A DNA stretch of 64,000 nt. It comes from Arthrobacter sp. zg-Y844 (GTDB lineage: Bacteria; Actinomycetota; Actinomycetes; Actinomycetales; Micrococcaceae). The notes under the pieces are model-generated. The model made no database searches, was not told the DNA's origin, and worked only from the letters and a program-made list of their open reading frames with translations. This document shows positions 1 through 64,000 of the stretch, piece after piece. The DNA is taken from contig NZ_JANFLS010000001.1 of NCBI RefSeq assembly GCF_024385465.1, forward strand, positions 1,240,001-1,304,000, in the 5' to 3' direction. Positions within the stretch are counted from its first letter, which is position 1. Each line of letters starts with the position of its first letter. Made by a program: the position numbers and the translations under genes.

Positions 1-319
1 ACGCCGCCGCAGCGCCCGCGGTCCGGCGGGACCACGAGGTGCCTGGAACTGCCAGCAGTCCGGCCGCCAGCTGAAGCCCCAGGATGGCCAGGGCGGTGTA
101 GAGGTAGAGCATCCGTGGAAGAGAAGCATTCCACCAATGGAATATAAGTTCTGCGAGCACATACAGCAGTGCCGTGCAGGCGGCCGCAACCACCAAATAG
201 ACCAGGATCCTGCGCAGGCCCAGCCGCCTCCCGGCAATCCCTAGCCAAAGAAGCGCAGCCGCGCCCAGGGCCAGGGCGAGGGCGGGGAGGATCCCGTCAA
301 TCAGGGACAGGCCCATCAC
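1..319 (-). CDS. Partial integral membrane protein (N-terminal part only)
   Basis: This frame runs off the left edge; only about 106 N-terminal residues are present. They form hydrophobic stretches (residues ~4-22, ~30-47, ~60-78) joined by short Arg-rich loops, so the product starts as a polytopic membrane protein. The GTG at 319 has GAGGA ten bases upstream; an ATG follows directly at 316. It lies 13 bases behind the MprF-like gene on the same strand, so they are probably co-transcribed. In some actinobacteria an aminoacyl-phosphatidylglycerol synthase is paired with a membrane-anchored alpha/beta-hydrolase that removes the amino acid. This could be such a partner, but the catalytic part is outside the window. 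Confidence 0.6.
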   Translation of the reverse strand, partial: MMGLSLIDGILPALALALGAAALLWLGIAGRRLGLRRILVYLVVAAACTALLYVLAELIFHWWNASLPRMLYLYTALAILGLQLAAGLLAVPGTSWSRRTAGAAAA

Positions 320-332
320 GGCCGGGGTGTCC

Positions 333-2864
333 TCATGCGGTACGGGTCACGATCCGGCGGGCCAGTGACAGGCCCTGCCCCAGGGACAGATCCGGAACGT
401 AGGCCCGCGCCAGCGCGTTGGCGATGGCGGGCAGGGACGCCGGGTCCCGATAGGTCATGAACAACGGCCGGTACTCCGGGGCGAACTTGGCCTTGAAGGC
501 CAGCAGGGAGCGGAAACCGTATACCGGCTCCAGGGTTTCCCCCAGCCGGTCCAGGAGCCGGTCCATCACGGGCGGACCGTCGGCGTCGTCCTCTGTCTCC
601 CCGTCGGCACGCGCCAACGGCGCGCCGGAAAGGCTGAGGAAGGAAAACCCCTCGTCCTGGAGCGACAGTGCAGCGGAAGCGATGAGGAAGTCCATCCCCA
701 GCCGGAAGCCGTTGCTGCGTCGGCGCATAAAATCCAGGGTCCAGCCCGCCACCGCTCCGTTGCGGTACACCGGAAGCCAGGACGTTACCGCGTGCACGGT
801 GCCGTCTTCGTCGATGGCCAGCAGGCAGCGCACCTCCGGATCATCCACTTCTTCCAGTCCGCCCAGCGTGAAGCCCATCTCCGGCATGTCCTTATCCGCC
901 ACCCACTCCTCCGAAATGGCGTACACCTGGTCCTTCACGGCCAGCGGTGCCGTGGGATAGCGGGTCCACTCGGCCCGGATGCCCAGCTTGCGGGCCTGGT
1001 TCATGGCGGTGCGGATGTCCTGGAATCTCTTGCCCTTGAACGCCAGCGAGCCCAGCCGGAGGACGGTTTCCTCAGCCACCTGCAGCGAGGAAAATCCCAA
1101 CCCGCTGCTGAGGTCGCGCACCTGGGTGCCCACGGAGTAGAAGCACGCGGTGGTGCCGTTCGCGGCGCAGAAAGCCGAGAATCCCTCCACGGAGCTGTGC
1201 AGCTCATCCCTCGGTCCCACAGGTTCTCCGACGCTCAGCGCCACCCCCAGATCCATCCGGTAGGCCACATAGGAATTCCCGCTGGGGGAAAACCAGTAGC
1301 TGTTGCCCGCCCAGAGCGTCATCCAGGCCATGGTGCTGCCGCCGTGGGTCCGAAGCAGCACACGGGCGCGGTCCGCATCAGCGGTCGCCGGACTGTAGGG
1401 CGGAACCAGGAAGGAGCGCAGCAGCAGCACACACACCAGAACCCAGAAGGCCACCCCTACTCCTTCGTACAGCAGGACCGCCGGCAGGCTCTCCGGCACA
1501 ATGCCCGGAGCCCGGCTGGTCACTTCGAGGACCGGGAGGAAACGTCCGGGGAGATCCGCGGCGAGCAGCGCCGGCGTCGCGGCCGGCGAGAAACCGTTCC
1601 GGTTTAACAGACCGGCACCCAGGTAAAGCGCGGCGAGCAAAACCGCCGCCAGGGCGGAAGTGCCCGCTAACCGCCGGTAGGTTCCGGCAGGAGCGGTTAC
1701 GGAGAAGAGCCCGCGGGCGAGGATCAGCAGCACCAGCACCGCCAGCGGAACGGCCATGGGCAGCACCAGTGCAACCGCATTTCCGGTGCCGGGAGCCAGG
1801 GTGCCCGGTTCATTCCCGGCCAAAAGCCGGCCGATCCGTACCGCGGCCAGAACTGTCATGGCGCCCTGCAGCAGCAGCGCGGCGGCCCACGCGAACCGGC
1901 GCCCGCGCCGCAGGCCGTCGGAAAAAACAGCCAGCAGCACCAGGGGCAGGATGGCCAGGAAGAACGCCGCCGGACCGGCACGCAGTTGGATCCGCGCCGC
2001 GATGCACTGCGCCGAATCCGCTGCTTCACCGCACACCTGGGCCAGCTCGGCCGGGGTCCTCACCTCCACGTCCGTAAAGAGATACTGCAGCACCGAAAGC
2101 GGTCCCACCGCCTGGCTGCTGAGTGCGCTGATAACCGGCCCGACAGCGGAAGCCAGTACAGCCAGGGCCACCAGCACCCGCGCCTCCCGGCGGCTGCTGA
2201 CCAGCCTGCGCGGAATCGACGGCCGGCGGCCCGCCAGATAGGGGCCGGCCAGTGCGCCGGCCGCGGCCGCGCCCAGGACCGTCAGGGTGGAGAAGCTTCC
2301 GCCATAGAGTGCCAGCAGTATCAGCAACGCAAACAGGGGAACCCGCAGGCGGCGTCGCCACAGGGTCCCGAGCCGGGCACTGGCAGCAGCCCCCGCGGCA
2401 GCCAGGAAGGCCACCGGACCCACGAAGGACTCGGAGACGAGGGCACGGGACCAGTCGCCGATGGAGGCGCTGGTCAGGTAGGCGAAGCCGGTGGTCAGCA
2501 GCAGTCCGGCGATTTGACCGCCGAACCCGGCCAGCAGGAACCGTCCGGTTCCCAGCAGTCGCTCGGTGGGCAACCCGGCCAGCAGTGCCAACAGGGTGCC
2601 GCCGAGGTAGCCGGCCGGGCCGCCCGCCCAAAAACAGCAGAAAAGCAGGGGTGCCGGATTACCGGCCACGGTGTTCACGGAAGCGGCAGCCCAGTCCAGC
2701 CACGGCCCTTCCGGGCCGCTGCGGAGGGAGGATGTGGACGCCCCCAGGATCCAGAACAAGGCAATAAAGGTGAGGGTGGCGGGAGCGCTGCCGGCACTTC
2801 TCAGCAGGCGCCGGAGCGGCCAGCGTGCTCCGAAGCGGGACCCCACGGGACGTTTGTCAGGCAC
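333..2864 (-). CDS. mprF: MprF-like aminoacyl-phosphatidylglycerol synthase (DUF2156)
   Basis: The predicted product is about 843 aa: a large N-terminal membrane region with a dozen or more hydrophobic segments (roughly residues 15-500), then a soluble C-terminal DUF2156 domain of ~300 residues. In MprF proteins this tandem-GNAT domain transfers an amino acid from aminoacyl-tRNA to phosphatidylglycerol, and the membrane part flips the lipid, lowering surface charge. GTG 2864 is preferred because GGAGG lies eight bases upstream; the frame stays open to 3062 but would then overlap the divergent phosphodiesterase. No lysyl-tRNA synthetase domain is fused, unlike mycobacterial LysX. Whether lysine or alanine is transferred cannot be read from the sequence. 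Confidence 0.82.
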   Translation of the reverse strand: MPDKRPVGSRFGARWPLRRLLRSAGSAPATLTFIALFWILGASTSSLRSGPEGPWLDWAAASVNTVAGNPAPLLFCCFWAGGPAGYLGGTLLALLAGLPTERLLGTGRFLLAGFGGQIAGLLLTTGFAYLTSASIGDWSRALVSESFVGPVAFLAAAGAAASARLGTLWRRRLRVPLFALLILLALYGGSFSTLTVLGAAAAGALAGPYLAGRRPSIPRRLVSSRREARVLVALAVLASAVGPVISALSSQAVGPLSVLQYLFTDVEVRTPAELAQVCGEAADSAQCIAARIQLRAGPAAFFLAILPLVLLAVFSDGLRRGRRFAWAAALLLQGAMTVLAAVRIGRLLAGNEPGTLAPGTGNAVALVLPMAVPLAVLVLLILARGLFSVTAPAGTYRRLAGTSALAAVLLAALYLGAGLLNRNGFSPAATPALLAADLPGRFLPVLEVTSRAPGIVPESLPAVLLYEGVGVAFWVLVCVLLLRSFLVPPYSPATADADRARVLLRTHGGSTMAWMTLWAGNSYWFSPSGNSYVAYRMDLGVALSVGEPVGPRDELHSSVEGFSAFCAANGTTACFYSVGTQVRDLSSGLGFSSLQVAEETVLRLGSLAFKGKRFQDIRTAMNQARKLGIRAEWTRYPTAPLAVKDQVYAISEEWVADKDMPEMGFTLGGLEEVDDPEVRCLLAIDEDGTVHAVTSWLPVYRNGAVAGWTLDFMRRRSNGFRLGMDFLIASAALSLQDEGFSFLSLSGAPLARADGETEDDADGPPVMDRLLDRLGETLEPVYGFRSLLAFKAKFAPEYRPLFMTYRDPASLPAIANALARAYVPDLSLGQGLSLARRIVTRTA

Positions 2865-2977
2865 GGTACTGACCTCCACGGAACTAGCCGGCGAAAGAAA
2901 CTGCTGCCGGTCGCGGTGCTGCCAGTCTAGGCGCGTGCGGCCGGGCGTGGCCCGTCCGGGCACAGTCCGGCGCTTGG

Positions 2978-2983
2978 TAAGGT
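2978..2983 (+). promoter_or_regulatory. -10 element of a probable leaderless promoter
   Basis: TAAGGT (TANNNT class) sits exactly six bases before the GTG at 2990, so transcription would begin at or next to the start codon. No good -35 was identified. Inferred from position only. Confidence 0.4.
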
Positions 2984-2989
2984 ACGAAT

Positions 2990-3799
2990 GTGTTGGCAAC
3001 TTATCCATATTTCCGGGCCCCCCGCGACCAGGCGACGGCGCCCCCGGAATCATCGCCGGCACCCATCGCGCTGGCGCACCGCGGCTTTTCCCCCGACGGC
3101 TACGAAAACACGCTCTTGGCGTTCCGCGCGGCCGCGGACCTGGGGATGAGCTACCTGGAAACGGATGTGCGCACCAGCCGCGACGGCATCCTGATGGCCT
3201 TCCACGACGAAACCGTGGACCGCATTTCCGGCGGCGTGGTGGGCAAAATCAGCCAGCTCACCCGAAAGGAACTCGACGACGTGCTGGTGGGCGGGGCGGA
3301 ACGGATCCCCACCTTCGAAGAACTCCTGACCGAGTGGCCCCGGATGCGGCTCAATGTAGACGTCAAGGACGCCGCCGGGGCAGCACTGCTCGCGGCCCTG
3401 ATCGAAAAACACTCCGCCCATGACCGGGTCCTGGTGGCATCCTTCTCCGACGTCCGCCGGCTTCGCGCCCTGCGCCGGTTGGGCCGGCCGGCTGCCAGCT
3501 CCGCCGGAAGCGCCCTGACCGCGGCGCTGCTTCTGCTCGGCCCGCTGGGCGCCGCCGCGTTCCTCGCCCGGCTGGGCCGTTTCCAGTGCGTCCAGGTTCC
3601 GCTGCGCTTCGGCCCCGTGCCCGTGGTCACGCCGGGTTTTGTCCGCAGCTGCCACCGCGCCGGAATCCAGGTCCACGTCTGGACCGTGAACGACGCGCCC
3701 ACCATGAACCGGCTGTTGGACCTCGGCGTGGACGGCATCGTTACGGACCGTTCGGACATCCTCGTGGACGTCCTCAAAGACCGCGGGCAGTGGCGATAA
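2990..3799 (+). CDS. Glycerophosphodiester phosphodiesterase
   Basis: The 269-aa protein has the GDPD TIM-barrel signatures: AHRGFSPDGYENT near residues 29-41, an ETD metal-ligand motif after the YL strand (~59-61), and FHDETVDR (~72-79). The family hydrolyses glycerophosphodiesters to glycerol-3-phosphate and an alcohol using a divalent metal. No signal peptide is evident, so a cytoplasmic enzyme acting on lipid-turnover products is likely. GTG 2990 is supported by the TANNNT element six bases upstream. It diverges from the MprF-like gene, and both concern phospholipid metabolism. Confidence 0.88.
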   Translation: MLATYPYFRAPRDQATAPPESSPAPIALAHRGFSPDGYENTLLAFRAAADLGMSYLETDVRTSRDGILMAFHDETVDRISGGVVGKISQLTRKELDDVLVGGAERIPTFEELLTEWPRMRLNVDVKDAAGAALLAALIEKHSAHDRVLVASFSDVRRLRALRRLGRPAASSAGSALTAALLLLGPLGAAAFLARLGRFQCVQVPLRFGPVPVVTPGFVRSCHRAGIQVHVWTVNDAPTMNRLLDLGVDGIVTDRSDILVDVLKDRGQWR

Positions 3800-3845
3800 C
3801 GACTACTTGGACGGTCTTGTCCGTCCCTACTGGCAGGATGAGGGC

Positions 3846-4955
3846 ATGCGTGTAGTTATTGCTCCGGACAAATTCAAAGGATCACTCAGCGCCGGGGAGG
3901 CCGCGGCAGCCATGGGTGAAGGCGTATTGGCGGTCTACCCGGATGCCGAGGTCACCGCTGTGCCGGTGGCGGACGGCGGCGAGGGCACCCTTGACGCTGC
4001 CCTGATAGCAGGGGCCGAGGCCCGCACCGCCAGGGTCCGTGGACCGCTGGGACGGGAAATCACCGCTGTCTGGGCACTCACCGGAGATACTGCCCTGATC
4101 GAAACCGCGCGGGCCAGCGGATTGACCCTGCTGGACCCCACCCCCGAGACCGCACTAGCGGCCACCAGCTATGGCAGCGGGCAGCTGATCATGGAGGCAC
4201 TGGATGCAGGTGCGCGCACCATCATCCTGGGAATCGGCGGCTCCGCCATGACGGACGGAGGCTCCGGCGCCTTGACGGCCCTGGGCCTGAAGATCCTTGA
4301 CGACGCCGGTGCGCCGGTGCCGCCCGGGGGAGCGGCCCTGGCGCGGGCCGTGTCCCTGGACGCCGCCGGCCTGGACCCCCGGCTGGCCGGCGTGGACTTG
4401 AAGATCGCCGCCGACGTAACCAACCCGCTGCTCGGCCCGGAAGGTACGGTGGCCGTGTTCAGCGGCCAGAAGGGTGCCGACTCCGCAGCGCAGGCGGTCC
4501 TCGAGGATGCCCTGGGTAACTGGGCCGGACTGCTGAAGTTCACGACCGGCGTCGACGTCGACATTCCCGGCGCCGGTGCGGCGGGCGGCTTCCCGTCCGG
4601 GTTCCTGGCGTTCACCGAGGCGTCGCTGAATCCCGGGTTCGAACTGCTCAGCGCGTTCACCGGGCTGGACCTGGCACTCACACGCTGCGACCTGGTGCTC
4701 ACCGGCGAAGGCTCGCTGGATGAACAGTCCCGCTACGGCAAGGCGCCCCTGGAAGTGGCGGCCCGGGCCCGGGATGCCGGCATTCCCGTGGTGGCCGTGG
4801 CCGGCCGGATCACCCTGACCCCGGACCAGTTGCAGGAGTACGGAATTGTTGCGGCCGTCAGCCTGCTGGATGTGGTCCAGCGGCCGCAGGATGCCATGGA
4901 GCAGGCGGCAAAGTACGTGGCGTGGGCTACGCGCCAGGCACTGGAAGGAGCCTGA
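3846..4955 (+). CDS. garK: Glycerate kinase (GarK/GlxK family)
   Basis: The 369-aa product begins MRVVIAPDKFKGSLS, the type-II glycerate kinase opening. Further family motifs are VADGGEGT (~40-47), GIGGSAMTDGG (~130-140) and the C-terminal LTGEGSLDEQS region. The enzyme phosphorylates D-glycerate to 2-phosphoglycerate or 3-phosphoglycerate, linking glyoxylate/glycerate degradation to glycolysis. ATG 3846 follows GAGGGC and matches the conserved N-terminus; the frame is open further upstream but that part has no family match. It is probably monocistronic, converging on uraA. Full length for the family (370-380 aa). Confidence 0.92.
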   Translation: MRVVIAPDKFKGSLSAGEAAAAMGEGVLAVYPDAEVTAVPVADGGEGTLDAALIAGAEARTARVRGPLGREITAVWALTGDTALIETARASGLTLLDPTPETALAATSYGSGQLIMEALDAGARTIILGIGGSAMTDGGSGALTALGLKILDDAGAPVPPGGAALARAVSLDAAGLDPRLAGVDLKIAADVTNPLLGPEGTVAVFSGQKGADSAAQAVLEDALGNWAGLLKFTTGVDVDIPGAGAAGGFPSGFLAFTEASLNPGFELLSAFTGLDLALTRCDLVLTGEGSLDEQSRYGKAPLEVAARARDAGIPVVAVAGRITLTPDQLQEYGIVAAVSLLDVVQRPQDAMEQAAKYVAWATRQALEGA

Positions 4956-4974
4956 TCCGGGGCCGGCCGGCGGC

Positions 4975-6288
4975 CTAGCCGAGCCGGCTGGGCCTGGCTC
5001 CCGCGTCCTCCTGCGGCTCGTCCGGATCCGTCCCCCGCCAGCGGGCGATCGCCTGCATGCCGTGGTAGGCAATCAGGGTGGCGCCGGTGCCGAGGGCAAT
5101 GCCGCCGAATTCCAGCCCTGCCACTATCCAGGTGAAGTTCGCGATCGCAATGATCAGGCCCAGGCCGGCGGTGGAAAGGTTGATCGGGTTGGAGAAGTTG
5201 ACCCGGTTGTCCACCCAGATACGCACGCCGAGGATGCCGATCATGCCGTAGAGGACGACGCCGGCACCGCCCAGCACACCGCCGGGCACCGTGGCGATCA
5301 TGGCCCCGAATTTCGGGAACAGGCTGAGCAGGATGGCCACGATGCCGGCCACCCAGTACGCCGCCGTGGAGTACACGCGGGAGGCCGCCATCACGCCGAT
5401 GTTCTCTGCGTAGGTGGTGGTGGCGGAACCGCCGCCGGAACCGGCCAGCATGGTGGCCAGGCCGTCGGCCATCAGTGCCCGGCCCGCGTACGGGTCAAGG
5501 TCGCGGCCGGTCATGGCGGCCACGGATTTCACGTGTCCAATGTTTTCGGCCACCAGTACCAGGACCACCGGAACAAAAAGGCCGATAACCGAGAAGTGGA
5601 AGGTGGGGGCGGTGAATTCGGGCAGCCCGATCCAGGCGGCATCGCCGATGGCCTGGAAATCCACCTCGCCCTGCAGCATGGCCGTGACGTAGCCGGCCAC
5701 CACGCCAACCAGGATCGACAGCCGGCCCAGGAATCCCTTGAACAGGACCGTGGTCAGCAGGATTACCACCACGGTGACGGTGGCCGTGAGCGGCCCTCGC
5801 TCGAAGTTGTCCCGCGCCGAACCGGCCAGGTTGAGGCCGATCAGGGCCACTATGGTGCCGGTGACCACCGGCGGCATCAGGACCTGGATCCAGCGGGTGC
5901 CGGCAAGCTGCGCGGCGAGTCCGACCAGGAACAGGGCAAAGCCCGCCATGATGATGCCGCCCAGGGCTCCGCCGGGACCGTGCTGGTTGGTGGCAGCTCC
6001 GATCGGAGCAATGAAGGCAAAACTGGAGCCCAGATAGCTGGGGACCCGTCCGGCGGTGATGATCAGGAACAGGATGGTTCCGATGCCGGAGAACAGCAGG
6101 GTGGTGGCCGGCGGAAAGCCGGTCAGGAGCGGCACCAGGAAGGTGGCGCCGAACATGGCCACCACGTGCTGGGAGCCGATGCTGATGGTCCGCGGCCAGC
6201 TCAGGCGTTCCTCGGGAGCAACGTAGCTGCCCGGCCGGATGGTTTTGCCGTCTCCGTGGAGGGTCCAGTCCATACCGAATCTGCTCAT
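4975..6288 (-). CDS. uraA: Uracil permease, NCS2 family
   Basis: The 437-aa protein is an NCS2/NAT nucleobase-cation symporter. Recognisable parts are the QHVVAMFGATFLVPLL segment (~40-55), the PSYLGSSFAFIAP motif (~82-94) and the NIGVMAASRV region after a Gly/Ser-rich turn, with about 14 hydrophobic segments. It should import uracil with protons for pyrimidine salvage. The ATG at 6288 lies behind GGAAGG. A TAGAAT -10-like sequence lies at 6326-6331 on the minus strand. No pyrimidine operator was recognised, and no pyr gene is adjacent. Confidence 0.9.
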   Translation of the reverse strand: MSRFGMDWTLHGDGKTIRPGSYVAPEERLSWPRTISIGSQHVVAMFGATFLVPLLTGFPPATTLLFSGIGTILFLIITAGRVPSYLGSSFAFIAPIGAATNQHGPGGALGGIIMAGFALFLVGLAAQLAGTRWIQVLMPPVVTGTIVALIGLNLAGSARDNFERGPLTATVTVVVILLTTVLFKGFLGRLSILVGVVAGYVTAMLQGEVDFQAIGDAAWIGLPEFTAPTFHFSVIGLFVPVVLVLVAENIGHVKSVAAMTGRDLDPYAGRALMADGLATMLAGSGGGSATTTYAENIGVMAASRVYSTAAYWVAGIVAILLSLFPKFGAMIATVPGGVLGGAGVVLYGMIGILGVRIWVDNRVNFSNPINLSTAGLGLIIAIANFTWIVAGLEFGGIALGTGATLIAYHGMQAIARWRGTDPDEPQEDAGARPSRLG

Positions 6289-6425
6289 GGTGGTGCCTTC
6301 CGGAGAAAGGGGGTGTCTAGGCCAAATTCTAGCCGTCCCGGCGAACCGGGATGCTACGTTGCATAGGAAGAATGCAAGGTGCAGGGCGGGACCTTGATCA
6401 CAAACCGATTGGACGATGGAGCAGC

Positions 6426-7301
6426 ATGGGCATTTCAGTTGCAGGACGCGTAGTTCTCATCACCGGCGCAGCCATGGGCATGGGCCGGCTCTACGCCGAG
6501 CGGGCCGTGCATGACGGCGCGGCAGCAGTGGTGCTGTGGGACCTCAACGCCGAGGCCCTGGAGGTCACCGCCGCGCAGCTGCGGGAACTGGGCGCGTCGG
6601 CAATCCACCCCTACGCGGTGGACGTTGCCTCCCTGCCGGACATCACGGCCACGGCCGACCAGGTCATCCGGGAGGTAGGCGTACCGGACATCCTGGTCAA
6701 CAACGCCGGGATTGTGCGCGGCAAGTACTTCTGGGAACACGAGCCGGAAGCGGATATCGACGCCGTTATGCAGGTCAACACCCTCGCCCCCATGCAGGTG
6801 ACCCGCGCGTTCCTGCCCGGCATGATCGAGCGGCGCACCCCGGCCCGCATCCTGAACGTAGCCTCCGCCTCCGGCACACTGTCCGTTCCGAAAATGAGTG
6901 TCTACACGGCTTCGAAATGGGCAGTCATCGGTTGGAGCGACTCGATGCGCCTGGAACTCACCGAATCCGGCAACGGCCACGTTGCAGTAACCACCCTGAT
7001 CCCCAGTTACATCAAGACCGGCATGTTCGAAGGGGCCAGGGGGCCGCTGATGACTCCGCTGATGGAACCGGAATACGTGGTGGACAAGGCGTGGGAGGCG
7101 CTCCTTGCCGGCAAGGCACGGATCCAGCTGCCCTGGACGGTGGCCCTGGGCAGCGCCCTGCGCAATGTGCTGCCCCAACCGGCCTGGGACGTGGTTGCCG
7201 GCCGCGTCTTCAAGGTCTACCAGTCCATGGACCACTTCACCGGCCGGAAACCGGCGGCTCCCGCTGACGAAACGTCCCTCAAGGAAAGCACCCAGGCATG
7301 A
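6426..7301 (+). CDS. Short-chain dehydrogenase/reductase
   Basis: This 291-aa classical SDR has the cofactor motif TGAAMGMG (~12-19), the NNAG motif (~90-93), the catalytic Ser in the SASG region, and YTASK (Tyr-X3-Lys, ~157-161). Asp within LWDLN after the second strand favours NAD(H). The substrate is unknown. ATG 6426 is chosen for GGAG eight bases upstream and because it places the Rossmann fold at the N-terminus. Its stop overlaps the start of the aldehyde dehydrogenase by four bases, so the two are translationally coupled and probably oxidise an alcohol to an acid in sequence. Confidence 0.88.
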   Translation: MGISVAGRVVLITGAAMGMGRLYAERAVHDGAAAVVLWDLNAEALEVTAAQLRELGASAIHPYAVDVASLPDITATADQVIREVGVPDILVNNAGIVRGKYFWEHEPEADIDAVMQVNTLAPMQVTRAFLPGMIERRTPARILNVASASGTLSVPKMSVYTASKWAVIGWSDSMRLELTESGNGHVAVTTLIPSYIKTGMFEGARGPLMTPLMEPEYVVDKAWEALLAGKARIQLPWTVALGSALRNVLPQPAWDVVAGRVFKVYQSMDHFTGRKPAAPADETSLKESTQA

Positions 7302-8734
7302 GCGAGATGGTCTCCGCGTTCTCTGAATCCATCCGCGATTCCGCCACCGACCCCGCTGGTTCCCCCGCAGCAGTTCCCTCGGTGCTGGCCAAGGTGCGGG
7401 AAACCTATGACTCCGGCCGCACCCGGCCGCTCGCCTGGCGCCGGCAGCAGCTCGAAGGCCTGGTCCGGCTGTTCCACGAGCGGGAACAGGAGCTGGCGGA
7501 CGCCCTGGCAGCGGACCTGGGCAAGAATCCGCTCGAAAGCTACGTCACCGAACTTTCCCTGGTGCGGGCGGAGGCCGAACACGCACTGAAGCATCTGGAG
7601 AACTGGGCCCGCAGCCGGCGGGTTTCCGTCCCCCTGGGCCTGCAGCCGGCGTCGGCCCGGACCGAACCACGGCCGCTGGGCGTGGTGCTGATCATCGGTC
7701 CCTGGAACTATCCCGTGCAGCTGGTCCTGGCGCCGCTGGTCGGTGCCCTCGCCGCCGGCAACGCGGCAGTCCTCAAACCCAGCGAACTGGCCCCGGCGAC
7801 GTCGGCCGTGCTGGCGGAGCTGCTGCCGCGCTATGTGGACCCGGAAGCCGTCGCCGTGGTCGAGGGCGGGCAGGAAGCCAGCACCGCCCTGCTGAAGGAA
7901 CGGTTCGACTCGATCTTCTTCACGGGCGGGGAGCGCGTGGGCAGGATTGTCCTGCAGGCCGCCGCCGAACACCTGACCCCGGTCACCCTGGAGCTGGGCG
8001 GGAAATCTCCGGCCGTGGTGCTGGACGGCAACTGGGCCGCCGTCGCGCGCCGCCTGGTCTTCGGGAAACTGCTTAACGCCGGCCAGACCTGCGTGGCCCC
8101 GGACTATGTCCTCGTGACGAAAGAGGCGGCACCTGCGCTGAAGAAGCACCTGGTGCGGGCGGTCGCGGAGCAGTTCGGCAAGGATCCGTCCCGGAGCAAG
8201 GACCTGGGCCGGATTGTCAACGAACAGCACTGGGAACGGCTGGTCGGGCTGCTGGACAGCGGCACGGTCCTGGCCGGCGGGCGCAGCGACCGCGGAAGCC
8301 TGTACCTGGAACCGACCATCCTCACCGACGTGGCCCCGGATTCACCCGTGATGCAGGAGGAAATCTTCGGCCCCGTCCTGCCGATCATCGAGGTCCGGGA
8401 CCTGGCGGAGGCAATGAAATTCATTAATTCCCGTCCGGTTCCGCTGGCCGCCTATTTGTACAGCAACTCTGCGGCGGCACGGAAGACGTTCGAGGAGGGG
8501 GTCCGGGCCGGCAGCATCAACCACAACGCCAGCACCGTCCAGTTGGCCGTACCCGGCCTGCCCTTCGGCGGTGCAGGTGCCAGCGGCACCGGCGCGTACC
8601 ACGGGAAATACACCTTCGACACGTTCAGCCAGCTGCGGCCGGTCTTCACCAAGGGCACGCTGCTGGACACCCTCCGGTTCGCGTACCCGCCCTACACGGG
8701 GCTGAAGAAGCGGCTCCTGCGCCGGCTGCTGTAA
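7298..8734 (+). CDS. Aldehyde dehydrogenase, ALDH3-like
   Basis: The 478-aa enzyme has the ALDH features: GPWNYPVQL, the general-base Glu in LELGGKSP, and the nucleophile Cys in NAGQTCVAPDY. The last motif (QTCVAPDY) and the absence of an extended N-terminus place it in the class-3, fatty or aromatic aldehyde group. It should oxidise an aldehyde to an acid with NAD(P)+. It overlaps the SDR gene by four bases and is followed by a strong terminator, which defines a two-gene operon. The aldehyde is not identifiable from context. Confidence 0.9.
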   Translation: MSEMVSAFSESIRDSATDPAGSPAAVPSVLAKVRETYDSGRTRPLAWRRQQLEGLVRLFHEREQELADALAADLGKNPLESYVTELSLVRAEAEHALKHLENWARSRRVSVPLGLQPASARTEPRPLGVVLIIGPWNYPVQLVLAPLVGALAAGNAAVLKPSELAPATSAVLAELLPRYVDPEAVAVVEGGQEASTALLKERFDSIFFTGGERVGRIVLQAAAEHLTPVTLELGGKSPAVVLDGNWAAVARRLVFGKLLNAGQTCVAPDYVLVTKEAAPALKKHLVRAVAEQFGKDPSRSKDLGRIVNEQHWERLVGLLDSGTVLAGGRSDRGSLYLEPTILTDVAPDSPVMQEEIFGPVLPIIEVRDLAEAMKFINSRPVPLAAYLYSNSAAARKTFEEGVRAGSINHNASTVQLAVPGLPFGGAGASGTGAYHGKYTFDTFSQLRPVFTKGTLLDTLRFAYPPYTGLKKRLLRRLL

Positions 8735-8751
8735 CCGGCTGCAGAACGGGA

Positions 8752-8790
8752 AGAAGGGGTGCACCGGCAGGTGCACCCCTTCTGTTTTTT
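8752..8790 (+). terminator. Rho-independent terminator after the SDR-ALDH operon
   Basis: A perfect 14-bp stem (8752-8765 with 8770-8783), a 4-base loop and six consecutive T (8785-8790). Confidence 0.9.
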
Positions 8791-8811
8791 ACGGCCCGTT
8801 TACGGCGGAAG

Positions 8812-10443
8812 CTAGGAAATCACGCCGTCCACGATGGCCTTGGCCTCGGCCTGGACCTGGTGCAGGTGTTCCTCGCCCTTGAAGGACTCGGCGTAGATCT
8901 TGTAGACGTCTTCCGTGCCCGAGGGGCGCGCGGCGAACCACGCGTTTTCCGTGGTCACCTTCAGGCCGCCGATGGGCGCGCCGTTGCCAGGTGCCTCGGT
9001 CAGGCGCGCGGTGATTTCCTCACCGGCCAGGGTGGTGGCGGTAACGTCCGACGGCGAGAGCTTGGCCAGCGCGGCCTTCTGCTCGCGGGTGGCGGGTGCG
9101 TCCACGCGCGCATATTCGGGATCGCCGAACTGGTTGGTCAGTTCGCGGTACCGCTGGGACGGGGTCTTGCCGGTGACGGCCGTCATTTCCGAGGCCAGCA
9201 GGGCCAGCAGGATGCCGTCCTTGTCAGTGCTCCAGGGGCTTCCGTCGAGCCGGAGGAAGGACGCACCGGCGGATTCCTCGCCGCCGAACGCGGTTTCGCC
9301 GGAGAGCAGGCCCGGCACGAACCACTTGAAGCCCACCGGTACCTCCATGAGGACCCGCCCCAGGTCTGCGGTAACGCGGTCGATCATGGAGGAGGAGACC
9401 AGGGTCTTGCCCACCATGGCGTCTGCGCTCCAGCCGGAGCGGTTGCGGTACAGGTAGTCAATCGCGGTTGCCAGGAAGTGGTTCGGGTTCATCAGTCCCG
9501 CATCCGGGGTGACAATGCCGTGCCGGTCGGCGTCGGCGTCGTTGCCCGTGGCAATGTCGTAATCCCCGGCCCGGGAAATCAGCGACGCCATGGCGAACGG
9601 CGAGGAGCAGTCCATGCGGATCTTCTCGTCCCAGTCCAGGGTCATGAAGGCCCACTGCGGGTCCACGTTGGGATTGACCACGGTGAGGTTCAGTGAGTGC
9701 CGTTCCGCGATGGCGCCCCAGTAGTCCACCGAGGCGCCGCCGAGGGGATCGGCGCCGATGTGGAGGCCGGCGCTCCGGATGGCATCCAGGTTCAGCACCG
9801 CGGGCAGGTCTTCCACGTAATGCGCCAGGAAGTCATAGGTGCCCACCGAATCGGCCAGGCGTGCTTCGCCCAGCGGGATGCGCCGGACCCCGTCCAGGCC
9901 GTTCTCCAGCAGCTGGTTGGCGCGGTCGGCAATCCAGTTGGTGATGTCCGATCCGGCGGGTCCGCCCGTGGGCGGGTTGTACTTGAAGCCGCCGTCCGCC
10001 GGAGGATTGTGCGACGGGGTGACCACAATGCCGTCAGCCTGGTCCGTGCGCGTGGAATTGTGCACCAGGATGGCATGGCTCACGGCCGGGGTGGGGGTGA
10101 ATCCGTTGCGTGCGTCGATCTGCACATTGACGCCGTTGGCGGCCAGCACTTCCAAGGCGGTGTTCTGCGCCGGTTCGGACAGGGCATGCGTGTCCTTGCC
10201 CATGAACAGCGGCCCGGTGATGCCCGCCGAGGTGCGGTATTCCACGATGGCCTGGGTGATGGCCGCGATGTGCTGCTCATTGAAGGCGCCGTTGAGGGAG
10301 GAACCGCGGTGCCCGGAGGTGCCGAAGGCCACGCGCTGGGCAACGTTGGACGGATCCGGTACGACGTCGTAATAGGCGTCCAAGAGTGCGGTGAGATCTA
10401 CAAGGTCGGAAGGTTCGGCGCGTTGGCCGGCACGATTAGACAT
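8812..10443 (-). CDS. pgm: Phosphoglucomutase (alpha-D-glucose)
   Basis: This 543-aa alpha-D-phosphohexomutase contains the phosphoserine loop [10 protein letters not shown] (~40-49), a metal-binding DADADRHG loop, the sugar-binding GGEESAG loop and the phosphate-binding RPSGTED motif near the C-terminus. It interconverts glucose-1-phosphate and glucose-6-phosphate for glycogen, trehalose and envelope sugars. I chose the ATG at 10443 (MSNRAG), the N-terminus expected of the family; an in-frame ATG at 10455 adds four residues. Neither has a well-spaced Shine-Dalgarno sequence. It converges on the ALDH operon. Confidence 0.93.
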
Positions 10444-10559
10444 ACCCCTAAGCATGCCAAAGAAACGCAGTCGGCGGCAGACACGCCGTGCACGTAGAAA
10501 CGCAGGGGCACCCGTATGCTTCTAGCCGAAGCCGCGGGTGCGGCGGGGGAAGGAAGCTG

Positions 10560-10925
10560 ATGGCCACGTCGAGTAGTTCCGTGCCGCCGCAGGGCGCACT
10601 GCCGCACGGCGGCCTGCGCCGCGGCGCCCGGGCCATGATGGTTTTCTTCAACGTGCTCTACCTGTGCGCCGCACCGGTGTTCTGGTTTTTCTGGACGCAG
10701 CGCTCGGCGTTCGCACTGCCGGCCTGGGCGGAAACCGCCGCGGGTTTTGCCAGCGGACCGATGCCGGCGTTGGCCTTCGCGGCCGCCTGGGCCGCGGCGG
10801 GGATCCTCTTCGGGCGGGACCGGCGGCAGGCCGGAGCGGAGGCGTTCAATTCCGTCTGTGCACTGGGTGCCCTGGCGGCAGCAAGCGGCATGCTGGCGCT
10901 GGTCAGCGCCGGACTGGACGGCTAA
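10560..10925 (+). CDS. Small integral membrane protein, hypothetical
   Basis: The 121-aa product has three hydrophobic segments (~30-50, ~60-80, ~95-115) after a Ser/Pro/Gly-rich N-terminus. ATG 10560 has GGAAGGAAG just upstream, and a TATGCT -10-like sequence lies at 10515-10520. It is divergent from pgm. I do not recognise the family and no function is proposed. Confidence 0.65.
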   Translation: MATSSSSVPPQGALPHGGLRRGARAMMVFFNVLYLCAAPVFWFFWTQRSAFALPAWAETAAGFASGPMPALAFAAAWAAAGILFGRDRRQAGAEAFNSVCALGALAAASGMLALVSAGLDG

Positions 10926-10994
10926 GGCCCCGGGCACGGGTGAGGCGGGACGCCGGTCCCGCCCGCCGCACCCTCACGCAGGTCGGTGGCCCGC

Positions 10995-12200
10995 CTACCA
11001 GAGCCGGGCGCTGGCCAGCCGGGCACCTTCTCCGAGCGTCTCCAGCTTGGCCGCCGCGATCTGCGGATGCACCCGGCCGCCCAGCCCGCAGTCGGTGGAC
11101 GCAATGACGTTCTCGCGCCCCACCAGCCGGGCGAACCGTTCAATCCGGTCCGCCACCAGTTCCGGATGTTCCACCACGTTGGTGGCATGGGAGACCACGC
11201 CGGGAATGAGGACCTTCCCCTCCGGCAGCTTGGTATCCTCCCAGACCCGCCATTCGTGCTCATGCCGGACGTTGCCTGCCTCGAAGCTGTAGCCGCCGGC
11301 GTTAATCTGCAGCAGGGTGTCCACCAGGTGGCGGAACTCGATGTCCGTAGTGTGCGGCCCGTGCCAGGAACCCCAGCACAGGTGGAATCGGACCTGTTCC
11401 TCGGGCAGGCCGCGCAGGGCATAGTTCAGGGCCTCGACGCGGATCTGCGTGAACTTGAGGTAGTCGGCCACCGAAGGCTCGGGGTTGATCTGGTCCCAGT
11501 TCTCGGCAATGGACGGATCATCGATCTGGACGATCAGCCCGGCGTCCACGATGGCAAGGTATTCCTCCCGCATGGCATCCGCGCAGGCGTAGATGAACTC
11601 CTCCTCCGTCGCGTAGTACTCGTTGGCAATCCGCGAACAGGAGCCGGGGGAGAGTGAGGCGAGGAAACCCTCGGACAAACCTGCCTCGGCCAGACCGGAC
11701 TTGAGGTTGGCAATGTCGCCGGCCACGGCGTCGTACCCCGTGTATTCCACGGGACCCGTGACCTTGGGAAAGACCTTCTGCGCCCCGGTGGTGATGCCGG
11801 AGGTTGGGTCGGTGTAGGCATCGGCGAAGCGCTGCCGGTCGCGGCGGTCCCCGAAACTGGTGAGGACAACGTTTCCGGGCTCGGAGCGGTGCGGTTCCAT
11901 GTTCCAGATCCCCGTCTCGGCAACGCTCAGGCCGCCAAGCCGGGCAAACGAGTAGGACCACCAGGCCCCGTAGTCGACGTCCGCGGACATCGCATGCCCG
12001 TATTCGCCGTCGTTGGGGATATCGATACCCGCCTGGCGCTGGCGGCGCACGAGGTCGGCGACGGCGGCCTGCAGCAGTTCGGCGTAGCCTTCCGTATCCG
12101 CGGGGTCGGTTTCCCGGGCCGCGTTCGCGGCAATCAGTTCAGGGGTCCGGGGGAGCGAACCGGCGTGCGTGGTCAAAATACGGTCAGTGCTTTTGCGCAT
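10995..12200 (-). CDS. Cobalamin-independent methionine synthase (MetE C-terminal-like)
   Basis: The 401-aa protein opens LTTHAGSLPRTPEL and contains DGEYGH and a C-terminal HxEFRH/DCGLGG pattern typical of the MetE catalytic barrel (COG0620). Full MetE is about 750 aa; this stand-alone barrel form lacks the N-terminal half, and its methyl donor and acceptor are uncertain. ATG 12200 is preceded by AAGGAT. Immediately upstream is a SAM-IV-type riboswitch, which independently links the gene to methionine or methyl-group metabolism. It is probably shut off when S-adenosylmethionine is abundant. Confidence 0.85.
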   Translation of the reverse strand: MRKSTDRILTTHAGSLPRTPELIAANAARETDPADTEGYAELLQAAVADLVRRQRQAGIDIPNDGEYGHAMSADVDYGAWWSYSFARLGGLSVAETGIWNMEPHRSEPGNVVLTSFGDRRDRQRFADAYTDPTSGITTGAQKVFPKVTGPVEYTGYDAVAGDIANLKSGLAEAGLSEGFLASLSPGSCSRIANEYYATEEEFIYACADAMREEYLAIVDAGLIVQIDDPSIAENWDQINPEPSVADYLKFTQIRVEALNYALRGLPEEQVRFHLCWGSWHGPHTTDIEFRHLVDTLLQINAGGYSFEAGNVRHEHEWRVWEDTKLPEGKVLIPGVVSHATNVVEHPELVADRIERFARLVGRENVIASTDCGLGGRVHPQIAAAKLETLGEGARLASARLW

Positions 12201-12206
12201 GGCAGT

Positions 12207-12345
12207 GATCCTTAAGGAATCGGTGCTCTTGCCCGCACCGGATGCCCAAGGGGCGGTGCAGGCCGCTTCGTCATCCGAACCACCCGTGAAGCATGGGGTT
12301 GGTGCACGGCCAAGTCGGAGCTTGGCGGCCGTGTCTCCTGAAGCT
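12207..12345 (-). promoter_or_regulatory. SAM-IV-type (SAM clan) riboswitch
   Basis: Read on the minus strand, a 5-bp P1 (12340-12344 with 12265-12269) encloses a P2 hairpin (12305-12333; two 5-bp helices with a 3-base bulge) and an ACC-CAACCCC-like core with a P3. The P2 loop (12315-12320, TCCGA in sense) can pair with TCGGA at 12274-12279, the SAM-clan pseudoknot. Compared with the mycobacterial SAM-IV sequence I recall, both sides of this pseudoknot have changed together. A following hairpin (12254-12259 with 12235-12240) and a GGGCAAG segment match SAM-IV order. The Shine-Dalgarno AAGGATC lies in a CCTTAAGG palindrome (12207-12221), suggesting translational control. Confidence 0.75.
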
Positions 12346-12399
12346 GGGACCCATCCTAACCACGCCGCAGGGATGCAGCCAAGCATGTGACGGGACGGC

Positions 12400-12442
12400 A
12401 AAAAGGACGGCGGCACCGGAAAGTTCCGGTGCCGCCGTCCTT
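12400..12442 (-). terminator. Rho-independent terminator after the POT transporter
   Basis: A 19-bp perfect inverted repeat (12403-12421 with 12424-12442) is followed on the minus strand by five T (complement of 12400-12404). It separates the transporter from the riboswitch-controlled gene. Confidence 0.88.
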
Positions 12443-12466
12443 AGTGAAACGCTTGGTGCCTGCCTG

Positions 12467-13936
12467 CTAGCGCACGCCGCCCATGAGCTTCTTGATCGAC
12501 GGTGTCGCGACAGCCAGGGCGATGCCCAGGATGATTGCGGTGACGCCGCTGAAGGTGAAGTAGCTGACCTCAGTTGCGGGATCGTAGAACTGTGCCAGCC
12601 AGCCTGCCAGGGTGGTGCCCAGGGAGACGGACAGGAAGAACAGGGCCACCATCTGGGTCCGGAAGATTTCCGGAGCCAGCTTGGTTGCCACGGACAGGCC
12701 AATCGGGGAGATGAACAGCTCCGCGAACGTGAACAGGAGCAGGATGCCGACGATCGCCAGCAGCGGGGTGCTGTTGGCGCCGCCGCCGGAGAACGGAATG
12801 AAGGCCAGGAACGCCAGGCCCATCACTGCCAGGCCCAGGGCGAACTTCAGCGGTGAGGACGGCTGGCGGTCGCCCAGCTTGGTCCAGACGGCGGCAAACA
12901 CTGCAGCGAAGATGATGATGAAGATCGGGTTGATCGACTGGACCCAGCTCGGCGGCATTTCCCACCCGAAGATGTGCCGGTCCAGGGAGGTGTCGGCGTA
13001 CAGGGCCACCACGGTGAACTGCTGCTGGAACAGCGCCCAGAAAGCGGCACTGGCGATGAACAGCGGCATGAAGGAGTAAACACGCCGGCGTTCTAGCCTG
13101 TCCACCTTCGGACTGCGCAGGATGATGATGAAGTACGCGATGGAGGCCAGGATGGCGACCGTGGCCATGACCACTGCCAGGTTCTCCGCCTTGAGCAGGC
13201 CGAAGGCGGCGGCCAGGGCGACGATGACCACGACTGCGGCAACGACGATGCCCATGGGGAGGTACTTCTTGCGCGGCAGCGGGTTGGTGACCTCGTGGGC
13301 TGCCTTGGGCAGGTACTTGCGGGTCATGCCGTACTGGACCAGGCCGATGGCCATGCCGATAGCGGCCAGGCCGAAGCCGTAGTGGAAGCCAAGGCGGACC
13401 TGGAGGAGGCCGGTCAGGAGCGGGCCGACGAGGGCGCCGAGGTTGATGCCCATGTAGAAGAGGGAGAAACCGGCGTCGCGTCGTTCGTCCTTCTCCTCGT
13501 ACAGGGTGCCCACCAGGGAGGTCGCGTTGGCCTTGACGCCGCCGGAACCCAGGGCAATCAGGATCAGGCCGGCGGCCAGTCCCACGGAACCGGGGAGCAC
13601 AGCCAGGGAAATGTGGCCGAGGACCACGATCGCGGCGGAGTAGAACAGCACCCGCTCCGAGCCGAACACGCGGTCGGCGAGCCAGGCACCGACGATGGTG
13701 GAAAGGTACACGCCACCGCCGTAGGCGCCGACCAGGGAGACGGCAATGGCTTCGTCGATGCCGAGGCCGCCGTCGGTGGTGCTGTAGTACATGTAGTACA
13801 GCAGGATGCCCTGCATGCCGTAGAAGGAGAATCGCTCCCACAGCTCAACGCTGAAGAGGTTGGCCAACATCCGGGGATGGCCGAAGAAGGTTTTACGCGC
13901 TTCTTGTACGCCTGAGGTACTGGGGGTATGGCTCAC
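12467..13936 (-). CDS. POT/PTR2 proton-dependent oligopeptide transporter
   Basis: The 489-aa protein has 12-14 predicted membrane helices and the POT signatures: ExxERFSFYGM in helix 1 (VELWERFSFYGM, ~29-40), the GAWLADR loop and FSLFYMGINLGA (PTR2 signature, ~150-165). Such transporters import di- and tripeptides with protons. The ATG at 13936 opens MSHTPSTSG. It is transcribed alone, ending at the terminator at 12400-12442. It sits upstream of the MetE-like gene, but that gene has its own leader, so co-regulation is not implied. Confidence 0.92.
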   Translation of the reverse strand: MSHTPSTSGVQEARKTFFGHPRMLANLFSVELWERFSFYGMQGILLYYMYYSTTDGGLGIDEAIAVSLVGAYGGGVYLSTIVGAWLADRVFGSERVLFYSAAIVVLGHISLAVLPGSVGLAAGLILIALGSGGVKANATSLVGTLYEEKDERRDAGFSLFYMGINLGALVGPLLTGLLQVRLGFHYGFGLAAIGMAIGLVQYGMTRKYLPKAAHEVTNPLPRKKYLPMGIVVAAVVVIVALAAAFGLLKAENLAVVMATVAILASIAYFIIILRSPKVDRLERRRVYSFMPLFIASAAFWALFQQQFTVVALYADTSLDRHIFGWEMPPSWVQSINPIFIIIFAAVFAAVWTKLGDRQPSSPLKFALGLAVMGLAFLAFIPFSGGGANSTPLLAIVGILLLFTFAELFISPIGLSVATKLAPEIFRTQMVALFFLSVSLGTTLAGWLAQFYDPATEVSYFTFSGVTAIILGIALAVATPSIKKLMGGVR

Positions 13937-14140
13937 GAGGTTAATATTCCCACTCCCTCCCGGGGGTCAAGCAGGCCGAACTGAAAGAATCCGCCGGAGA
14001 CTAGGCAGCTTTCCCGGTGAGCTATGTCGAAGGTCACATGAAAAAAGGATGATTTTGCCAGCGTTACATGCATACCTGCCTGCATGACGCGCGGATTTGC
14101 ACGTCTGCGACGGAATTCCCTAAGCAGGCAGGGGGTTGGC

Positions 14141-15133
14141 ATGGGTATGCCAAGCCTCAGCGTTCCCGTCTCGATCCTTGACCGTGCCAACTCCCGCGAA
14201 GGGTTTCCCGAGCCGGAGGCGTTTAATGCAGTGCTTGAACGCGCCGAATCGGCAGACCGGCTGGGCTACAGGCGCTTTTGGGTTGCCGAGCACCATGCCG
14301 TGGCCGGAATTGCCGGCTCGGCACCCGCCGTCCTGATGGCCGCCCTGGCGGCACGCACCAACAGCATCCGGATCGGCTCCGGCGGCGTGATGCTGCCGAA
14401 CCACCAGCCGCTGGTCGTGGCCGAGCAGGCGGCGACGCTGCAGGCCCTGTATCCCGGCCGGATTGATCTTGGCCTGGGCCGTTCCCTCGGTTTCACTCCG
14501 GCGGTGCGGAAGGCACTGCGGGCAGGACCGGCCGAGGCGGAGGAATTCGAAGGGCAGTTGGCGGAACTGCTCGCTTATCTCGACGGCACCGCGCCGATCA
14601 CCGCCCGCCCGCAGGACCGCGGCCGGACCCCGGTGTTTGTGCTTGCCACCGGAGCGGGAGTGGACATAGCAGCACGCGCCGGCCTCGGCGTCGTCCTGGG
14701 CGGCCCGGCGCTGTTCCGGCAGAACAGTGCCGGGCAGACAGGTGCACTGGAGCGGTACCGCTCCTCCTTCCGCCCCTCGGACCGTTTTCCCCGGCCCTAC
14801 GTGCTGGCGGCAGTCAACATCGCCGCGGCCGGGAGTGAAGAAGAGGCACGGGAACTGCTGCTGCCCGAGGCACATGCCCTGGCCGATTCCCGGACCAAGG
14901 GGGTGTTCCCCGCCCTGTCGGCAGCTCACCGCGCCGCCGAACTGTCCGGACGGCAGCAGGACCTGGTCCGCGCCACCCTCGAGACCTCTGTCTACGGGAC
15001 ACCGGAACAGGTGCACGGCAGGCTCGAGGACCTGGTGGCTTCCTCCGGTGCGGACGAGCTGCTCGTTACCGGCGGCGCCTTCGATGTCGAGGGACAGCGG
15101 GAATCAGACCGGCTGCTGGCAGGGCTCTTCTAG
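14141..15133 (+). CDS. Luciferase-like (LLM) flavin-dependent oxidoreductase
   Basis: The 330-aa product matches the bacterial luciferase-like monooxygenase fold of the MsnO8-like subgroup: FWVAEHHAVAG (~45-55), IRIGSGGVMLPNHQPLVVAEQ (about 75-95), and DLGLGRSLG. Relatives use FMNH2 (or F420) for oxidations of varied substrates; the substrate here is unknown. ATG 14141 (MGMPSLSVP) is preceded by AGGGGG six bases upstream. It stands alone, converging with the amidase gene, with two bases between their stops. Confidence 0.85.
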   Translation: MGMPSLSVPVSILDRANSREGFPEPEAFNAVLERAESADRLGYRRFWVAEHHAVAGIAGSAPAVLMAALAARTNSIRIGSGGVMLPNHQPLVVAEQAATLQALYPGRIDLGLGRSLGFTPAVRKALRAGPAEAEEFEGQLAELLAYLDGTAPITARPQDRGRTPVFVLATGAGVDIAARAGLGVVLGGPALFRQNSAGQTGALERYRSSFRPSDRFPRPYVLAAVNIAAAGSEEEARELLLPEAHALADSRTKGVFPALSAAHRAAELSGRQQDLVRATLETSVYGTPEQVHGRLEDLVASSGADELLVTGGAFDVEGQRESDRLLAGLF

Positions 15134-15134
15134 G

Positions 15135-16535
15135 TCAATAGCCCAGTTGGGCCGCCACGGCCAGCAGATCCGCTTCCGCACCGGGCCGCCCGATCAGCTG
15201 GATCCCCATGGGCAGTCCGTCCGCGGTATCCAGCACCGGCAGGGTAATCGCGGGAAGCCCGCAGACATTCACCATGGAGGTGAAGGGGGAGTACCGGCAT
15301 TGCCTCGCGTAATCCTCGTCCGCCCGGTCACCGGCGCCGGCGTCGCCGCTGGCGTACCAGCCGAGGGGCCGCGGCGGCATTGCCAGGGTAGGCGTCAGGA
15401 TCATGTCGTAGGCGCTGTACTGCCGGATGGTCTCGGCCTCGAAGGCGCGGAGGACCTCGACGGCGGACACCAGGTCCGCGGCACTGCGCTGAAGGGCGCG
15501 CTGACGCATGACGGCGGCCAGGTCGGTCAGCCGTTCTTCCCCGCCCGGTGCCAGGACGGCGGTGGCCAGCCCGGCCGTCCACACCACCTGGAACGCGTCC
15601 GGATACCGTTCGTCATAAACCAGGTCCGTGTCCAGCAGGTCGTGGCCGGCGCCGGTCAGGGCCGCGATACCGGCGTCGAGCGCCTGTACCGCCTCGGGAT
15701 CAAGCCGGATCTCCAATCCGGATTCGAAGGGTGAACGGGTGCTGATCCCGATCCGGAACCTGCCCTCGGCCCGCAGTGCGGCCTCGAGGAAGGTTCCGGC
15801 GGCGGGGGCCGCGCTGGTGGCGCGGTAATTGGGTTCGTCGACCATCGCATCCAGCAGCAGTGCCGCATCCGCTGCATTCCGGGCCAGCGGGCCGGCCACC
15901 ACGAACTGCCCCAGGTCCTGCTGCCCTGAGCCGGCCGGGATCCGCCCGCGGTTGGGCTTCAGGCCCACCAGTCCGGTGGCCGCCGCAGGGATGCGTACCG
16001 AGCCGCCGCCGTCGGTGCCCGGCGCAAAGGGAATCAATCCGGCGGCGACTGCGGCTGCGCTGCCGCCGGAGGATCCTCCGGGGCTGAGCCGCTGGTCGCG
16101 CGGGTTCCGCGCCGGCGGACCCACCCGGTTTTCGCTGTAGCTGCTGAGCCCGAATTCGGGGACCTGGGTCTTGCCGAGGCTGATCGCCCCGGCCCGGCGA
16201 AGGACGGCCGGCAGGGCCGCGTCCTCCCGGGCTGTCCACGGGTCCAGGGCCGTGCTGCCCATGGTGGTGCGCACGCCGGCCACATCGGTGAGGTCCTTGT
16301 GCGCCAGCGGCATTCCGTGCAGCAGGCCCAGTTCGCCGCCCCGGGCACGGTGTGCGTCCGCGGCCCGCGCCTCGGCGACGGCGAGTTCCGGCGTCGGCGT
16401 GAGGAAGGCACCCAATGCCGGGTTGAGCTCTTCGATGCGCCGCAGGTAGTGGTCCGTGGCTTCCTCCGCGCCGAGCCCGCCGGAGGCCAGGGCATCCCGG
16501 AGTTCGACGGCGGTCATCTCGTGGGGAGCGGGCAT
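15135..16535 (-). CDS. Amidase signature family hydrolase
   Basis: The 466-aa enzyme carries the Ser-cisSer-Lys triad: Lys80 in AHKDLTD, Ser155 in SPGGSSGGS and Ser179 in GTDGGGSVRIPAA. The family hydrolyses amides (acetamide, indoleacetamide, nylon oligomers and others). It is not part of a gatCAB operon and lacks gatB or gatC neighbours, so a catabolic amidase is more likely than Glu-tRNA(Gln) amidotransferase. ATG 16535 lies at the expected N-terminus (MTAVELRDAL a few residues in). Substrate unknown. Confidence 0.88.
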   Translation of the reverse strand: MPAPHEMTAVELRDALASGGLGAEEATDHYLRRIEELNPALGAFLTPTPELAVAEARAADAHRARGGELGLLHGMPLAHKDLTDVAGVRTTMGSTALDPWTAREDAALPAVLRRAGAISLGKTQVPEFGLSSYSENRVGPPARNPRDQRLSPGGSSGGSAAAVAAGLIPFAPGTDGGGSVRIPAAATGLVGLKPNRGRIPAGSGQQDLGQFVVAGPLARNAADAALLLDAMVDEPNYRATSAAPAAGTFLEAALRAEGRFRIGISTRSPFESGLEIRLDPEAVQALDAGIAALTGAGHDLLDTDLVYDERYPDAFQVVWTAGLATAVLAPGGEERLTDLAAVMRQRALQRSAADLVSAVEVLRAFEAETIRQYSAYDMILTPTLAMPPRPLGWYASGDAGAGDRADEDYARQCRYSPFTSMVNVCGLPAITLPVLDTADGLPMGIQLIGRPGAEADLLAVAAQLGY

Positions 16536-16686
16536 TGCGAGCCTTTCGGTGCGGGCGGCGTCCGGGCGTTTATTCTCTCGGACCGCGTCCCACTATAGGC
16601 TGGACAAAACGGCACCGTACGGCGGGCCCGGGCGTGCCCGGAACCGTGGTGCGGGGCGACATTTCCGTTCGACAGTGAGGGCAGCA

Positions 16687-17013
16687 ATGAGTGAGATGCA
16701 GAGCGTAACCGTAGACACCATTCCCGAGGGCGCGAAGATCCTCGACGTACGGGAAGACTACGAGTGGGAGGCCGGCCACGTTGACGGCGCCCTCCACATC
16801 CCGCTCGACCGGCTGCCCGAGGCCCTGGACGATCTGGACCCGGACCAGGACCTTGCCGTCATCTGCCGCACCGGCGGCCGCAGTGCCCGGGCCACCCAGT
16901 GGCTGGAAGCCAACGGCTACTCCGCCGTCAACGTCAACGGCGGGATGGGTGCCTGGCTCGAGGCGGGGAAGCCCATGGTTTCCGACAACGGGCAGGAACC
17001 GACCGTTAAATGA
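16687..17013 (+). CDS. Rhodanese-like domain protein
   Basis: The 108-aa single rhodanese domain has the DVREDYEWEAGHVDGALHIP substrate-loop lead-in and the active-site loop CRTGGRS with the catalytic Cys (~59). Such proteins carry sulfur as a cysteine persulfide or hand it to partners. ATG 16687 follows GAGGG. Its stop overlaps the pheA start by four bases (ATGA), so it is translationally coupled to prephenate dehydratase. The functional reason for that pairing is not clear. Confidence 0.88.
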   Translation: MSEMQSVTVDTIPEGAKILDVREDYEWEAGHVDGALHIPLDRLPEALDDLDPDQDLAVICRTGGRSARATQWLEANGYSAVNVNGGMGAWLEAGKPMVSDNGQEPTVK

Positions 17014-17990
17014 CGCATGCCGCCGACACCCAGACCGCCCCGCATCACCGCGGTCCGCTGGGGGAAACCGTGGTTTATGCCTACCTCGGTCCGGAGGGCA
17101 CCTTTACGGAGGCTGCACTGCTGACCATTCCGGGCGCCCGGGACGCCATCCGCATTCCGGCGCCCAGCGTGAATTCCGCACTGGAAATGGTCCGCTCCGG
17201 GCAGGCCACCGCTGCAGTCGTGCCGATTGAAAACTCGGTGGAGGGCGGTGTCAGTGCCACCCTCGATGCGCTGTCCGCCGGTGCCTCGCTGCGGATCCTG
17301 AGGGAAATCCTGGTCCCCATCACCTTTGTCCTGGCGGTGCGGCCGGGGGTGGCCCTGGCGGACATCCGCACGGTTTCCACGCACACCCATGCCTGGGCGC
17401 AGTGCCGGGAATGGGCTGCGGGAAATATTCCCGCAGCGGAATACTTGCCCGCTTCCTCAACGGCAGCGGCAGCAGTAGGACTGAGCGAAGCCGATCCGTC
17501 CTTCGACGCGGCGATCTGCGCACCGCTGGTGGCGCAGCGGCTGGGGCTGGAAGTTCTGGCGGCGGACATCGGCGATGTCCGCGATGCCGTCACCCGATTC
17601 GTGATGATCAGCCAGCCCGGCCTGCTCCCCGAACCAACCGGCTCCGACAAGACCACCCTCGTAGTTCCCCTGCCGGAGGACCACCCGGGTGCCCTGATGG
17701 AAATCCTCGAGCAGTTCTCCACCCGCGGGGTGAACCTGAGCCGGATCGAGTCCCGTCCCACGGGTATGTTCCTCGGTGACTATTTCTTCAGCATCGACGC
17801 CGACGGCCACGTCGCGGATGCCCGGATGGCGGATGCATTGAAGGGCCTGCACCGGATCAGCCCGGAACTGCGTTTCCTGGGCTCCTATCCGCGGGCGGAC
17901 CACCGCGAGTCGGAAATACCCCGGCACACCAGCGACGAGGCGTTCCGGGCCGCTGACATTTGGTTCGAGTCCCTGCTGAACGGATACTAG
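17010..17990 (+). CDS. pheA: Prephenate dehydratase
   Basis: The 326-aa protein opens with YLGPEGTFTE (~25-34), has the catalytic TRF motif at 195-197 (DAVTRFVMI), and a C-terminal ACT domain with the phenylalanine-binding GALM (~227) and ESRP (247-250) motifs. It converts prephenate to phenylpyruvate and should be feedback-inhibited by phenylalanine. It is the monofunctional actinobacterial type with no chorismate mutase fusion. It is coupled to the upstream rhodanese gene. Confidence 0.95.
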   Translation: MTHAADTQTAPHHRGPLGETVVYAYLGPEGTFTEAALLTIPGARDAIRIPAPSVNSALEMVRSGQATAAVVPIENSVEGGVSATLDALSAGASLRILREILVPITFVLAVRPGVALADIRTVSTHTHAWAQCREWAAGNIPAAEYLPASSTAAAAVGLSEADPSFDAAICAPLVAQRLGLEVLAADIGDVRDAVTRFVMISQPGLLPEPTGSDKTTLVVPLPEDHPGALMEILEQFSTRGVNLSRIESRPTGMFLGDYFFSIDADGHVADARMADALKGLHRISPELRFLGSYPRADHRESEIPRHTSDEAFRAADIWFESLLNGY

Positions 17991-18040
17991 GGCTGGAAGC
18001 TGCGGCCGAACCGTTCCGCGGCGGGTGAAAGGGACGCACC

Positions 18041-19015
18041 ATGGGCCGACTGCGGCGAAGCAACTGCGAACATCCCGGCTACTCCCGCCGGCGCTGGGGC
18101 AAGGGATTCAGTTACCGGGATGTCCGCGGAAACGTCATCACCGACCGCACGGTCGTGGCGCGGATCCGCTCGCTGGCCATTCCGCCGGCCTGGACGGATG
18201 TCTGGATCAGCCCGTACGCCAACGGCCACATCCAGGCGACGGGAACCGACGCCGCCGGACGTAAGCAGTACATGTACCACCCGCAGTGGCGTGAAATGAA
18301 GGACCGGGAAAAATTCGACCGCGCCCTCGCGTTCGCCCAGTCCCTTCCGGCGGCCCGCCGCCTGATCACCAAGCACCTGCGCGCCGAAGGCTGCGGCTCG
18401 GAACGCGCCCTGGCCGCAGCCCTGCGGATTGTCGACGCCGGCGCGCTGCGCGTGGGCGGCACCCGGTACGCGGACGCCAACGGGTCCTACGGCACCACCA
18501 CCCTGCGGATCGAGCACGTGCGGCTGGACGGAACCGAAGTGCGTTTCGACTTCCCCGGCAAGAGCGGCCAGGAGTGGCACACCTCCATCAAGGACGCCGA
18601 CCTCGCGGCGGCCCTCGAACCGATGCTCCGCCGCCCGGACGCGGACACGGCCCTGGCCTACCTCGGCGCGGACGGCGCCTGGCACAGCGTCGATGCCGCC
18701 CAGCTCAATGCCTTCCTGAGGGAGGTCACGGGCGGAGAATTCAGCGCCAAGGACTTCCGCACCTGGCAGGCCACGGTGGTGGCGGCCATGTCCCTGGCCC
18801 GGATGGCGCCGGCAGCCGCTACCAACCGGGCGAAGCGGAAGGCCGTGGCAGCAACTGCACGCGACGTGGCGGAGCACCTGGGCAACACCCCGGCAATCGC
18901 CCGCAAGTCCTACATTGATCCCCGGGTGGTGGACCGTTTCTTCGACGGCCAGGTCATCCCCGTGACGGGGTTCTCCGCCTCGGAGACCGCAACCCGGAAC
19001 ATGCTCGAGAATTAA
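18041..19015 (+). CDS. DNA topoisomerase IB
   Basis: The 324-aa protein resembles poxvirus-type topoisomerase I: an N-terminal beta domain (VTDRTVVARIRSLAIPPAW-type segment, ~33-50), the KQYMYHPQWRE motif (~75-85), RVGGTRYADANGSYG (~142-156), and the catalytic Tyr291 in KSYIDPR. It relaxes supercoils through a 3'-phosphotyrosyl intermediate. ATG 18041 follows GAAAGGGA. It is a stand-alone gene, an accessory to the type IA enzyme expected elsewhere on the chromosome. Confidence 0.93.
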   Translation: MGRLRRSNCEHPGYSRRRWGKGFSYRDVRGNVITDRTVVARIRSLAIPPAWTDVWISPYANGHIQATGTDAAGRKQYMYHPQWREMKDREKFDRALAFAQSLPAARRLITKHLRAEGCGSERALAAALRIVDAGALRVGGTRYADANGSYGTTTLRIEHVRLDGTEVRFDFPGKSGQEWHTSIKDADLAAALEPMLRRPDADTALAYLGADGAWHSVDAAQLNAFLREVTGGEFSAKDFRTWQATVVAAMSLARMAPAAATNRAKRKAVAATARDVAEHLGNTPAIARKSYIDPRVVDRFFDGQVIPVTGFSASETATRNMLEN

Positions 19016-19110
19016 CCGGGTTTCCGCCGGGACCGGCAATAAGTATGCTGATGGAAGGCGCGCGCAGTATTGGCGCACTGGTCAACCACCCCAAGAAGGA
19101 AGGTGCCGGC

Positions 19111-19368
19111 ATGAGCGAGTACCCGAACGAACAAGAGCAGCTCAAGGACCCGAAGCCCAGCGGTGTTTCCACCAATGACGATAACTACCGCGGCGATGTC
19201 GGCGACCAGGGCAACGACATCCGCTTTGCCGAGGAAGAGGCACTGATCCGCGAGCAGTCCTCCCCCAGCGAGGACGAAGGCGAGTACACCGACAAAGACG
19301 GTGCCAGGACGGACAAGGGCCGCGAAGGCGGTTACACCGACTCCGAGGGCACCCAGGACGGCAAGTAA
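19111..19368 (+). CDS. Small acidic hydrophilic protein, hypothetical
   Basis: The 85-aa product is rich in Glu, Asp, Gly, Ser and Lys, with no hydrophobic segment and almost no aromatic core, so it is probably largely disordered. The C-terminal half repeats short EYTDKDG / GYTDSEG units. ATG 19111 has AGAAGGAAGG upstream, and a strong terminator follows. It may be a desiccation or stress hydrophilin, but that is only composition-based inference. Confidence 0.6.
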   Translation: MSEYPNEQEQLKDPKPSGVSTNDDNYRGDVGDQGNDIRFAEEEALIREQSSPSEDEGEYTDKDGARTDKGREGGYTDSEGTQDGK

Positions 19369-19381
19369 CGCCTTCCCCCGA

Positions 19382-19416
19382 AACGGCGCTGCACCCACCG
19401 GTGCGGCGCCGTTTTT
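19382..19416. terminator. Strong hairpin terminator between convergent genes
   Basis: A 14-bp stem (19382-19395 with 19400-19413, one G-T pair), CACC loop, then T tract to 19416. The stop codon of the minus-strand lipid kinase falls inside it, and the A-run at 19381-19383 gives a short T tract for that strand too, so it may work both ways. Confidence 0.8.
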
Positions 19417-20488
19417 ATGCCTCCGGCGGCAGGACGGGCGAGGGCGGCACCCGGACCAGCAGGGCGCCGGCATCCACCTCCACCGCGATGGTGGTGGCCG
19501 GACCGGTCAGGTCGCCGTCGAGCTGGGTCTGCGTGGGTTCCGCGACGGTCACCGTGACTTTCCGGACCCGGTGGTGGCGGATCACCGGCAGGTCCTTGGG
19601 GTAGCGCGTCATCACTTTGCCTGCCACCCAGGCCCAGCCCAGGACGCTGCGCGGGCTGATGATGACGACGTCCAGCAGTCCGTCATCCACCACGGCGTCG
19701 GGAATGAAATCGATGCCGGCGGGCAGGCGTCCGGTATTGGCCACCAGCACGCTGTGCACGTTCTGTGACTGCGCCGGACCGTCGTCCAGGCTGACGGTCA
19801 TCCGCGTGCGCCTCCCCGGCAGCAGCCGGACGCCGGCTTCGCTGTAGGCCAGCCAGCCCACCCGCTTCTTGAGTTCATCCCGGGTAGCGGCGATCACCTG
19901 GGCATCCAGGCCGATCCCGCCCATCACCAGGAACGCGTTGTGGGAACGCCCGCCGGTGGAGGCATCTTCGAGCACAATGTCCGCCATGTCGATCCGCCGC
20001 ACGTCCCCGTGCAGGGCGTTACGGATGTTTCCCGCCAGGTCCGCCACCGAGATATCCAGGTTCCGTGCCAGCAGGTTGCCGGTGCCCAGCGGGATCAGGC
20101 CCAACGCTGCACCGGAATGCGCCACCGCGCGGGAGACTTCGCGGATGGTGCCGTCGCCGCCCGCGGCGAGGACGACGTCGGCCCCGGACTCCAGCGCCTG
20201 CAGCGCCTGGAGATAGCCCGGGCTGTCCACGGTGGTTTCCAGGATCAGCGGCGGATCCCAGCCCGCCAGCTCGCAGGAAGCCCTCAGCAGCTTCTCGGCG
20301 TCTGCAGCAAGCGCCTTGATCGGGTTGACGACCATCGCCACCCGCTGGTGGGCCGCTCCGCGCGGGGCGAACACCGCCGCGTCCGCTGCCGCCTGCCTCC
20401 TGCTTCGGGTGCCGGCAATGGCCCAGGTTGCGGCGGAGGCCAACAGGGCGGCGATGAGGACAAGGAGGAGGGTAATTTCAACGGGCAT
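19415..20488 (-). CDS. Diacylglycerol kinase-family lipid kinase
   Basis: The 357-aa product has one N-terminal membrane helix (~5-27), then a DAGK catalytic domain with VVNPIK (~55) and the nucleotide-binding AAGGDGTIREV motif (~107-117), followed by LGLIPLGTGNLLARNL. Members phosphorylate diacylglycerol or related lipids such as sphingoid bases. ATG 20488 (MPVEIT) is preceded by GGGAGG and a TATTCT -10-like sequence. It is divergent from serS by 67 bases. The exact lipid is not determined. Confidence 0.88.
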   Translation of the reverse strand: MPVEITLLLVLIAALLASAATWAIAGTRSRRQAAADAAVFAPRGAAHQRVAMVVNPIKALAADAEKLLRASCELAGWDPPLILETTVDSPGYLQALQALESGADVVLAAGGDGTIREVSRAVAHSGAALGLIPLGTGNLLARNLDISVADLAGNIRNALHGDVRRIDMADIVLEDASTGGRSHNAFLVMGGIGLDAQVIAATRDELKKRVGWLAYSEAGVRLLPGRRTRMTVSLDDGPAQSQNVHSVLVANTGRLPAGIDFIPDAVVDDGLLDVVIISPRSVLGWAWVAGKVMTRYPKDLPVIRHHRVRKVTVTVAEPTQTQLDGDLTGPATTIAVEVDAGALLVRVPPSPVLPPEA

Positions 20489-20543
20489 GATGCCTCCCAG
20501 AATAGCCGCCGCCCCGCAAAGCCAAGGCCGGGCGGGTTTTGGG

Positions 20544-20549
20544 TACTCT
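20544..20549 (+). promoter_or_regulatory. -10 element of probable leaderless serS promoter
   Basis: TACTCT lies exactly six bases before the GTG at 20556, the spacing expected for a leaderless transcript. There is no Shine-Dalgarno sequence in the short interval. No clear -35. Confidence 0.45.
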
Positions 20550-20555
20550 TGAGAC

Positions 20556-21830
20556 GTGATCGATGTAAATGAGCTCCGCGAAAACCCCGAAAAATTCCGA
20601 GCCTCGCAGCGCGCCCGGCTGGCCGACGAGAGCCTTGTGGACGCGATCATTTCCGCTGACGCTTCCCGCCGCGACGCCCGGACCCGCTACGAGACCCTGC
20701 GTGCCGAGCAGAACGCCTTCGGCAAGCGCGTCGCCGCCGCGAAGGGCGAAGAGAAGCAGGCCCTCTTGGCCGAGGTGAAGGAACTGGCTGCCGCGGTGAA
20801 GGCCGCCGGCGCCGAAGCCGACGCCATCCAGGCGGAGTCCGATGCGCTGCTGCGCCGGATCCCCAACCTGGTGTCCGACGGCGTTCCCACCGGAGGCGAG
20901 GACGATTTCGAGGTCCTCAAGACCGTCGGCAACCCCCGCGACTTTGAGGCCGAGGGCTTCAAGCCCCGCGACCACCTGGAAATCGGCGAGCTGCTCGGCG
21001 CCATCGACATGGAACGCGGCGCCAAGGTCTCCGGCTCCCGTTTCTACTTCCTGCGCGGCGTCGGTGCCCGCCTGGAACTGGCACTGCTGAACATGGCCAT
21101 GGACCAGGCGGTGAAGGCCGGATTCGTCCCGATGATCACCCCCACCCTGGTCCGCCCCGAGACGATGCAGGGCACCGGTTTCGACGTGGCGCACGACGCC
21201 GAGATCTACCGCCTGGCCGAAGACGACCTGTACCTGGTGGGCACGTCAGAGGTGCCGCTGGCCGGCTACCACGCCGACGAAATCCTTGAGCTGGACGGCG
21301 GACCGGTCCGCTACGCCGGCTGGTCCTCCTGCTACCGCCGCGAAGCCGGTTCGCACGGCAAGGACACCCGCGGCATCATCCGCGTCCACCAGTTCAACAA
21401 GGTGGAAATGTTTGTCTACACCCGGCCGGAGGACGCGGCGGAAGAGCACCGCCGGCTGCTGGCGTGGGAAGAGGAAATGCTGGCCAAGGTCGAACTGCCC
21501 TACCGGGTCATCGACACGGCGGCCGGCGATCTGGGCATGTCGGCGGCGCGGAAGTTCGACTGCGAGGCCTGGGTTCCCACCCAGAATGCCTACCGCGAGC
21601 TGACGTCCACCTCCAACTGCACCACCTTCCAGGCCCGGCGCCTGAACATCCGCGAACGCCAGGCCGAGGGCAAGGGCACCCGCGCGGTCGCCACCCTGAA
21701 CGGAACGCTGGCCACCACCCGATGGATCGTCGCCATCCTGGAACACCACCAGAACCCGGACGGCTCGGTTAATGTCCCGGCTGCGCTTCAGCCGTACCTG
21801 GGCGGCCTGGAAGTCCTTCCGGTCCTCTAG
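20556..21830 (+). CDS. serS: Seryl-tRNA synthetase
   Basis: The 424-aa protein has the N-terminal antiparallel coiled-coil arm (~30-100, rich in Ala/Glu/Lys) and the class II core: motif 1 region [13 protein letters not shown], motif 2 with [23 protein letters not shown], and the C-terminal motif 3 region with Thr-rich NGT. It charges tRNA-Ser, and tRNA-Sec if present. The GTG at 20556 is chosen because [11 protein letters not shown] is the conserved opening and a TANNNT element lies six bases upstream. Monocistronic, ending at a clear terminator. Confidence 0.96.
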
Positions 21831-21843
21831 CTCCTTCCCAAGC

Positions 21844-21886
21844 CGGCGGGACCGATGGGCACTGCCCTTCGGTCCCGCCGTCTTTT
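21844..21886 (+). terminator. Rho-independent terminator after serS
   Basis: A 12-bp outer stem (21844-21855 with 21869-21880) encloses a further 5-bp GGGCA/TGCCC helix; TCTTTT follows at 21881-21886. Confidence 0.85.
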
Positions 21887-21971
21887 GCCCAGGCACGCAA
21901 CCGCCGTCCGGCGGTACGTCCTGTGTCGGCTGTCCTAGCCGCCTTCCTTACCCATCTGCTTAGATAAAACG

Positions 21972-22817
21972 ATGACAACTTTGAGTACCGCTGGCATCGA
22001 AGACCAGCGAACCCCTGACAAGCGGCACCTGGTGGCCCTCGACGTAGACGGAACCCTCGTGGACCACGACGGGCACATGTCCCCGGGCGTGCGCGGGGCC
22101 GCACGAAAGGCCCTGGCGGCAGGGCACCACCTGGTGGTGGCCACCGGCAGGTCTTACGGGGCCGCGTTGCCCATCCTCGAACTCCTGGGCCTGACCCGGG
22201 GATACTGCGTGTGCTCCAACGGTGCCGTGACCCTGCGCCTGGACCCCTCCCTCGAAGACGGCTACGAAGTAATGGACCGTGTGGTCTTCGACCCGAAACC
22301 GGCACTGGCCGCGCTGCGGGCGAAGCTTCCAACTGCAAAGTTCGCCCTGGAGGACGCTGAAGGGCGCTTCCTGTCCACCGAGCGATTCCAGGACGCCAGC
22401 TTCGGCGCCGAAGCCCTCGCCGTGGACTTCGAATCGATGCTGGAGGCACAGGCCGTACGCGTGGTGGTCTTCAGCACCGACAGCACCGCGGAGGAATTCG
22501 GCGAAGCGGTGGAGGCGATCGGCCTGCACGGCGTGACGTACTCGGTGGGCTGGACTGCCTGGCTGGATATCGCCGCGTCCGGTGTCACCAAGGCCAGCGC
22601 GCTGGAACTGGTCCGCCGCCGGCTGGAGGTCGATCCGACGCTGACCATTGCCCTGGGCGACGGCCGCAACGACATTGAGATGCTGGACTGGGCCGCCCGC
22701 GGAGTGGCCATGGGGCAGGCGCCGGACGAGGTCCTGGCAGCAGCCTCCGAGGTCACCGGCACGGTCTACGAGGACGGTGCGGCGAGCGTGCTGTCCAGCG
22801 TGCTGGACGAGTCCTAG
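21972..22817 (+). CDS. HAD-superfamily hydrolase, Cof type
   Basis: The 281-aa protein shows HAD motif I LDVDGTLVDHDG (~23-34), motif II ATGRS (~57), a C2B-type cap, motif III Lys in GVTKASAL, and motif IV GDGRNDIEML. Cof-type phosphatases dephosphorylate sugar phosphates, FMN or cofactors; the substrate cannot be assigned. The ATG at 21972 is close behind a TAGATA sequence, so the transcript may have little or no leader. It lies downstream of serS but beyond its terminator. Confidence 0.9.
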   Translation: MTTLSTAGIEDQRTPDKRHLVALDVDGTLVDHDGHMSPGVRGAARKALAAGHHLVVATGRSYGAALPILELLGLTRGYCVCSNGAVTLRLDPSLEDGYEVMDRVVFDPKPALAALRAKLPTAKFALEDAEGRFLSTERFQDASFGAEALAVDFESMLEAQAVRVVVFSTDSTAEEFGEAVEAIGLHGVTYSVGWTAWLDIAASGVTKASALELVRRRLEVDPTLTIALGDGRNDIEMLDWAARGVAMGQAPDEVLAAASEVTGTVYEDGAASVLSSVLDES

Positions 22818-22818
22818 C

Positions 22819-23454
22819 TCACGCCCGGTAGGGGAGCGCGGCCGGCGGAAGCGACGCCGGGCCGTAGACCAGTCCCAGCAGCCGCGCGGCGGCCGGACGG
22901 GTGGCCCATTCTTCACTCCAGTGGGACCGGACCACCGCCTTGCTCACGGCCTGCGCGGTGATCCCCAGCTCCTGGGCTACGAATTTCTGCTGCCCGCGCG
23001 CTCCCGGGGTCATGAGGTCCAGCACCTTCCACTCGGCCTCGGACCGGGCGGCCACAATCAGGCCCAGCAGGCGCAGCACGGCTTCCGCCTCCGCCGCCAG
23101 CTCCGCATCCGGCCCCTCCACCGCCAGCGGCACACGGTCGCCGGCGCGCTGGGCACGCTCCACGGCACGCCGCGAGTAGACCAGTCCGAAGCCCCGTGCG
23201 TCCATCAGATCCTCGGGCAGGGGAACCTGGAGCTCGCCGACACCCACCCCTACATGCCAGCGGCGCTGCCGGACCGCTGTCAGCGCGGCTTCCACCGCGG
23301 TGGCTGCATCCGTCAGCACCCCCTGGGCTTCGTCGCCGACGGTGCGCTGGAAGGGAACGGCAGCAGGCAGATGCCGAAGGGAGCGGATCAGGCCCGGAAC
23401 CAGGTCCCCGACCTCGCGGGAGTCCCGCTGGTTGATGGTCAGCACAAAATGCAT
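22819..23454 (-). CDS. SatD-like protein with C-terminal helix-turn-helix
   Basis: The 211-aa product has an N-terminal domain resembling the SatD family: VPFQRTVGDEAQGVL (~33-47), then HVGVGVGELQVPLP and a GFGLVYSRRAVERA stretch. The C-terminal third (~145-190) looks like a winged or simple HTH (KFVAQELGITAQAVSKAVVRS). SatD-type proteins are poorly characterised. A fused HTH suggests a DNA-binding regulator with a ligand-sensing domain. It is divergent from the small membrane protein at 23530 by 75 bases, a plausible regulated target. Function inferred. Confidence 0.7.
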   Translation of the reverse strand: MHFVLTINQRDSREVGDLVPGLIRSLRHLPAAVPFQRTVGDEAQGVLTDAATAVEAALTAVRQRRWHVGVGVGELQVPLPEDLMDARGFGLVYSRRAVERAQRAGDRVPLAVEGPDAELAAEAEAVLRLLGLIVAARSEAEWKVLDLMTPGARGQQKFVAQELGITAQAVSKAVVRSHWSEEWATRPAAARLLGLVYGPASLPPAALPYRA

Positions 23455-23516
23455 GGCATCAGCATGTCAGATTTCCGGGGAAAACAACCGAATCCGGTTG
23501 TGGCGCGCCCTAGCGG

Positions 23517-23522
23517 TAGAGT
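23517..23522 (+). promoter_or_regulatory. -10 element, probable leaderless promoter
   Basis: TAGAGT ends seven bases before ATG 23530 with no Shine-Dalgarno sequence between. This decides the start of the small membrane protein. Confidence 0.4.
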
Positions 23523-23529
23523 CGGGCGC

Positions 23530-23742
23530 ATGACCAGCCAAGACCAAGCGCCCAGCCCGGATCGCCGCCCGCTGCTTCGCCTGCTGTTCGGAGCGGGCGT
23601 TGTCCTCCTGGGCGCGTGGGCGGCATGGCTGACGTCCAGCTGGATTGTCCTTGCGGCAGCCGTACTGGTGGCGGTTGTCCCGGCCAGGACCCACGCGGGA
23701 GACCTGCGCGCCTGGGCACGGCGCAAGGCACGCGGCAACTGA
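23530..23742 (+). CDS. Small membrane protein, hypothetical
   Basis: The 70-aa product has a short hydrophilic N-terminus, two hydrophobic stretches (~18-35, ~38-50), then a basic tail (RAWARRKARG). The frame is open far upstream, but ATG 23530 follows a TAGAGT promoter-like element and removes the overlap with the divergent regulator. Downstream, 23764-23797 can form a hairpin but lacks a T tract. No family recognised. Confidence 0.55.
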   Translation: MTSQDQAPSPDRRPLLRLLFGAGVVLLGAWAAWLTSSWIVLAAAVLVAVVPARTHAGDLRAWARRKARGN

Positions 23743-23823
23743 CATTGCCGGGTTAAACGCCGACGGCGGCCACCCCCGCGAAGGGTGCAGCCGCCGTCGT
23801 ACCGGCAGGGCCGGTAGGAAGAA

Positions 23824-24384
23824 CTAGTTGTTGACGGGGTTGGCGTCGACGTCGCGGCCCTGGGCCTCGTCCTCTTCGTGGCCTTCGCCGTGTGCCTTGA
23901 AGCGCTCCAGGGAGGCCCTGACCTCGGCTTCGGCGTCTTCGCGGCCGGCCCAGTCAGCGGCTTCAACCCACTTGCCCGGCTCGAGGTCCTTGTACTTCGT
24001 GAAGAAGTGCTTGATCTCGTCGAGCAGGAAGTCGGAGACGTCCGAGAGGTCCTGGATGTGGTTGAAGCGCGGGTCCACGGGAACGCAGAGAACCTTGGCG
24101 TCTCCGCCGCCGTCATCAACCATGTTGAACACGCCGATGGGGCGGGATTCCACCAGAACGCCGGGCATCAGGTCGAAGTCCTGCAGCATTACCAGCGCGT
24201 CCAGGGGATCGCCGTCCTCACCGAGGGTGTTCTCGAAGTACCCGTAGTGGGTGGGGTAGGCCATGGACGTGAACAGGACCCGGTCCAGGCGGAGGCGGTG
24301 GGTTTCGTGGTCAATTTCGTACTTGACCCGGGATCCCTTGGGGATCTCGATGGTGACGTCGAGCGTCATGGGCGTTTCGGACAT
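23824..24384 (-). CDS. ppa: Inorganic pyrophosphatase
   Basis: The 186-aa family I soluble pyrophosphatase has the signature DGDPLDALV with its metal-binding Asp residues (~57-65), [14 protein letters not shown] near the N-terminus and the GYFENT loop. It hydrolyses pyrophosphate to phosphate, driving biosynthetic reactions. The C-terminus carries an extra acidic tail ([10 protein letters not shown]..., ~165-186) beyond the compact core. ATG 24384 gives [10 protein letters not shown]; the upstream Shine-Dalgarno region contains GAGGAG. It is divergent from dacB. Confidence 0.95.
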
Positions 24385-24587
24385 TGCGACTCCTCACTGG
24401 CGTGGCCCGCGGAGGAACCACTGGAAAGATTTGGCTGGCGATCATGCGCCGGCATGCCCCGCGACCGGAAAGATGGGGGCGGGCGCCGGCGTCGGTCTAG
24501 TCTTAAAGATATATGTCCTGTGCACAGAACGTGTGCAGGGCCGGAACGGGCCGGGTAAGCCGGCGGAAAAGAAAGAGTCGGTGGGAC

Positions 24588-26021
24588 ATGTCTCGGATGT
24601 TCTCCGGCACTCTGCTGGCCCTGGCCTTCGCAGTGCTGCTGGTTCCGCTGGCCTGCTATGCCCTCCCGCCGGTTGCCCAGTCCTTGACCGAACCGCGGCT
24701 GCAGCGCGCCGAGGTGGTTCCGCGCTACCAGCAGGCACCCGTGAAGCTCACGGACAGGGCGCTGGTGTCTGCTCCGAAGGTGTCGGACCCGATGCCGGAT
24801 GCGGAGCAGTTGGGGCGCCTGCTGGACGCAGAACTGGCCGTGGACGGCAGCGGCACCTTCTCCGCTGTGGTGCAGGACGTGCTCACCGGCACGGTGCTTT
24901 ATGAGCGCGACGGCGCCGCCGGGCTGGCCCCCGCCTCAAGCCTCAAGGTCCTGACTGCCGCCGCGGCTCTGTCCGCGATGGACGGCGGGACACGCTTTCC
25001 CACCACCGCACTGCCGGGAGAGGACCCCGGCACGGTGGTCCTGCGCGGAGGCGGCGATGTGCTGCTCACCGCTGGAGAGTCGGATCCCGATTCCGTGGCG
25101 GGCCACGCCGGGCTGGCCACCCTGGCCGAAAAGACCGCCGCGGCGCTTGCCGACAAGGAAACCGCAGGCCCAGTGAAGGTGCTGGTCGATGATTCGCTGT
25201 TCACCGGCCCGGCGCTCTCGGACGCGTGGGGGGAAGCCGACGTCGCGGCCGGGGAGATCGCCCCGATCCATTCCCTTGCGGTGAGCTCGGCGTGGGCAGA
25301 GGAGGGCACCGGGCCTGGGCCCCGCGTCGACGACGCCGCCCTGTCCGCCGGTGAGTCCTACCGCGCCGCGCTGGCTGCCGCCCTGGCACCCAAGGGCATC
25401 GACGTCGAGCTGTCTGTTGAACGCGGCGCCGCTCCGGCAGATGCTGTTGCCCTCGCCGAGGTCCGTTCCGCACCGCTGGCCGAACAGGTCGACTACATGC
25501 TGCTGAACTCGGACAACTACCTGGCGGAGGTACTGGCCCGGCTCAGCGCCGCTGCGACGGACCGGGAGGCATCCTTTGCCGGGGGAATCGAAACCGTTGT
25601 CGCCGAAGTGACCGCCCTTGGCGTGGACACCGGAGCAATGGTGCTCGGGGATACCAGCGGCCTGTCCGGTGAAACCTCAGTGTCCGCCTCGCAGTTGAAC
25701 TCGCTGATGCGGATCCTCCTCACCAGCACCAGCACCGACCCCGATTTGCGCGCTGTGGCGGGCGGGCTGCCCGTTGCGGCCCTGAGCGGAACGCTGGCCG
25801 GGCGGTATGACGAGACCGCCGATTCCGGAGCGGCGGGAATTGTGCGGGCCAAGACGGGAACCCTGCTGGCGGTCACCGCGCTGACCGGGTACGCCGCCGA
25901 CGCCGACGGCCGGGTATTGGCCTTCACCTTCATAGCCAGCGGCCTGGACGGAAACACCCAGCAGGCACGGGACGCGGTGGATTCCGCCGCCGCGGTGCTG
26001 GCCGGATGCGGCTGCCGCTGA
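24588..26021 (+). CDS. dacB: D-alanyl-D-alanine carboxypeptidase / PBP4 (peptidase S13)
   Basis: The 477-aa protein has an N-terminal membrane/signal segment (~7-28), then the penicillin-binding motifs in order: SSLK with nucleophile Ser117, SDN in LLNSDNYLAE, and KTG in RAKTGTL. It is an extracytoplasmic DD-carboxypeptidase/endopeptidase that trims peptidoglycan peptides. ATG 24588 (MSRMFSG) is placed to start at the signal segment. It begins the long plus-strand run; the next gene starts ~70 bases later. Likely secreted or membrane-anchored. Confidence 0.92.
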   Translation: MSRMFSGTLLALAFAVLLVPLACYALPPVAQSLTEPRLQRAEVVPRYQQAPVKLTDRALVSAPKVSDPMPDAEQLGRLLDAELAVDGSGTFSAVVQDVLTGTVLYERDGAAGLAPASSLKVLTAAAALSAMDGGTRFPTTALPGEDPGTVVLRGGGDVLLTAGESDPDSVAGHAGLATLAEKTAAALADKETAGPVKVLVDDSLFTGPALSDAWGEADVAAGEIAPIHSLAVSSAWAEEGTGPGPRVDDAALSAGESYRAALAAALAPKGIDVELSVERGAAPADAVALAEVRSAPLAEQVDYMLLNSDNYLAEVLARLSAAATDREASFAGGIETVVAEVTALGVDTGAMVLGDTSGLSGETSVSASQLNSLMRILLTSTSTDPDLRAVAGGLPVAALSGTLAGRYDETADSGAAGIVRAKTGTLLAVTALTGYAADADGRVLAFTFIASGLDGNTQQARDAVDSAAAVLAGCGCR

Positions 26022-26088
26022 CGAAGCAAGGACGGTTCCTTCCCCCGAGGTGGTGTGGTGCCGGAAGCCAATGTGGTCGAATGGAGCA

Positions 26089-27273
26089 ATGGAGAGCAAC
26101 GAGCGAAGCCGTCCGACCCCCGTCCCCGCGCCTTCCGCCCCTGCAGGGCAAAATACCGACGCCCACCCGTCTGCCGGCGGGGCGCCGTCCCTGGTGAACT
26201 GGGACCTGGCCGCTTCCACCGCTGCGGCCATGGTGGCGCCCGGACCGAAGATGTCCGCCCGCGAGATCCGCGACGCGGTGGCGGACCTGCGGGCCGCCGC
26301 CGACGCCTCCGTTGCGCACGTCCACCGCATCACCGGCCTGGACGCCGCCCGGGACCTGCGGGATTCGGACGTGCTGATTGTGGACCGGGCATCCTGGGCC
26401 CGCGCCAACTCGCAGAGCTTCTCGGTGCTGATGGGCCCGGCCCTGCAGCACCTGGCCGAAACCCGGCCGGAACAGCTGGCCGCCGCCAACACCGCACTGG
26501 GCGGAACCATGACCGGCGCGCAGCTGGGCACTATCCTCGCCTTCCTCTCGAGCAAGGTCCTGGGCCAGTACGATCCCTTCGCCGCGCTGGGCGGTGTCGG
26601 CAAACCCGGCGGGCGGCTGCTGCTGGTGGCCCCGAACATCGTCACGCTGGAACGCGAACTGAACGTGGAACCCGCCGACTTCCGCCTCTGGGTCTGCCTG
26701 CACGAGCAGACGCACCGGGTGCAGTTCGCCGCCGCTCCCTGGCTGCGCGGGCACATGCTGGAGCAGATCAGCCAGCTCTCCAACGGCATGATGGACAAGG
26801 CGCAGACCATTTCCGAGCGGCTGGGCTCCGCCGTGAAGGCGCTGGCAGCACCCAAGGGCGGCGTGGACGCCGACGGCGTGCCGCACAAGTCCGTGGACCT
26901 GCTCTCCCTGCTGCAGGATCCGGAGGACAAGGAACGCCTCTCGCACCTGACGGCCGTGATGTCGCTTCTGGAAGGCCACGCGAACGTGGTGATGGACGCC
27001 GTGGATGCGAGCATCGTGCCCAGCGTCAAGACCATCCGGCAGCGGTTCAACAACCGCGGCGCCAAGCGCACCTGGATTGACCGCTTCTTCCGCCAGATCA
27101 TGGGGTTGGATGCCAAGATGCGCCAGTACAGCGACGGCGCGCGCTTTGTCCGCGCCGTCACCGACCGGGTGGGCATGGAAGGCTTCAACCGGGTGTGGGA
27201 GCGCCCCGAAAACCTCCCGACCGAAGCGGAGATCCACTCCGCAGACCTATGGATTGCCCGGATGGGACTGTAA
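26089..27273 (+). CDS. Zinc-dependent metalloprotease, DUF2342 family
   Basis: The ~394-aa product has a zincin motif HEQTH (205-209) in WVCLHEQTHRVQF and a distal Glu in LLEGHANVVMDAV as likely third ligand. It matches the actinobacterial DUF2342 family, sometimes labelled coenzyme F420-associated, whose substrates are unknown. The first ~35 residues are Pro/Ser/Ala-rich. The start is uncertain: ATG 26089 or ATG 26071 in the same frame, both with poor ribosome-site spacing. It sits between dacB and tilS, a common actinobacterial order. Confidence 0.85.
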   Translation: MESNERSRPTPVPAPSAPAGQNTDAHPSAGGAPSLVNWDLAASTAAAMVAPGPKMSAREIRDAVADLRAAADASVAHVHRITGLDAARDLRDSDVLIVDRASWARANSQSFSVLMGPALQHLAETRPEQLAAANTALGGTMTGAQLGTILAFLSSKVLGQYDPFAALGGVGKPGGRLLLVAPNIVTLERELNVEPADFRLWVCLHEQTHRVQFAAAPWLRGHMLEQISQLSNGMMDKAQTISERLGSAVKALAAPKGGVDADGVPHKSVDLLSLLQDPEDKERLSHLTAVMSLLEGHANVVMDAVDASIVPSVKTIRQRFNNRGAKRTWIDRFFRQIMGLDAKMRQYSDGARFVRAVTDRVGMEGFNRVWERPENLPTEAEIHSADLWIARMGL

Positions 27274-27279
27274 CCGCAC

Positions 27280-28443
27280 GTGCTCGACGAAAACTCCAAC
27301 GACTCCAACAACTCCAACAACCCCGCCTCCACAGCGGACACCGCGGCACATGCCGCCGCCCGGCCCGCGCCGCGGGTGCGCAAACGGCTCCTTCCGACGC
27401 TGGGGGATGCCCGGAACAGCATCCGTGACACCCTGCGCGACGCCGGCCTGGCCCCGGGCGGAGACCGTCCGCCGCTGATCCTGGTGGCCTGCAGCGGCGG
27501 GCCCGACTCCCTTGCCCTGGCGCTGGCCGCCTCGTTCTTCTCCCGGCGGGGGGACTACCGGGTGGGCGCCGTCGTCGTTGATCACTCCCTGCAGCCCGGC
27601 AGTGCAGACGTGGCCGCCTCTGCGCGGGGCAAGCTGGAAGGGATGGGCCTGGAACCCGTCCTCGTGCGGAAGGTGGAAGTGCCGGCCTCCGGCATGGGGC
27701 CCGAAGCGGCAGCGCGCACGGTCCGTTATGCCGCCCTGGACGCCGCAGTGGAGGAACTGGAGGCCGACGCCGTCCTGCTTGGCCATACCCTTGATGACCA
27801 GGCCGAGCAGGTGCTGCTGGGCCTGATGCGCGGTTCCGGCACCCGGTCCCTGGCCGGCATGCCCGCTGTACGGGGAAAATACCTGCGGCCCTTCCTGGGC
27901 CTGCGCCGGGAACAGACGGTCGAGATCTGCGAGCATGCCGGGCTGGACCCCTGGCACGATCCCAGCAACCGGGATCCCGCGTACGCCCGGTCCCGGGTCC
28001 GTACCGAAGTGCTGCCGTTCCTGGAAGAAAAGCTGGGCCCCGGCATCGCCGAAGCCCTGTTCCGTTCCTCACGTATCCTCTCCGCCGACGCCGACTATCT
28101 GGACGCCGTCGCGGCGCAGGCCTTTGCGGAGCTGCGCGTCGCCGGTCCGGCCGGTGACGTCCCGGATTCCGGGGAGCTGCTCCTGCCCGAAGAGCAGCTG
28201 CGGAACCTTGCCCCCGCCGTCCGCCAGCGCGTATTGGCCCTCGCCGCGCTCGAACTCGGCGGTGCCCAGCCGAGCTACGAGCGCCTCGCGGCGGTCCAGT
28301 CGCTGCTGCGGCGAACCGGGTCGGCGGGACCCGTCCAGCTGGTGGGGAAAGTCAGCGTCTACCGCCAGCCGCGCGCCAAAACGGTTCACCACGGCGGCTC
28401 AAGCTATGGCAATCTTGTGTTTAGGAAAAAGAGCAGCACCTAA
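27280..28443 (+). CDS. tilS: tRNA(Ile)-lysidine synthase
   Basis: The 387-aa protein has the PP-loop ATP motif SGGPDSLALA (~70-79), the HTLDDQAEQVLLGL region (~168-181), and RSRVRTEVLPFL (~236-247). It converts C34 of tRNA-Ile(CAU) to lysidine, so that AUA is read as isoleucine; this is essential. The GTG at 27280 follows the metalloprotease stop by six bases. The N-terminus is an odd Asn/Ser-rich repeat (NDSNNSNN) encoded by repeated AACTCC-type units, so a later start cannot be excluded. Confidence 0.92.
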   Translation: MLDENSNDSNNSNNPASTADTAAHAAARPAPRVRKRLLPTLGDARNSIRDTLRDAGLAPGGDRPPLILVACSGGPDSLALALAASFFSRRGDYRVGAVVVDHSLQPGSADVAASARGKLEGMGLEPVLVRKVEVPASGMGPEAAARTVRYAALDAAVEELEADAVLLGHTLDDQAEQVLLGLMRGSGTRSLAGMPAVRGKYLRPFLGLRREQTVEICEHAGLDPWHDPSNRDPAYARSRVRTEVLPFLEEKLGPGIAEALFRSSRILSADADYLDAVAAQAFAELRVAGPAGDVPDSGELLLPEEQLRNLAPAVRQRVLALAALELGGAQPSYERLAAVQSLLRRTGSAGPVQLVGKVSVYRQPRAKTVHHGGSSYGNLVFRKKSST

Positions 28444-28481
28444 CATCCAAAGCTGCAACACCTCGCACCCGGGAGTCATTC

Positions 28482-29033
28482 GTGGATTCACACGACGTCC
28501 AGTCAGATCTCAAGCACGTTCTCTACACCAAGGAACAGATCCAAACCCGGATCAATGAACTGGCGGCCGAAATTGACCGCGACTACGCCGGCCGCGACGT
28601 CCTGCTGGTTGGCGTGCTCAAGGGAGCCGTGATGGTTATGGCTGACCTCTCCCGCGCCCTGCACAGCCACGTCACCATGGACTGGATGGCAGTGTCCTCC
28701 TACGGCTCCGGCACGCAGTCCTCCGGCGTCGTGCGCATCCTCAAGGACCTTGAGACGGACCTGCTCGGCAAGCACGTGCTGATTGTCGAGGACATCATCG
28801 ACTCCGGCCTCACGCTCTCCTGGCTGCGCACCAACCTGGAATCCCGCGGACCGGCCAGCGTGGAAATCTGCACCCTGCTGCGCAAGCCGGAGGCAGCCAA
28901 GGTGGAAATCGACGTTAAGTATGTCGGTTATGAAATCCCCAACGAGTTCGTGGTCGGTTTCGGCCTGGACTTTGCAGAGCGGTACCGCAACCTGGACTTC
29001 ATCGGCACCCTCGCGCCGCACGTTTACGAATAA
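28482..29033 (+). CDS. hpt: Hypoxanthine phosphoribosyltransferase
   Basis: The 183-aa enzyme has the PRPP-binding motif VEDIIDSGLTL (~98-108), LVGVLKGAVMVMADL (~43-57) and the flexible loop SSYGSGTQSSG (~70-80). It salvages hypoxanthine and usually guanine. The GTG at 28482 opens MDSHDVQSDL, the normal position. The order tilS-hpt-ftsH is conserved across Gram-positive bacteria. Confidence 0.95.
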   Translation: MDSHDVQSDLKHVLYTKEQIQTRINELAAEIDRDYAGRDVLLVGVLKGAVMVMADLSRALHSHVTMDWMAVSSYGSGTQSSGVVRILKDLETDLLGKHVLIVEDIIDSGLTLSWLRTNLESRGPASVEICTLLRKPEAAKVEIDVKYVGYEIPNEFVVGFGLDFAERYRNLDFIGTLAPHVYE

Positions 29034-29190
29034 CGGTTTCCGGCCCCGTTCCTCCCCGTCCCCGACAAGGGACCGTCACGGATGCAACGCTCTACGCCCT
29101 GAGGGAACTAATCCCTTCCCCTGACCGTGTTCTTCTGAGGGACGGTGTATAGCTAGTAGGTAAATTCCGCGCATACCAGCGTTGTTGACC

Positions 29191-29221
29191 AGGAGGGACG
29201 GGGCATTAGCCCTGACGACGA
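29191..29221 (+). promoter_or_regulatory. Displaced Shine-Dalgarno with short hairpin before ftsH
   Basis: AGGAGGG at 29191-29197 is 24 bases from the ATG at 29222, too far for normal use. A small hairpin (GGGC 29201-29204 with GCCC 29209-29212, loop ATTA) lies between; if folded it shortens the distance to about ten bases. An in-frame TGA at 29213-29215 rules out an earlier start. Confidence 0.4.
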
Positions 29222-31306
29222 ATGAAATCCAAGAACTTCTTCAAGGGGCCGGTCATTTGGATCGCGCTGGCATTGGCCGCTCTTTTGATCCTTGTGCCGA
29301 GCCTTACTGCCACCAGGGCCACGCAAGTGGACACCAAGGAAGGCATAGAGCTTCTCGACCAGGACAAAGTCTCGCAGGCGAAGATCTATGACGGCGAGCA
29401 GCGGGTCGACCTGACATTGAATGACAGCGGCGTTGATGACAAGGGCGTCACTGACGTCCAGTTCTACTTCAGCACTGCGCGCGGCGAGGAAATAGTCCAG
29501 GCGGTCAACGATTCCGGGGCAAACTACACGGACCAGCCGGTGCAGACCAACTGGTTCACCAGCTTCCTCGGATTGTTCCTGCCGTTCATCATCATCGGCC
29601 TGATTTTCTGGTTCCTGATGTCCCGCATGCAGGGCGGCGGCTCCCAGGTCATGAAGTTCGGCAAGTCCAAGGCCAAGCTGACCAACAAGGACATGCCCCA
29701 GGTAACCTTCGACGACGTCGCGGGCGCCGACGAAGCCGTCGAGGAACTCCACGAGATCAAGGAATTCCTGCAGGATCCGGGCAAGTTCCAGGCCGTGGGC
29801 GCAAAGATCCCCAAGGGCGTGCTGCTTTACGGCCCTCCCGGCACCGGCAAGACCCTGCTGGCCCGCGCCGTCGCCGGCGAGGCCGGTGTGCCGTTCTACT
29901 CGATCTCCGGCTCGGACTTCGTTGAAATGTTCGTAGGTGTGGGTGCCTCCCGCGTCCGCGACCTCTTCGAACAAGCCAAGTCCAACGCCCCTGCCATCAT
30001 CTTCGTGGACGAGATCGACGCCGTCGGCCGCCACCGCGGCGCCGGCGTGGGCGGCGGAAACGACGAACGCGAGCAGACGCTGAACCAGCTGCTGGTGGAA
30101 ATGGACGGTTTTGACGGCAACACCAACGTCATCCTGATCGCTGCCACCAACCGGCCCGACGTCCTGGACCCGGCACTGCTGCGTCCGGGCCGCTTCGACC
30201 GCCAGATCGGCGTCGAGGCACCCGACATGCAGGGCCGCCTGCACATCCTGCAGGTCCATGCCAAGGGCAAGCCGATGGCTCCCGGCGTGGATCTCGAAAC
30301 CGTTGCCCGCAAGACGCCGGGCTTCACCGGTGCGGACCTGGCCAACGTGCTCAACGAAGCGGCGCTGCTGACCGCCCGCTCCAACGCGGACCTCATTGAC
30401 GACCGCGCACTGGATGAGGCCATCGACCGCGTGATCGCCGGCCCGCAGAAGCGCAGCCGCGTGATGAAGGAACTGGAACGCAAGATCACCGCCTATCACG
30501 AAGGCGGACACGCCCTGGTGGCTGCGGCACTGCGGAACACGGACCCGGTCACCAAGGTGACCATCCTGCCGCGCGGCCGGGCACTCGGCTACACCATGGT
30601 CCTGCCGCAGGACGACAAGTACTCGATCACACGCAACGAGCTCCTGGACCAGCTCGCCTACGCAATGGGCGGCCGCGTCGCCGAAGAGATCGTCTTCCAC
30701 GATCCCTCCACCGGGGCCTCCAACGACATCGAAAAGGCCACGTCCACGGCCCGGAAGATGGTCACCCAGTACGGCATGAGCGAGCGGATCGGGTCGGTCA
30801 AGCTCGGCTCCGGCGGCGGAGAGCCGTTCCTGGGCCGGGACATGGGCCAGGAACGCAACTACTCCGACCAGGTGGCCTATGTGGTTGACGAGGAGGTTCG
30901 GCGCCTGCTGGACAACGCGCATGACGAGGCGTACCAGATCCTCACCGAGAACCGCGACGTCCTCGACCGGCTCGCGTTGGAGCTGCTGGAGCGGGAAACC
31001 CTGAACCAGGCGGAGATCGCCGAGGTCTTCTCCGATGTGCGCAAGCGCGATGTCCGCGAGGTCTGGCTGTCCAAGCCCACTCGCCCCGTCCACAGCATGC
31101 CGCCGGTGGTCTCGCAGAAGGAACGGCGCCAGGCCAAGGAAATCGGTGCCCCGGATCCGGCCTCGGTTGCTCCGCAGGACCAGATTGCCGACGCCGACCT
31201 GCCGCAGGACTTCGATGTGTCCAGCAATGGCCTGCCCAAGGGCAGCGGGAACGGCAGCCATCCCGGCCGGAGCGGAAGCAACGGCAGCACGCCCCCCGAG
31301 GCGTAG
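29222..31306 (+). CDS. ftsH: ATP-dependent zinc metalloprotease FtsH
   Basis: The 694-aa protein has two membrane helices (~9-28 and ~113-133) flanking a periplasmic-side domain, a Walker A GPPGTGKT (204-211), Walker B FVDEID (~261-266), the second region of homology around RPGRFDRQ (321-328) and the protease HEGGH (426-430). It degrades unassembled or damaged membrane and some soluble proteins as a hexamer. The C-terminus ends in a Gly/Ser/Asn-rich tail. It follows hpt after 188 bases, so it may have its own promoter, and leads into the folate genes. Confidence 0.96.
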
Positions 31307-31363
31307 GTCCGGGCGGCCCTGCGGGGCCGCCCGGCATAGCCGGGGAACGAAGTACCGGCGCGA

Positions 31364-31369
31364 TAGGAT
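31364..31369 (+). promoter_or_regulatory. -10 element of probable leaderless folE promoter
   Basis: TAGGAT lies exactly six bases before GTG 31376, with no Shine-Dalgarno sequence. It suggests the folate operon has its own promoter after ftsH. Confidence 0.42.
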
Positions 31370-31375
31370 CGACCA

Positions 31376-31990
31376 GTGACGGATTTCGATGATGAACTAC
31401 TGACCGCCGAAGCGGCAGCGGATTCCCCGGTGGATCAGCCAAGGATTGAACGGGCGGTCCGGGAAATCCTCCTCGCGATCGGGGAGGACCCGGACCGCGA
31501 CGGTTTAAGGGAAACCCCCAGCCGGGTGGCCAAGTCCTATACCGAGATCTTCAGCGGCCTGCACCAGAGCCCCTCGGACCTGCTGGCAACCACTTTTGAC
31601 CTGGACCACGAAGAAATGGTCCTGGTCAAGGACATTCCCTTTTATTCCACCTGTGAGCACCATCTGGTGCCGTTCCACGGCACCGCGCACATCGGCTACA
31701 TCCCCTCCCACGAGGGCAAGGTGACCGGCCTGTCGAAGCTCGCCCGGCTGGTAGACATCTACGCCCGGCGGCCCCAGGTCCAGGAGCGGTTGACCACCCA
31801 GATCGTGGACGCACTGATGACCAATCTTTCCCCCCGCGGTGCCATAGTGGTTATTGAATGCGAGCACCTGTGCATGTCGATGCGCGGGGTGCGCAAGCCA
31901 GGCGCCAAGACCGTGACCTCGGCGGTGCGCGGCCAACTGCGCGAGACAGCAACCCGGGCCGAAGCAATGAGCCTGATACTAGGACGATAG
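31376..31990 (+). CDS. folE: GTP cyclohydrolase I
   Basis: The 204-aa enzyme has the zinc/catalytic motif [12 protein letters not shown] (~90-101), [18 protein letters not shown] (~120-137) and the C-terminal [15 protein letters not shown]. It converts GTP to dihydroneopterin triphosphate, the first step of folate synthesis. GTG 31376 fits the family length and the leaderless promoter. It is the first gene of folE-folP-folB-folK, seven bases before folP. Confidence 0.96.
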
Positions 31991-31997
31991 GACCACC

Positions 31998-32903
31998 ATG
32001 GATTCACTCGCTGCCGCACCCGGCACAGGACCGGCAACCTCCCCGTTGCCCGTACTGCGGCCCGCCCGCAAGGCGCGCAGGCTTTCCGACCTTCCCACTG
32101 ACCGCACCCTGGTTATGGGTGTCCTCAACGTCACGCCGGATTCCTTCAGCGACGGCGGGCAATTCGCCGATACCGACGCGGCAATCCGTGCGGGGCTGAA
32201 GATGCACTACGAAGGCGCCGACATCATCGACGTCGGCGGTGAATCCACCCGGCCGGACTCCGTCCGCGTCTCCCCGGAAGCGGAGCAGGAGCGGGTCCTG
32301 CCCGTGGTCGAGGCCCTCGTCCGTGCAGGAGCCCTCGTCAGCATCGACACCATGAATGCGGCCACGGCGGAAAAGGCGATTGAGGCCGGCGCCGCGATCA
32401 TCAATGACGTGTCCGGCACCGAAACCGATCCCGGGATGCCCGGGCTTGTTGCCCGTACGGGGGTCTCGTACATCCTTATGCACAGCCGCGGCAACGTCCG
32501 CAGCGATGACCCCAACGCCAGCTACGCCGATGTGGTCGAAGAGGTGGCAGCGGAAATGCTGAAGGTCCGTGACCGGTTCTACGCCGCCGGTGCGGCCCCC
32601 GAACAGATCATCCTCGACCCCGGACTGGGCTTCTCCAAGGACGGCGAACACAACTGGCAGCTGCTGCGCGGAATCGACCGTCTCAACGCCTTGGGCCACC
32701 GCGTCCTTATCGGTGCATCCCGCAAGCGTTTCCTTGGCTCGCTGCTCACCAGCTACGGGAAGGCGGCCCAGCCGCTGGAACGCGACAACGCTACGGTCGC
32801 GGTGACTGCGCTGGCGGCATCCGCCGGCGTCTGGGCCGTGCGCGTGCACAACGTGCCGGCCAGCCTTGATGCCGTAAAAGTCGCCGCGGCATGGAAAGCG
32901 TAG
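31998..32903 (+). CDS. folP: Dihydropteroate synthase
   Basis: The 301-aa TIM-barrel enzyme has VMGVLNVTPDSFSDGG (~37-52), DIIDVGGESTRPDS (~75-88) and the C-terminal ASRKRF motif. It joins p-aminobenzoate to 6-hydroxymethyl-dihydropterin diphosphate and is the sulfonamide target. The ATG at 31998 is only seven bases after folE, with GGACCACC before it. The first ~35 residues are a Pro/Ala-rich extension. Confidence 0.95.
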   Translation: MDSLAAAPGTGPATSPLPVLRPARKARRLSDLPTDRTLVMGVLNVTPDSFSDGGQFADTDAAIRAGLKMHYEGADIIDVGGESTRPDSVRVSPEAEQERVLPVVEALVRAGALVSIDTMNAATAEKAIEAGAAIINDVSGTETDPGMPGLVARTGVSYILMHSRGNVRSDDPNASYADVVEEVAAEMLKVRDRFYAAGAAPEQIILDPGLGFSKDGEHNWQLLRGIDRLNALGHRVLIGASRKRFLGSLLTSYGKAAQPLERDNATVAVTALAASAGVWAVRVHNVPASLDAVKVAAAWKA

Positions 32904-32907
32904 CCGG

Positions 32908-33309
32908 ATGCTGAGCACCGGAGTTTCCGGAACGGCCCCCGGAACACGGGACCGGATCACGCTGAGCGGCATCACTGCCACCGGTTTCCACGGTGTCTTC
33001 CCCCACGAGCGGCGGGACGGCCAGCCCTTCGTTGTGGATCTGGTCCTGTTTACCGATCTGCGGCCGGCCGCGGCCACGGATGACCTGACCCTGACGGCGC
33101 ATTACGGCGAGGTTGCCGAACGCGTAGTGCAGATCATCACCGGGGACCCGCTGAACCTGATCGAGGCGCTGGCGGGCCGGATTGCGGACGCCGTCCTGGC
33201 TTCCTTCTCCGTCCTTGCCGCAGTTGAGGTCACGGTGCATAAGCCGAAGGCGCCGATCACGGTGGAATTCGGCGACGTCGCGGTGACTATCCACCGGGAG
33301 CGCGCATGA
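32908..33309 (+). CDS. folB: Dihydroneopterin aldolase
   Basis: The 133-aa protein has the family segment GFHGVFPHERRDGQPFVVDL (~26-45), with the catalytic Glu in PHER, and Lys in VHKPKAP near the end. It cleaves dihydroneopterin to 6-hydroxymethyl-dihydropterin. The product starts with about 15 extra residues before RITLSGI. It overlaps folK by four bases (ATGA), implying coupled translation. Confidence 0.93.
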   Translation: MLSTGVSGTAPGTRDRITLSGITATGFHGVFPHERRDGQPFVVDLVLFTDLRPAAATDDLTLTAHYGEVAERVVQIITGDPLNLIEALAGRIADAVLASFSVLAAVEVTVHKPKAPITVEFGDVAVTIHRERA

Positions 33310-33797
33310 CTGCCGTCCATTGCGTCCTTGCCCTTGGAAGCAACCTTGGCGAAAGCCGGGACACCCTCTCCACGGCGGTAGCGGACCTGGCCGACCATCC
33401 GCAGGTACAGCTGAGCGCCGTATCCCCCGTGGTCCGCACACGTCCGGTCGGCGGCCCTGAACAGCCCGACTACCTCAACCTCGTGGTGGCGATCGAAACC
33501 GAACTCGAACCGCACGCCCTGCTCGCGCACTGCCAGGCCGTCGAGGCACGCCACCACCGCGAACGCATTGTCCGCTGGGGCCCGCGGACCCTGGACGTCG
33601 ACATCATCACGTACGGGGACCTGCGGCTGGACGAGGAGGACCTCACCATTCCGCACCCCCGTGCCGCCGTGAGGGCCTTTGTCCTGCAGCCCTGGGCCTG
33701 GATGGAACCCGACGCCCGGCTGGACTCAGTGCCCGTGGCCGAGCTGGCCGCCCGTGCCGAGGACCTCCCCGGACTCGAAGTCTTCGAAGGAGAATGA
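33306..33797 (+). CDS. folK: 2-amino-4-hydroxy-6-hydroxymethyldihydropteridine diphosphokinase
   Basis: The 163-aa HPPK has LALGSNLGESR (~8-18) and the signature RWGPRTLDVDIITYG (~81-95) with the Mg-binding DVD. It pyrophosphorylates 6-hydroxymethyl-dihydropterin, giving the FolP substrate. Overlaps folB by four bases. It completes the folate branch; the genes that follow are membrane proteins. Confidence 0.95.
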   Translation: MTAVHCVLALGSNLGESRDTLSTAVADLADHPQVQLSAVSPVVRTRPVGGPEQPDYLNLVVAIETELEPHALLAHCQAVEARHHRERIVRWGPRTLDVDIITYGDLRLDEEDLTIPHPRAAVRAFVLQPWAWMEPDARLDSVPVAELAARAEDLPGLEVFEGE

Positions 33798-33801
33798 GCC
33801 C

Positions 33802-34320
33802 GTGAGCAGCATCCAATATCGGTGGCTGGCCGTCATCGGCCTCGCTGCCGGCGTTGTGGGCTGGACGGCGAACTACTTCCTGTCGGAAAACGGCTATCCC
33901 GCACCCGTGCTGAGCTCGGTGGCGTTGGTGGCCATCATCTTGGTGACCGGCGCCACCCTCTTCCTCGGGCTGCGGGTGCGCAGTTGGCGCAACGGCCGGC
34001 GGGACCGGGAGCTGGACCCCATTGCCGCCGCCCGCACCGTTGTCCTGGCGCAGGCACTCGCCTACGCCGGCGCCCTGCTGCTCGGCTGGCATGCCGCCAT
34101 CTTCCTCACCCAGCTGCCCCTGTGGTCGCTGCGGCCGGGTCACGCCGGCACCTGGTCCTCCCTCGCCGTCAGCGTAGGCGGGATCCTGATGATTGCCACG
34201 GGGCTTACCGTCGAGCGGTTCTGTAAGCTGCCCCCTGTCGACAAGGACGGCACCGGGTCCGAGCCCGGCCCAGGAGGCGGCTCCGGAGATGGAGCGGGGG
34301 ATGGAGGAGAATATGCCTAG
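33802..34320 (+). CDS. DUF3180 family membrane protein
   Basis: The 172-aa product has four hydrophobic segments (~7-24, ~33-52, ~75-95, ~115-135) and a Gly/Asp-rich C-terminal tail. It matches the actinobacterial DUF3180 family, which typically follows folK. GTG 33802 is chosen for AAGGAG nine bases upstream inside the end of folK. Function unknown. It overlaps the next gene by eight bases. Confidence 0.82.
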   Translation: MSSIQYRWLAVIGLAAGVVGWTANYFLSENGYPAPVLSSVALVAIILVTGATLFLGLRVRSWRNGRRDRELDPIAAARTVVLAQALAYAGALLLGWHAAIFLTQLPLWSLRPGHAGTWSSLAVSVGGILMIATGLTVERFCKLPPVDKDGTGSEPGPGGGSGDGAGDGGEYA

Positions 34321-34825
34321 CGAGGCAATCGACCCCGCAGCAGTGCAGTGGCAGCGCGTCTCACCGAAGTACCTGCGGCTGAGGCTGCTGAGCTGGGGCA
34401 TTGAAACCGTAATCACGCTGGTGGTGACCGGCCTTCCGCTGGTGCTGCGCCTCACCGGAATCTGGCCCGGATACCCGGCGTGGCTGGCGTGGGGGCTGCC
34501 CATCTTCTTTGCCGTAACCCTGCTGTGGCGCGGGATCCTGCTTCCCCGCCAGGTCCGTGCCCTCGGTTACGCCGAACGCAACGAGGACCTGCTGCTTCGA
34601 CGGGGCATCTTCTTCCAGCGCACCCTGGTGGTTCCCTATGGCCGGATGCAGTACGTGGACGTGGCAGTGGGACCCCTGGAACGGGCCTTCGGGCTGTGCA
34701 CGCTGAAACTCCATACCGCCGCCCCGGGCACCAACGCCGGCATTGCCGGACTGCCGGCTGACGAGGGTGCCCGCCTGCGGGAGCATTTGTCCGCCCGCGG
34801 CGAAGCGCAGCTGGCCGGACTGTGA
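34313..34825 (+). CDS. PH-domain membrane protein (bPH2/YdbS-like)
   Basis: The 170-aa protein has two adjacent membrane helices (~25-47, ~52-70) followed by a bacterial PH-like domain; the motif RRGIFFQRTLVVPYGRMQYVD (about 97-117) is typical of bPH2. ATG 34313 has GGAGGAG upstream. YdbS/YdbT-type pairs in Bacillus affect resistance to bacteriocins and detergents; the role here is unknown. It overlaps DUF3180 and the next bPH2 gene, indicating one translational unit. Confidence 0.85.
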   Translation: MPSEAIDPAAVQWQRVSPKYLRLRLLSWGIETVITLVVTGLPLVLRLTGIWPGYPAWLAWGLPIFFAVTLLWRGILLPRQVRALGYAERNEDLLLRRGIFFQRTLVVPYGRMQYVDVAVGPLERAFGLCTLKLHTAAPGTNAGIAGLPADEGARLREHLSARGEAQLAGL

Positions 34826-36465
34826 CCGCCGGCGCCGCCCGGGGGCCGGGCAAGGACCCCGAAACCGCCGGCATCGATTCGGTTATCGAGACGGAACCCG
34901 AGTGGAAAAGGGTGCACCCGGTTTCCCCGCTGGTCCGCGGCTGGATAGCCCTGGCCGCCCTCGCCTATTTCGTGGGCAGGGACCAGGTTGAGTCGTGGTT
35001 TACCGACGGCCGCATGGACCTGCCCGCCGGTACGGCACTGTTCTGGACGGTACTGGCCCTGGGGATCGCCCTGGTGGTGATCGCCGGCTCTTTCTTCCTC
35101 TCCTGGTGGGTTACCCGCTACCAGCTGACCCATGACCACATCCGCGTGCGTTCGGGTGTGGTGGTGCGCCGCCAACGCCAGGCACGGCTGGACCGGGTGC
35201 AGGCCATCGACATCGTCCAACCCCTGCTCGCACGGATCTTCGGGCTGGCCGAACTGCGCTTTGAGGTAGCCGACGCCGGTGAGTCGGCAGTGCGCCTGGC
35301 TTTCCTTCGGCTGCCGGATGCACAGCAGCTGCGGGCGCGGATCCTCGAGGACGCCTCCGGCCTCGAGGAAAAACAGTCCGACGGCGGCAACGGTGCCGGC
35401 GAGGCAACGGTGCCGGGAGAACGGCAGGTGCTGGCACTGTCGGCCGGACGCGTGATTTCCTCCGTCCTGCTGTCCGGGACCACCGTCTTCCTGATCCTGG
35501 CCGTTGCGGGAGTAATTGTCCTGACGTCGCTCACGGGCGAGGCCGCCTCCATTGCGGCCATGGTCCCGATCATTTTCGGTTTCGGCAGTGCGTACTGGGG
35601 CCTGTTCAGTTCCGGCTTCAACTTCCGTGCCTCCGTGTCACGGGAAGGTATCCGGATCCGCTCCGGACTGCTGGACACCCGCACGCAGACGGTACCGCCG
35701 GGCCGGATCCAGGCCCTGGCCGTGCGGCAGCCGCCGCTGTGGCGGATCACCGGCTGGTATTCGATCTCCGTGAACGTTGCAGGGTACGGAGTCGGCGCCG
35801 ACAGTGAATCCTCCGCGCGCACCCGGCTGCTGCCCGCGGGTACCCCGGAAGAGGTCCTGCAGATGCTGGCCCTGGTTATCCCGGATCCCGGTACCGAGGA
35901 TCCGGTGGGAGTGTTCACCGCAGGGATGAACGGGACCGGCCCGGCAGCGGGCTTCACCGTCTCACCGCGGCGTGCCCGCTGGCTGTCCCCGCTTTCCCGG
36001 CGCCGGAACGGCTACCTCGTCACGGAGACGGCCATCCTGTCCCGGCACGGATTCCTGTGGCGGTCGCTTCAGGTGGTTCCGCACAGCAGGACCCAGTCCC
36101 TTGCCCTGGAACAGGGCCCGGTGGCCCGCCGCCTGCGCCTGGCAGACCTGGTCCTGCACTCCACACCCGGCCCGGTTTCCCCTCGAGTGGTGGAAATCGA
36201 TGCGGACACCGCCCGGCAGCTGCTCCACGAGCAGGCGCTGCGCGCCCGGACCGCCCGCCGCCGGGACCTCCCGGAACAGTGGCTGCGCGGAACCGGTCCG
36301 TCCCTGGCGAAGTCCGCGCCTGCCGCCCCGGCCCCGATGCCGGCTCCGGCCCCGGCCCCGCCGCCCACCTCTGCCAACCCGCCGCCCACCCCTGCCAACC
36401 CGCCGCCCACCGCGGTGATGCCGCTACCCGTCTCCAAGGAGGAGCCTCCCCATGAACACCGCTGA
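34822..36465 (+). CDS. PH-domain membrane protein (YdbT-like, large partner)
   Basis: The 547-aa product carries repeated units of paired membrane helices followed by bPH2 domains: helices ~38-55/75-97 with VRSGVVVRRQRQARLDRVQAID, helices ~215-235/240-260 with a second domain (IRSGLLDTRTQTVPPGRIQA), and a third copy (ETAILSRHGFLWRSLQVVPH). This is the YdbT-like partner of the small upstream protein. The C-terminus (~490-540) is a Pro/Ala tail with near-repeats of NPPPTPA. GTG 34822 overlaps the previous stop by four bases. Confidence 0.85.
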   Translation: MTAGAARGPGKDPETAGIDSVIETEPEWKRVHPVSPLVRGWIALAALAYFVGRDQVESWFTDGRMDLPAGTALFWTVLALGIALVVIAGSFFLSWWVTRYQLTHDHIRVRSGVVVRRQRQARLDRVQAIDIVQPLLARIFGLAELRFEVADAGESAVRLAFLRLPDAQQLRARILEDASGLEEKQSDGGNGAGEATVPGERQVLALSAGRVISSVLLSGTTVFLILAVAGVIVLTSLTGEAASIAAMVPIIFGFGSAYWGLFSSGFNFRASVSREGIRIRSGLLDTRTQTVPPGRIQALAVRQPPLWRITGWYSISVNVAGYGVGADSESSARTRLLPAGTPEEVLQMLALVIPDPGTEDPVGVFTAGMNGTGPAAGFTVSPRRARWLSPLSRRRNGYLVTETAILSRHGFLWRSLQVVPHSRTQSLALEQGPVARRLRLADLVLHSTPGPVSPRVVEIDADTARQLLHEQALRARTARRRDLPEQWLRGTGPSLAKSAPAAPAPMPAPAPAPPPTSANPPPTPANPPPTAVMPLPVSKEEPPHEHR

Positions 36466-37372
36466 TTCAGCCAGCGTCGAAGAACGCCGGCGCCGCGGCC
36501 GGCTGGGAGTCGGCGTCATCGGTGCCGGCCGGGTCGGTGCCGTCCTGGGTGCTGCCCTGCGCGCGGCCGAGCACGCCGTCGTCGGGGTTTCCGCGGTGTC
36601 CGACGCCAGCCGCGAACGGGCGGAAAACCTGCTTCCCGGAGTGCCGATCCTTGAGATACCGGACATCGTGGAACGCTCCGAACTCGTCCTGCTCGCCGTT
36701 CCGGACGATGCCCTGGGCCCGCTGGTCTCCGGACTGGCGAAAACCGGCGCTTGGCAGGCGGGACAGTTGGTAGCCCACACGTCCGGGCGGTTCGGCACGG
36801 AAATCCTTGCCCCGGCGCGGGCAGCGGGCGCCATTCCCCTGGCACTGCACCCGGCCATGACCTTCACCGGGATGAGCCTGGACCTGACCCGTCTGGCGGA
36901 CTGTTCCTTCGGCATCAGCGCCCCCGCCGCCGTCCTGCCGATCGCCCAGGCACTCGTGGTGGAGATGGGGGCCGAACCGGTGGTCATCGACGAAGCGGAC
37001 CGCGTGCTCTACCACGCGGCCCTCGCCCATGCCTCCAACCACCTGGTCACCCTGGCCTCTCAGTCCACGCAGCTGCTGGCAGGCCTCGGCGTCGAACATC
37101 CGGACCGGCTCCTGGGGCCGCTCATGCGCGCCTCGCTGGAGAACGCGCTGGCCTCCGGCGAGGGTGCCCTCACCGGCCCGGTGGCCCGGGGCGATGTCGG
37201 CACCGTATCCGCACATACCCGCGCCCTTGCCCAGGCAGGCGCGGAGGACCTCCGCGCCGCCTACGCCGCACTCTCCGCCGCGACGGCCTCCCGGGCCGTT
37301 GACCGCGGACTGCTCACCCCCCGGCAGGGTGAAGCCATCCTGGCCGCCCTCCGGGACCCGCAGGAACCCTGA
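36452..37372 (+). CDS. Rossmann-fold DUF2520 protein, candidate ketopantoate reductase
   Basis: The 306-aa protein has an N-terminal NAD(P) motif [16 protein letters not shown] (~20-35), [12 protein letters not shown] (~79-90), an [11 protein letters not shown] segment (~111-130) and a helical DUF2520 C-terminus with the [12 protein letters not shown] stretch (~188-199). It overlaps the upstream PH gene by 14 bases and lies 33 bases before panC. Pantothenate synthesis needs a ketopantoate reductase, and PanG-type enzymes belong to this broad fold, so a PanE/PanG-like role is a reasonable inference, not proven. Confidence 0.8.
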
Positions 37373-37404
37373 ACATCCGAACGAACCCCCATAGAAGGAC
37401 AGCG

Positions 37405-38304
37405 TTGAACACCCCCCGCCTCGTCACCACCGCCGCCGAACTGCGCTCCGCCACCGAGGAGCTGCTCCAAAAAGCGGCCGCAGCCAACCCCGCCCGCCTT
37501 CCCTCCCTCGCGCTGGTTCCCACCATGGGTGCCCTGCACGAAGGGCACGCCTCCCTGATGGGTGCCGCCCGGGCGGACAACGACGTCGTCACCGCCTCGG
37601 TGTTCGTCAATCCCCTGCAGTTCGACGACCCGGCCGACCTCGAGCGGTACCCCCGCACCCTCGATGCGGACCTCGAGCTCCTGGGCCGCGCCGGCGTGGA
37701 CCTGGTCTTCGCCCCGTCGGAGGCCGAAATGTACCCCGGCGGAGCGCCGCTGGTCCGCGTGAGCGCCGGCACCATGGGCACCCGCTGGGAAGGTGCCGTC
37801 CGGCCGGGACACTTCGACGGCGTGCTGACCGTGGTCGCCAAGCTTTTCCACCTGGCAGCTCCGCCGGTACCGGCGCGCTTCCGGGCCTACTTCGGGCAGA
37901 AGGACGCCCAGCAGGTGGCGCTGATCCGGCGGATGGTCGCGGACCTCAACTTCGACGTGGAGATCACCGGCGTGCCGATTGTCCGGGCGGCCGACGGACT
38001 CGCCGAATCCAGCCGGAACCGCTTCCTCGACGCCGGCCAGCGGCAGGCGGCACTGGTGCTGTCCCGGGCGTTGAACCTGCTGAAGGAACGCGCTGCGGCG
38101 GGCCGGCCCTTGGACCTGCCCGACGCCGTCGAACTCGTTTCGTCGCAGCCCGGAGTGGAACTGGACTACTTCGAGGTGGTGGACCCGCAGACCCTTGAAC
38201 CGCTCACGGATACTGCCGGTGCACCGCTGGCCGGAACCGCGCTGGCACTGCTGGCCGCACGGGTCGGTCCGGTCCGCCTGATCGACAACACCCTGCTGCC
38301 GTAG
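37405..38304 (+). CDS. panC: Pantoate--beta-alanine ligase (pantothenate synthetase)
   Basis: The 299-aa enzyme has the HIGH-like motif [14 protein letters not shown] (~38-51), [16 protein letters not shown] (~70-85), [15 protein letters not shown] (~167-181) and SSRNRFL (~206). It condenses pantoate and beta-alanine with ATP for coenzyme A synthesis. The start is TTG 37405, with AGAAGGA seven bases upstream. It follows the DUF2520 gene in the same operon; panB and panD are not in the window. Confidence 0.95.
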
Positions 38305-38379
38305 CAAAAGTACCTGCGCTCCGTGCGTACCCGGTGCGGGTGCACGGAGCGCAGGAACCGGGAGCGGTGCTTTGCTCTG

Positions 38380-38385
38380 TAAACT
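38380..38385 (+). promoter_or_regulatory. -10 element, probable short-leader or leaderless lysS promoter
   Basis: TAAACT ends eight bases before GTG 38394 in an A+T-rich patch, and no Shine-Dalgarno sequence precedes the start. Confidence 0.38.
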
Positions 38386-38393
38386 TAATAACC

Positions 38394-39896
38394 GTGACCA
38401 CATCTAACCCCGTTCCCGAAGCCGCAGACACCTCCGAACAGATGCGCATCCGTGCCGAGAAGCGCGCGCGGCTCATCGACCGGGGGGATGAGGCCTACCC
38501 GGTAGGGGTGGAACGCACCGCCTCACTCAAGGAAGTACGCGAAAAGTTCGGCCACCTCGGGGCCGACGAAGCCAGCGGCGAGACCGTGGGCGTCACCGGC
38601 CGCGTGGTGTTCATCCGCAACACCGGAAAGCTCTGCTTCGCCACCCTGCAGGAAGGCAACGGAACCCGGCTGCAGGCCATGCTCAGCCTGGCCGTCGTCG
38701 GAGAGGAATCCCTGGCGGACTGGAAGTCGCTGGTGGACCTGGGCGACATCGTCTTTATCCGCGGAGAGGTGATTTCCTCCCGCCGCGGGGAACTCTCGGT
38801 GATGGCGCAGTCCTGGTCGATGGCCTCCAAGGCGCTGCGCCCGCTGCCGGTGCTGCACGCCGGACTGAGCGAGGAAACCCGCGTCCGCCAGCGCTATGTG
38901 GACCTGATGGTCCGCGATGAAGCGCGGGACATGGTCTACAAGCGCGCGGCGGTTATCCGCGGAGTCCGCGACACCCTGCACGGACACGGCTATGTGGAGG
39001 TGGAAACCCCCATGCTCCAGCTGGTGCACGGCGGTGCCGCTGCCCGGCCGTTCGAGACGCACCTGAACGCTTTCGACCAGAAGATGACCCTGCGCATCGC
39101 CACGGAGCTGTACCTCAAGCGTGCAGTGGTCGGCGGGATCGAGCGGGTGTTCGAAATCGGCCGCATTTTCCGCAACGAGGGCGTGGACTCCACGCATTCG
39201 CCCGAATTCACCACGCTGGAATGCTACGAGGCCTACGCGGACCAGTTTGTGATGGCCGAGCGGATGAAGGAAATCATCCTGCACTGTGCGGACCTCATGG
39301 GCAGCCGGCAGATCGAAACGGCGGCCGGCACCATTGACCTGGACGGCGAGTGGCGCTGGCTGAGTGTGTACCCCGGCCTGTCCGAAGCGGTGGGCACACA
39401 GATCACCCCGGACACCGACGCAGCCGTGCTCCGCGATATTGCGGAAAAGCACGGCGTGAAGGTGGATCCGAAGTGGGACGCGGAAAAGCTCGTTATCGAA
39501 CTATTCGGCGAAATTGTGGAGCCGACGCTGCTGCAGCCGACCTTCGTGTACGACTACCCGCCGTCCGCGCAGCCGCTCGCCCGTCCTAACCGCGAGGACC
39601 CCCGCCTGATCGAAGCCTGGGACCTCATCATCGGCGGCATGGAACGCGGCACGGCTTTCTCGGAATTGATTGACCCGGTTATCCAGCGTGAACGCCTCAC
39701 CGAGCAGTCCCTGCTGGCGGCCGGCGGCGATGACGAGGCCATGGCCCTCGACGAGGACTTCCTTCGGGCATTGGAATATGGTGCCCCTCCCATGGGCGGC
39801 ATCGGTCTGGGAATTGACCGCCTTGTGATGCTTTTCACGAATACAGGAATCAGGGAAACAATTCTGTTTCCCCTCCTTAAGCCGGAAATGGGTTAG
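38394..39896 (+). CDS. lysS: Lysyl-tRNA synthetase, class II
   Basis: The 500-aa protein has an N-terminal OB-fold anticodon-binding domain (~60-150, VTGRVVFIRNTGKLCF), motif 2 with RIFRNEGVDSTHSPEFTTLE, and motif 3 GLGIDRLVM near the C-terminus. It charges tRNA-Lys; a tRNA-Lys(TTT) gene is at 59.3 kb. GTG 38394 gives MTTSNPVPEAADT, preferred over the longer frame starting at 38334 because of the promoter-like TAAACT just upstream. It is followed within two bases by a small membrane protein. Confidence 0.95.
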   Translation: MTTSNPVPEAADTSEQMRIRAEKRARLIDRGDEAYPVGVERTASLKEVREKFGHLGADEASGETVGVTGRVVFIRNTGKLCFATLQEGNGTRLQAMLSLAVVGEESLADWKSLVDLGDIVFIRGEVISSRRGELSVMAQSWSMASKALRPLPVLHAGLSEETRVRQRYVDLMVRDEARDMVYKRAAVIRGVRDTLHGHGYVEVETPMLQLVHGGAAARPFETHLNAFDQKMTLRIATELYLKRAVVGGIERVFEIGRIFRNEGVDSTHSPEFTTLECYEAYADQFVMAERMKEIILHCADLMGSRQIETAAGTIDLDGEWRWLSVYPGLSEAVGTQITPDTDAAVLRDIAEKHGVKVDPKWDAEKLVIELFGEIVEPTLLQPTFVYDYPPSAQPLARPNREDPRLIEAWDLIIGGMERGTAFSELIDPVIQRERLTEQSLLAAGGDDEAMALDEDFLRALEYGAPPMGGIGLGIDRLVMLFTNTGIRETILFPLLKPEMG

Positions 39897-39898
39897 CC

Positions 39899-40081
39899 AT
39901 GGAATATGTAGAAGTCCTCCTGCCGTCAATTTGTGTTGCAGCTCTCTTTTATTTCGTGATGAGGGCCCTGCTTAACTCGGACCGGTCGGAGCGGCAGGCC
40001 CTTGCCGAGGCAGAACGGGAAGCTGACCAGAGTGTAGACCATGAAGCTTTGAAAAAACCGAGTGAAGAAGAGAATAAATAG
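39899..40081 (+). CDS. Small single-helix membrane protein, hypothetical
   Basis: The 60-aa product has one membrane helix (~6-25) and a charged C-terminal half rich in Glu/Lys. ATG 39899 is two bases after the lysS stop, so it is translated from the lysS message. Base composition is less GC-rich than its neighbours. No family recognised. Confidence 0.65.
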   Translation: MEYVEVLLPSICVAALFYFVMRALLNSDRSERQALAEAEREADQSVDHEALKKPSEEENK

Positions 40082-40090
40082 CCAAGTACT

Positions 40091-40120
40091 TTGACGGGGC
40101 TTTACCAATTGCGTCATACT
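40091..40120 (+). promoter_or_regulatory. SigA-type promoter of lsr2
   Basis: TTGACG (40091-40096), an 18-base spacer and CATACT (40115-40120). This A+T-rich 90-base interval is the best housekeeping promoter match in the window. Confidence 0.55.
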
Positions 40121-40172
40121 CTAAGTGGTCTCATAATTAGTCTTCCCATTTTTAGCTGCTTAGGAGCCTGTC

Positions 40173-40499
40173 ATGGCGCAAAAGGTAAAAATCATTCTCG
40201 TGGATGACGTCGACGGCGGAAGTGCGGATGAGACCGTACGGTTTGCCTTGGACGGGTCACAGTACGAGATTGATCTGTCGAAAGACAATGCGAAAACTCT
40301 CCGCGATGCACTGAAGCCCTATGTGGATGCCGGCCGCAAGGTCGGAGGCCGCACCGGGCGTCCGCGCGGCACCGGCTCGGCCCGCAGCAACGAAGCGGCA
40401 CAGATCCGCGAATGGGCCCGCAAGAACGGCTACACGGTTTCCGAGCGCGGCCGCGTGAACAGCGAGATCATCGACGCCTACCGGGCCGCGCAGTCCTAG
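40173..40499 (+). CDS. lsr2: Lsr2 nucleoid-associated protein
   Basis: The 108-aa protein has the Lsr2 N-terminal dimerisation domain (MAQKVKIILVDDVDGG, then the beta-rich segment to ~55), a Gly/Arg-rich linker (~57-72) and the C-terminal DNA-binding domain with IREWARKNGYTVSERGRV, including the minor-groove RGR residues. Lsr2 binds A+T-rich DNA and silences foreign genes in actinobacteria. ATG 40173 has TTAGGAG upstream, and the promoter at 40091-40120 precedes it. Monocistronic. Confidence 0.95.
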   Translation: MAQKVKIILVDDVDGGSADETVRFALDGSQYEIDLSKDNAKTLRDALKPYVDAGRKVGGRTGRPRGTGSARSNEAAQIREWARKNGYTVSERGRVNSEIIDAYRAAQS

Positions 40500-40595
40500 G
40501 CATACCGCCTAGGTCTCACGCCCATGGCGAACAAGCTCCTTAAGCACCCCTGGGGCACGTAGCATCGAATTACGCGTTAGCTAGGAGTGTGCCTC

Positions 40596-43103
40596 ATGTT
40601 TGAAAGATTTACCGACCGTGCCCGTCGCGTTGTCGTGCTTGCCCAAGAAGAGGCCCGCATGCTCAACCACAACTACATCGGCACCGAGCATATTCTGCTT
40701 GGGCTCATTCATGAGGGTGAAGGTGTCGCTGCTAAGGCCCTTGAATCCCTGGGCATCTCGCTTGGTGCTGTCCGCGAGCAGGTGCAGGAGATTATCGGTC
40801 AGGGCCAGCAGGCCCCGACCGGTCACATCCCCTTCACCCCCCGCGCCAAGAAGGTGCTGGAGCTTTCGCTCCGTGAAGCCCTGCAGCTCGGCCATAACTA
40901 CATCGGCACCGAACACATCCTGCTCGGCCTGATCCGTGAAGGTGAAGGCGTAGCCGCGCAGGTGCTGGTCAAGCTCGGTGCTGACCTGAACCGTGTCCGC
41001 CAGCAGGTCATCCAGCTGCTTTCCGGCTACCAGGGCAAGGAGCCCGTCTCCACCGGTGGCCAGCAGCAGGAAGGCCAGCCCGCCGGATCCGTGGTGCTGG
41101 ACCAGTTCGGCCGCAACCTCACACAGGCCGCGCGTGAATCCAAGCTCGACCCGGTTATCGGGCGCGAGCATGAAATGGAACGCGTGATGCAGGTGCTGTC
41201 ACGCAGGACCAAGAACAACCCTGTCCTGATCGGCGAGCCCGGCGTCGGCAAGACCGCCGTCGTAGAGGGACTGGCCCAGGCGATCGTGCGCGGCGACGTG
41301 CCCGAGACCCTGAAGGACAAGCAGCTTTACACCTTGGACCTCGGTTCGCTGGTTGCCGGTTCCCGCTACCGCGGCGACTTTGAGGAACGCCTGAAGAAGG
41401 TCCTCAAGGAAATCCGCACCCGCGGCGACATCATCCTGTTCATCGACGAGATCCACACCCTTGTGGGTGCGGGTGCCGCCGAAGGCGCCATTGACGCCGC
41501 ATCGATCCTGAAGCCGATGCTGGCCCGGGGCGAGCTGCAGACCATTGGTGCCACCACGCTGGACGAGTACCGCAAGCACATCGAGAAGGACGCAGCGCTG
41601 GAGCGCCGCTTCCAGCCGATCCAGGTTGCCGAGCCCTCGGTGGCACACGCCATCGAGATCCTCAAGGGCCTGCGTGACCGCTACGAAGCGCACCACCGCG
41701 TTTCCATCACCGATGCCGCGCTTGCCTCAGCAGCAACGCTGGCGGAGCGGTACATCAGTGACCGGTTCCTGCCGGACAAGGCAATCGACCTGATCGACGA
41801 GGCCGGCGCCCGCCTGCGGATCCGCCGGATGACGGCTCCGCCGGAGCTGAAGGAAATCGACGAGCGGATCTCGGCGCTGAAGATGGAAAAGGAGTCCGCA
41901 ATCGACTCCCAGGACTTCGAAGGTGCCGCCTCCCTGCGCGACAAGGAGCAGAAGCTCCAGGATCAGCGTGCGGAGAAGGAACGCCAGTGGAAGTCCGGCG
42001 GCCTGGATGACATTGCCGAGGTGGATGAGGAACTCATCGCCGAGGTGCTTGCCAACTCCACCGGCATCCCCGTGGTCAAGCTGAACGAGGAAGAGTCCAC
42101 CCGCCTGCTGCGGATGGAAGACGAACTGCACAAGCGCGTCATCGGCCAGGACCAGGCCATCAAGTCCATCTCGCAGGCCATGCGCCGTACGCGGGCCGGG
42201 CTGAAGGACCCCAAGCGTCCGGGCGGCTCGTTCATCTTCGCCGGCCCCACCGGCGTCGGTAAGACCGAGCTTGCCAAGGCCCTTGCGGAGTTCCTGTTCG
42301 GTGACGAGGACGCCCTCATCACGCTGGACATGTCCGAGTACGCCGAGAAGCACACGGTCTCGCGCCTGTTTGGTGCTCCTCCCGGATATGTGGGCTACGA
42401 AGAAGGCGGGCAGCTGACCGAAAAGGTCCGCCGCCGTCCGTTCTCCGTGGTGCTGTTCGACGAAGTGGAGAAGGCCCACTCGGACCTCTTCAACTCGCTG
42501 CTGCAGATCCTCGAAGACGGCCGCCTGACCGACGCCCAGGGCCGGATGGTGGACTTCAAGAACACCATCATCATCATGACGACCAACCTTGGTACCCGGG
42601 ACATCTCCAAGGGCGTCATGACGGGCTTCCAGTCCGGCACGGACACCAAGACCGGCTATGACCGGATGCGGGCACGGGTGACGGAAGAACTGAAGCAGCA
42701 CTTCCGCCCCGAGTTCCTCAACCGTGTTGATGACACCGTGGTCTTCCCGCAGCTGACCCAGGACGAGATTGTCCAGATTGTGGACCTGTTCCTGAACCGG
42801 CTGAGTGAGCGCCTGGCCGAGAAGGGTATGAGCATCGAGCTCACCCCGGCCGCCAAGGTGCTGCTGGCAACGCGCGGCTACGATCCCGCGATGGGTGCCC
42901 GGCCGCTGCGCCGGACCATCCAGCGCGAAATCGAGGACCAGCTGTCCGAGAAGATCCTCTTCGGCGAGCTGAAGCCCGGCGAAGTCATCTCGGTGGATGT
43001 CGAGGGCGAAGGCGACGAAGCGAAGTTCACCTTCGTCGGCAGCGGCGTTCCGAAGGCCATTGAGGAAGCTTCCCCGGCAATCGAAGCCGGCGTCAGCGAC
43101 TAA
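40596..43103 (+). CDS. clpC: ATP-dependent Clp protease ATPase subunit ClpC
   Basis: The 835-aa AAA+ unfoldase has the duplicated Clp N-domain ([16 protein letters not shown] and [16 protein letters not shown], ~23-145), a first Walker A GEPGVGKT (~213) with ILFIDEIH, a UVR/M-domain region (~420-455), a second Walker [10 protein letters not shown] (~550) and a C-terminal D2-small domain. It feeds substrates to ClpP1P2. ATG 40596 follows TAGGAG; GTG 40587 in frame would remove that ribosome site. No convincing ClgR box was found upstream. A terminator follows at 43133. Confidence 0.96.
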
Positions 43104-43132
43104 CAGCCGCTCAGTACAACCAATGCACGGGT

Positions 43133-43169
43133 AAAGGACCCGGCGGGCAGGCAGCCCGCCGGGTCCTTT
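43133..43169. terminator. Hairpin terminator after clpC
   Basis: A 16-bp perfect stem (43133-43148 with 43154-43169) with AAA/TTT ends and a 5-base loop. The T tract is only three bases beyond the core, so it may act in either orientation. Confidence 0.7.
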
Positions 43170-43239
43170 GGCGTTCGCAGGGCGGCCCTCCGGCGTCGAA
43201 CGCCGAAACGAAGTTTGGGTGCGGCTGCCCTGACAGTCC

Positions 43240-43245
43240 TAGACT
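43240..43245 (+). promoter_or_regulatory. -10 element of probable leaderless argA promoter
   Basis: TAGACT lies exactly six bases before GTG 43252; there is no Shine-Dalgarno sequence. Confidence 0.45.
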
Positions 43246-43251
43246 GGGCCG

Positions 43252-43767
43252 GTGACTTCCGTATCCGCCATGACCATCCGCCGCGCCCGCACTTCCGATG
43301 TTCCCGGCATCCGCGCCCTGGTGGCGCCGCTGGCCGAGGAACGGATCCTGGTGGCCAAGGAGGCTGTTGCCTACTACGAGGCACTGCAGGAATTCCGGGT
43401 CGCCGAGGACGCTGACGGGCGGATTGTCGGCTGCGGTGCACTGCACGTGATGTGGGAAGACCTGGCCGAAGTGCGCACCCTGGCAGCGGACCCCGCCCTG
43501 CGCGGCAGCGGCATCGGCCATCTCCTGCTGGAACAGCTGCTCGCTGATGCGGTGGAAATCGGTGTGCGGCGGGTATTCTGCCTGACCTTTGAAGTGGAGT
43601 TCTTCCAGCGGCACGGATTCGCCGTCATGGCCAACCAATCCGCCGTGGATCCGGAGGTCTATTCCGAGCTGCTGCGTTCCTCCGATGAGGGTGTTGCCGA
43701 GTTCCTGGACCTCGCCCGGGTAAAACCGAACACCCTGGGAAACACCCGGATGATCCGCTCGTTCTGA
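43252..43767 (+). CDS. argA: N-acetylglutamate synthase, actinobacterial ArgA type
   Basis: The 171-aa GNAT protein closely follows the pattern I recall for mycobacterial ArgA (Rv2747): RRARTSDVPGIRALV (~10-24), YEALQEFRVAE, VGCGALHVMWEDLAEVRT, VFCLTFEVEFFQRHGF and GVAEFLDLARVKPNTLGNTRM. It should acetylate glutamate (or glutamine) to start arginine biosynthesis. The V/G-x-G CoA loop is RGSGIGHLL. It lacks the amino-acid-kinase domain of E. coli ArgA, as usual in actinobacteria. No other arg gene is adjacent. Confidence 0.9.
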   Translation: MTSVSAMTIRRARTSDVPGIRALVAPLAEERILVAKEAVAYYEALQEFRVAEDADGRIVGCGALHVMWEDLAEVRTLAADPALRGSGIGHLLLEQLLADAVEIGVRRVFCLTFEVEFFQRHGFAVMANQSAVDPEVYSELLRSSDEGVAEFLDLARVKPNTLGNTRMIRSF

Positions 43768-43958
43768 TCCGGCAGCCGTCCGGGGCGCGTTCGCAGAGAG
43801 AGTAACCGGGAGGGCCGTGCTGGCCTTTTGTCTTCGAAACTGGATAAGCTCAGGATACTTAGCATCATCAACGGTCCCGTGGAACGCAGCAGTAAACGGT
43901 TGCGAACCAGCAGCGGTTTCGCGTTTGCACGGGCCACGATCAGAAAGCGGGTTCAGCA

Positions 43959-44135
43959 ATGGGCGCAGATGACAAGATGCAGAACAAGGCCGAAAATCTT
44001 GGCGGCAAGGTCAAGGAAGGCGTAGGCAAGGCCACCGGCAACGAGCGCATGGAGGCCGAAGGCCACGGCGACCAGGCCAAGTCGAGCCTGAAGGACGCCG
44101 GCGAGAACGTCAAGGACGCTTTCAAGGGCAAGTAA
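43959..44135 (+). CDS. CsbD-family stress protein
   Basis: The 58-aa hydrophilic product has the CsbD pattern KAENLGGKVKEGVGKATGNERMEAEG (two adjoining segments) followed by a second Lys/Ala-rich amphipathic repeat ending KDAFKGK. CsbD-like proteins are induced by general stress (SigB in Bacillus); the molecular role is unknown. ATG 43959 follows AGAAAG. A terminator lies just downstream, so the gene is monocistronic. The 190 bases upstream hold no other gene; a GGTT-GCG-AACC inverted repeat lies at about 43897-43907. Confidence 0.85.
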   Translation: MGADDKMQNKAENLGGKVKEGVGKATGNERMEAEGHGDQAKSSLKDAGENVKDAFKGK

Positions 44136-44145
44136 GGCTTTATTC

Positions 44146-44180
44146 AAAAGCGGGAGGGGGTTCGCCCCTCCCGCTTTTTT
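44146..44180. terminator. Strong terminator after csbD-like gene
   Basis: A 14-bp perfect stem (44146-44159 with 44165-44178), 5-base loop, six T at 44175-44180. The AAAA at 44146-44149 gives a T tract on the other strand, so it is potentially bidirectional. Confidence 0.88.
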
Positions 44181-44339
44181 GCTGCCCGGGCGGCTTTTCG
44201 GACTCTCGAGCGCTGCCGGTGCGGCTGGCACGCGGGCACCCTGTTGCACTGCTTCCGGCGCGGGTAGGGTCGGTGGGGGAGAGGGAGCCTTGGCGTGCTC
44301 GCGGGGCTCCTCAGTCCGACCGCTAAGGAGCCCGGCGTC

Positions 44340-45341
44340 ATGAAGAAACTCATCAACAATCCCCGCTCGGTGGTGGCAGAATCACTCGAAGGCTTCGGGT
44401 TGGCCCACCACGACCTGGTCCAGATCCATCTGGACCCGGACTACGTCCTCCGGCGCGACGTTCCGGTACAGGGCAAGGTAGGCCTGGTCTCCGGCGGCGG
44501 CAGCGGCCATGAGCCGCTGCACAGCGGCTATGTGGGGTCGGGCATGCTCACCGCTGCCGTACCGGGAGCCGTTTTCACGTCGCCCACCCCGGACCAGATC
44601 CTGCCGGCCATCGTCAAAAGCGACTCGGGCTCCGGCGTCCTGCTCGTGGTGAAGAACTACACCGGCGACATCCTGAACTTCGAGACGGCTGCCGAACTTG
44701 CCGGCGTCGAAGGCATCGACATCCGCACAGTCGTGGTGAACGACGACGTCGCGGTAGAAGACTCGACGTACACGGCAGGAAGGCGCGGTGTGGCCGGGAC
44801 CGTGCTGCTGGAGCGGATTGCCGGCGGCGCCGCGGAGCGCGGAGATGACCTTGCCAAGGTGGCGGAGATCGCCGAACGCGTAAACGCGAACGTACGGTCC
44901 ATGGGTGTTGCCCTGGCACCCTGTACGGTGCCGCATGCCGGTGAGCCGAGCTTCACCCTGGCCGAAGACGAAATTGAAATGGGTGTAGGGATCCACGGCG
45001 AACCCGGGCGGCACCGGGTGGCCATGACAACGGCGGATTCCATTACGGACCAGTTGATGGAAGCCGTGCTCAGCGACCTCGGGGTGGCGTCCGGGGAGCG
45101 GGTGCTGCTCTTCGTGAACGGCATGGGCGGCACTCCGCTGAGCGAGCTGTACATTGTCTACCGCCGGGCGGCCCGGATCCTGGCAGACAGAGGTGCCCGG
45201 GTGGAGCGTTCCCTGGTGGGCAATTACATCACCGCCCTGGAAATGCAAGGGGCATCAGTGACCGTCCTGCGGCTGGACGATGAACTTACGGAACTCTGGG
45301 ACTCGCCGGTGAACACTCCGGCCCTGCGGTGGGGAGTATAG
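44340..45341 (+). CDS. dhaK: Dihydroxyacetone kinase subunit DhaK (PTS-dependent)
   Basis: The 333-aa protein has the phosphate/substrate loop SGGGSGHEPLHSGYVG (~51-66) and the substrate-binding His219 in GVGIHGEPG, to which dihydroxyacetone forms a hemiaminal. With DhaL it makes dihydroxyacetone phosphate. ATG 44340 has TAAGGAG upstream; the open frame extends to 44295 without further family match. First gene of dhaK-dhaL-dhaM, two bases from dhaL. Confidence 0.95.
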   Translation: MKKLINNPRSVVAESLEGFGLAHHDLVQIHLDPDYVLRRDVPVQGKVGLVSGGGSGHEPLHSGYVGSGMLTAAVPGAVFTSPTPDQILPAIVKSDSGSGVLLVVKNYTGDILNFETAAELAGVEGIDIRTVVVNDDVAVEDSTYTAGRRGVAGTVLLERIAGGAAERGDDLAKVAEIAERVNANVRSMGVALAPCTVPHAGEPSFTLAEDEIEMGVGIHGEPGRHRVAMTTADSITDQLMEAVLSDLGVASGERVLLFVNGMGGTPLSELYIVYRRAARILADRGARVERSLVGNYITALEMQGASVTVLRLDDELTELWDSPVNTPALRWGV

Positions 45342-45343
45342 GC

Positions 45344-45985
45344 ATGGAACTGGACGCAGCCTGGGCGGATAAATGGATGCGCCTAAGCGCCGCCGCCCTG
45401 AGCGAGAACCGCCAGCGGCTGACCACCCTGGACCGGGAGATCGGCGACGCCGACCACGGCGAGAACATGGAGCGCGGATTCAGCGCGGTGGTGGAGAAAC
45501 TGGACGCCGACGGCGTGCCGGAGACACCCGGGGCGGTGTTCAAAACAGTCGCCATGACCCTGATGTCGAAGGTGGGCGGCGCCGCAGGACCGCTGTACGG
45601 GACCGCATTCCTGCGCGCCTCCACCGCGGCGGGCAGCGCGTCCGCCCTCGGACCGGCCGAGCTGGTGGCGGTCCTGACGGCTGCCCGGGACGGAATTGTC
45701 GCCCGCGGCAAGGCCGAACCCGGTGACAAAACCATGATCGATGCCTGGACTCCCGCGGTGGATGCCGCTGTTACGGCCCAGGCGGCGGGTTCAGGTCCGG
45801 TGGAGATCCTGACGGCGGCCGCGAACGCGGCCGACGCCGGGCTGGCCGGCACCGAGCCGCTCGTCGCCCGCAAGGGCCGGGCCAGCTACTTGGGGGAGCG
45901 CAGTGCGGGGCACCTGGATCCCGGGGCCGCGTCCACGGCATTGATCCTGCAGGCAGCGGTTTCGGCGGCGGAGACGGCAGCGTGA
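45344..45985 (+). CDS. dhaL: Dihydroxyacetone kinase subunit DhaL (ADP-binding)
   Basis: The 213-aa protein has the Mg/ADP-binding motif DREIGDADHGENMERG (~33-48), MSKVGGAAGPLYGTAF (~76-91), and GDKTMIDAW (~128-136). DhaL holds ADP as a cofactor that DhaM rephosphorylates. ATG 45344 (MELDAAW) is two bases after the dhaK stop. It overlaps dhaM by four bases. Confidence 0.95.
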   Translation: MELDAAWADKWMRLSAAALSENRQRLTTLDREIGDADHGENMERGFSAVVEKLDADGVPETPGAVFKTVAMTLMSKVGGAAGPLYGTAFLRASTAAGSASALGPAELVAVLTAARDGIVARGKAEPGDKTMIDAWTPAVDAAVTAQAAGSGPVEILTAAANAADAGLAGTEPLVARKGRASYLGERSAGHLDPGAASTALILQAAVSAAETAA

Positions 45986-46698
45986 GTGTCGGCCTGGTGG
46001 TAGTTTCGCACAGCCGGAAGCTGGCCGAGGGCGTCTGCGAGCTTGCGGCGCAGATGGCCGCAGACGTTCGGATAGTCCCGGCAGGAGGCACCGACGACGA
46101 CGGCATCGGCACCAGCCTGGAAAAAATCATGGCCGGTATTGCCGCGACGGACTCCGGCGAGGGTGCGGTCCTGCTGACAGACCTCGGATCCGCTGTAATG
46201 ACGGCGGAATCGGCGCTGGAGTTCCTCGACCCGGAGCAGCAGCAGCGGGTACTCATGGCCAACGCGCCGCTGGTCGAGGGCACAGTGGCCGCAGCCGTAG
46301 CGGCACAGACCGGAAGGAACGTTGCCGAGGTTTCGGCTGCCGCGGAGTCCGCGGGAGCGTCCTACACCCCGGACAGCCCAGCCTCCGACGAAGCCGCCGG
46401 CGGCCCGCCTGCCTCCGGGGAGCCCGAGCCGGCCGCGGCCGACTCCGCCAGCGGGGCCTGGACGCTGATAAACCCGATGGGCCTGCATGCCCGTCCGGCT
46501 TCAGTCCTGGCGCAACTGCTGGCGGACCTGGACGCAGAGATCACCATCAACGGCGTGGACGGCAAATCGGTCATGATGCTTATGACGCTGGGCCTGCGGC
46601 CCGGCGAAACGCTCAGCGCCACCGCCACCGGACCTGATGCGGCCCGGGCGGTGGAACTCGTGGCCGAGCAGGTGCGCAACGGGTTCGGAGAAATCTGA
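45982..46698 (+). CDS. dhaM: Dihydroxyacetone kinase phosphotransfer subunit DhaM (EIIA-HPr)
   Basis: The 238-aa protein joins an EIIA-mannose-like domain (active His10 in VVSHSRKLAEG, ~1-120), an Ala/Pro/Ser-rich linker (~125-158) and an HPr-like domain with His169 in NPMGLHARPAS. E. coli DhaM adds a truncated enzyme I domain; it is absent here, so phosphate must come from the general PTS. DhaM passes phosphate to ADP on DhaL. The GTG at 45982 overlaps dhaL by four bases. A general HPr gene is at the right edge of the window. Confidence 0.93.
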   Translation: MSVGLVVVSHSRKLAEGVCELAAQMAADVRIVPAGGTDDDGIGTSLEKIMAGIAATDSGEGAVLLTDLGSAVMTAESALEFLDPEQQQRVLMANAPLVEGTVAAAVAAQTGRNVAEVSAAAESAGASYTPDSPASDEAAGGPPASGEPEPAAADSASGAWTLINPMGLHARPASVLAQLLADLDAEITINGVDGKSVMMLMTLGLRPGETLSATATGPDAARAVELVAEQVRNGFGEI

Positions 46699-46710
46699 GC
46701 CCGCCGCCGG

Positions 46711-47652
46711 TCAAAGCGGCAGCGACACTCCGTAGGCGTCTTCTGCCGCCAGCCGGTCCGCGATCAGGCCGGCCAAAGCGCGCTCCATTTGCTCCTGCGG
46801 CGCCTGCAGCCGGTGCAGGGCGCCCAGGGGATCCACGTCGGCCGTCAGCCTCGGGCCGGCCAGGTCCACCGGCGCGTGCAGGAGCAGTTCCCGGCGGACC
46901 GGGCCGTCCGCGGAGCGCAGCACCGCCATCATGGCCCCGCGGACCTGCCGGTCCGTGCCGGCCCAGGCCTGGCCCTTGGCCGCGTAATGGGGTTCCGGCC
47001 TGCCCGCTGCCACCCAGGCGCAGCGGTCCAAGATCGGACACTCCCCGCACCGAGGGCTGCGGGCGGTGCAGACCAGTGCGCCGAGTTCCATGACAGAGGC
47101 ATTCCAGGCCACGGAGTCGCTGGTGTCGAGGGGCAGCAGGGAAGCGGCCAGCCGCATCTCGGCAGCGGTAAGGGACGGTGAGGGCAAGGCGTTCCCGGTT
47201 ACTGCCCGGGCATGCACCCGGCGGATATTGGTGTCCACCACCGTTTCCCGCCGCCCGAAGGCAAACGCAGCCACAGCGGCGGCGGTGTAATCACCCACTC
47301 CCGGCAACCGCAGCAGCTCCGGATAAGTGGACGGCACCTCGCCGCCGAACTCCTCGACAATGGCCTTTGCCGCCGCGTGCAGCCGCAGGGCCCGCCGGGG
47401 ATAGCCCAGCCGGCCCCAGGCCCGGACGGCTTCCCCGCTGGGCTCCGAAGCCAACCCGGCCGGCGTCGGCCAGCGCTGCAGCCATTCAGTCCAGACGGGC
47501 AGCACCCGTACCACCGGCGTCTGCTGGAGCATGATTTCGCTGACCAGAACACCCCAGGGCGTGCGCCCGGCGTCCCGCCAGGGCAACTCGCGGGCATTGC
47601 CGGCGAACCACCCGGTAATCCGGCGGTGCAGGTCTTCCACCTGTGAATCCAT
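46711..47652 (-). CDS. mutY: A/G-specific adenine glycosylase
   Basis: The 313-aa protein has the HhH-GPD fold: EIMLQQTPVVRVLP (~39-52), LPGVGDYTAAAVAAFA with the helix-hairpin-helix (~115-130), catalytic Asp in VVDTNIRRVHAR, and a 4Fe-4S cluster motif C-x6-C-x2-C-x5-C (CTARSPRCGECPILDRC). It excises adenine opposite 8-oxoguanine. The C-terminal NUDIX-like recognition domain is shorter than in E. coli MutY. It converges on dhaM with 12 bases between the stops. Confidence 0.94.
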   Translation of the reverse strand: MDSQVEDLHRRITGWFAGNARELPWRDAGRTPWGVLVSEIMLQQTPVVRVLPVWTEWLQRWPTPAGLASEPSGEAVRAWGRLGYPRRALRLHAAAKAIVEEFGGEVPSTYPELLRLPGVGDYTAAAVAAFAFGRRETVVDTNIRRVHARAVTGNALPSPSLTAAEMRLAASLLPLDTSDSVAWNASVMELGALVCTARSPRCGECPILDRCAWVAAGRPEPHYAAKGQAWAGTDRQVRGAMMAVLRSADGPVRRELLLHAPVDLAGPRLTADVDPLGALHRLQAPQEQMERALAGLIADRLAAEDAYGVSLPL

Positions 47653-47728
47653 GCTGCACTCCCTTGCATATGACCAGCAATACTCTACTAACCGGCGTGG
47701 TGCGCCTCGTAATCGCTGTCTTGATCCC

Positions 47729-47734
47729 TAGCCT
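47729..47734 (+). promoter_or_regulatory. -10 element, probable leaderless promoter
   Basis: TAGCCT lies exactly six bases before ATG 47741 and supports that start. Confidence 0.4.
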
Positions 47735-47740
47735 TGAACC

Positions 47741-48412
47741 ATGGATGGGATGGGAAGACAGCAGCCGGCCGGACCACGCCCCGGTCCGCGCCGTCCGAGC
47801 CCCGCCGTCTACCGCCGGCGGCGGCTGGTTGCAGGCATCCTCGCGGTGCTGCTCCTGGTGGGACTCGGGTTCGCGGTTGCCGGCGTGATCGGCGCTTTGA
47901 CACCGGAAAAACAGCCCGTAGCCGACGCCACCGTCCCCTCTCCGGTCCTTACCGCGCCGGCCGCCACGCCTGCGGCCGAGACGAAAGCGTCGAAGGCTCC
48001 GAAACCCGCGGCGACCCCGTCGGAGTCCGCCTGCCCCGCAGAGTCCGTGCTGGTTACTGCTGCCACCGATGCCCAGGTCTACCCGGCCGGTGCCACACCG
48101 ATCCTGGCGCTGACGGTCACGAACACGGGGAAATCCGCCTGCGAGATCAACGTGGGCACGTCGCAGATGGAGTTTTCGGTAGCCAGCGGCTCGGACCGGA
48201 TTTTTTCTTCCACTGACTGCCAGGACGGCGGCGAGGACTACCTCAAGACGGTGGAACCGGGCGCATCCGAGACAGCCAACTTCACCTGGGACCGGAACCG
48301 CTCGGCTCCGGGCTGCGCTGCCGTGGCTTCCAACCCGAACCCCGGCTACTACGTGTTCACTGCCAGGCTCGGGGAAGTCACCAGCGAAACGGCTGTTTTC
48401 GAACTGGAATAG
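47741..48412 (+). CDS. Membrane-anchored extracytoplasmic protein, hypothetical
   Basis: The 223-aa product has an Arg/Pro-rich cytoplasmic N-terminus, one membrane helix (~29-52), an Ala/Pro/Lys/Thr linker (~55-95), and a beta-rich outer domain (~97-223) with four Cys residues that could form disulfides. The pattern of LTVTNTGKSACEINVGTSQ resembles DUF4232/Ig-like secreted domains, but I cannot assign a family securely. Start supported by a leaderless promoter motif. It lies between divergent mutY and convergent disA. Confidence 0.7.
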   Translation: MDGMGRQQPAGPRPGPRRPSPAVYRRRRLVAGILAVLLLVGLGFAVAGVIGALTPEKQPVADATVPSPVLTAPAATPAAETKASKAPKPAATPSESACPAESVLVTAATDAQVYPAGATPILALTVTNTGKSACEINVGTSQMEFSVASGSDRIFSSTDCQDGGEDYLKTVEPGASETANFTWDRNRSAPGCAAVASNPNPGYYVFTARLGEVTSETAVFELE

Positions 48413-48414
48413 GC

Positions 48415-49491
48415 CTACATGAACCGGTCGAGGAGGCTGGTCTCCGCGATCCGGGAGAGGCCTTCCCGGACGGTGCGGGCGCGCTGCTCGCCGATGCCGT
48501 CGACGGTCATCAGGTCATCGATGTTGGCGGCCATCAGGTTCTGCAGGCCGCCGAAGTGGTCCACCAACCGGTTGGATACCGCGGGGGGAACCGACTTGAT
48601 ATTGCTCAGGAGCCGGTAGCCGCGCGGCTGCACTACGGCTTCGAGCGAATCCTGGCCCGGCTGGAAACCGACCACCGAGGCGATCTTGCCCAGGTCCACC
48701 ATTTCGGACGAGCTCATGTTCTGCAGCGTGGAGATCTGTTCCTCGATGTTGCGCTTTCCGTCATTCAGGTCCGCGTAGTCGCGCAGGATCATTTCGCTGC
48801 CCGGGCCGAGGCCGGTGGTCAGTTCCTCCAACTGGAGGGACAGCAGGCGGCCGTCGACCCCGAGTTCGAGGACGTACTGCGAGATTTCCTCGGAAATGCG
48901 GCGGACCATTTCCTGGCGCTGCAGCGTGACCGCTACGTCGCGGACCGTCACCATTGCCTCGATTTCCAAGGCGGACAGGGAATTGGTGACCTGGTCCAGC
49001 CGGGCGCGGTAGCGCTCGAGGGTTGCCAGTGCCTGGTTGGCACGCGCCAGGACCGGCTCGGATCCTTCGAGGACGTGGCGGAGTCCGCCGACGTAGAGCT
49101 GGATGATCCGCATGGACTGGCTGACCGAAATCACGGGGAAGCCGGTCTGGATGGCCACGCGTTCGGCGGTCCGGTGCCGGGTGCCGGATTCATGCGTTTC
49201 GATGGTGTGGTCGGGGACCAGCTGCACCGCCGCGCGCAGGATGTTCCCGGCGTCGCGGTCGCAGACGATCGCGCCGTCCATTTTGGCCAGCTCCCGCAGC
49301 CTGGTGGGGGAGAAGTCGATGCCGATATCAAACCCGCCGGAGCAGATGCTGTCCACCGCGCGGTCAAAGCCGAGGACGATCAGGGCGCCGGTGCGGCCCC
49401 GCAGGATGCGCTCGAGTCCGTCGCGGAGCTCGGTCCCGGGTGCGACCCGCGCCAGGGTTGCTTTAAGCGCGTCTTCGGGACTGCGGGCCAT
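48415..49491 (-). CDS. disA: DNA integrity scanning protein DisA (diadenylate cyclase)
   Basis: The 358-aa protein has the DAC domain with KMDGAIVCDRD (~73-83) and ESGTRHRTAERVA (~103-115), a helical linker, and a C-terminal helix-hairpin-helix DNA-binding domain (MTVDGIGEQRARTVREGL). It makes cyclic di-AMP and pauses on branched DNA. ATG 49491 (MARSPEDAL) has AAGGAAG upstream. It lies ~200 bases behind radA on the same strand, the conserved radA-disA pairing. That ~200-base interval shows no further gene. Confidence 0.95.
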   Translation of the reverse strand: MARSPEDALKATLARVAPGTELRDGLERILRGRTGALIVLGFDRAVDSICSGGFDIGIDFSPTRLRELAKMDGAIVCDRDAGNILRAAVQLVPDHTIETHESGTRHRTAERVAIQTGFPVISVSQSMRIIQLYVGGLRHVLEGSEPVLARANQALATLERYRARLDQVTNSLSALEIEAMVTVRDVAVTLQRQEMVRRISEEISQYVLELGVDGRLLSLQLEELTTGLGPGSEMILRDYADLNDGKRNIEEQISTLQNMSSSEMVDLGKIASVVGFQPGQDSLEAVVQPRGYRLLSNIKSVPPAVSNRLVDHFGGLQNLMAANIDDLMTVDGIGEQRARTVREGLSRIAETSLLDRFM

Positions 49492-49689
49492 GGTCACTTC
49501 CTTCCGGCCCGGGGGCCTGGATGATCTGGGCTGAGGCTTGCCCGTCCCTATACTAGTGGGAGATCCGGGTAGACCATCCAACTCGTGAACCACGGCACGT
49601 CCCGGACCGGGCCCGCCTGCAGGCCGCTGGAGACAGCTGCGGTGATACCGCTCACCGGCGGCTCCCCGGGATCTTCGGAAACGGCAGTG

Positions 49690-51057
49690 CTAGAAGAGCA
49701 GCTCCAGGGCCTCGGCCAACGTGGAGACCTCCCGGACCTTGAAGCCGGAGGGGACGTTTCCCGGTCCGTTCGGGGAAGCCGGAACGACGGCGTGCGTGAA
49801 ACCGAGCCGTTCGGCCTCGTTGATCCGCCGTGCGATACCGGGCACCGGACGCACCTCCCCGGCCAGTCCGACCTCGCCGAAGGCTATGAGCTGGGCCGGC
49901 AGCGGTTTGTTCATTTTCGCCGACGCCACCGCCAGCGCCACTGCCAGGTCCGTGGCGGGCTCGCCAAGCTTCACGCCGCCTACGGTGGAGACGTAACTGT
50001 CATCCTTGGCCAGGCTCATGGAGGCGCGCTGCTGCAGAACCGCCAGGAGCATGGCAACGCGGGAGGCATCAACGCCGCTGGTGGCGCGGCGGGCCTGGGC
50101 ATTTCCGGTTTCGGCGACCAGGGACTGGACCTCCGCGACCAACGGCCGCTTGCCCTCCAGCGTGACCGTGATGCAGGTGCCTGAGACCGGGTCCTTGGTA
50201 CGCGAGACGAAGAGTCCGCTGGGGTCGGCGAGCCCTTCGATGCCGTCTTCGGTCAGGTCGAAGCAGCCCACCTCGTCCGTAGGTCCGTAGCGGTTCTTGA
50301 CCGCACGCAGCAGCCGAAGCCTCGAATGCCTGTCGCCGTCGAACTGGCACACAACGTCCACCAGGTGCTCCAGGAGCCGGGGGCCGGCGATGGAGCCGTC
50401 CTTGGTGACGTGGCCGACCAGCAGGGTGGTCATGTTCCGGGTCTTCGCGGCATTGATCAAAGACGCGGCCACCTCGCGGACCTGGCTGACGCCGCCGGCG
50501 CTGCCGTCCACGGCGCTACTGCTCAGGGTCTGGACGGAGTCGACAATGAGCAGCCCGGGGGAGACCTGCTCCACCTGGCCCAGTGCCTGGCTGAGGTCCG
50601 TTTCCGCACTGAGATAGAGGTTCTCCGACACGGCGCCGATGCGCTCGGCCCGCAGTTTCACCTGCGCCGTGGATTCCTCCCCGGTGACGTACAGGACATC
50701 GCGGCCCAGGCCGGCGACGCGGGCGGCGACGTCGAGGAGCAGGGTGGACTTACCCACACCGGGCTCCCCGGCCAGCAGGATCACCGCACCGGGAACCAGG
50801 CCTCCACCCAGGACGCGGTCCAGTTCACCTACCCCGGTGGCCTGGTACGCGGCAGTGGTGGCGTCTACCTCGCCGATCCGCAGGGCCGGGCGGGCAACCA
50901 CGGTGGCGGCGGTGGTCCGGGCCAGGACTTCGCCGGATTCCTCCACCGTTCCCCAGGCCTGGCACTCGCCGCAGCGTCCAACCCATTTGGCCGTCGTCCA
51001 GCCGCACTCCGAGCAGCGGAAGTTGGCGGTCTTGGGCCGTGCAGTCTTTGTTGCCAT
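49690..51057 (-). CDS. radA: DNA repair protein RadA
   Basis: The 455-aa protein has an N-terminal four-Cys zinc finger (CSECGWTTAKWVGRCGEC, ~15-32), Walker A GEPGVGKST (~97-105), the RadA-specific KNRYG motif (~255-259) and a C-terminal Lon-like domain. RadA is a hexameric helicase-like factor that extends recombination intermediates; in Bacillus it interacts with DisA. ATG 51057. Downstream disA is on the same strand, and the FUSC gene converges from neither side but follows upstream in the same orientation. Confidence 0.95.
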   Translation of the reverse strand: MATKTARPKTANFRCSECGWTTAKWVGRCGECQAWGTVEESGEVLARTTAATVVARPALRIGEVDATTAAYQATGVGELDRVLGGGLVPGAVILLAGEPGVGKSTLLLDVAARVAGLGRDVLYVTGEESTAQVKLRAERIGAVSENLYLSAETDLSQALGQVEQVSPGLLIVDSVQTLSSSAVDGSAGGVSQVREVAASLINAAKTRNMTTLLVGHVTKDGSIAGPRLLEHLVDVVCQFDGDRHSRLRLLRAVKNRYGPTDEVGCFDLTEDGIEGLADPSGLFVSRTKDPVSGTCITVTLEGKRPLVAEVQSLVAETGNAQARRATSGVDASRVAMLLAVLQQRASMSLAKDDSYVSTVGGVKLGEPATDLAVALAVASAKMNKPLPAQLIAFGEVGLAGEVRPVPGIARRINEAERLGFTHAVVPASPNGPGNVPSGFKVREVSTLAEALELLF

Positions 51058-51101
51058 GGAATCAGGCTATCCCGCGGCACTGACACTTTCTTCCGGCCGG
51101 C

Positions 51102-52232
51102 TCAGACCTCCGAGAGGTAGGTAACCGCCTCTTCGTGGGTGAGCCCGGTGGATTCCAGCAGGTCCACCACGAGGGGGCGGAAAAGCATGATGAGCGCGTC
51201 GCCCTGCAGATCCGTGATGCCCAGCGACTTCGGATGCAGGCGGCTCCCCACCGCGGCCAGCTCGTTGCGGGCCTGGCGAAGGTGCCGGAGCCGGGTGTCC
51301 GGGCCTTCCCCGCCGCCCAGCGCGCGGGCCAGGACATTCACGGCATCGGCCGTCTCGTTCAGCACCTCCGACACGTTCTCGATGGCCTCGTCACCCAGCG
51401 ACGCATGGTTAATGACCGACGTCGTCCGGCGGGCGAAAACCCGGCTGTTGCGGACCGCCAGGTCCAGATAGCCGATGGAGCCGCGCAGGTCTCCCAGTTC
51501 CGCCAGGTACCGCCGGTAGGCGGGCGAAATCCGGGCGACTTCCCGTGCATCCCGGACGCTGCGGGCCAGGGTGTCCAGCTGGGGTTGGGTGTTGCGGGCC
51601 CGGACCAGCGCATGCCAGGCAATGGTGGAATCGCTCTTGGCGATGGCTTCGGAACACTGGCGCAGCACGGCAGACAGTTCGTGCAGGAGCTCGCGGATGT
51701 TGGACTTCGGTTCCCGGCGCGGATCCCGCGGCGCCAGCATGGTCACCACGAGGGCAAAAACGCCGCCCACTATGGCGTCCACGCTGCGGGTGAACACACC
51801 GCCGTCCGGGGCGGGCAGGAGCACCACCAGCAGGGACTGCAGCCCCAGCTGGGTAGTGAAGATAACGCCGCGGTCCAGAAAGCGGGCCAGCATCACCGAG
51901 AGGAAAAGGACGACGGCGGCCTGGGCGAGACCGTTGCCCAGGAGGGTGAGCAGGATTTCGCCAATGGTGATGCCCAGCGTGCAGCCGATTCCCACCTCCA
52001 GCACCCTGCGGGTCCGCGGTTCCCGGGAGAAGCCCAGGGAAATCAGGGCGGCCGTCGCGGCGAACAGCGGGCCCTCGTGCCCGAGCACGTACTCGGCAAA
52101 GGCGTACGCTCCGACGGCGCAGATGGTCATTTGGAGGGCCGGCACCACGGAATTGCGGCTGCGCTGCAGCCCTACGCGGGCCCGGTTCTGCAGGAAACCC
52201 CGGCTTTTGGCGAAGGAGCTGCGTTGGGGCAT
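51102..52232 (-). CDS. FUSC/aromatic acid exporter family membrane protein
   Basis: The 376-aa protein has five or six closely packed N-terminal membrane helices (~30-165) followed by a long helical cytoplasmic domain (~175-376). This is the FUSC/ArAE arrangement (fusaric acid resistance, aromatic acid efflux). The substrate is unknown. ATG 52232. It is transcribed toward radA with a 44-base gap, so it may be the first gene of a FUSC-radA-disA transcript, and it diverges from pstS. Confidence 0.82.
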   Translation of the reverse strand: MPQRSSFAKSRGFLQNRARVGLQRSRNSVVPALQMTICAVGAYAFAEYVLGHEGPLFAATAALISLGFSREPRTRRVLEVGIGCTLGITIGEILLTLLGNGLAQAAVVLFLSVMLARFLDRGVIFTTQLGLQSLLVVLLPAPDGGVFTRSVDAIVGGVFALVVTMLAPRDPRREPKSNIRELLHELSAVLRQCSEAIAKSDSTIAWHALVRARNTQPQLDTLARSVRDAREVARISPAYRRYLAELGDLRGSIGYLDLAVRNSRVFARRTTSVINHASLGDEAIENVSEVLNETADAVNVLARALGGGEGPDTRLRHLRQARNELAAVGSRLHPKSLGITDLQGDALIMLFRPLVVDLLESTGLTHEEAVTYLSEV

Positions 52233-52317
52233 GAAACCAGTCTAGGGGGAGCTGAGGGCAACCTGTATCCGGCGTTACATTCGGCGGCAACGGATGTTCT
52301 TCGACTGCCCGGCGGGC

Positions 52318-52339
52318 GTTAACTTTCCGTTCACCTTGC
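52318..52339 (+). promoter_or_regulatory. PHO box (PhoP-type direct repeat) upstream of pstS
   Basis: Two adjacent 11-base units, GTTAACTTTCC (52318-52328) and GTTCACCTTGC (52329-52339), match the actinobacterial PhoP half-site GTTCACC with the expected 11-base period. It lies 114 bases before the pstS start, in the divergent FUSC-pstS region. Indicates phosphate-starvation control. Confidence 0.7.
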
Positions 52340-52452
52340 TTCGCCACCCTTGAACAGGAACGTGCTGGAGGTTCCGCGTGCTCGACTGCTTTTCCGCAAT
52401 CAGCTTCCCGGCGCACCCGCGCCGAATGAAACCCCTCGAAAGGGACACGATA

Positions 52453-53574
52453 GTGAAGGTTTTGAACCGCGCTGCATCCGTACTTTCAGTTTCACTTGTT
52501 GCCGCACTCGGCCTGGCCGCCTGCGGCACGGACAGCGCTGCACCCTCCGCGGCCCCGACTGCGGGGAGTTCGGAAAGTTCCGTCACGGGCACGCTTTCCG
52601 GTGCCGGTGCCTCCTCCCAGGATGCGGCCATGCAGGCCTGGATCGCCGGCTTCGGTGCAGCCAATCCGGAAGCATCGGTGCAGTATTCACCGGACGGCTC
52701 GGGCGCCGGCCGGGAAGCGCTGCTGGCCGGCGGCGTCCAGTTCGCCGGGTCCGACGCCTACCTTGATGATGAGGAAACCGCCGCGGCCGCCGAAGTCTGC
52801 GGACCCGACGGCGCCATCCACGTGCCGGTCTACATCTCGCCGATCGCCGTGGCCTTCAACCTTCCCGGCATAACGGACCTGAACCTCGACGCAGACACCA
52901 TCGCAGCGATCTTCCGCGGCGAGGTCACCACGTGGAATGACCCGGCCATCGCCGCGCAGAACGAAGCAGTTGAGTTGCCGGACACCGCCATCACGGCGGT
53001 ACACCGCGGCGACGAATCGGGCACCACCAAGAACTTCACCGAATACCTGGCCGAAGCAGCACCCGAAAAGTGGACGGATAAGGCATCAGGTGAATGGCCG
53101 GCCGGGCTGCCGAATGGGGAAAGCGCCTCCGGCACCGGCGGCGTTATTTCCACGGTGACTTCCACTGAGGGTGGCATCACCTATGCCGACGCGTCGGCAG
53201 CCGGCTCCCTGGGCAAGGTCAGCGTCAAGGTGGGCGATGCCTATGTGCCGTTCAGCGCCGACGCCGCCGCCCTCGCCGTCGAATCCTCCACCCCGGTGAC
53301 AGGGGAGGGTCGTCCGGAAGCGGATATGGCCATGGACCTGGACCGCGACACGGCAGAATCGGGTGCCTACCCCGTGGTGCTGGTGAGCTACCACGTGTTC
53401 TGCACCAGCTATGAGGACCAGCAGACGGTGGACCTGGTCCGTGCTTTCGGCGACTACGTGGTCAGCGACGAAGGCCAGGCTGCCGCGTCCGACGCCGCGG
53501 GCAGTGCGCCGCTCTCCGAGAGCCTGCGGAGCAAGGCCGAAACCGCATTGGAGTCCATCCAGGTGCGTTCCTAG
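52453..53574 (+). CDS. pstS: Phosphate ABC transporter substrate-binding lipoprotein
   Basis: The 373-aa protein has a lipoprotein signal with LAAC lipobox (lipidated Cys24), a Ser/Ala-rich linker, and the PstS fold: GTLSGAGASSQ (~50-60), YSPDGSGAG (~80), RGDESGTTKNFTEYL (~185-199). It captures phosphate outside the membrane for PstCAB. GTG 52453 is chosen for AAGGGA upstream and because it starts at the signal peptide. Controlled by the PHO box; a hairpin separates it from pstC. Confidence 0.95.
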   Translation: MKVLNRAASVLSVSLVAALGLAACGTDSAAPSAAPTAGSSESSVTGTLSGAGASSQDAAMQAWIAGFGAANPEASVQYSPDGSGAGREALLAGGVQFAGSDAYLDDEETAAAAEVCGPDGAIHVPVYISPIAVAFNLPGITDLNLDADTIAAIFRGEVTTWNDPAIAAQNEAVELPDTAITAVHRGDESGTTKNFTEYLAEAAPEKWTDKASGEWPAGLPNGESASGTGGVISTVTSTEGGITYADASAAGSLGKVSVKVGDAYVPFSADAAALAVESSTPVTGEGRPEADMAMDLDRDTAESGAYPVVLVSYHVFCTSYEDQQTVDLVRAFGDYVVSDEGQAAASDAAGSAPLSESLRSKAETALESIQVRS

Positions 53575-53586
53575 CCCGACCACCAT

Positions 53587-53622
53587 CCTGCCCTCCCCGG
53601 GTCTCAGCACGGGGAGGGCAGG
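53587..53622 (+). terminator. Intercistronic hairpin between pstS and pstC
   Basis: A 13-bp stem (53587-53599 with 53610-53622) with no T tract. In binding-protein transport operons such hairpins usually protect the upstream message or partly stop transcription, giving more PstS than channel protein. Confidence 0.6.
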
Positions 53623-53691
53623 GGCCGCTCCGAGGCGGAGTCCCTACACTGATAAAAGAGTCTGCACGCAACGCATTTCGAAGGGTGAGTA

Positions 53692-54624
53692 GTGTCCAGC
53701 AAGTCCATAACGGGAGAAAGCGGCGCGGGCCGTGCCGGAGACAAGGTTTTCTCCGGCATTACGGTGACAGCCGGGTGCCTGATCCTGTTCGTCCTGTTCT
53801 GCGTGGCCGTTTTCCTGATGTGGCAGGCGCTGCCCACGTTCATGGCCGATCCGGCGGACATCTCCGGCGGCGGCGGGTTCGGACAGTACATCCTGCCACT
53901 GGTCATCGGAACGGTGATTGCCGCCCTAATCGCCCTGCTGATCGCCACTCCGGTGGGAATCGGCGTCGCCCTGTTCATCTCCCACTACGCCCCGCGGCGG
54001 CTCGCGCAGGGACTGGGCTACCTGGTGGACCTGCTCGCGGCCATCCCGTCGGTGGTCTACGGTGCCTGGGGCATGACAGTGCTGGCCCCGGCACTCGTGG
54101 GTCCGTACAACTGGCTGGCCGAAAACGCCGGATGGATTCCGATATTCGCCGGTCCCGCCAGCCAGACCGGCAAAACCATGCTCACGGCCGGAATTGTGCT
54201 TTCCGTGATGGTGCTGCCGATCATTACCTCCCTTACCCGGGAGATCTTCCTGCAGACGCCCAAGCTGCACGAGGAAGCGGCCCTGGCCATGGGCGCCACG
54301 CGCTGGGAAATGATCCGGATGGCCGTTTTCCCCTTCGCCCGTCCCGGTGTCGTCAGTGCCGTCATGCTGGGGCTGGGACGTGCGCTGGGCGAAACCATGG
54401 CCGTGGCCCTGGTGCTCTCCTCCGGCGGCCTGATCGCCAGCCTGATCCGGCCCGGCAACCAGACCATCGCCGCCGAGATCGCCCTGAACTTCCCTGAAGC
54501 ATTCGGGCTCCGGCTCTCGGAACTGATCGCTGCAGGACTCGTGCTGTTCCTGATCACGCTGGCGGTCAACATCATTGCCCGCTGGATCATCAGCCGCCAC
54601 AAAGAATTCTCTGGAGCCAACTGA
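53692..54624 (+). CDS. pstC: Phosphate ABC transporter permease PstC
   Basis: The 310-aa protein has six predicted helices and the EAA loop EEAALAMGATRWEMIRMAVFPFARPG (~195-220 in two parts). Its LLAAIPSVVYGAWG segment (~105-118) is typical of PstC. It forms the channel with PstA. GTG 53692. The stop overlaps the pstA ATG by one base. Confidence 0.95.
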   Translation: MSSKSITGESGAGRAGDKVFSGITVTAGCLILFVLFCVAVFLMWQALPTFMADPADISGGGGFGQYILPLVIGTVIAALIALLIATPVGIGVALFISHYAPRRLAQGLGYLVDLLAAIPSVVYGAWGMTVLAPALVGPYNWLAENAGWIPIFAGPASQTGKTMLTAGIVLSVMVLPIITSLTREIFLQTPKLHEEAALAMGATRWEMIRMAVFPFARPGVVSAVMLGLGRALGETMAVALVLSSGGLIASLIRPGNQTIAAEIALNFPEAFGLRLSELIAAGLVLFLITLAVNIIARWIISRHKEFSGAN

Positions 54625-55733
54625 TGCTCGATACAACCTCCGCCCTCAGCCGTCCCGGGTCCCTGCTGACCAAGAACAGGCTGCCCCGCTATACGCCTTG
54701 GGTCGTGCTGGCCGCTGCCTTGATCCTGGGGGCGGCACTGTCCGCCCTCATCGGCTTCTCCGTCACGTCCTTCGCAATCTTCACCGCCGTGCTTTTCGTC
54801 ATCGGCGGCACGGTTGCCACCTGGGTCGTGGAGGGCAGGCGGCATGCAGTGGACCGCCTCGCCACGAACCTGGTCTGCGGTGCCTTCCTGCTGGCGCTGC
54901 TGCCCCTGGTATCGGTGATCTTCACCGTCCTGGTCCGCGGGCTGCCCGGCCTCAGCCCGGATTTCCTGCTCACTTCCATGGGCGGCATGACCGGCGCCGT
55001 GGACAACGCCACGACGGACAACGGGACAGCGGTCCTGGGCGGCGCGTACCACGGCATTGTCGGCACCCTGCTGATCACCTTCTGGGCCACGGTCATTTCG
55101 GTGCCCGTGGGCCTGCTCGCCGCCGTCTACCTGGTGGAATACAGCCGGGGCGGAACACTTTCGCGGGCCATCACGTTCTTTGTGGATGTGATGACCGGTA
55201 TCCCCTCGATTGTGGCCGGCCTGTTTGCCGCCGCGTTCTTCGGGCTCGTCTTCGGGCCGGGCACCCGCACCGGATTCGTTGCCGCCGTCGCCCTCTCCGT
55301 GCTGATGATCCCGGTGGTGGTCCGCTCCACCGAGGAAATGCTCAAGATCGTGCCCAACGAGCTACGCGAGGCTTCCTACGCCCTGGGCGTGCGTAAGTGG
55401 CGGACCATCCTGAAGGTAGTGGTGCCCACAGCGATTTCCGGCATTGCCTCCGGCGTCACCTTGGCGATCGCCCGCGTGATCGGGGAAACGGCACCCCTGC
55501 TGGTCACCGCCGGCTTCGTCAACACCATCAACTTCAACGCGTTTGCGGGCTGGATGAGCACGCTGCCCACCTTTATCTACCGGCAGCTGATGAGCCCCAC
55601 CTCCCCGACCAACACAGATCCGAGTACCCAGCGGGCCTGGGCGGCAGCACTGATCCTGATCATCATGGTGATGCTGCTGAACCTGGGCGCCCGCCTGATT
55701 GCCCGGATATTCGCCCCCCGGACCTCCCGCTAG
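54624..55733 (+). CDS. pstA: Phosphate ABC transporter permease PstA
   Basis: The 369-aa permease has the PstA core ([13 protein letters not shown] ~188-200 and EAA loop [17 protein letters not shown] ~248-264) plus an N-terminal extension with two additional hydrophobic segments (~25-70), common in actinobacterial PstA. ATG 54624 overlaps pstC by one base. pstB follows after 31 bases. Confidence 0.95.
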
Positions 55734-55764
55734 CCCTGTACAGCGATTTACCGAGAAGGAAACC

Positions 55765-56544
55765 ATGTCCAAGCGCATCGACGTCAAAGACTTGAATGTC
55801 TACTACGGCAATTTCCTTGCCGTCCAGGACGTCAACATCAACATTGAACCCCGCTCCGTGACCGCCTTCATCGGCCCCTCGGGCTGCGGCAAATCCACCT
55901 TCCTGCGCACCCTGAACCGGATGCACGAGGTACTCCCCGGCGCACGTGTCGAAGGTGAAGTGCTGCTGGACGGGGAGAACCTCTACGGCCCCGGCGTTGA
56001 TCCGGTGACCGTCCGCAGCCACGTGGGCATGGTGTTCCAGCGGCCCAACCCGTTCCCCACCATGTCCATCCGGGACAATGTGCTGGCAGGCGTGAAACTG
56101 AACAACAAGCGCATCTCGAAGTCCGACGCCGATGACCTGGTGGAAAAGTCCCTGACCGGCGCCAACCTCTGGAAAGAGGTCCGTGACCGCCTGGACAAGC
56201 CGGGCTCCGGGCTCTCCGGCGGCCAGCAGCAGCGCCTGTGCATAGCCCGCGCCATAGCGGTGTCGCCGGAGGTGATCCTGATGGACGAGCCCTGCTCCGC
56301 CCTGGACCCCATCTCGACGCTGGCCATCGAGGACCTCATCGAGGAACTCAAGAGCGACTACACCGTGGTCATCGTTACCCACAACATGCAGCAGGCGGCG
56401 CGGGTGTCGGACAAGACGGCGTTCTTCAACATCGCCGGCACCGGCAAGCCCGGCCGGCTGATCGAATACGCCGACACTCCCGTCATCTTCAGCAACCCCG
56501 CCGAGCAGGCCACGGAAGACTACGTCTCCGGACGTTTCGGATAA
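55765..56544 (+). CDS. pstB: Phosphate ABC transporter ATP-binding protein
   Basis: The 259-aa ATPase has Walker [10 protein letters not shown] (~35-43), the Q-loop in VFQRPNPFP, the signature LSGGQQQRL (~151-159), Walker [13 protein letters not shown] and the His-switch THNMQQA. It energises PstCA. ATG 55765 has GAGAAGGA upstream. The gene ends seven bases from the convergent PiT gene. phoU is not adjacent. Confidence 0.97.
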
Positions 56545-56551
56545 GCGGCGG

Positions 56552-57562
56552 CTAGAGGAGCGGGCTGAGGGCCAGCAGCAGGATCCCGCCGAGCAGCGCG
56601 GTTATGGGCGCCGTGACCAGCCAGGTGACGAGGATTTCCCGCAGCGGGATGAAGCGGACGGTGGAAAAGCGCTGGTTGGTGCCGGCGCCGACGATGGCGG
56701 ACGTCATGGTCTGGGTGCTGGAGAGCGGAATGTGCAGCCAGAGCGCACCCAGGAACAGCATCGCGGAGCTGACCGCCTGGGCGCTCATGCCCCGCAGCGG
56801 GTCCATCCGGACCAGCCGGTACCCCAGTGTGTGCGTGATCCGCCAGCCGCCGAAGAGCGTGCCGGCGGTCAGGGCCAGCGCCGCAAAGAGCTGCACCCAG
56901 AGGGGAATGTCGGTTTCAATTGTCTGCCCCGCGGCCAGCAGCGCAAGCACCACCACGGCCATGGTCCGTTGCCCGTCCTGGATTCCGTGCCCCAGGGAGA
57001 AAGCCGAGGTGAAGACGGACTGCGCTATCCGGTTTCCGGCGTCTCCGCGGCGCGGAGAGCTGTAACGCATCAGCCACGTGGCCGGAAAAACCAGCAGGTA
57101 GGCCAGTGCAAAGGCGATCAGGGGGGACAGCAGCAGCGGCAGGGCTATCTGCTCCCAGATCAGCCGGTAGGACTCGGCTATGTTGTGCCCGCCCACTAGG
57201 GTTGAGGCCGCGCCGGAACCCACCAGCCCGCCCACCAGGGCGGACGTGGATGACGACGGCATCCGCCGCCACCAGGTCCACACCCCCCATCCGCACGCCG
57301 CCAGCAGCCCGGCAATCAGGATGCCGAGGCCCTCTGGTCCGGCCGGGAGATCCACAAACCGGACGGTCAGGGCAACGGCCAATGCGGTGCTCACCAACGC
57401 ACCCAGGAGATTGAAGCCGGCGGCCAGCAGAATGGCCACGGTGGGGGTCAGTGCCCGGGTGCGGACGGAGGTGGCCACCGAGTTGGAGGCGTCATGGAAG
57501 CCGTTGAGGAAGGCATAGGCTCCGGCGAGCAGGACGACGCCGGCCAGGAGGAGGGTGGCCAC
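56552..57562 (-). CDS. pitA: Inorganic phosphate transporter, PiT family
   Basis: The 336-aa protein has about ten membrane helices and the duplicated PiT motif: GFHDASNSVAT near the N-terminus and the C-terminal copy region LSSTQTMTSAIVGAG. PiT proteins are low-affinity metal-phosphate/proton symporters. GTG 57562 starts two bases before the DUF47 stop is completed upstream (TAGGGTG), so the two are coupled. It converges head-on with pstB. Confidence 0.92.
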   Translation of the reverse strand: MATLLLAGVVLLAGAYAFLNGFHDASNSVATSVRTRALTPTVAILLAAGFNLLGALVSTALAVALTVRFVDLPAGPEGLGILIAGLLAACGWGVWTWWRRMPSSSTSALVGGLVGSGAASTLVGGHNIAESYRLIWEQIALPLLLSPLIAFALAYLLVFPATWLMRYSSPRRGDAGNRIAQSVFTSAFSLGHGIQDGQRTMAVVVLALLAAGQTIETDIPLWVQLFAALALTAGTLFGGWRITHTLGYRLVRMDPLRGMSAQAVSSAMLFLGALWLHIPLSSTQTMTSAIVGAGTNQRFSTVRFIPLREILVTWLVTAPITALLGGILLLALSPLL

Positions 57563-57563
57563 C

Positions 57564-58181
57564 CTAGGATTCCCGGACGAGGACGCCGCCCACGAACGTG
57601 GCCGCCAGGCGCAGCTGCGCCGAGGTTCCCGAAAGCTGGTCGGCAAGGTCCCGGTGCCGGGCATAGGCCATTGGCTTGTACTCGCGCATCAGTTCCGCCA
57701 CCCAGATCCGCCGGGACCGCTCGGCCCGCCGGGCCAGCCGGAGCATTTCGATCCAGTATTCTTCCAGGTCCTCCAGCGAAGCCAGCCGCCGCATGGCGGC
57801 GGCGGTCAGCTCAGCCTGGCGGCCGATGACTTCCAGCTGCTCGGACGCCCGGCGGGACACTCCTGTGAGCTTGTAGAGGGAAATGGTTTCCGCTGAGGCG
57901 TCCAGGCACTCCATGGCGGACATCAGGAGCAGGGAAAGCTCGTAGAGGTCTTCACGGGGGAGCGGGTTGATGAAGCTGGTCCGCATCTGCGTCATCAGTG
58001 CAAAGTGCAGATCGGTGGTTTCGGCATCGATCTGATGCAGCTGCTCGGTCAGCCGGTCGAATTCCTCCGGTTCTGCTCCGAGGATCTCCGCCAGCACGCT
58101 GGTGCCGCGCAGCAGTTGGGACGCCATCCGGGAAAGCAGCTCAAGCCCGGCATTCTCTTGGGGGAAGAGTTGAAGCTTCAC
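57564..58181 (-). CDS. DUF47 (PhoU-like) protein, putative regulator of PiT
   Basis: The 205-aa all-helical protein matches DUF47/PhoU-like proteins (MKLQLFPQE opening; EFDRLTEQLHQIDAETTDLH ~40-59 with metal-binding-type E/D/H residues). DUF47 proteins are usually encoded before PiT transporters, as here, and are thought to modulate their activity. GTG 58181. Tight coupling to the PiT gene supports the role. Confidence 0.9.
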   Translation of the reverse strand: MKLQLFPQENAGLELLSRMASQLLRGTSVLAEILGAEPEEFDRLTEQLHQIDAETTDLHFALMTQMRTSFINPLPREDLYELSLLLMSAMECLDASAETISLYKLTGVSRRASEQLEVIGRQAELTAAAMRRLASLEDLEEYWIEMLRLARRAERSRRIWVAELMREYKPMAYARHRDLADQLSGTSAQLRLAATFVGGVLVRES

Positions 58182-58514
58182 GTTGGACGAACGTCGGCCG
58201 GGGAAGTAAGGGTGCTCACAGCCCCAAGAATATCCGATGGCGGGTCTGGAATTACGGGGACGCCCGCGAAAGACTCCCGCTGGGAACCAGCTGGGGAAAA
58301 GTAACGGTGCCGGACCGGGAGCGCCTCTCGGCGGAAGGCCGCTCGAAGCGGCTCAGAGTTGAAGCCCGGGGGTTCCGCAGTCCGACACCGATTTCAGTTT
58401 TCTACGCTCGGCCGGTGATGTCAACACGGCCCTGCAGGCCGGGGCGGCACTGTGCGGAGCGCCACTGTGGGGCTTGACACTGTGGGGCTTGACACTGTGC
58501 CCGCCGCGGCACGG
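58182..58514. other. Intergenic region with promoter of the DUF47-PiT genes
   Basis: This 333-base stretch contains no convincing gene. Its left part must hold the minus-strand promoter for DUF47-PiT. A GTTACTTTTCC sequence on the minus strand (around 58306-58316 on the plus strand) resembles one PHO half-site but lacks an in-register second unit. The right part holds a 15-base tandem repeat. Confidence 0.5.
58463..58499. repeat. 15-bp tandem repeat, about 2.5 copies
   Basis: CACTGTGGGGCTTGA occurs at 58463-58477 and 58478-58492 without mismatch, followed by CACTGTG at 58493-58499. A related CACTGTGCGG lies at 58448. Confidence 0.9.
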
Positions 58515-59156
58515 CTAGTCGAGCTCTCCGCGCCGCCAGGCGGCTGCCGAGTGCTCCAGGTCCTCGGCCGTGTGCACCAGTTGGCGCGCGTTGCGGGTCA
58601 GCAGGGTGGCCCGGTCCCCGTTGGAGGCCTCCGAGGCATCGGCATGGTTGGCCTGGCCGAGGGCCACCACGCGGCAGAACGCGGCGAAACGCTCCAGCGC
58701 GACGTCGAAGTCACCCTCGAAGGCACCGGAAAGAATGGTGTCCGCCATGGCCCGCATTTCGTCCGCTCCGAGGGGCTCGGCTACTCCGGCGACTACCTTG
58801 GATACCTGGGCAACGTCTTTGCCTGCGGCGTAGTAGGCGGCGATCCGTTCCGGGTTCCGCTGGATGGACGCACGGAGGGCATACAGGCGCCAGAGGGCGC
58901 CGGGCAGGGACCGGGCGGGGCTTTCAGCCCACATCTCGGCCACCGCTTCCACCCCCTGCTGGTCGGTCAGTTCCACGAGCCGGCGGGTGACTTCCGGATC
59001 GGTGCTCTCGCGGCCGTGGTGGACCAGCGCCTGGGCGGCAAGATGGGCCGCCTCCGAAACGCGTGCCGGATCGGCACCGCCGGGGAAATTGGCGAAGTCC
59101 ACAGGTGCAAGAGGCTTTGGCTTGTGATGGCGCGGCGTTGAATTGGACTCACTCAT
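58515..59156 (-). CDS. Conserved actinobacterial protein of unknown function
   Basis: The 213-aa product is predicted helical and soluble, starting with a basic SESNSTPRHHKPKPLAP stretch. I recall close homologues in Arthrobacter-like genomes carrying an unsupported RNA polymerase-related label; I see no polymerase motif. The internal sequence ALVHHGRESTDPEVTRRLVEL and GAFEGDFDVALERFAAFCRVV looks like alpha-helical repeats. ATG 59156 was chosen because the conserved region begins there; GTG 59177 is an alternative. Confidence 0.75.
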   Translation of the reverse strand: MSESNSTPRHHKPKPLAPVDFANFPGGADPARVSEAAHLAAQALVHHGRESTDPEVTRRLVELTDQQGVEAVAEMWAESPARSLPGALWRLYALRASIQRNPERIAAYYAAGKDVAQVSKVVAGVAEPLGADEMRAMADTILSGAFEGDFDVALERFAAFCRVVALGQANHADASEASNGDRATLLTRNARQLVHTAEDLEHSAAAWRRGELD

Positions 59157-59306
59157 ACTGGAAGAATACTCCGGCACTTACGCGGAAATCGAGGCGGTCC
59201 CCGGGGTACCCTGCCGTGCTCCAGACCGGGGTTTTCCACGATCTGTGTGGTGTGCGATAAAGTGGGACAGTCGGTCCGCGCGCTGTCAAAAGCCGGGGCC
59301 GGTGGA

Positions 59307-59379
59307 GCGCCTATAGCTCAGTTGGTAGAGCAACGTCCTTTTAAGTCGTGGGTCGCAGGTTCGAGCCCTGCTGGGCGCA
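59307..59379 (+). tRNA. tRNA-Lys (anticodon TTT)
   Basis: A complete 73-base cloverleaf: 7-bp acceptor stem, D arm GCTC/GAGC, anticodon loop CTTTTAA with anticodon TTT, 5-base variable loop, T arm GCAGG/CCTGC with TTCGAGC loop, discriminator A. The anticodon stem (ACGTC/GTCGT) has one T-T mismatch. CCA is not encoded. Confidence 0.97.
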
Positions 59380-59383
59380 CCGA

Positions 59384-59424
59384 ACAGAAATGGCTTGCCT
59401 TCATTGAAGGCAAGCCATTTCTGT
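59384..59424. terminator. Perfect 19-bp inverted repeat, bidirectional terminator
   Basis: Arms 59384-59402 and 59406-59424 pair perfectly with a 3-base loop. The outer ACAGAAAT/ATTTCTGT ends act as A/T tracts for both strands. It separates tRNA-Lys from the convergent CDGSH gene. Confidence 0.75.
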
Positions 59425-59440
59425 ATCCGGCACCGCCGGG

Positions 59441-59782
59441 TTACGCCTCTTCCGCCGCTTTGCGCGCCGGTGCCGGAACCGGACGACGGCGGGCGGTATC
59501 GAACTTCATCAGCTTGTGGGTGCCGTCGCAGTACGGCTTGATGGCCGAACCGCCGCACCGGCACAGGGCAACGGTTTCCCGGTCACGGGGTACCGGAACC
59601 CCGTCAGGCGTGACAATTTCAAAGTCGCCGCGGACCAGCAGGGGACCGTTGGGGCAGGCCACGATCGAAGCGGGAGCGGCTCCTTCCCGTGTCTTCCACG
59701 CGTCGGCGCCGTCCTGCTCCGCCTGGACGTCCGCGTGTTCGGCGTCCTTCTCATCTACGGGGCCGGCCGCCGGAGCCGTCAC
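59441..59782 (-). CDS. CDGSH iron-sulfur domain protein
   Basis: The 113-aa product contains one CDGSH (mitoNEET-like) motif, CRCGGSAIKPYCDGTH, with 2Fe-2S ligands Cys74, Cys76, Cys85 and His89. The N-terminal ~35 residues are acidic and probably disordered. Such proteins transfer electrons or iron-sulfur clusters. It overlaps the upstream heme-oxygenase-like gene by four bases, so the two are co-translated and probably act together. Confidence 0.9.
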   Translation of the reverse strand: MTAPAAGPVDEKDAEHADVQAEQDGADAWKTREGAAPASIVACPNGPLLVRGDFEIVTPDGVPVPRDRETVALCRCGGSAIKPYCDGTHKLMKFDTARRRPVPAPARKAAEEA

Positions 59783-60867
59783 GGGGTTACTCCGTCGGCC
59801 GCTGCGGTTGCGGCCAGCGCTGCCTTGCCGCCGTCGTTCACCAGGGGAAGCAGCAGCGCGGATTCGCCCGCCTGCCAGGCATTCAGCTGGTCTTCGCCGA
59901 GCATCGCATCGATGGCCAGGACAGTTGCGGCGCCGAAAATGACGTCGGCGAGCAGATCGGGTTCAGCCTCGGCCAAGCCTCCGGCCAGGTCCCGTGCGGC
60001 AATCTGTTCGTGCACTGCATCCGCTTCCACATGCTCGTCGAAGTAGTAGGTGACATCGTCGCTGAACCCGTGCCGGCGGAACCCGCGGGCGTAGAACGAG
60101 TTGGGGATCGAGGACGTCATCTCGAACGCCGCCAGGTGCCCGGCAATGGCGCCGCGCAGCCGGCGGTTCAGTCCGAAAAGCGACATGGCGTTGGAGGATG
60201 CCAGGGTCAGGGCGGGAACCTGGTCAATGTAGTACCCGTAGCCGGAATCCAGGTCCAGGCCTTCCATGGTGGTGCCGAACAGCTTCGAGTGCATCCGCTC
60301 CACCCGCCCGCCGCCGTACTCATCGGCCTGGATTTCGACCAACGCCGCCTTTGCGCGGCCCACCGGCAGGCGCGGGATGGCCCAGCTGTGCGGATCCGCT
60401 TCCTTCAGTTGGTAGATCGAGCGCAGGATCAGGAACTCGCGAAGCTGTTCCACGCTGGCCTTGCTGGCAATAAACCGGGAGACGCTGGGGCTGTCGTCTT
60501 CGGCTGCCAGGCGGAAGAGGGTCTCCGCGACGGCTTCGCTTTCCGGTGCGGGCAGCTCGGGGACGGGCACCGTACGGCGCAGCACATCCTCGAAGGCGGC
60601 CTCCAGCCGTGCCCGCACGCGGATCAGCTCGGGATCCCACTCTGCCGCGTCTTCAACTCCGTCCAGTCCGCTGTAATGCAGCTCGTACAGGCAGAACAGG
60701 GCCAGCTGGAGGTCTTCGTCACGGAACAGGTCCGCAGTGGCAGCCAGTGCTTCGTCCACCAGCAGGTTCAAGGAACCGTAGGCGTTGGCATGACCTGTTC
60801 CGCCGCGGTTCTGGAGGAGGTCAATCAAGGTGGCGCTGACGGGCCCTCTCGGGGCGGGAATCTTCAT
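59779..60867 (-). CDS. Iron-containing redox enzyme, heme-oxygenase-like fold
   Basis: The 362-aa protein matches the 'iron-containing redox enzyme' (heme-oxygenase-like diiron, HDO) family. Candidate metal ligands are Glu/His in LYELHYSGLDG (~60-70), EIQADEYGGGRVERMHSKLF (~173-192) and the YYFDEHVEADAVHEQ helix (~273-287). HDO enzymes use O2 at a diiron site for varied N-oxygenations, decarboxylations or C-C cleavages; the substrate is unknown. ATG 60867 has TAAGGAAAGC upstream. Coupled to the CDGSH gene. Confidence 0.82.
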   Translation of the reverse strand: MKIPAPRGPVSATLIDLLQNRGGTGHANAYGSLNLLVDEALAATADLFRDEDLQLALFCLYELHYSGLDGVEDAAEWDPELIRVRARLEAAFEDVLRRTVPVPELPAPESEAVAETLFRLAAEDDSPSVSRFIASKASVEQLREFLILRSIYQLKEADPHSWAIPRLPVGRAKAALVEIQADEYGGGRVERMHSKLFGTTMEGLDLDSGYGYYIDQVPALTLASSNAMSLFGLNRRLRGAIAGHLAAFEMTSSIPNSFYARGFRRHGFSDDVTYYFDEHVEADAVHEQIAARDLAGGLAEAEPDLLADVIFGAATVLAIDAMLGEDQLNAWQAGESALLLPLVNDGGKAALAATAAADGVTP

Positions 60868-60919
60868 TGCTTTCCTTACAACGCACTACAGGGTGCTTTT
60901 CCGGCGGGTTTCATGGGTT

Positions 60920-60938
60920 GGTTGGAACGAATCCAACC
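60920..60938. promoter_or_regulatory. Inverted repeat, candidate operator
   Basis: A perfect 7-bp repeat GGTTGGA-N5-TCCAACC lies 53-71 bases upstream of the diiron-protein start, in the 190-base divergent interval with the membrane protein at 61058. Size and spacing suit a TetR- or MarR-like dimer; no cognate regulator is adjacent. Confidence 0.4.
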
Positions 60939-61057
60939 GTCAGCATACTTGGTGTGGCCCCACGGGGCCTGTTTTGCCGGGCGGCCGGGGCCGGCATTGA
61001 CCTTTGCCGCCGGGTTCGGTGCAATGGAGGCAAACGACAATACGCAGGAGGGTGGAT

Positions 61058-61630
61058 ATGCCCGGTACGGATCCTTCAACGGTTCTGCCGCTGCTGCTGC
61101 TGGCGGCAGTGCTGGTGGCCGGGTCTGCCGGTGTGGACCGTGCGCTTGGTACCCGGGACGGGGAAAACCTCTTCTGGGTCGGGTTCTCCGCGTTCCTGGG
61201 AGTGCTCCTGACCGCTGCCTGGGTGTTGGCTGCCACGTCGGCCGCATCGGCCGCCGTCGGAGCCGTTGTGGTGGCGGGCAGTATCGCAGCGGCGCTTTGG
61301 GTGGGGCGGCGGGACCGCCGTCGTCGCCGGAACCGCGAACGCCAACAGCTGGAGGCAGTTGTAAATGCCGCTGCCGCCCGGCACCGGGACGTCCTGGCCC
61401 GCTGGAGTGCCTATGAACTGGACCCCTGGCTCGCGGCGGAAAACCCGCAGTTGCTGGACCTGCGCACCCCGGAAACACGGACCTTTATCCGGGCGCTGAA
61501 GGTTGCCGAGCAGCTCCGCCCCGAAGCGGGAACCGCGGCGGAGGCTGCTGCCTACGCCGAAGCCGTCACCGTGCTGGAAGACTCGCTGCGACGCGCGGAA
61601 GCGACCGTTGACGGCGGGCGGGCGGCCTGA
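61058..61630 (+). CDS. Membrane protein with helical cytoplasmic tail, hypothetical
   Basis: The 190-aa product has three hydrophobic segments (~9-28, ~42-60, ~64-84), an Arg-rich turn (RRDRRRRRNRER, ~87-98), then a soluble helical domain. ATG 61058 has CAGGAGGG upstream. No family recognised. It is divergent from the diiron/CDGSH operon. Confidence 0.68.
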   Translation: MPGTDPSTVLPLLLLAAVLVAGSAGVDRALGTRDGENLFWVGFSAFLGVLLTAAWVLAATSAASAAVGAVVVAGSIAAALWVGRRDRRRRRNRERQQLEAVVNAAAARHRDVLARWSAYELDPWLAAENPQLLDLRTPETRTFIRALKVAEQLRPEAGTAAEAAAYAEAVTVLEDSLRRAEATVDGGRAA

Positions 61631-61675
61631 CGGCGGGGACTGGACCGCGGTGGGAATGCGTGGCAGTCTCGGGCC

Positions 61676-61975
61676 ATGACTAGCAAAGACATCAGCGTCA
61701 CGCGCAATGAAGCGCTGAATCGGTACGAACTGCGGCTGGACGGCACCCTCGTGGGCATGGCCGATTATCAGGTGGAGCCGGACGGCGTCGCTTTGACCCA
61801 CACGGAAATGGAGCCGGATTTCCGGCATCAGGGCTACTCATCACGTCTGGCCCGCTACGCCGTGGAGGACATTGTGAGCGGCGGGCGACGGGTCAAGCCG
61901 TACTGCTCCTATATGGCCGCGTACCTTGGCAAGCATCCGGAATACAGCCACCATGTGTCCTGGCCGCAGGAATAG
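61676..61975 (+). CDS. GNAT-family N-acetyltransferase, small (YjdJ-like)
   Basis: The 99-aa protein is the short GCN5-related type: NRYELRLDGTLVGMADYQ (~15-32), HTEMEPDFRHQGYSSRLARYAVED (about 42-65) containing the acetyl-CoA loop, and the C-terminal KPYCSYMAAYLGKHPEY (~74-90). Targets are unknown. ATG 61676. It lies 46 bases after the preceding membrane protein gene. Confidence 0.85.
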   Translation: MTSKDISVTRNEALNRYELRLDGTLVGMADYQVEPDGVALTHTEMEPDFRHQGYSSRLARYAVEDIVSGGRRVKPYCSYMAAYLGKHPEYSHHVSWPQE

Positions 61976-62003
61976 CCGGAGCGGCAGGCCGCGCGTTAAT
62001 TGA

Positions 62004-62067
62004 AGCTGGCTTCCCGCTCTGCATATGGGGGGAACGCAGAAGGGGAAGCCAGTTCCAACAGTATAAT
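62004..62067 (+). promoter_or_regulatory. Promoter with large inverted repeat before the HTH/7TM cassette
   Basis: A consensus -10 TATAAT lies at 62062-62067. Just upstream, a 12-bp inverted repeat (62004-62015 with 62043-62054, one G-T pair) encloses a second 5-bp repeat (62018-62022 with 62036-62040). The right arm covers the -35 position, so it may be an operator for autoregulation by the HTH protein. Confidence 0.5.
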
Positions 62068-62105
62068 TCCATTTGTTCGGGTAAATCCAATCGAGGGGGG
62101 CCAAA

Positions 62106-62831
62106 ATGGCGGTGTCTGCCAAGGCTTTCCAAAATTGGCGCACCGCAGTGGCTCCGGGTGAATCCAATGCGGACGTTTGCCGCCGGACGGGGATCAAGCG
62201 CTCCACCCTGGCCCAGCAGGTTGTCCGGGGCAAAGTAGCGGAGATTACCGTGGTCCGGGTAGCCCGGGCGTACGGGAAAAATCCGGTAGAGGCCCTTTCT
62301 GACTTCGAGGAGTACTCCGATCTGCTCGGCGGGCCGTGGCGGCCCAACCCCGCGGAACTCATCAGCCAGGTTTCCTACATCTGCATCCTGCAAATGATCC
62401 TGGCCAGGGCCACCCAGAGTGGACCCCCGGAATGCCCCGACCTTGCCAAGCATCCGCACCGGAACGCGATCCGTTCCTGGTTCGAGGCAGTAGACCCGGG
62501 GGACCTGCGCCAGCAGCTTAGCGCCCGGACCGGCGTTGCACCCCAGAATATTTCGGCCCAGCTTTCCGCGGCCCGGCTGGCACCTGAGCTGGCCGTGGAA
62601 GCTGCGCGGATTGCGGGCGCTTCGCTGCCGGGCGGCCTGGTGGCCACCGGGCTGGTTACGCCGGAGGAGGCCGGCTGGCCGCAGAAGGGCCAGCAGGAAG
62701 CTCTGGCTGCGCTCACCGATTCCGAACTCCTGTTTCTGGCCCGGGACCGCTTGGACGGGGCGGGAAAGCAACTAAGGAAGTTTGAACACGATGTGGAAAA
62801 TGATCTAACGCTCTTGGAGAACCTGGGATGA
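62106..62831 (+). CDS. Double helix-turn-helix regulator, hypothetical
   Basis: The 241-aa product has two HTH-like segments: NADVCRRTGIKRSTLAQQVVRG (about 21-42) and DLRQQLSARTGVAPQNISAQLS (about 133-154). The C-terminus (~195-241) is helical and charged, possibly for dimerisation. ATG 62106 follows a GAGGGGGG ribosome site. It overlaps the membrane protein gene by four bases. Composition is less GC-rich than flanking housekeeping genes. I recognise no named family. Confidence 0.75.
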   Translation: MAVSAKAFQNWRTAVAPGESNADVCRRTGIKRSTLAQQVVRGKVAEITVVRVARAYGKNPVEALSDFEEYSDLLGGPWRPNPAELISQVSYICILQMILARATQSGPPECPDLAKHPHRNAIRSWFEAVDPGDLRQQLSARTGVAPQNISAQLSAARLAPELAVEAARIAGASLPGGLVATGLVTPEEAGWPQKGQQEALAALTDSELLFLARDRLDGAGKQLRKFEHDVENDLTLLENLG

Positions 62832-63565
62832 ATATAGCCTCCGCCATTCAGTTTGGCGCGCTGGCCGTTGTGGCTGTCTTTACCCTGGTTCGGCTGCCGC
62901 TGGCTATCCGGGGGCGCAATCCAATGCTCTTTTGGGGGCTCGCAGCTACCACCATCGGAGTTGCGCTGAGCATTCCGTCGATATACCTTCCCGTGGATGC
63001 TTTGCTGGGCGGAGCAAACCATGCGAACCTGATTCTCCGTTATGCGACCTACGGAGTTGTAGCGTTCATTGGCGGAAGTGCCGCTGCAGCCTTCCGGGCC
63101 CCCCAGGTGCGGCGAATCATTCTTGGGCTACCCGGACTCGTAGTGCTGGCTGCTACCGTCATCGCCACCACCGTGTTGTTCAGCATGTGTGAAATGCCTG
63201 TCTCTTCGCCGGGCCTCAACGGCTATATGCACCAGGAGCATGTCTGGGCCTACTCAGTGCTCGGGCGGATCTATCCCGCCTATATAGCCGCCTGCCTGAT
63301 CATCCCCGCTTTCCGGGTTGCTGCGACCGCGAGGCGGCCGGCCCTGCTGCGGGTCGGATCGGCGTTGATAGGGTTTGCCCTTGCCGAGATCCTGATCTGG
63401 TCGGTGCTGTGGGTAACCGGACAGCAGACCGGTGTTTGGGACTATATCCTTCCGCATTCCTCGGTCATTGTTCTCACGGCGGGGCTCGCTGCCGTGGCCC
63501 TCTTCGGTATCGCCTCAAAAAAGAAGGAAAAGCAAAGCCTGCTGACTCCTTACTACACAAGATGA
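62828..63565 (+). CDS. Seven-helix membrane protein, hypothetical partner of the HTH protein
   Basis: The 245-aa product has seven predicted membrane helices (~4-25, ~33-56, ~68-90, ~98-120, ~140-163, ~174-198, ~205-228) and a basic C-terminal tail. Its ATG overlaps the HTH stop (ATGA), implying stoichiometric expression. It resembles in layout the 7TM proteins next to HTH genes in the mycobacterial MAB_1171c-like family, but is shorter. A membrane sensor for the HTH regulator is an inference. Confidence 0.72.
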   Translation: MNIASAIQFGALAVVAVFTLVRLPLAIRGRNPMLFWGLAATTIGVALSIPSIYLPVDALLGGANHANLILRYATYGVVAFIGGSAAAAFRAPQVRRIILGLPGLVVLAATVIATTVLFSMCEMPVSSPGLNGYMHQEHVWAYSVLGRIYPAYIAACLIIPAFRVAATARRPALLRVGSALIGFALAEILIWSVLWVTGQQTGVWDYILPHSSVIVLTAGLAAVALFGIASKKKEKQSLLTPYYTR

Positions 63566-63660
63566 CAATTAGGTAAAGTTGTTCACGATTTCATGTTTGT
63601 ATGCCAGAATAATGAATATGTAACGTCCGCTGCCTGTGGGGGGTCAGCGTGAAGTTGCAA
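63566..63660 (+). other. A+T-rich tail of the cassette
   Basis: 63566-63625 is the most A+T-rich stretch in the window. It holds TTGTAT (63597-63602) and TAACGT (63621-63626) with an 18-base spacer, a possible promoter, followed by a G6 run at 63638-63643 that could serve as a ribosome site. Confidence 0.35.
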
Positions 63661-63705
63661 CGAAGCCAGCGGCACTGCCGCTGGCTTCGTCATTTCCGGA
63701 AGTAA
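63649..63705 (+). CDS. Possible 18-aa cationic peptide (very tentative)
   Basis: GTG 63649 lies five bases after the G6 run (63638-63643) and opens an 18-residue frame that is strongly basic (KLQRSQRHCRWLRHFRK). The frame spans the hairpin at 63661-63689, which more simply explains the sequence as a terminator. No homologue is known to me. Confidence 0.15.
   Translation: MKLQRSQRHCRWLRHFRK
63661..63689. terminator. Hairpin after the HTH/7TM cassette
   Basis: A near-perfect 14-bp inverted repeat (63661-63674 with 63676-63689) followed by TCATTT. No long T tract. Confidence 0.5.
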
Positions 63706-63719
63706 CCGGTGCTGAAGGC

Positions 63720-63759
63720 AAAAGGCGGGACAATCATGGAACGGATCGGCGCCCCGCCT
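63720..63759 (-). terminator. Terminator of ptsH
   Basis: Arms 63723-63729 and 63753-63759 (AGGCGGG/CCCGCCT) with a 23-base loop; on the minus strand the stem is followed by four T (complement of 63720-63723). Confidence 0.5.
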
Positions 63760-63773
63760 CTTGCCCGGGCTGC

Positions 63774-64000
63774 CTAGGTCGCATCCAGATCCGTCTCGAG
63801 AATCTTGGCCAGTTCCTCCAGGGCCGTTTCCGCACCCGCGCCGTCCGAGCGGAGCACCACCACATCTCCGTGCGATGCACCCAGGCTCATCAGGGAGAGC
63901 ATGCTCGAGGCATCCATTGCCTCTTCGGCGGGTTCCCCTTCCATCGCTATGGTCACGTCGACGGGCTGGGCCGCTGCCGCTTCCGCGAAGATCGATGCCG
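63774..64000 (-). CDS. ptsH: Phosphocarrier protein HPr (C-terminal part)
   Basis: The frame runs off the right edge; about 75 residues are present, starting just after the expected GLHARP active-site motif (ASIFAEAAAAQP...). The regulatory-Ser region SSMLSLMSLGASHGD and the C-terminal LEELAKIL helix fit HPr. It carries phosphate from enzyme I to EII proteins and should also supply DhaM. The His active site lies outside the window. A terminator follows. Confidence 0.93.
   Translation of the reverse strand, partial: ASIFAEAAAAQPVDVTIAMEGEPAEEAMDASSMLSLMSLGASHGDVVVLRSDGAGAETALEELAKILETDLDAT

Follow-up and report, generated by a model that had tools for sequence, protein, structure and literature searches.

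The window analysed here, a 64,000-nucleotide stretch of the genome of Arthrobacter sp. zg-Y844, very probably carries on its minus strand a SAM-IV riboswitch, of an ACC/GGU subclass, by which translation of the gene for a 401-aa MetE-like protein (10995..12200) is controlled. At 12343-12220 of that strand the RNA fits the Rfam SAM-IV model (RF00634) over its full length, with 64.4 bits against a cut-off of 38 and an E-value of 4.3e-9 for the whole window. The original prediction had placed a SAM-IV-type riboswitch ahead of a MetE-like gene, and a score 26 bits above the cut-off bears this out; the contrary outcome, that no model of the SAM clan would exceed its cut-off, was looked for and did not occur. 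SAM-IV, and not SAM-I (the S box, RF00162), is the best match within the clan; overlapping matches of the clan were collapsed to the best one, and the window RNA has no separate SAM-I score. By its sequence, the RNA is a member of SAM-IV that falls within the well-separated ACC/GGU subclass.

Fold and covariation of the aptamer

The window RNA has all helices of the SAM-IV fold as published, and both of its pseudoknots. The cryo-EM structure of SAM-IV, in the excerpt of its report used here, consists of five helices and two pseudoknots (PMC6890682), the same set as in the window RNA, and in comparison with that excerpt and RF00634 the window RNA has the same P1, P2a/P2b, P3, P5, PK-1 and PK-2, in the same order and with the same core letters. 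SAM-I belongs to the same Rfam clan and, according to the same excerpt, shares the ligand-binding pocket, but unlike SAM-IV it has a kink-turn in P2, a P4 helix as a rule and no PK-2 (PMC6890682).

On the minus strand, P1 is formed by GCUUC (12340..12344, from the alignment and the letters), which pairs with 12269-12265, and GAAGC (12265..12269, from the alignment). P2 (12304..12335) comprises P2a (12333-12328/12310-12305), the pair G12335-C12304 below the bulge and P2b (12322-12321/12314-12313). P3 (12279..12303) has a lower stem ACC/GGU (12303-12301/12281-12279) and an upper stem CCC/GGG (12298-12296/12285-12283), with A12300 and A12299 opposite U12282. P5 is a hairpin of 10 bp (12231..12263; 12263-12254 with 12240-12231) supported by the Rfam alignment, the predicted fold and the letters. 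The succession of P1, a bulged P2, a CAACCCC core, P3 and a downstream hairpin, which had been recognised as the SAM-IV order from the letters, agrees with this read-out of the elements. In the first pseudoknot, PK-1, UCCGA in the P2 loop (12315..12319) pairs with UCGGA (12274..12278), both strands taken from the alignment. The original prediction was right that the P2 loop forms a pseudoknot; its register, 12315-12320/12274-12279, was one base out, since the true extent is five pairs and 12320 with 12274 would give C-A. A second pseudoknot, PK-2, which had gone unnoticed, joins UGCUU in the P3 loop (12289..12293) to GAGCA (12224..12228), that is, 12293-12289 to 12228-12224; both strands follow from the coupling of loop and tail described below, the latter also from the letters.

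Pairing was examined in 60 aligned aptamers, 35 of the window's kind and 25 canonical, at 25 pairs and thus in 1500 cells. Of 69 picks, 60 were retained in the alignment; the nine dropped are three canonical rows and six of the subclass whose P2 is unusual, and rows longer than 86 nt (the kind with an insert in P2) lie outside it; another alignment (62 of 74 picks) was inspected by eye only. Standard pairs are formed in 98.9% of the cells, compared with 34.7-49.0% in six slid versions of the structure, and 17 of the 25 pairs vary on both sides, so that the structure goes beyond chance. None of 500 shuffles matches the real paired percentage or the covariation score; related sequences being non-independent, these figures and those of the permutations below are not probabilities.

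The comparison of homologues proposed with the original prediction finds both P1 and the P2-loop pseudoknot preserved. P1 is paired in 94.7% of its cells, its outermost pair, unpaired in 15 of the 60 rows, being the weakest element of the structure. In P2, all seven pairs of the P2a helix and both P2b pairs vary on both sides and 100% of the cells are paired. All five PK-1 pairs are standard in every one of the 60 rows and three of them vary on both sides. The P2 loop and its partner had been said to differ from a mycobacterial sequence in a compensated way, and relative to the canonical rows (35 versus 25) the subclass indeed has U-A in place of C-G at one end and A-U in place of G-C at the opposite end; within the subclass, locus L129 shows a further compensated change, UCAGA/UCUGA. 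Because loop lengths vary, PK-2 was assessed apart from the alignment. Its 87 distinct combinations of loop and tail, from 129 of 131 leaders, have a mean helix score of 4.58, compared with 3.94 +/- 0.09 when tails are dealt at random, and none of 2000 permutations scores as high. The window's own combination scores 4.7, and five of the 87 score 3.0 or less. Covariation thus establishes both pseudoknots, and across the 60 rows it extends to P1, P2 and P3.

The fold of the single sequence is unremarkable. Its energy of -56.5 kcal/mol compares with -54.4 +/- 4.0 for shuffled sequences, 58 of 200 of which are as stable (z = -0.53), and the minimum-energy structure of the window RNA contains neither P1 nor the pseudoknots. 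Single-sequence folding was therefore rejected as evidence on the strength of that z value; for a pseudoknotted, GC-rich RNA, an ordinary free-energy fold says little either way.

The ACC/GGU subclass and its downstream genes

The lower P3 of the window RNA reads ACC/GGU and does not have the canonical letters GGC/GCC or their G-U and A-U forms. Since the stem still pairs and the RNA passes the Rfam model, the letters of the lower P3 are not treated here as defining the class. Three SAM-IV matches are found in the window's genome (121.4, 64.4 and 49.2 bits), with both kinds of P3 among them, and each of 29 Arthrobacter genomes has three to seven, 134 in total. Forty of these 134 loci were picked by score group, independently of any pattern: 30, of the low-scoring kinds, have ACC/GGU, and the other ten, of the high-scoring kinds, have GGC/GCC, GGC/GCU or AGC/GCU.

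A pattern scan of named genomes returned at least 119 stretches; most of the matches listed come from Arthrobacter, Kocuria, Glutamicibacter, Paenarthrobacter, Paeniglutamicibacter, Rhodococcus and closely related genera. With the genus set added, the subclass numbers at least 131 distinct leaders, the unique ones among 148 that pass the stricter filter. Under the first filter, seven of 123 pattern hits failed; five of them look like chance hits and two (L127 and L129) were later matched by Rfam. The Rfam SAM-IV model scores above its cut-off, at 41 to 81 bits, in all 18 of the other subclass loci that were scanned out of the 119. A wider pattern that requires three lower-P3 pairs yields 196 unique sequences, of which 132 have ACC/GGU, 48 GGC/GCC, nine GGC/GCU and seven AGC/GCU; among 16 low-scoring class-level hits outside that pattern, the lower P3 is canonical in 14.

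The subclass differs from canonical SAM-IV in this lower P3 (ACC/GGU where the latter has GGC/GCC, GGC/GCU or AGC/GCU), in a PK-1 that is mostly UCCGA/UCGGA and in a P1 of GCUUC/GAAGC in nearly all leaders, although letters demanded by the patterns and filters are invariant by construction and CUUCA was part of the filter. The change in the lower P3 is a clean compensated change beside the ligand pocket, and its flipped pair is not unique to the subclass: the other two of the 16 hits, in a genome of another family (L256 and L258 in G142), have the lower P3 GCC/GGU and GCC/GGC. In the limited literature examined, which was seen in part, neither the subclass nor the exchange of riboswitches described below is reported, and a prior description is possible.

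Several loci of the subclass are unusual in their setting. One (L133), on a contig deposited as Vibrio cholerae, resembles the usual Arthrobacter copies and has a PIN-like gene; it is most likely a contamination or a mislabelled record. At three others (L098, L103 and L107), two copies of the subclass stand in divergent orientation about 300 nt apart, and at L103 and L107 one copy precedes a PIN-like gene and the other a small-protein gene.

Like SAM-IV in general, members of the subclass stand before methionine and sulfur genes. The kinds of downstream genes were determined for the 131 leaders by tblastn of seeds against 1300 nt downstream. Small proteins of three kinds follow 53 leaders, 24 of which also have a VIT1-family gene; a PIN-like gene follows 22 (21, plus one that also has a MetY-like gene), a MetY-like gene ten (nine, plus the one shared with the PIN-like kind), a metE-like gene nine, an ABC solute-binding protein nine and VIT1 alone two, while 27 leaders have none of these kinds. 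Members that were checked exceed the Pfam cut-offs for the MetY-like (PF01053), solute-binding (PF00496) and VIT1 (PF01988) kinds. The MetY-like gene is also found behind a canonical SAM-IV of the window's own genome (L056; PF01053). In Mycobacterium avium, SAM-IV precedes an O-acetylhomoserine sulfhydrylase, according to the part of PMC3774663 consulted.

The label of the PIN-like genes is weak, as two of their proteins match PF01850 under its cut-off (19.5 and 17.3 vs 23.6 bits). By eye these genes are VapC-like and often come after a short ORF. They stand behind subclass RNA at L033, L040, L051, L088, L090, L103, L107, L110, L128, L142, L148, L170, L180 and L185, among others; such a toxin-antitoxin-like pair would apparently lie behind a SAM riboswitch. 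The commonest downstream genes of the subclass encode divergent small proteins of about 90-145 aa (for example L003 1649-2050, L058 1151-1534, L106 886-1269, L076 6701-6982 and L188 4452-4748). Six of these that were scanned have no Pfam or NCBIfam match over cut-off (one line each, far under), and the AlphaFold model of a small protein (mean pLDDT 74) has no PDB match at E <= 0.001.

The metE-like gene and its two classes of riboswitch

The original prediction had called the 401-aa protein methionine-synthase-like. It does belong to the family of the MetE catalytic domain (PF01717, 52.8 bits), but it is not a classical MetE: at 401 aa it falls short of the two-domain length of MetE (about 750 aa), and of the seven NCBIfam models that match it none, and hence no equivalog, exceeds its cut-off. 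In pairwise alignments to solved MetE and MesD, inspected by eye, H273, C275, E307 and C371 line up with the zinc residues and S15, E66 and D227 with the substrate residues that PMC7857596 lists for MetE. By the same alignments, the protein shares with MesA-MesD and MetE, as described there, the MetE catalytic domain and the residues for zinc and homocysteine. Its match to 3rpd, a structure of MesD, reaches no more than 33.6 bits, which sets it apart from MesD. MesX (PF08908), the partner of MesD, is found in none of the 29 Arthrobacter genomes in a search in which no control genome gave a match either, and the same search matches eight of 61 genomes of the family; the MetH-type S-methyl_trans domain (PF02574) is likewise found in none of the 29, and the MetH activation domain was not found in the window's genome. 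On the equivalogs, the MetH domains and the MesX searches, membership of the gene in MesD, MetE or MetH was rejected.

PF01717 matches occur in 22 of the 29 Arthrobacter genomes and are weak (best 36.7 bits); in the window's genome a 388-aa open frame gives a second, weaker one. From a classical MetE one would expect a score far above 36.7 bits, and no textbook methionine synthase was found in the genus. Since there is no MetH-type or MesX gene in these searches and PF01717 matches are weak only, the metE-like gene is, as judged from sequence, an obvious candidate for the synthesis of methionine wherever it occurs, in 22 genomes. The remaining seven genomes are without any PF01717 match, so that the gene is not a universal replacement for MetE, MetH or MesD; some of their species may need methionine or use another route.

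In relatives of the window's lineage, SAM-I stands before the homologous gene. We compared homologues with 53-73% identity. Of 18 that belong to other genera, ten have a SAM-I aptamer immediately ahead of them in the same orientation, as do ten of 11 copies present in ten further genomes of the genus; one of the ten from other genera (41.0 bits) and seven of the ten from the genus (39.4 to 44.3 bits) score under the Rfam cut-off of 44.4. The 22 Arthrobacter genomes with a PF01717 match thus consist of 12 with the gene behind an ACC/GGU SAM-IV and ten with it behind SAM-I. RNA and gene are kept together in the twelve, two of which are of one species. In the protein tree, the 12 distinct proteins behind SAM-IV group together in a single clade (support 99/98) nested within those behind SAM-I, and this clade is sister to the SAM-I clade of the genus (85/95; midpoint root only). 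Because of this nesting, the SAM-IV RNA probably replaced a SAM-I aptamer before the same gene in this Arthrobacter lineage, a single change from SAM-I to SAM-IV being the simplest history. At all 11 fetched SAM-IV loci besides the window, the upstream neighbour is the same peptide-transporter gene, which was not found within some 700 nt upstream at the SAM-I loci, and the swap may have accompanied a move of the gene.

The SAM-I aptamers of the genus depart from the SAM-I consensus. All ten (L275-L284, about 100 nt upstream of the metE-like genes; for example L283 843-939) have UU in place of AA in the pocket (GCUUCC for GCAACC), while AA is kept in the ten SAM-I aptamers from other genera. 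From their sequence, the UU-pocket aptamers are candidates for a changed or lost ligand. Another leader, L235, upstream of a gene starting at 2706 on the minus strand, looks by eye like a SAM-I collapsed by an internal deletion that left both P1 strands, and is perhaps a constitutive derivative.

Ligand and mode of control

A -10 box, TAGGAT (12353..12358), lies just upstream of the aptamer on the minus strand and predicts a transcript start at about 12346-12344, at P1. A putative -35-like hexamer read from the sequence, TTGGCT (12377..12382), stands 18 nt from it and shares four of six letters with the -35 consensus TTGACA. In 125 of 130 relatives, a box that fits the -10 consensus TANNNT has its first base between 22 and 10 nt ahead of P1, most commonly at -13; two equally wide control stretches contain one in five and ten of the 130. 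The position of the promoter is thus conserved, and the transcript should begin at the aptamer.

At the other end, the Shine-Dalgarno sequence AAGGA (12213-12209) lies in the palindrome CCUUAAGG (12207..12221, minus strand), for which a small hairpin GAUUC/GGAUC is predicted; that the Shine-Dalgarno sequence sits in a palindrome right after the aptamer had been claimed before, and the read-out gives CCTTAAGG with the Shine-Dalgarno sequence in it. In the window the Shine-Dalgarno sequence begins 10 nt after PK-2, and the start codon follows the last base of that pseudoknot by 23 nt. We parsed 129 of the 131 leaders, 106 of which have a recognisable Shine-Dalgarno sequence and start. In this subclass, in which alone the spacing and the transcript start at P1 were measured, the Shine-Dalgarno sequence lies 3-11 nt past PK-2 in 94 of the 106 and 20-25 nt past it in the other 12, and the median distance between PK-2 and the start codon is 19 nt. 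The Shine-Dalgarno sequence is covered by a hairpin of 3 bp or longer in 42 of 81 distinct leaders, compared with 26.3 +/- 3.2 for shuffled spacers (the highest of 500 being 36); it is present in all nine distinct leaders of the window's gene type and missing in 39 of the 81. No alternative pairing was found whose balance the ligand might shift. In the fold, GCA in PK-2 pairs with UGC before the start codon, as if PK-2 and the hairpin competed; as orthologous leaders, L037 and L038 for example, lack this partner, the idea was rejected as a mechanism of general use.

These features suggest how the element may work. RNA polymerase would start at P1, so that the aptamer would be made first; S-adenosylmethionine, when plentiful, would bind in the core between P1 and P3 and fix P1 and the two pseudoknots in place; and the closed aptamer together with the hairpin around the Shine-Dalgarno sequence would keep the ribosome off, leaving the gene off. 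Binding is accordingly modelled as turning the gene off, and control as acting at translation. The ligand is presumed to be S-adenosylmethionine because homologous genes carry SAM-I aptamers and the subclass has MetY-like genes downstream. Three points temper this assignment: the lower P3, which adjoins the ligand pocket, departs from the canonical letters; the small-protein and PIN-like genes (53 and 22 of 131 leaders) have no known tie to methionine; and the SAM-I aptamers of the genus, with UU in the pocket, may themselves have a changed ligand or none, those of other genera having AA.

A broader reading, which we regard as unlikely, is that the ACC/GGU RNAs form a SAM-IV subclass of their own whose ligand recognition has shifted within the methionine cycle; taken with the UU-pocket SAM-I aptamers on the same gene in sister species, they would be a case of two architectures that exchange places, and possibly ligands, on one gene within a genus, while the subclass has spread to PIN-like and small-protein genes. 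It is quite improbable, too, that the subclass keeps the SAM-IV fold and has changed its ligand within the methionine cycle, for instance to SAH or another adenosyl compound, through the pairs beside the pocket. The division of the 40 genus loci into 30 with ACC/GGU and ten with xGC/GCx, the co-occurrence of both kinds in the window's genome and the several downstream genes without a known link to S-adenosylmethionine speak for such a change. However, the ligand contacts G11, C44, A45, A46, U57 and G58 (SAM-I numbering) are unchanged in the window RNA; the subclass is found before MetY-like genes and the window's gene is under SAM-I control in relatives; and the flip need not mean a new ligand, because L256 and L258 also have C-G at the flipped pair.

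With S-adenosylmethionine retained as the likely ligand, control could still be exerted by transcription termination and not at the ribosome. Many riboswitches, especially the S boxes of Firmicutes, work in this way. For the window RNA this is very improbable, as the 23 nt to the start codon are read out without a hairpin and T run and the corresponding median in the subclass is as short as 19 nt; the hairpin with trailing T residues at 12443-12402 is upstream of the aptamer, after the preceding peptide-transporter gene, and is by its look the terminator of that gene. That the element is a decayed or non-functional copy is hardly credible: it has about half the score of the best SAM-IV of its genome (64.4 vs 121.4 bits), but the lower score reflects a subclass consensus conserved with compensating changes over many species, and RNA and gene stay together in twelve genomes, with the same upstream neighbour at the 11 other loci.

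Translational control by a SAM-IV riboswitch of the ACC/GGU subclass is therefore the reading we prefer. As an element it is a known kind of switch, and its possible use lies in the natural experiment around it. The small-protein and PIN-like genes downstream of the subclass may belong to a SAM-controlled regulon. Within one genus, a single metE-like gene stands behind SAM-I in ten genomes and behind SAM-IV in 12, which offers a natural experiment on the replacement of one riboswitch class by another.
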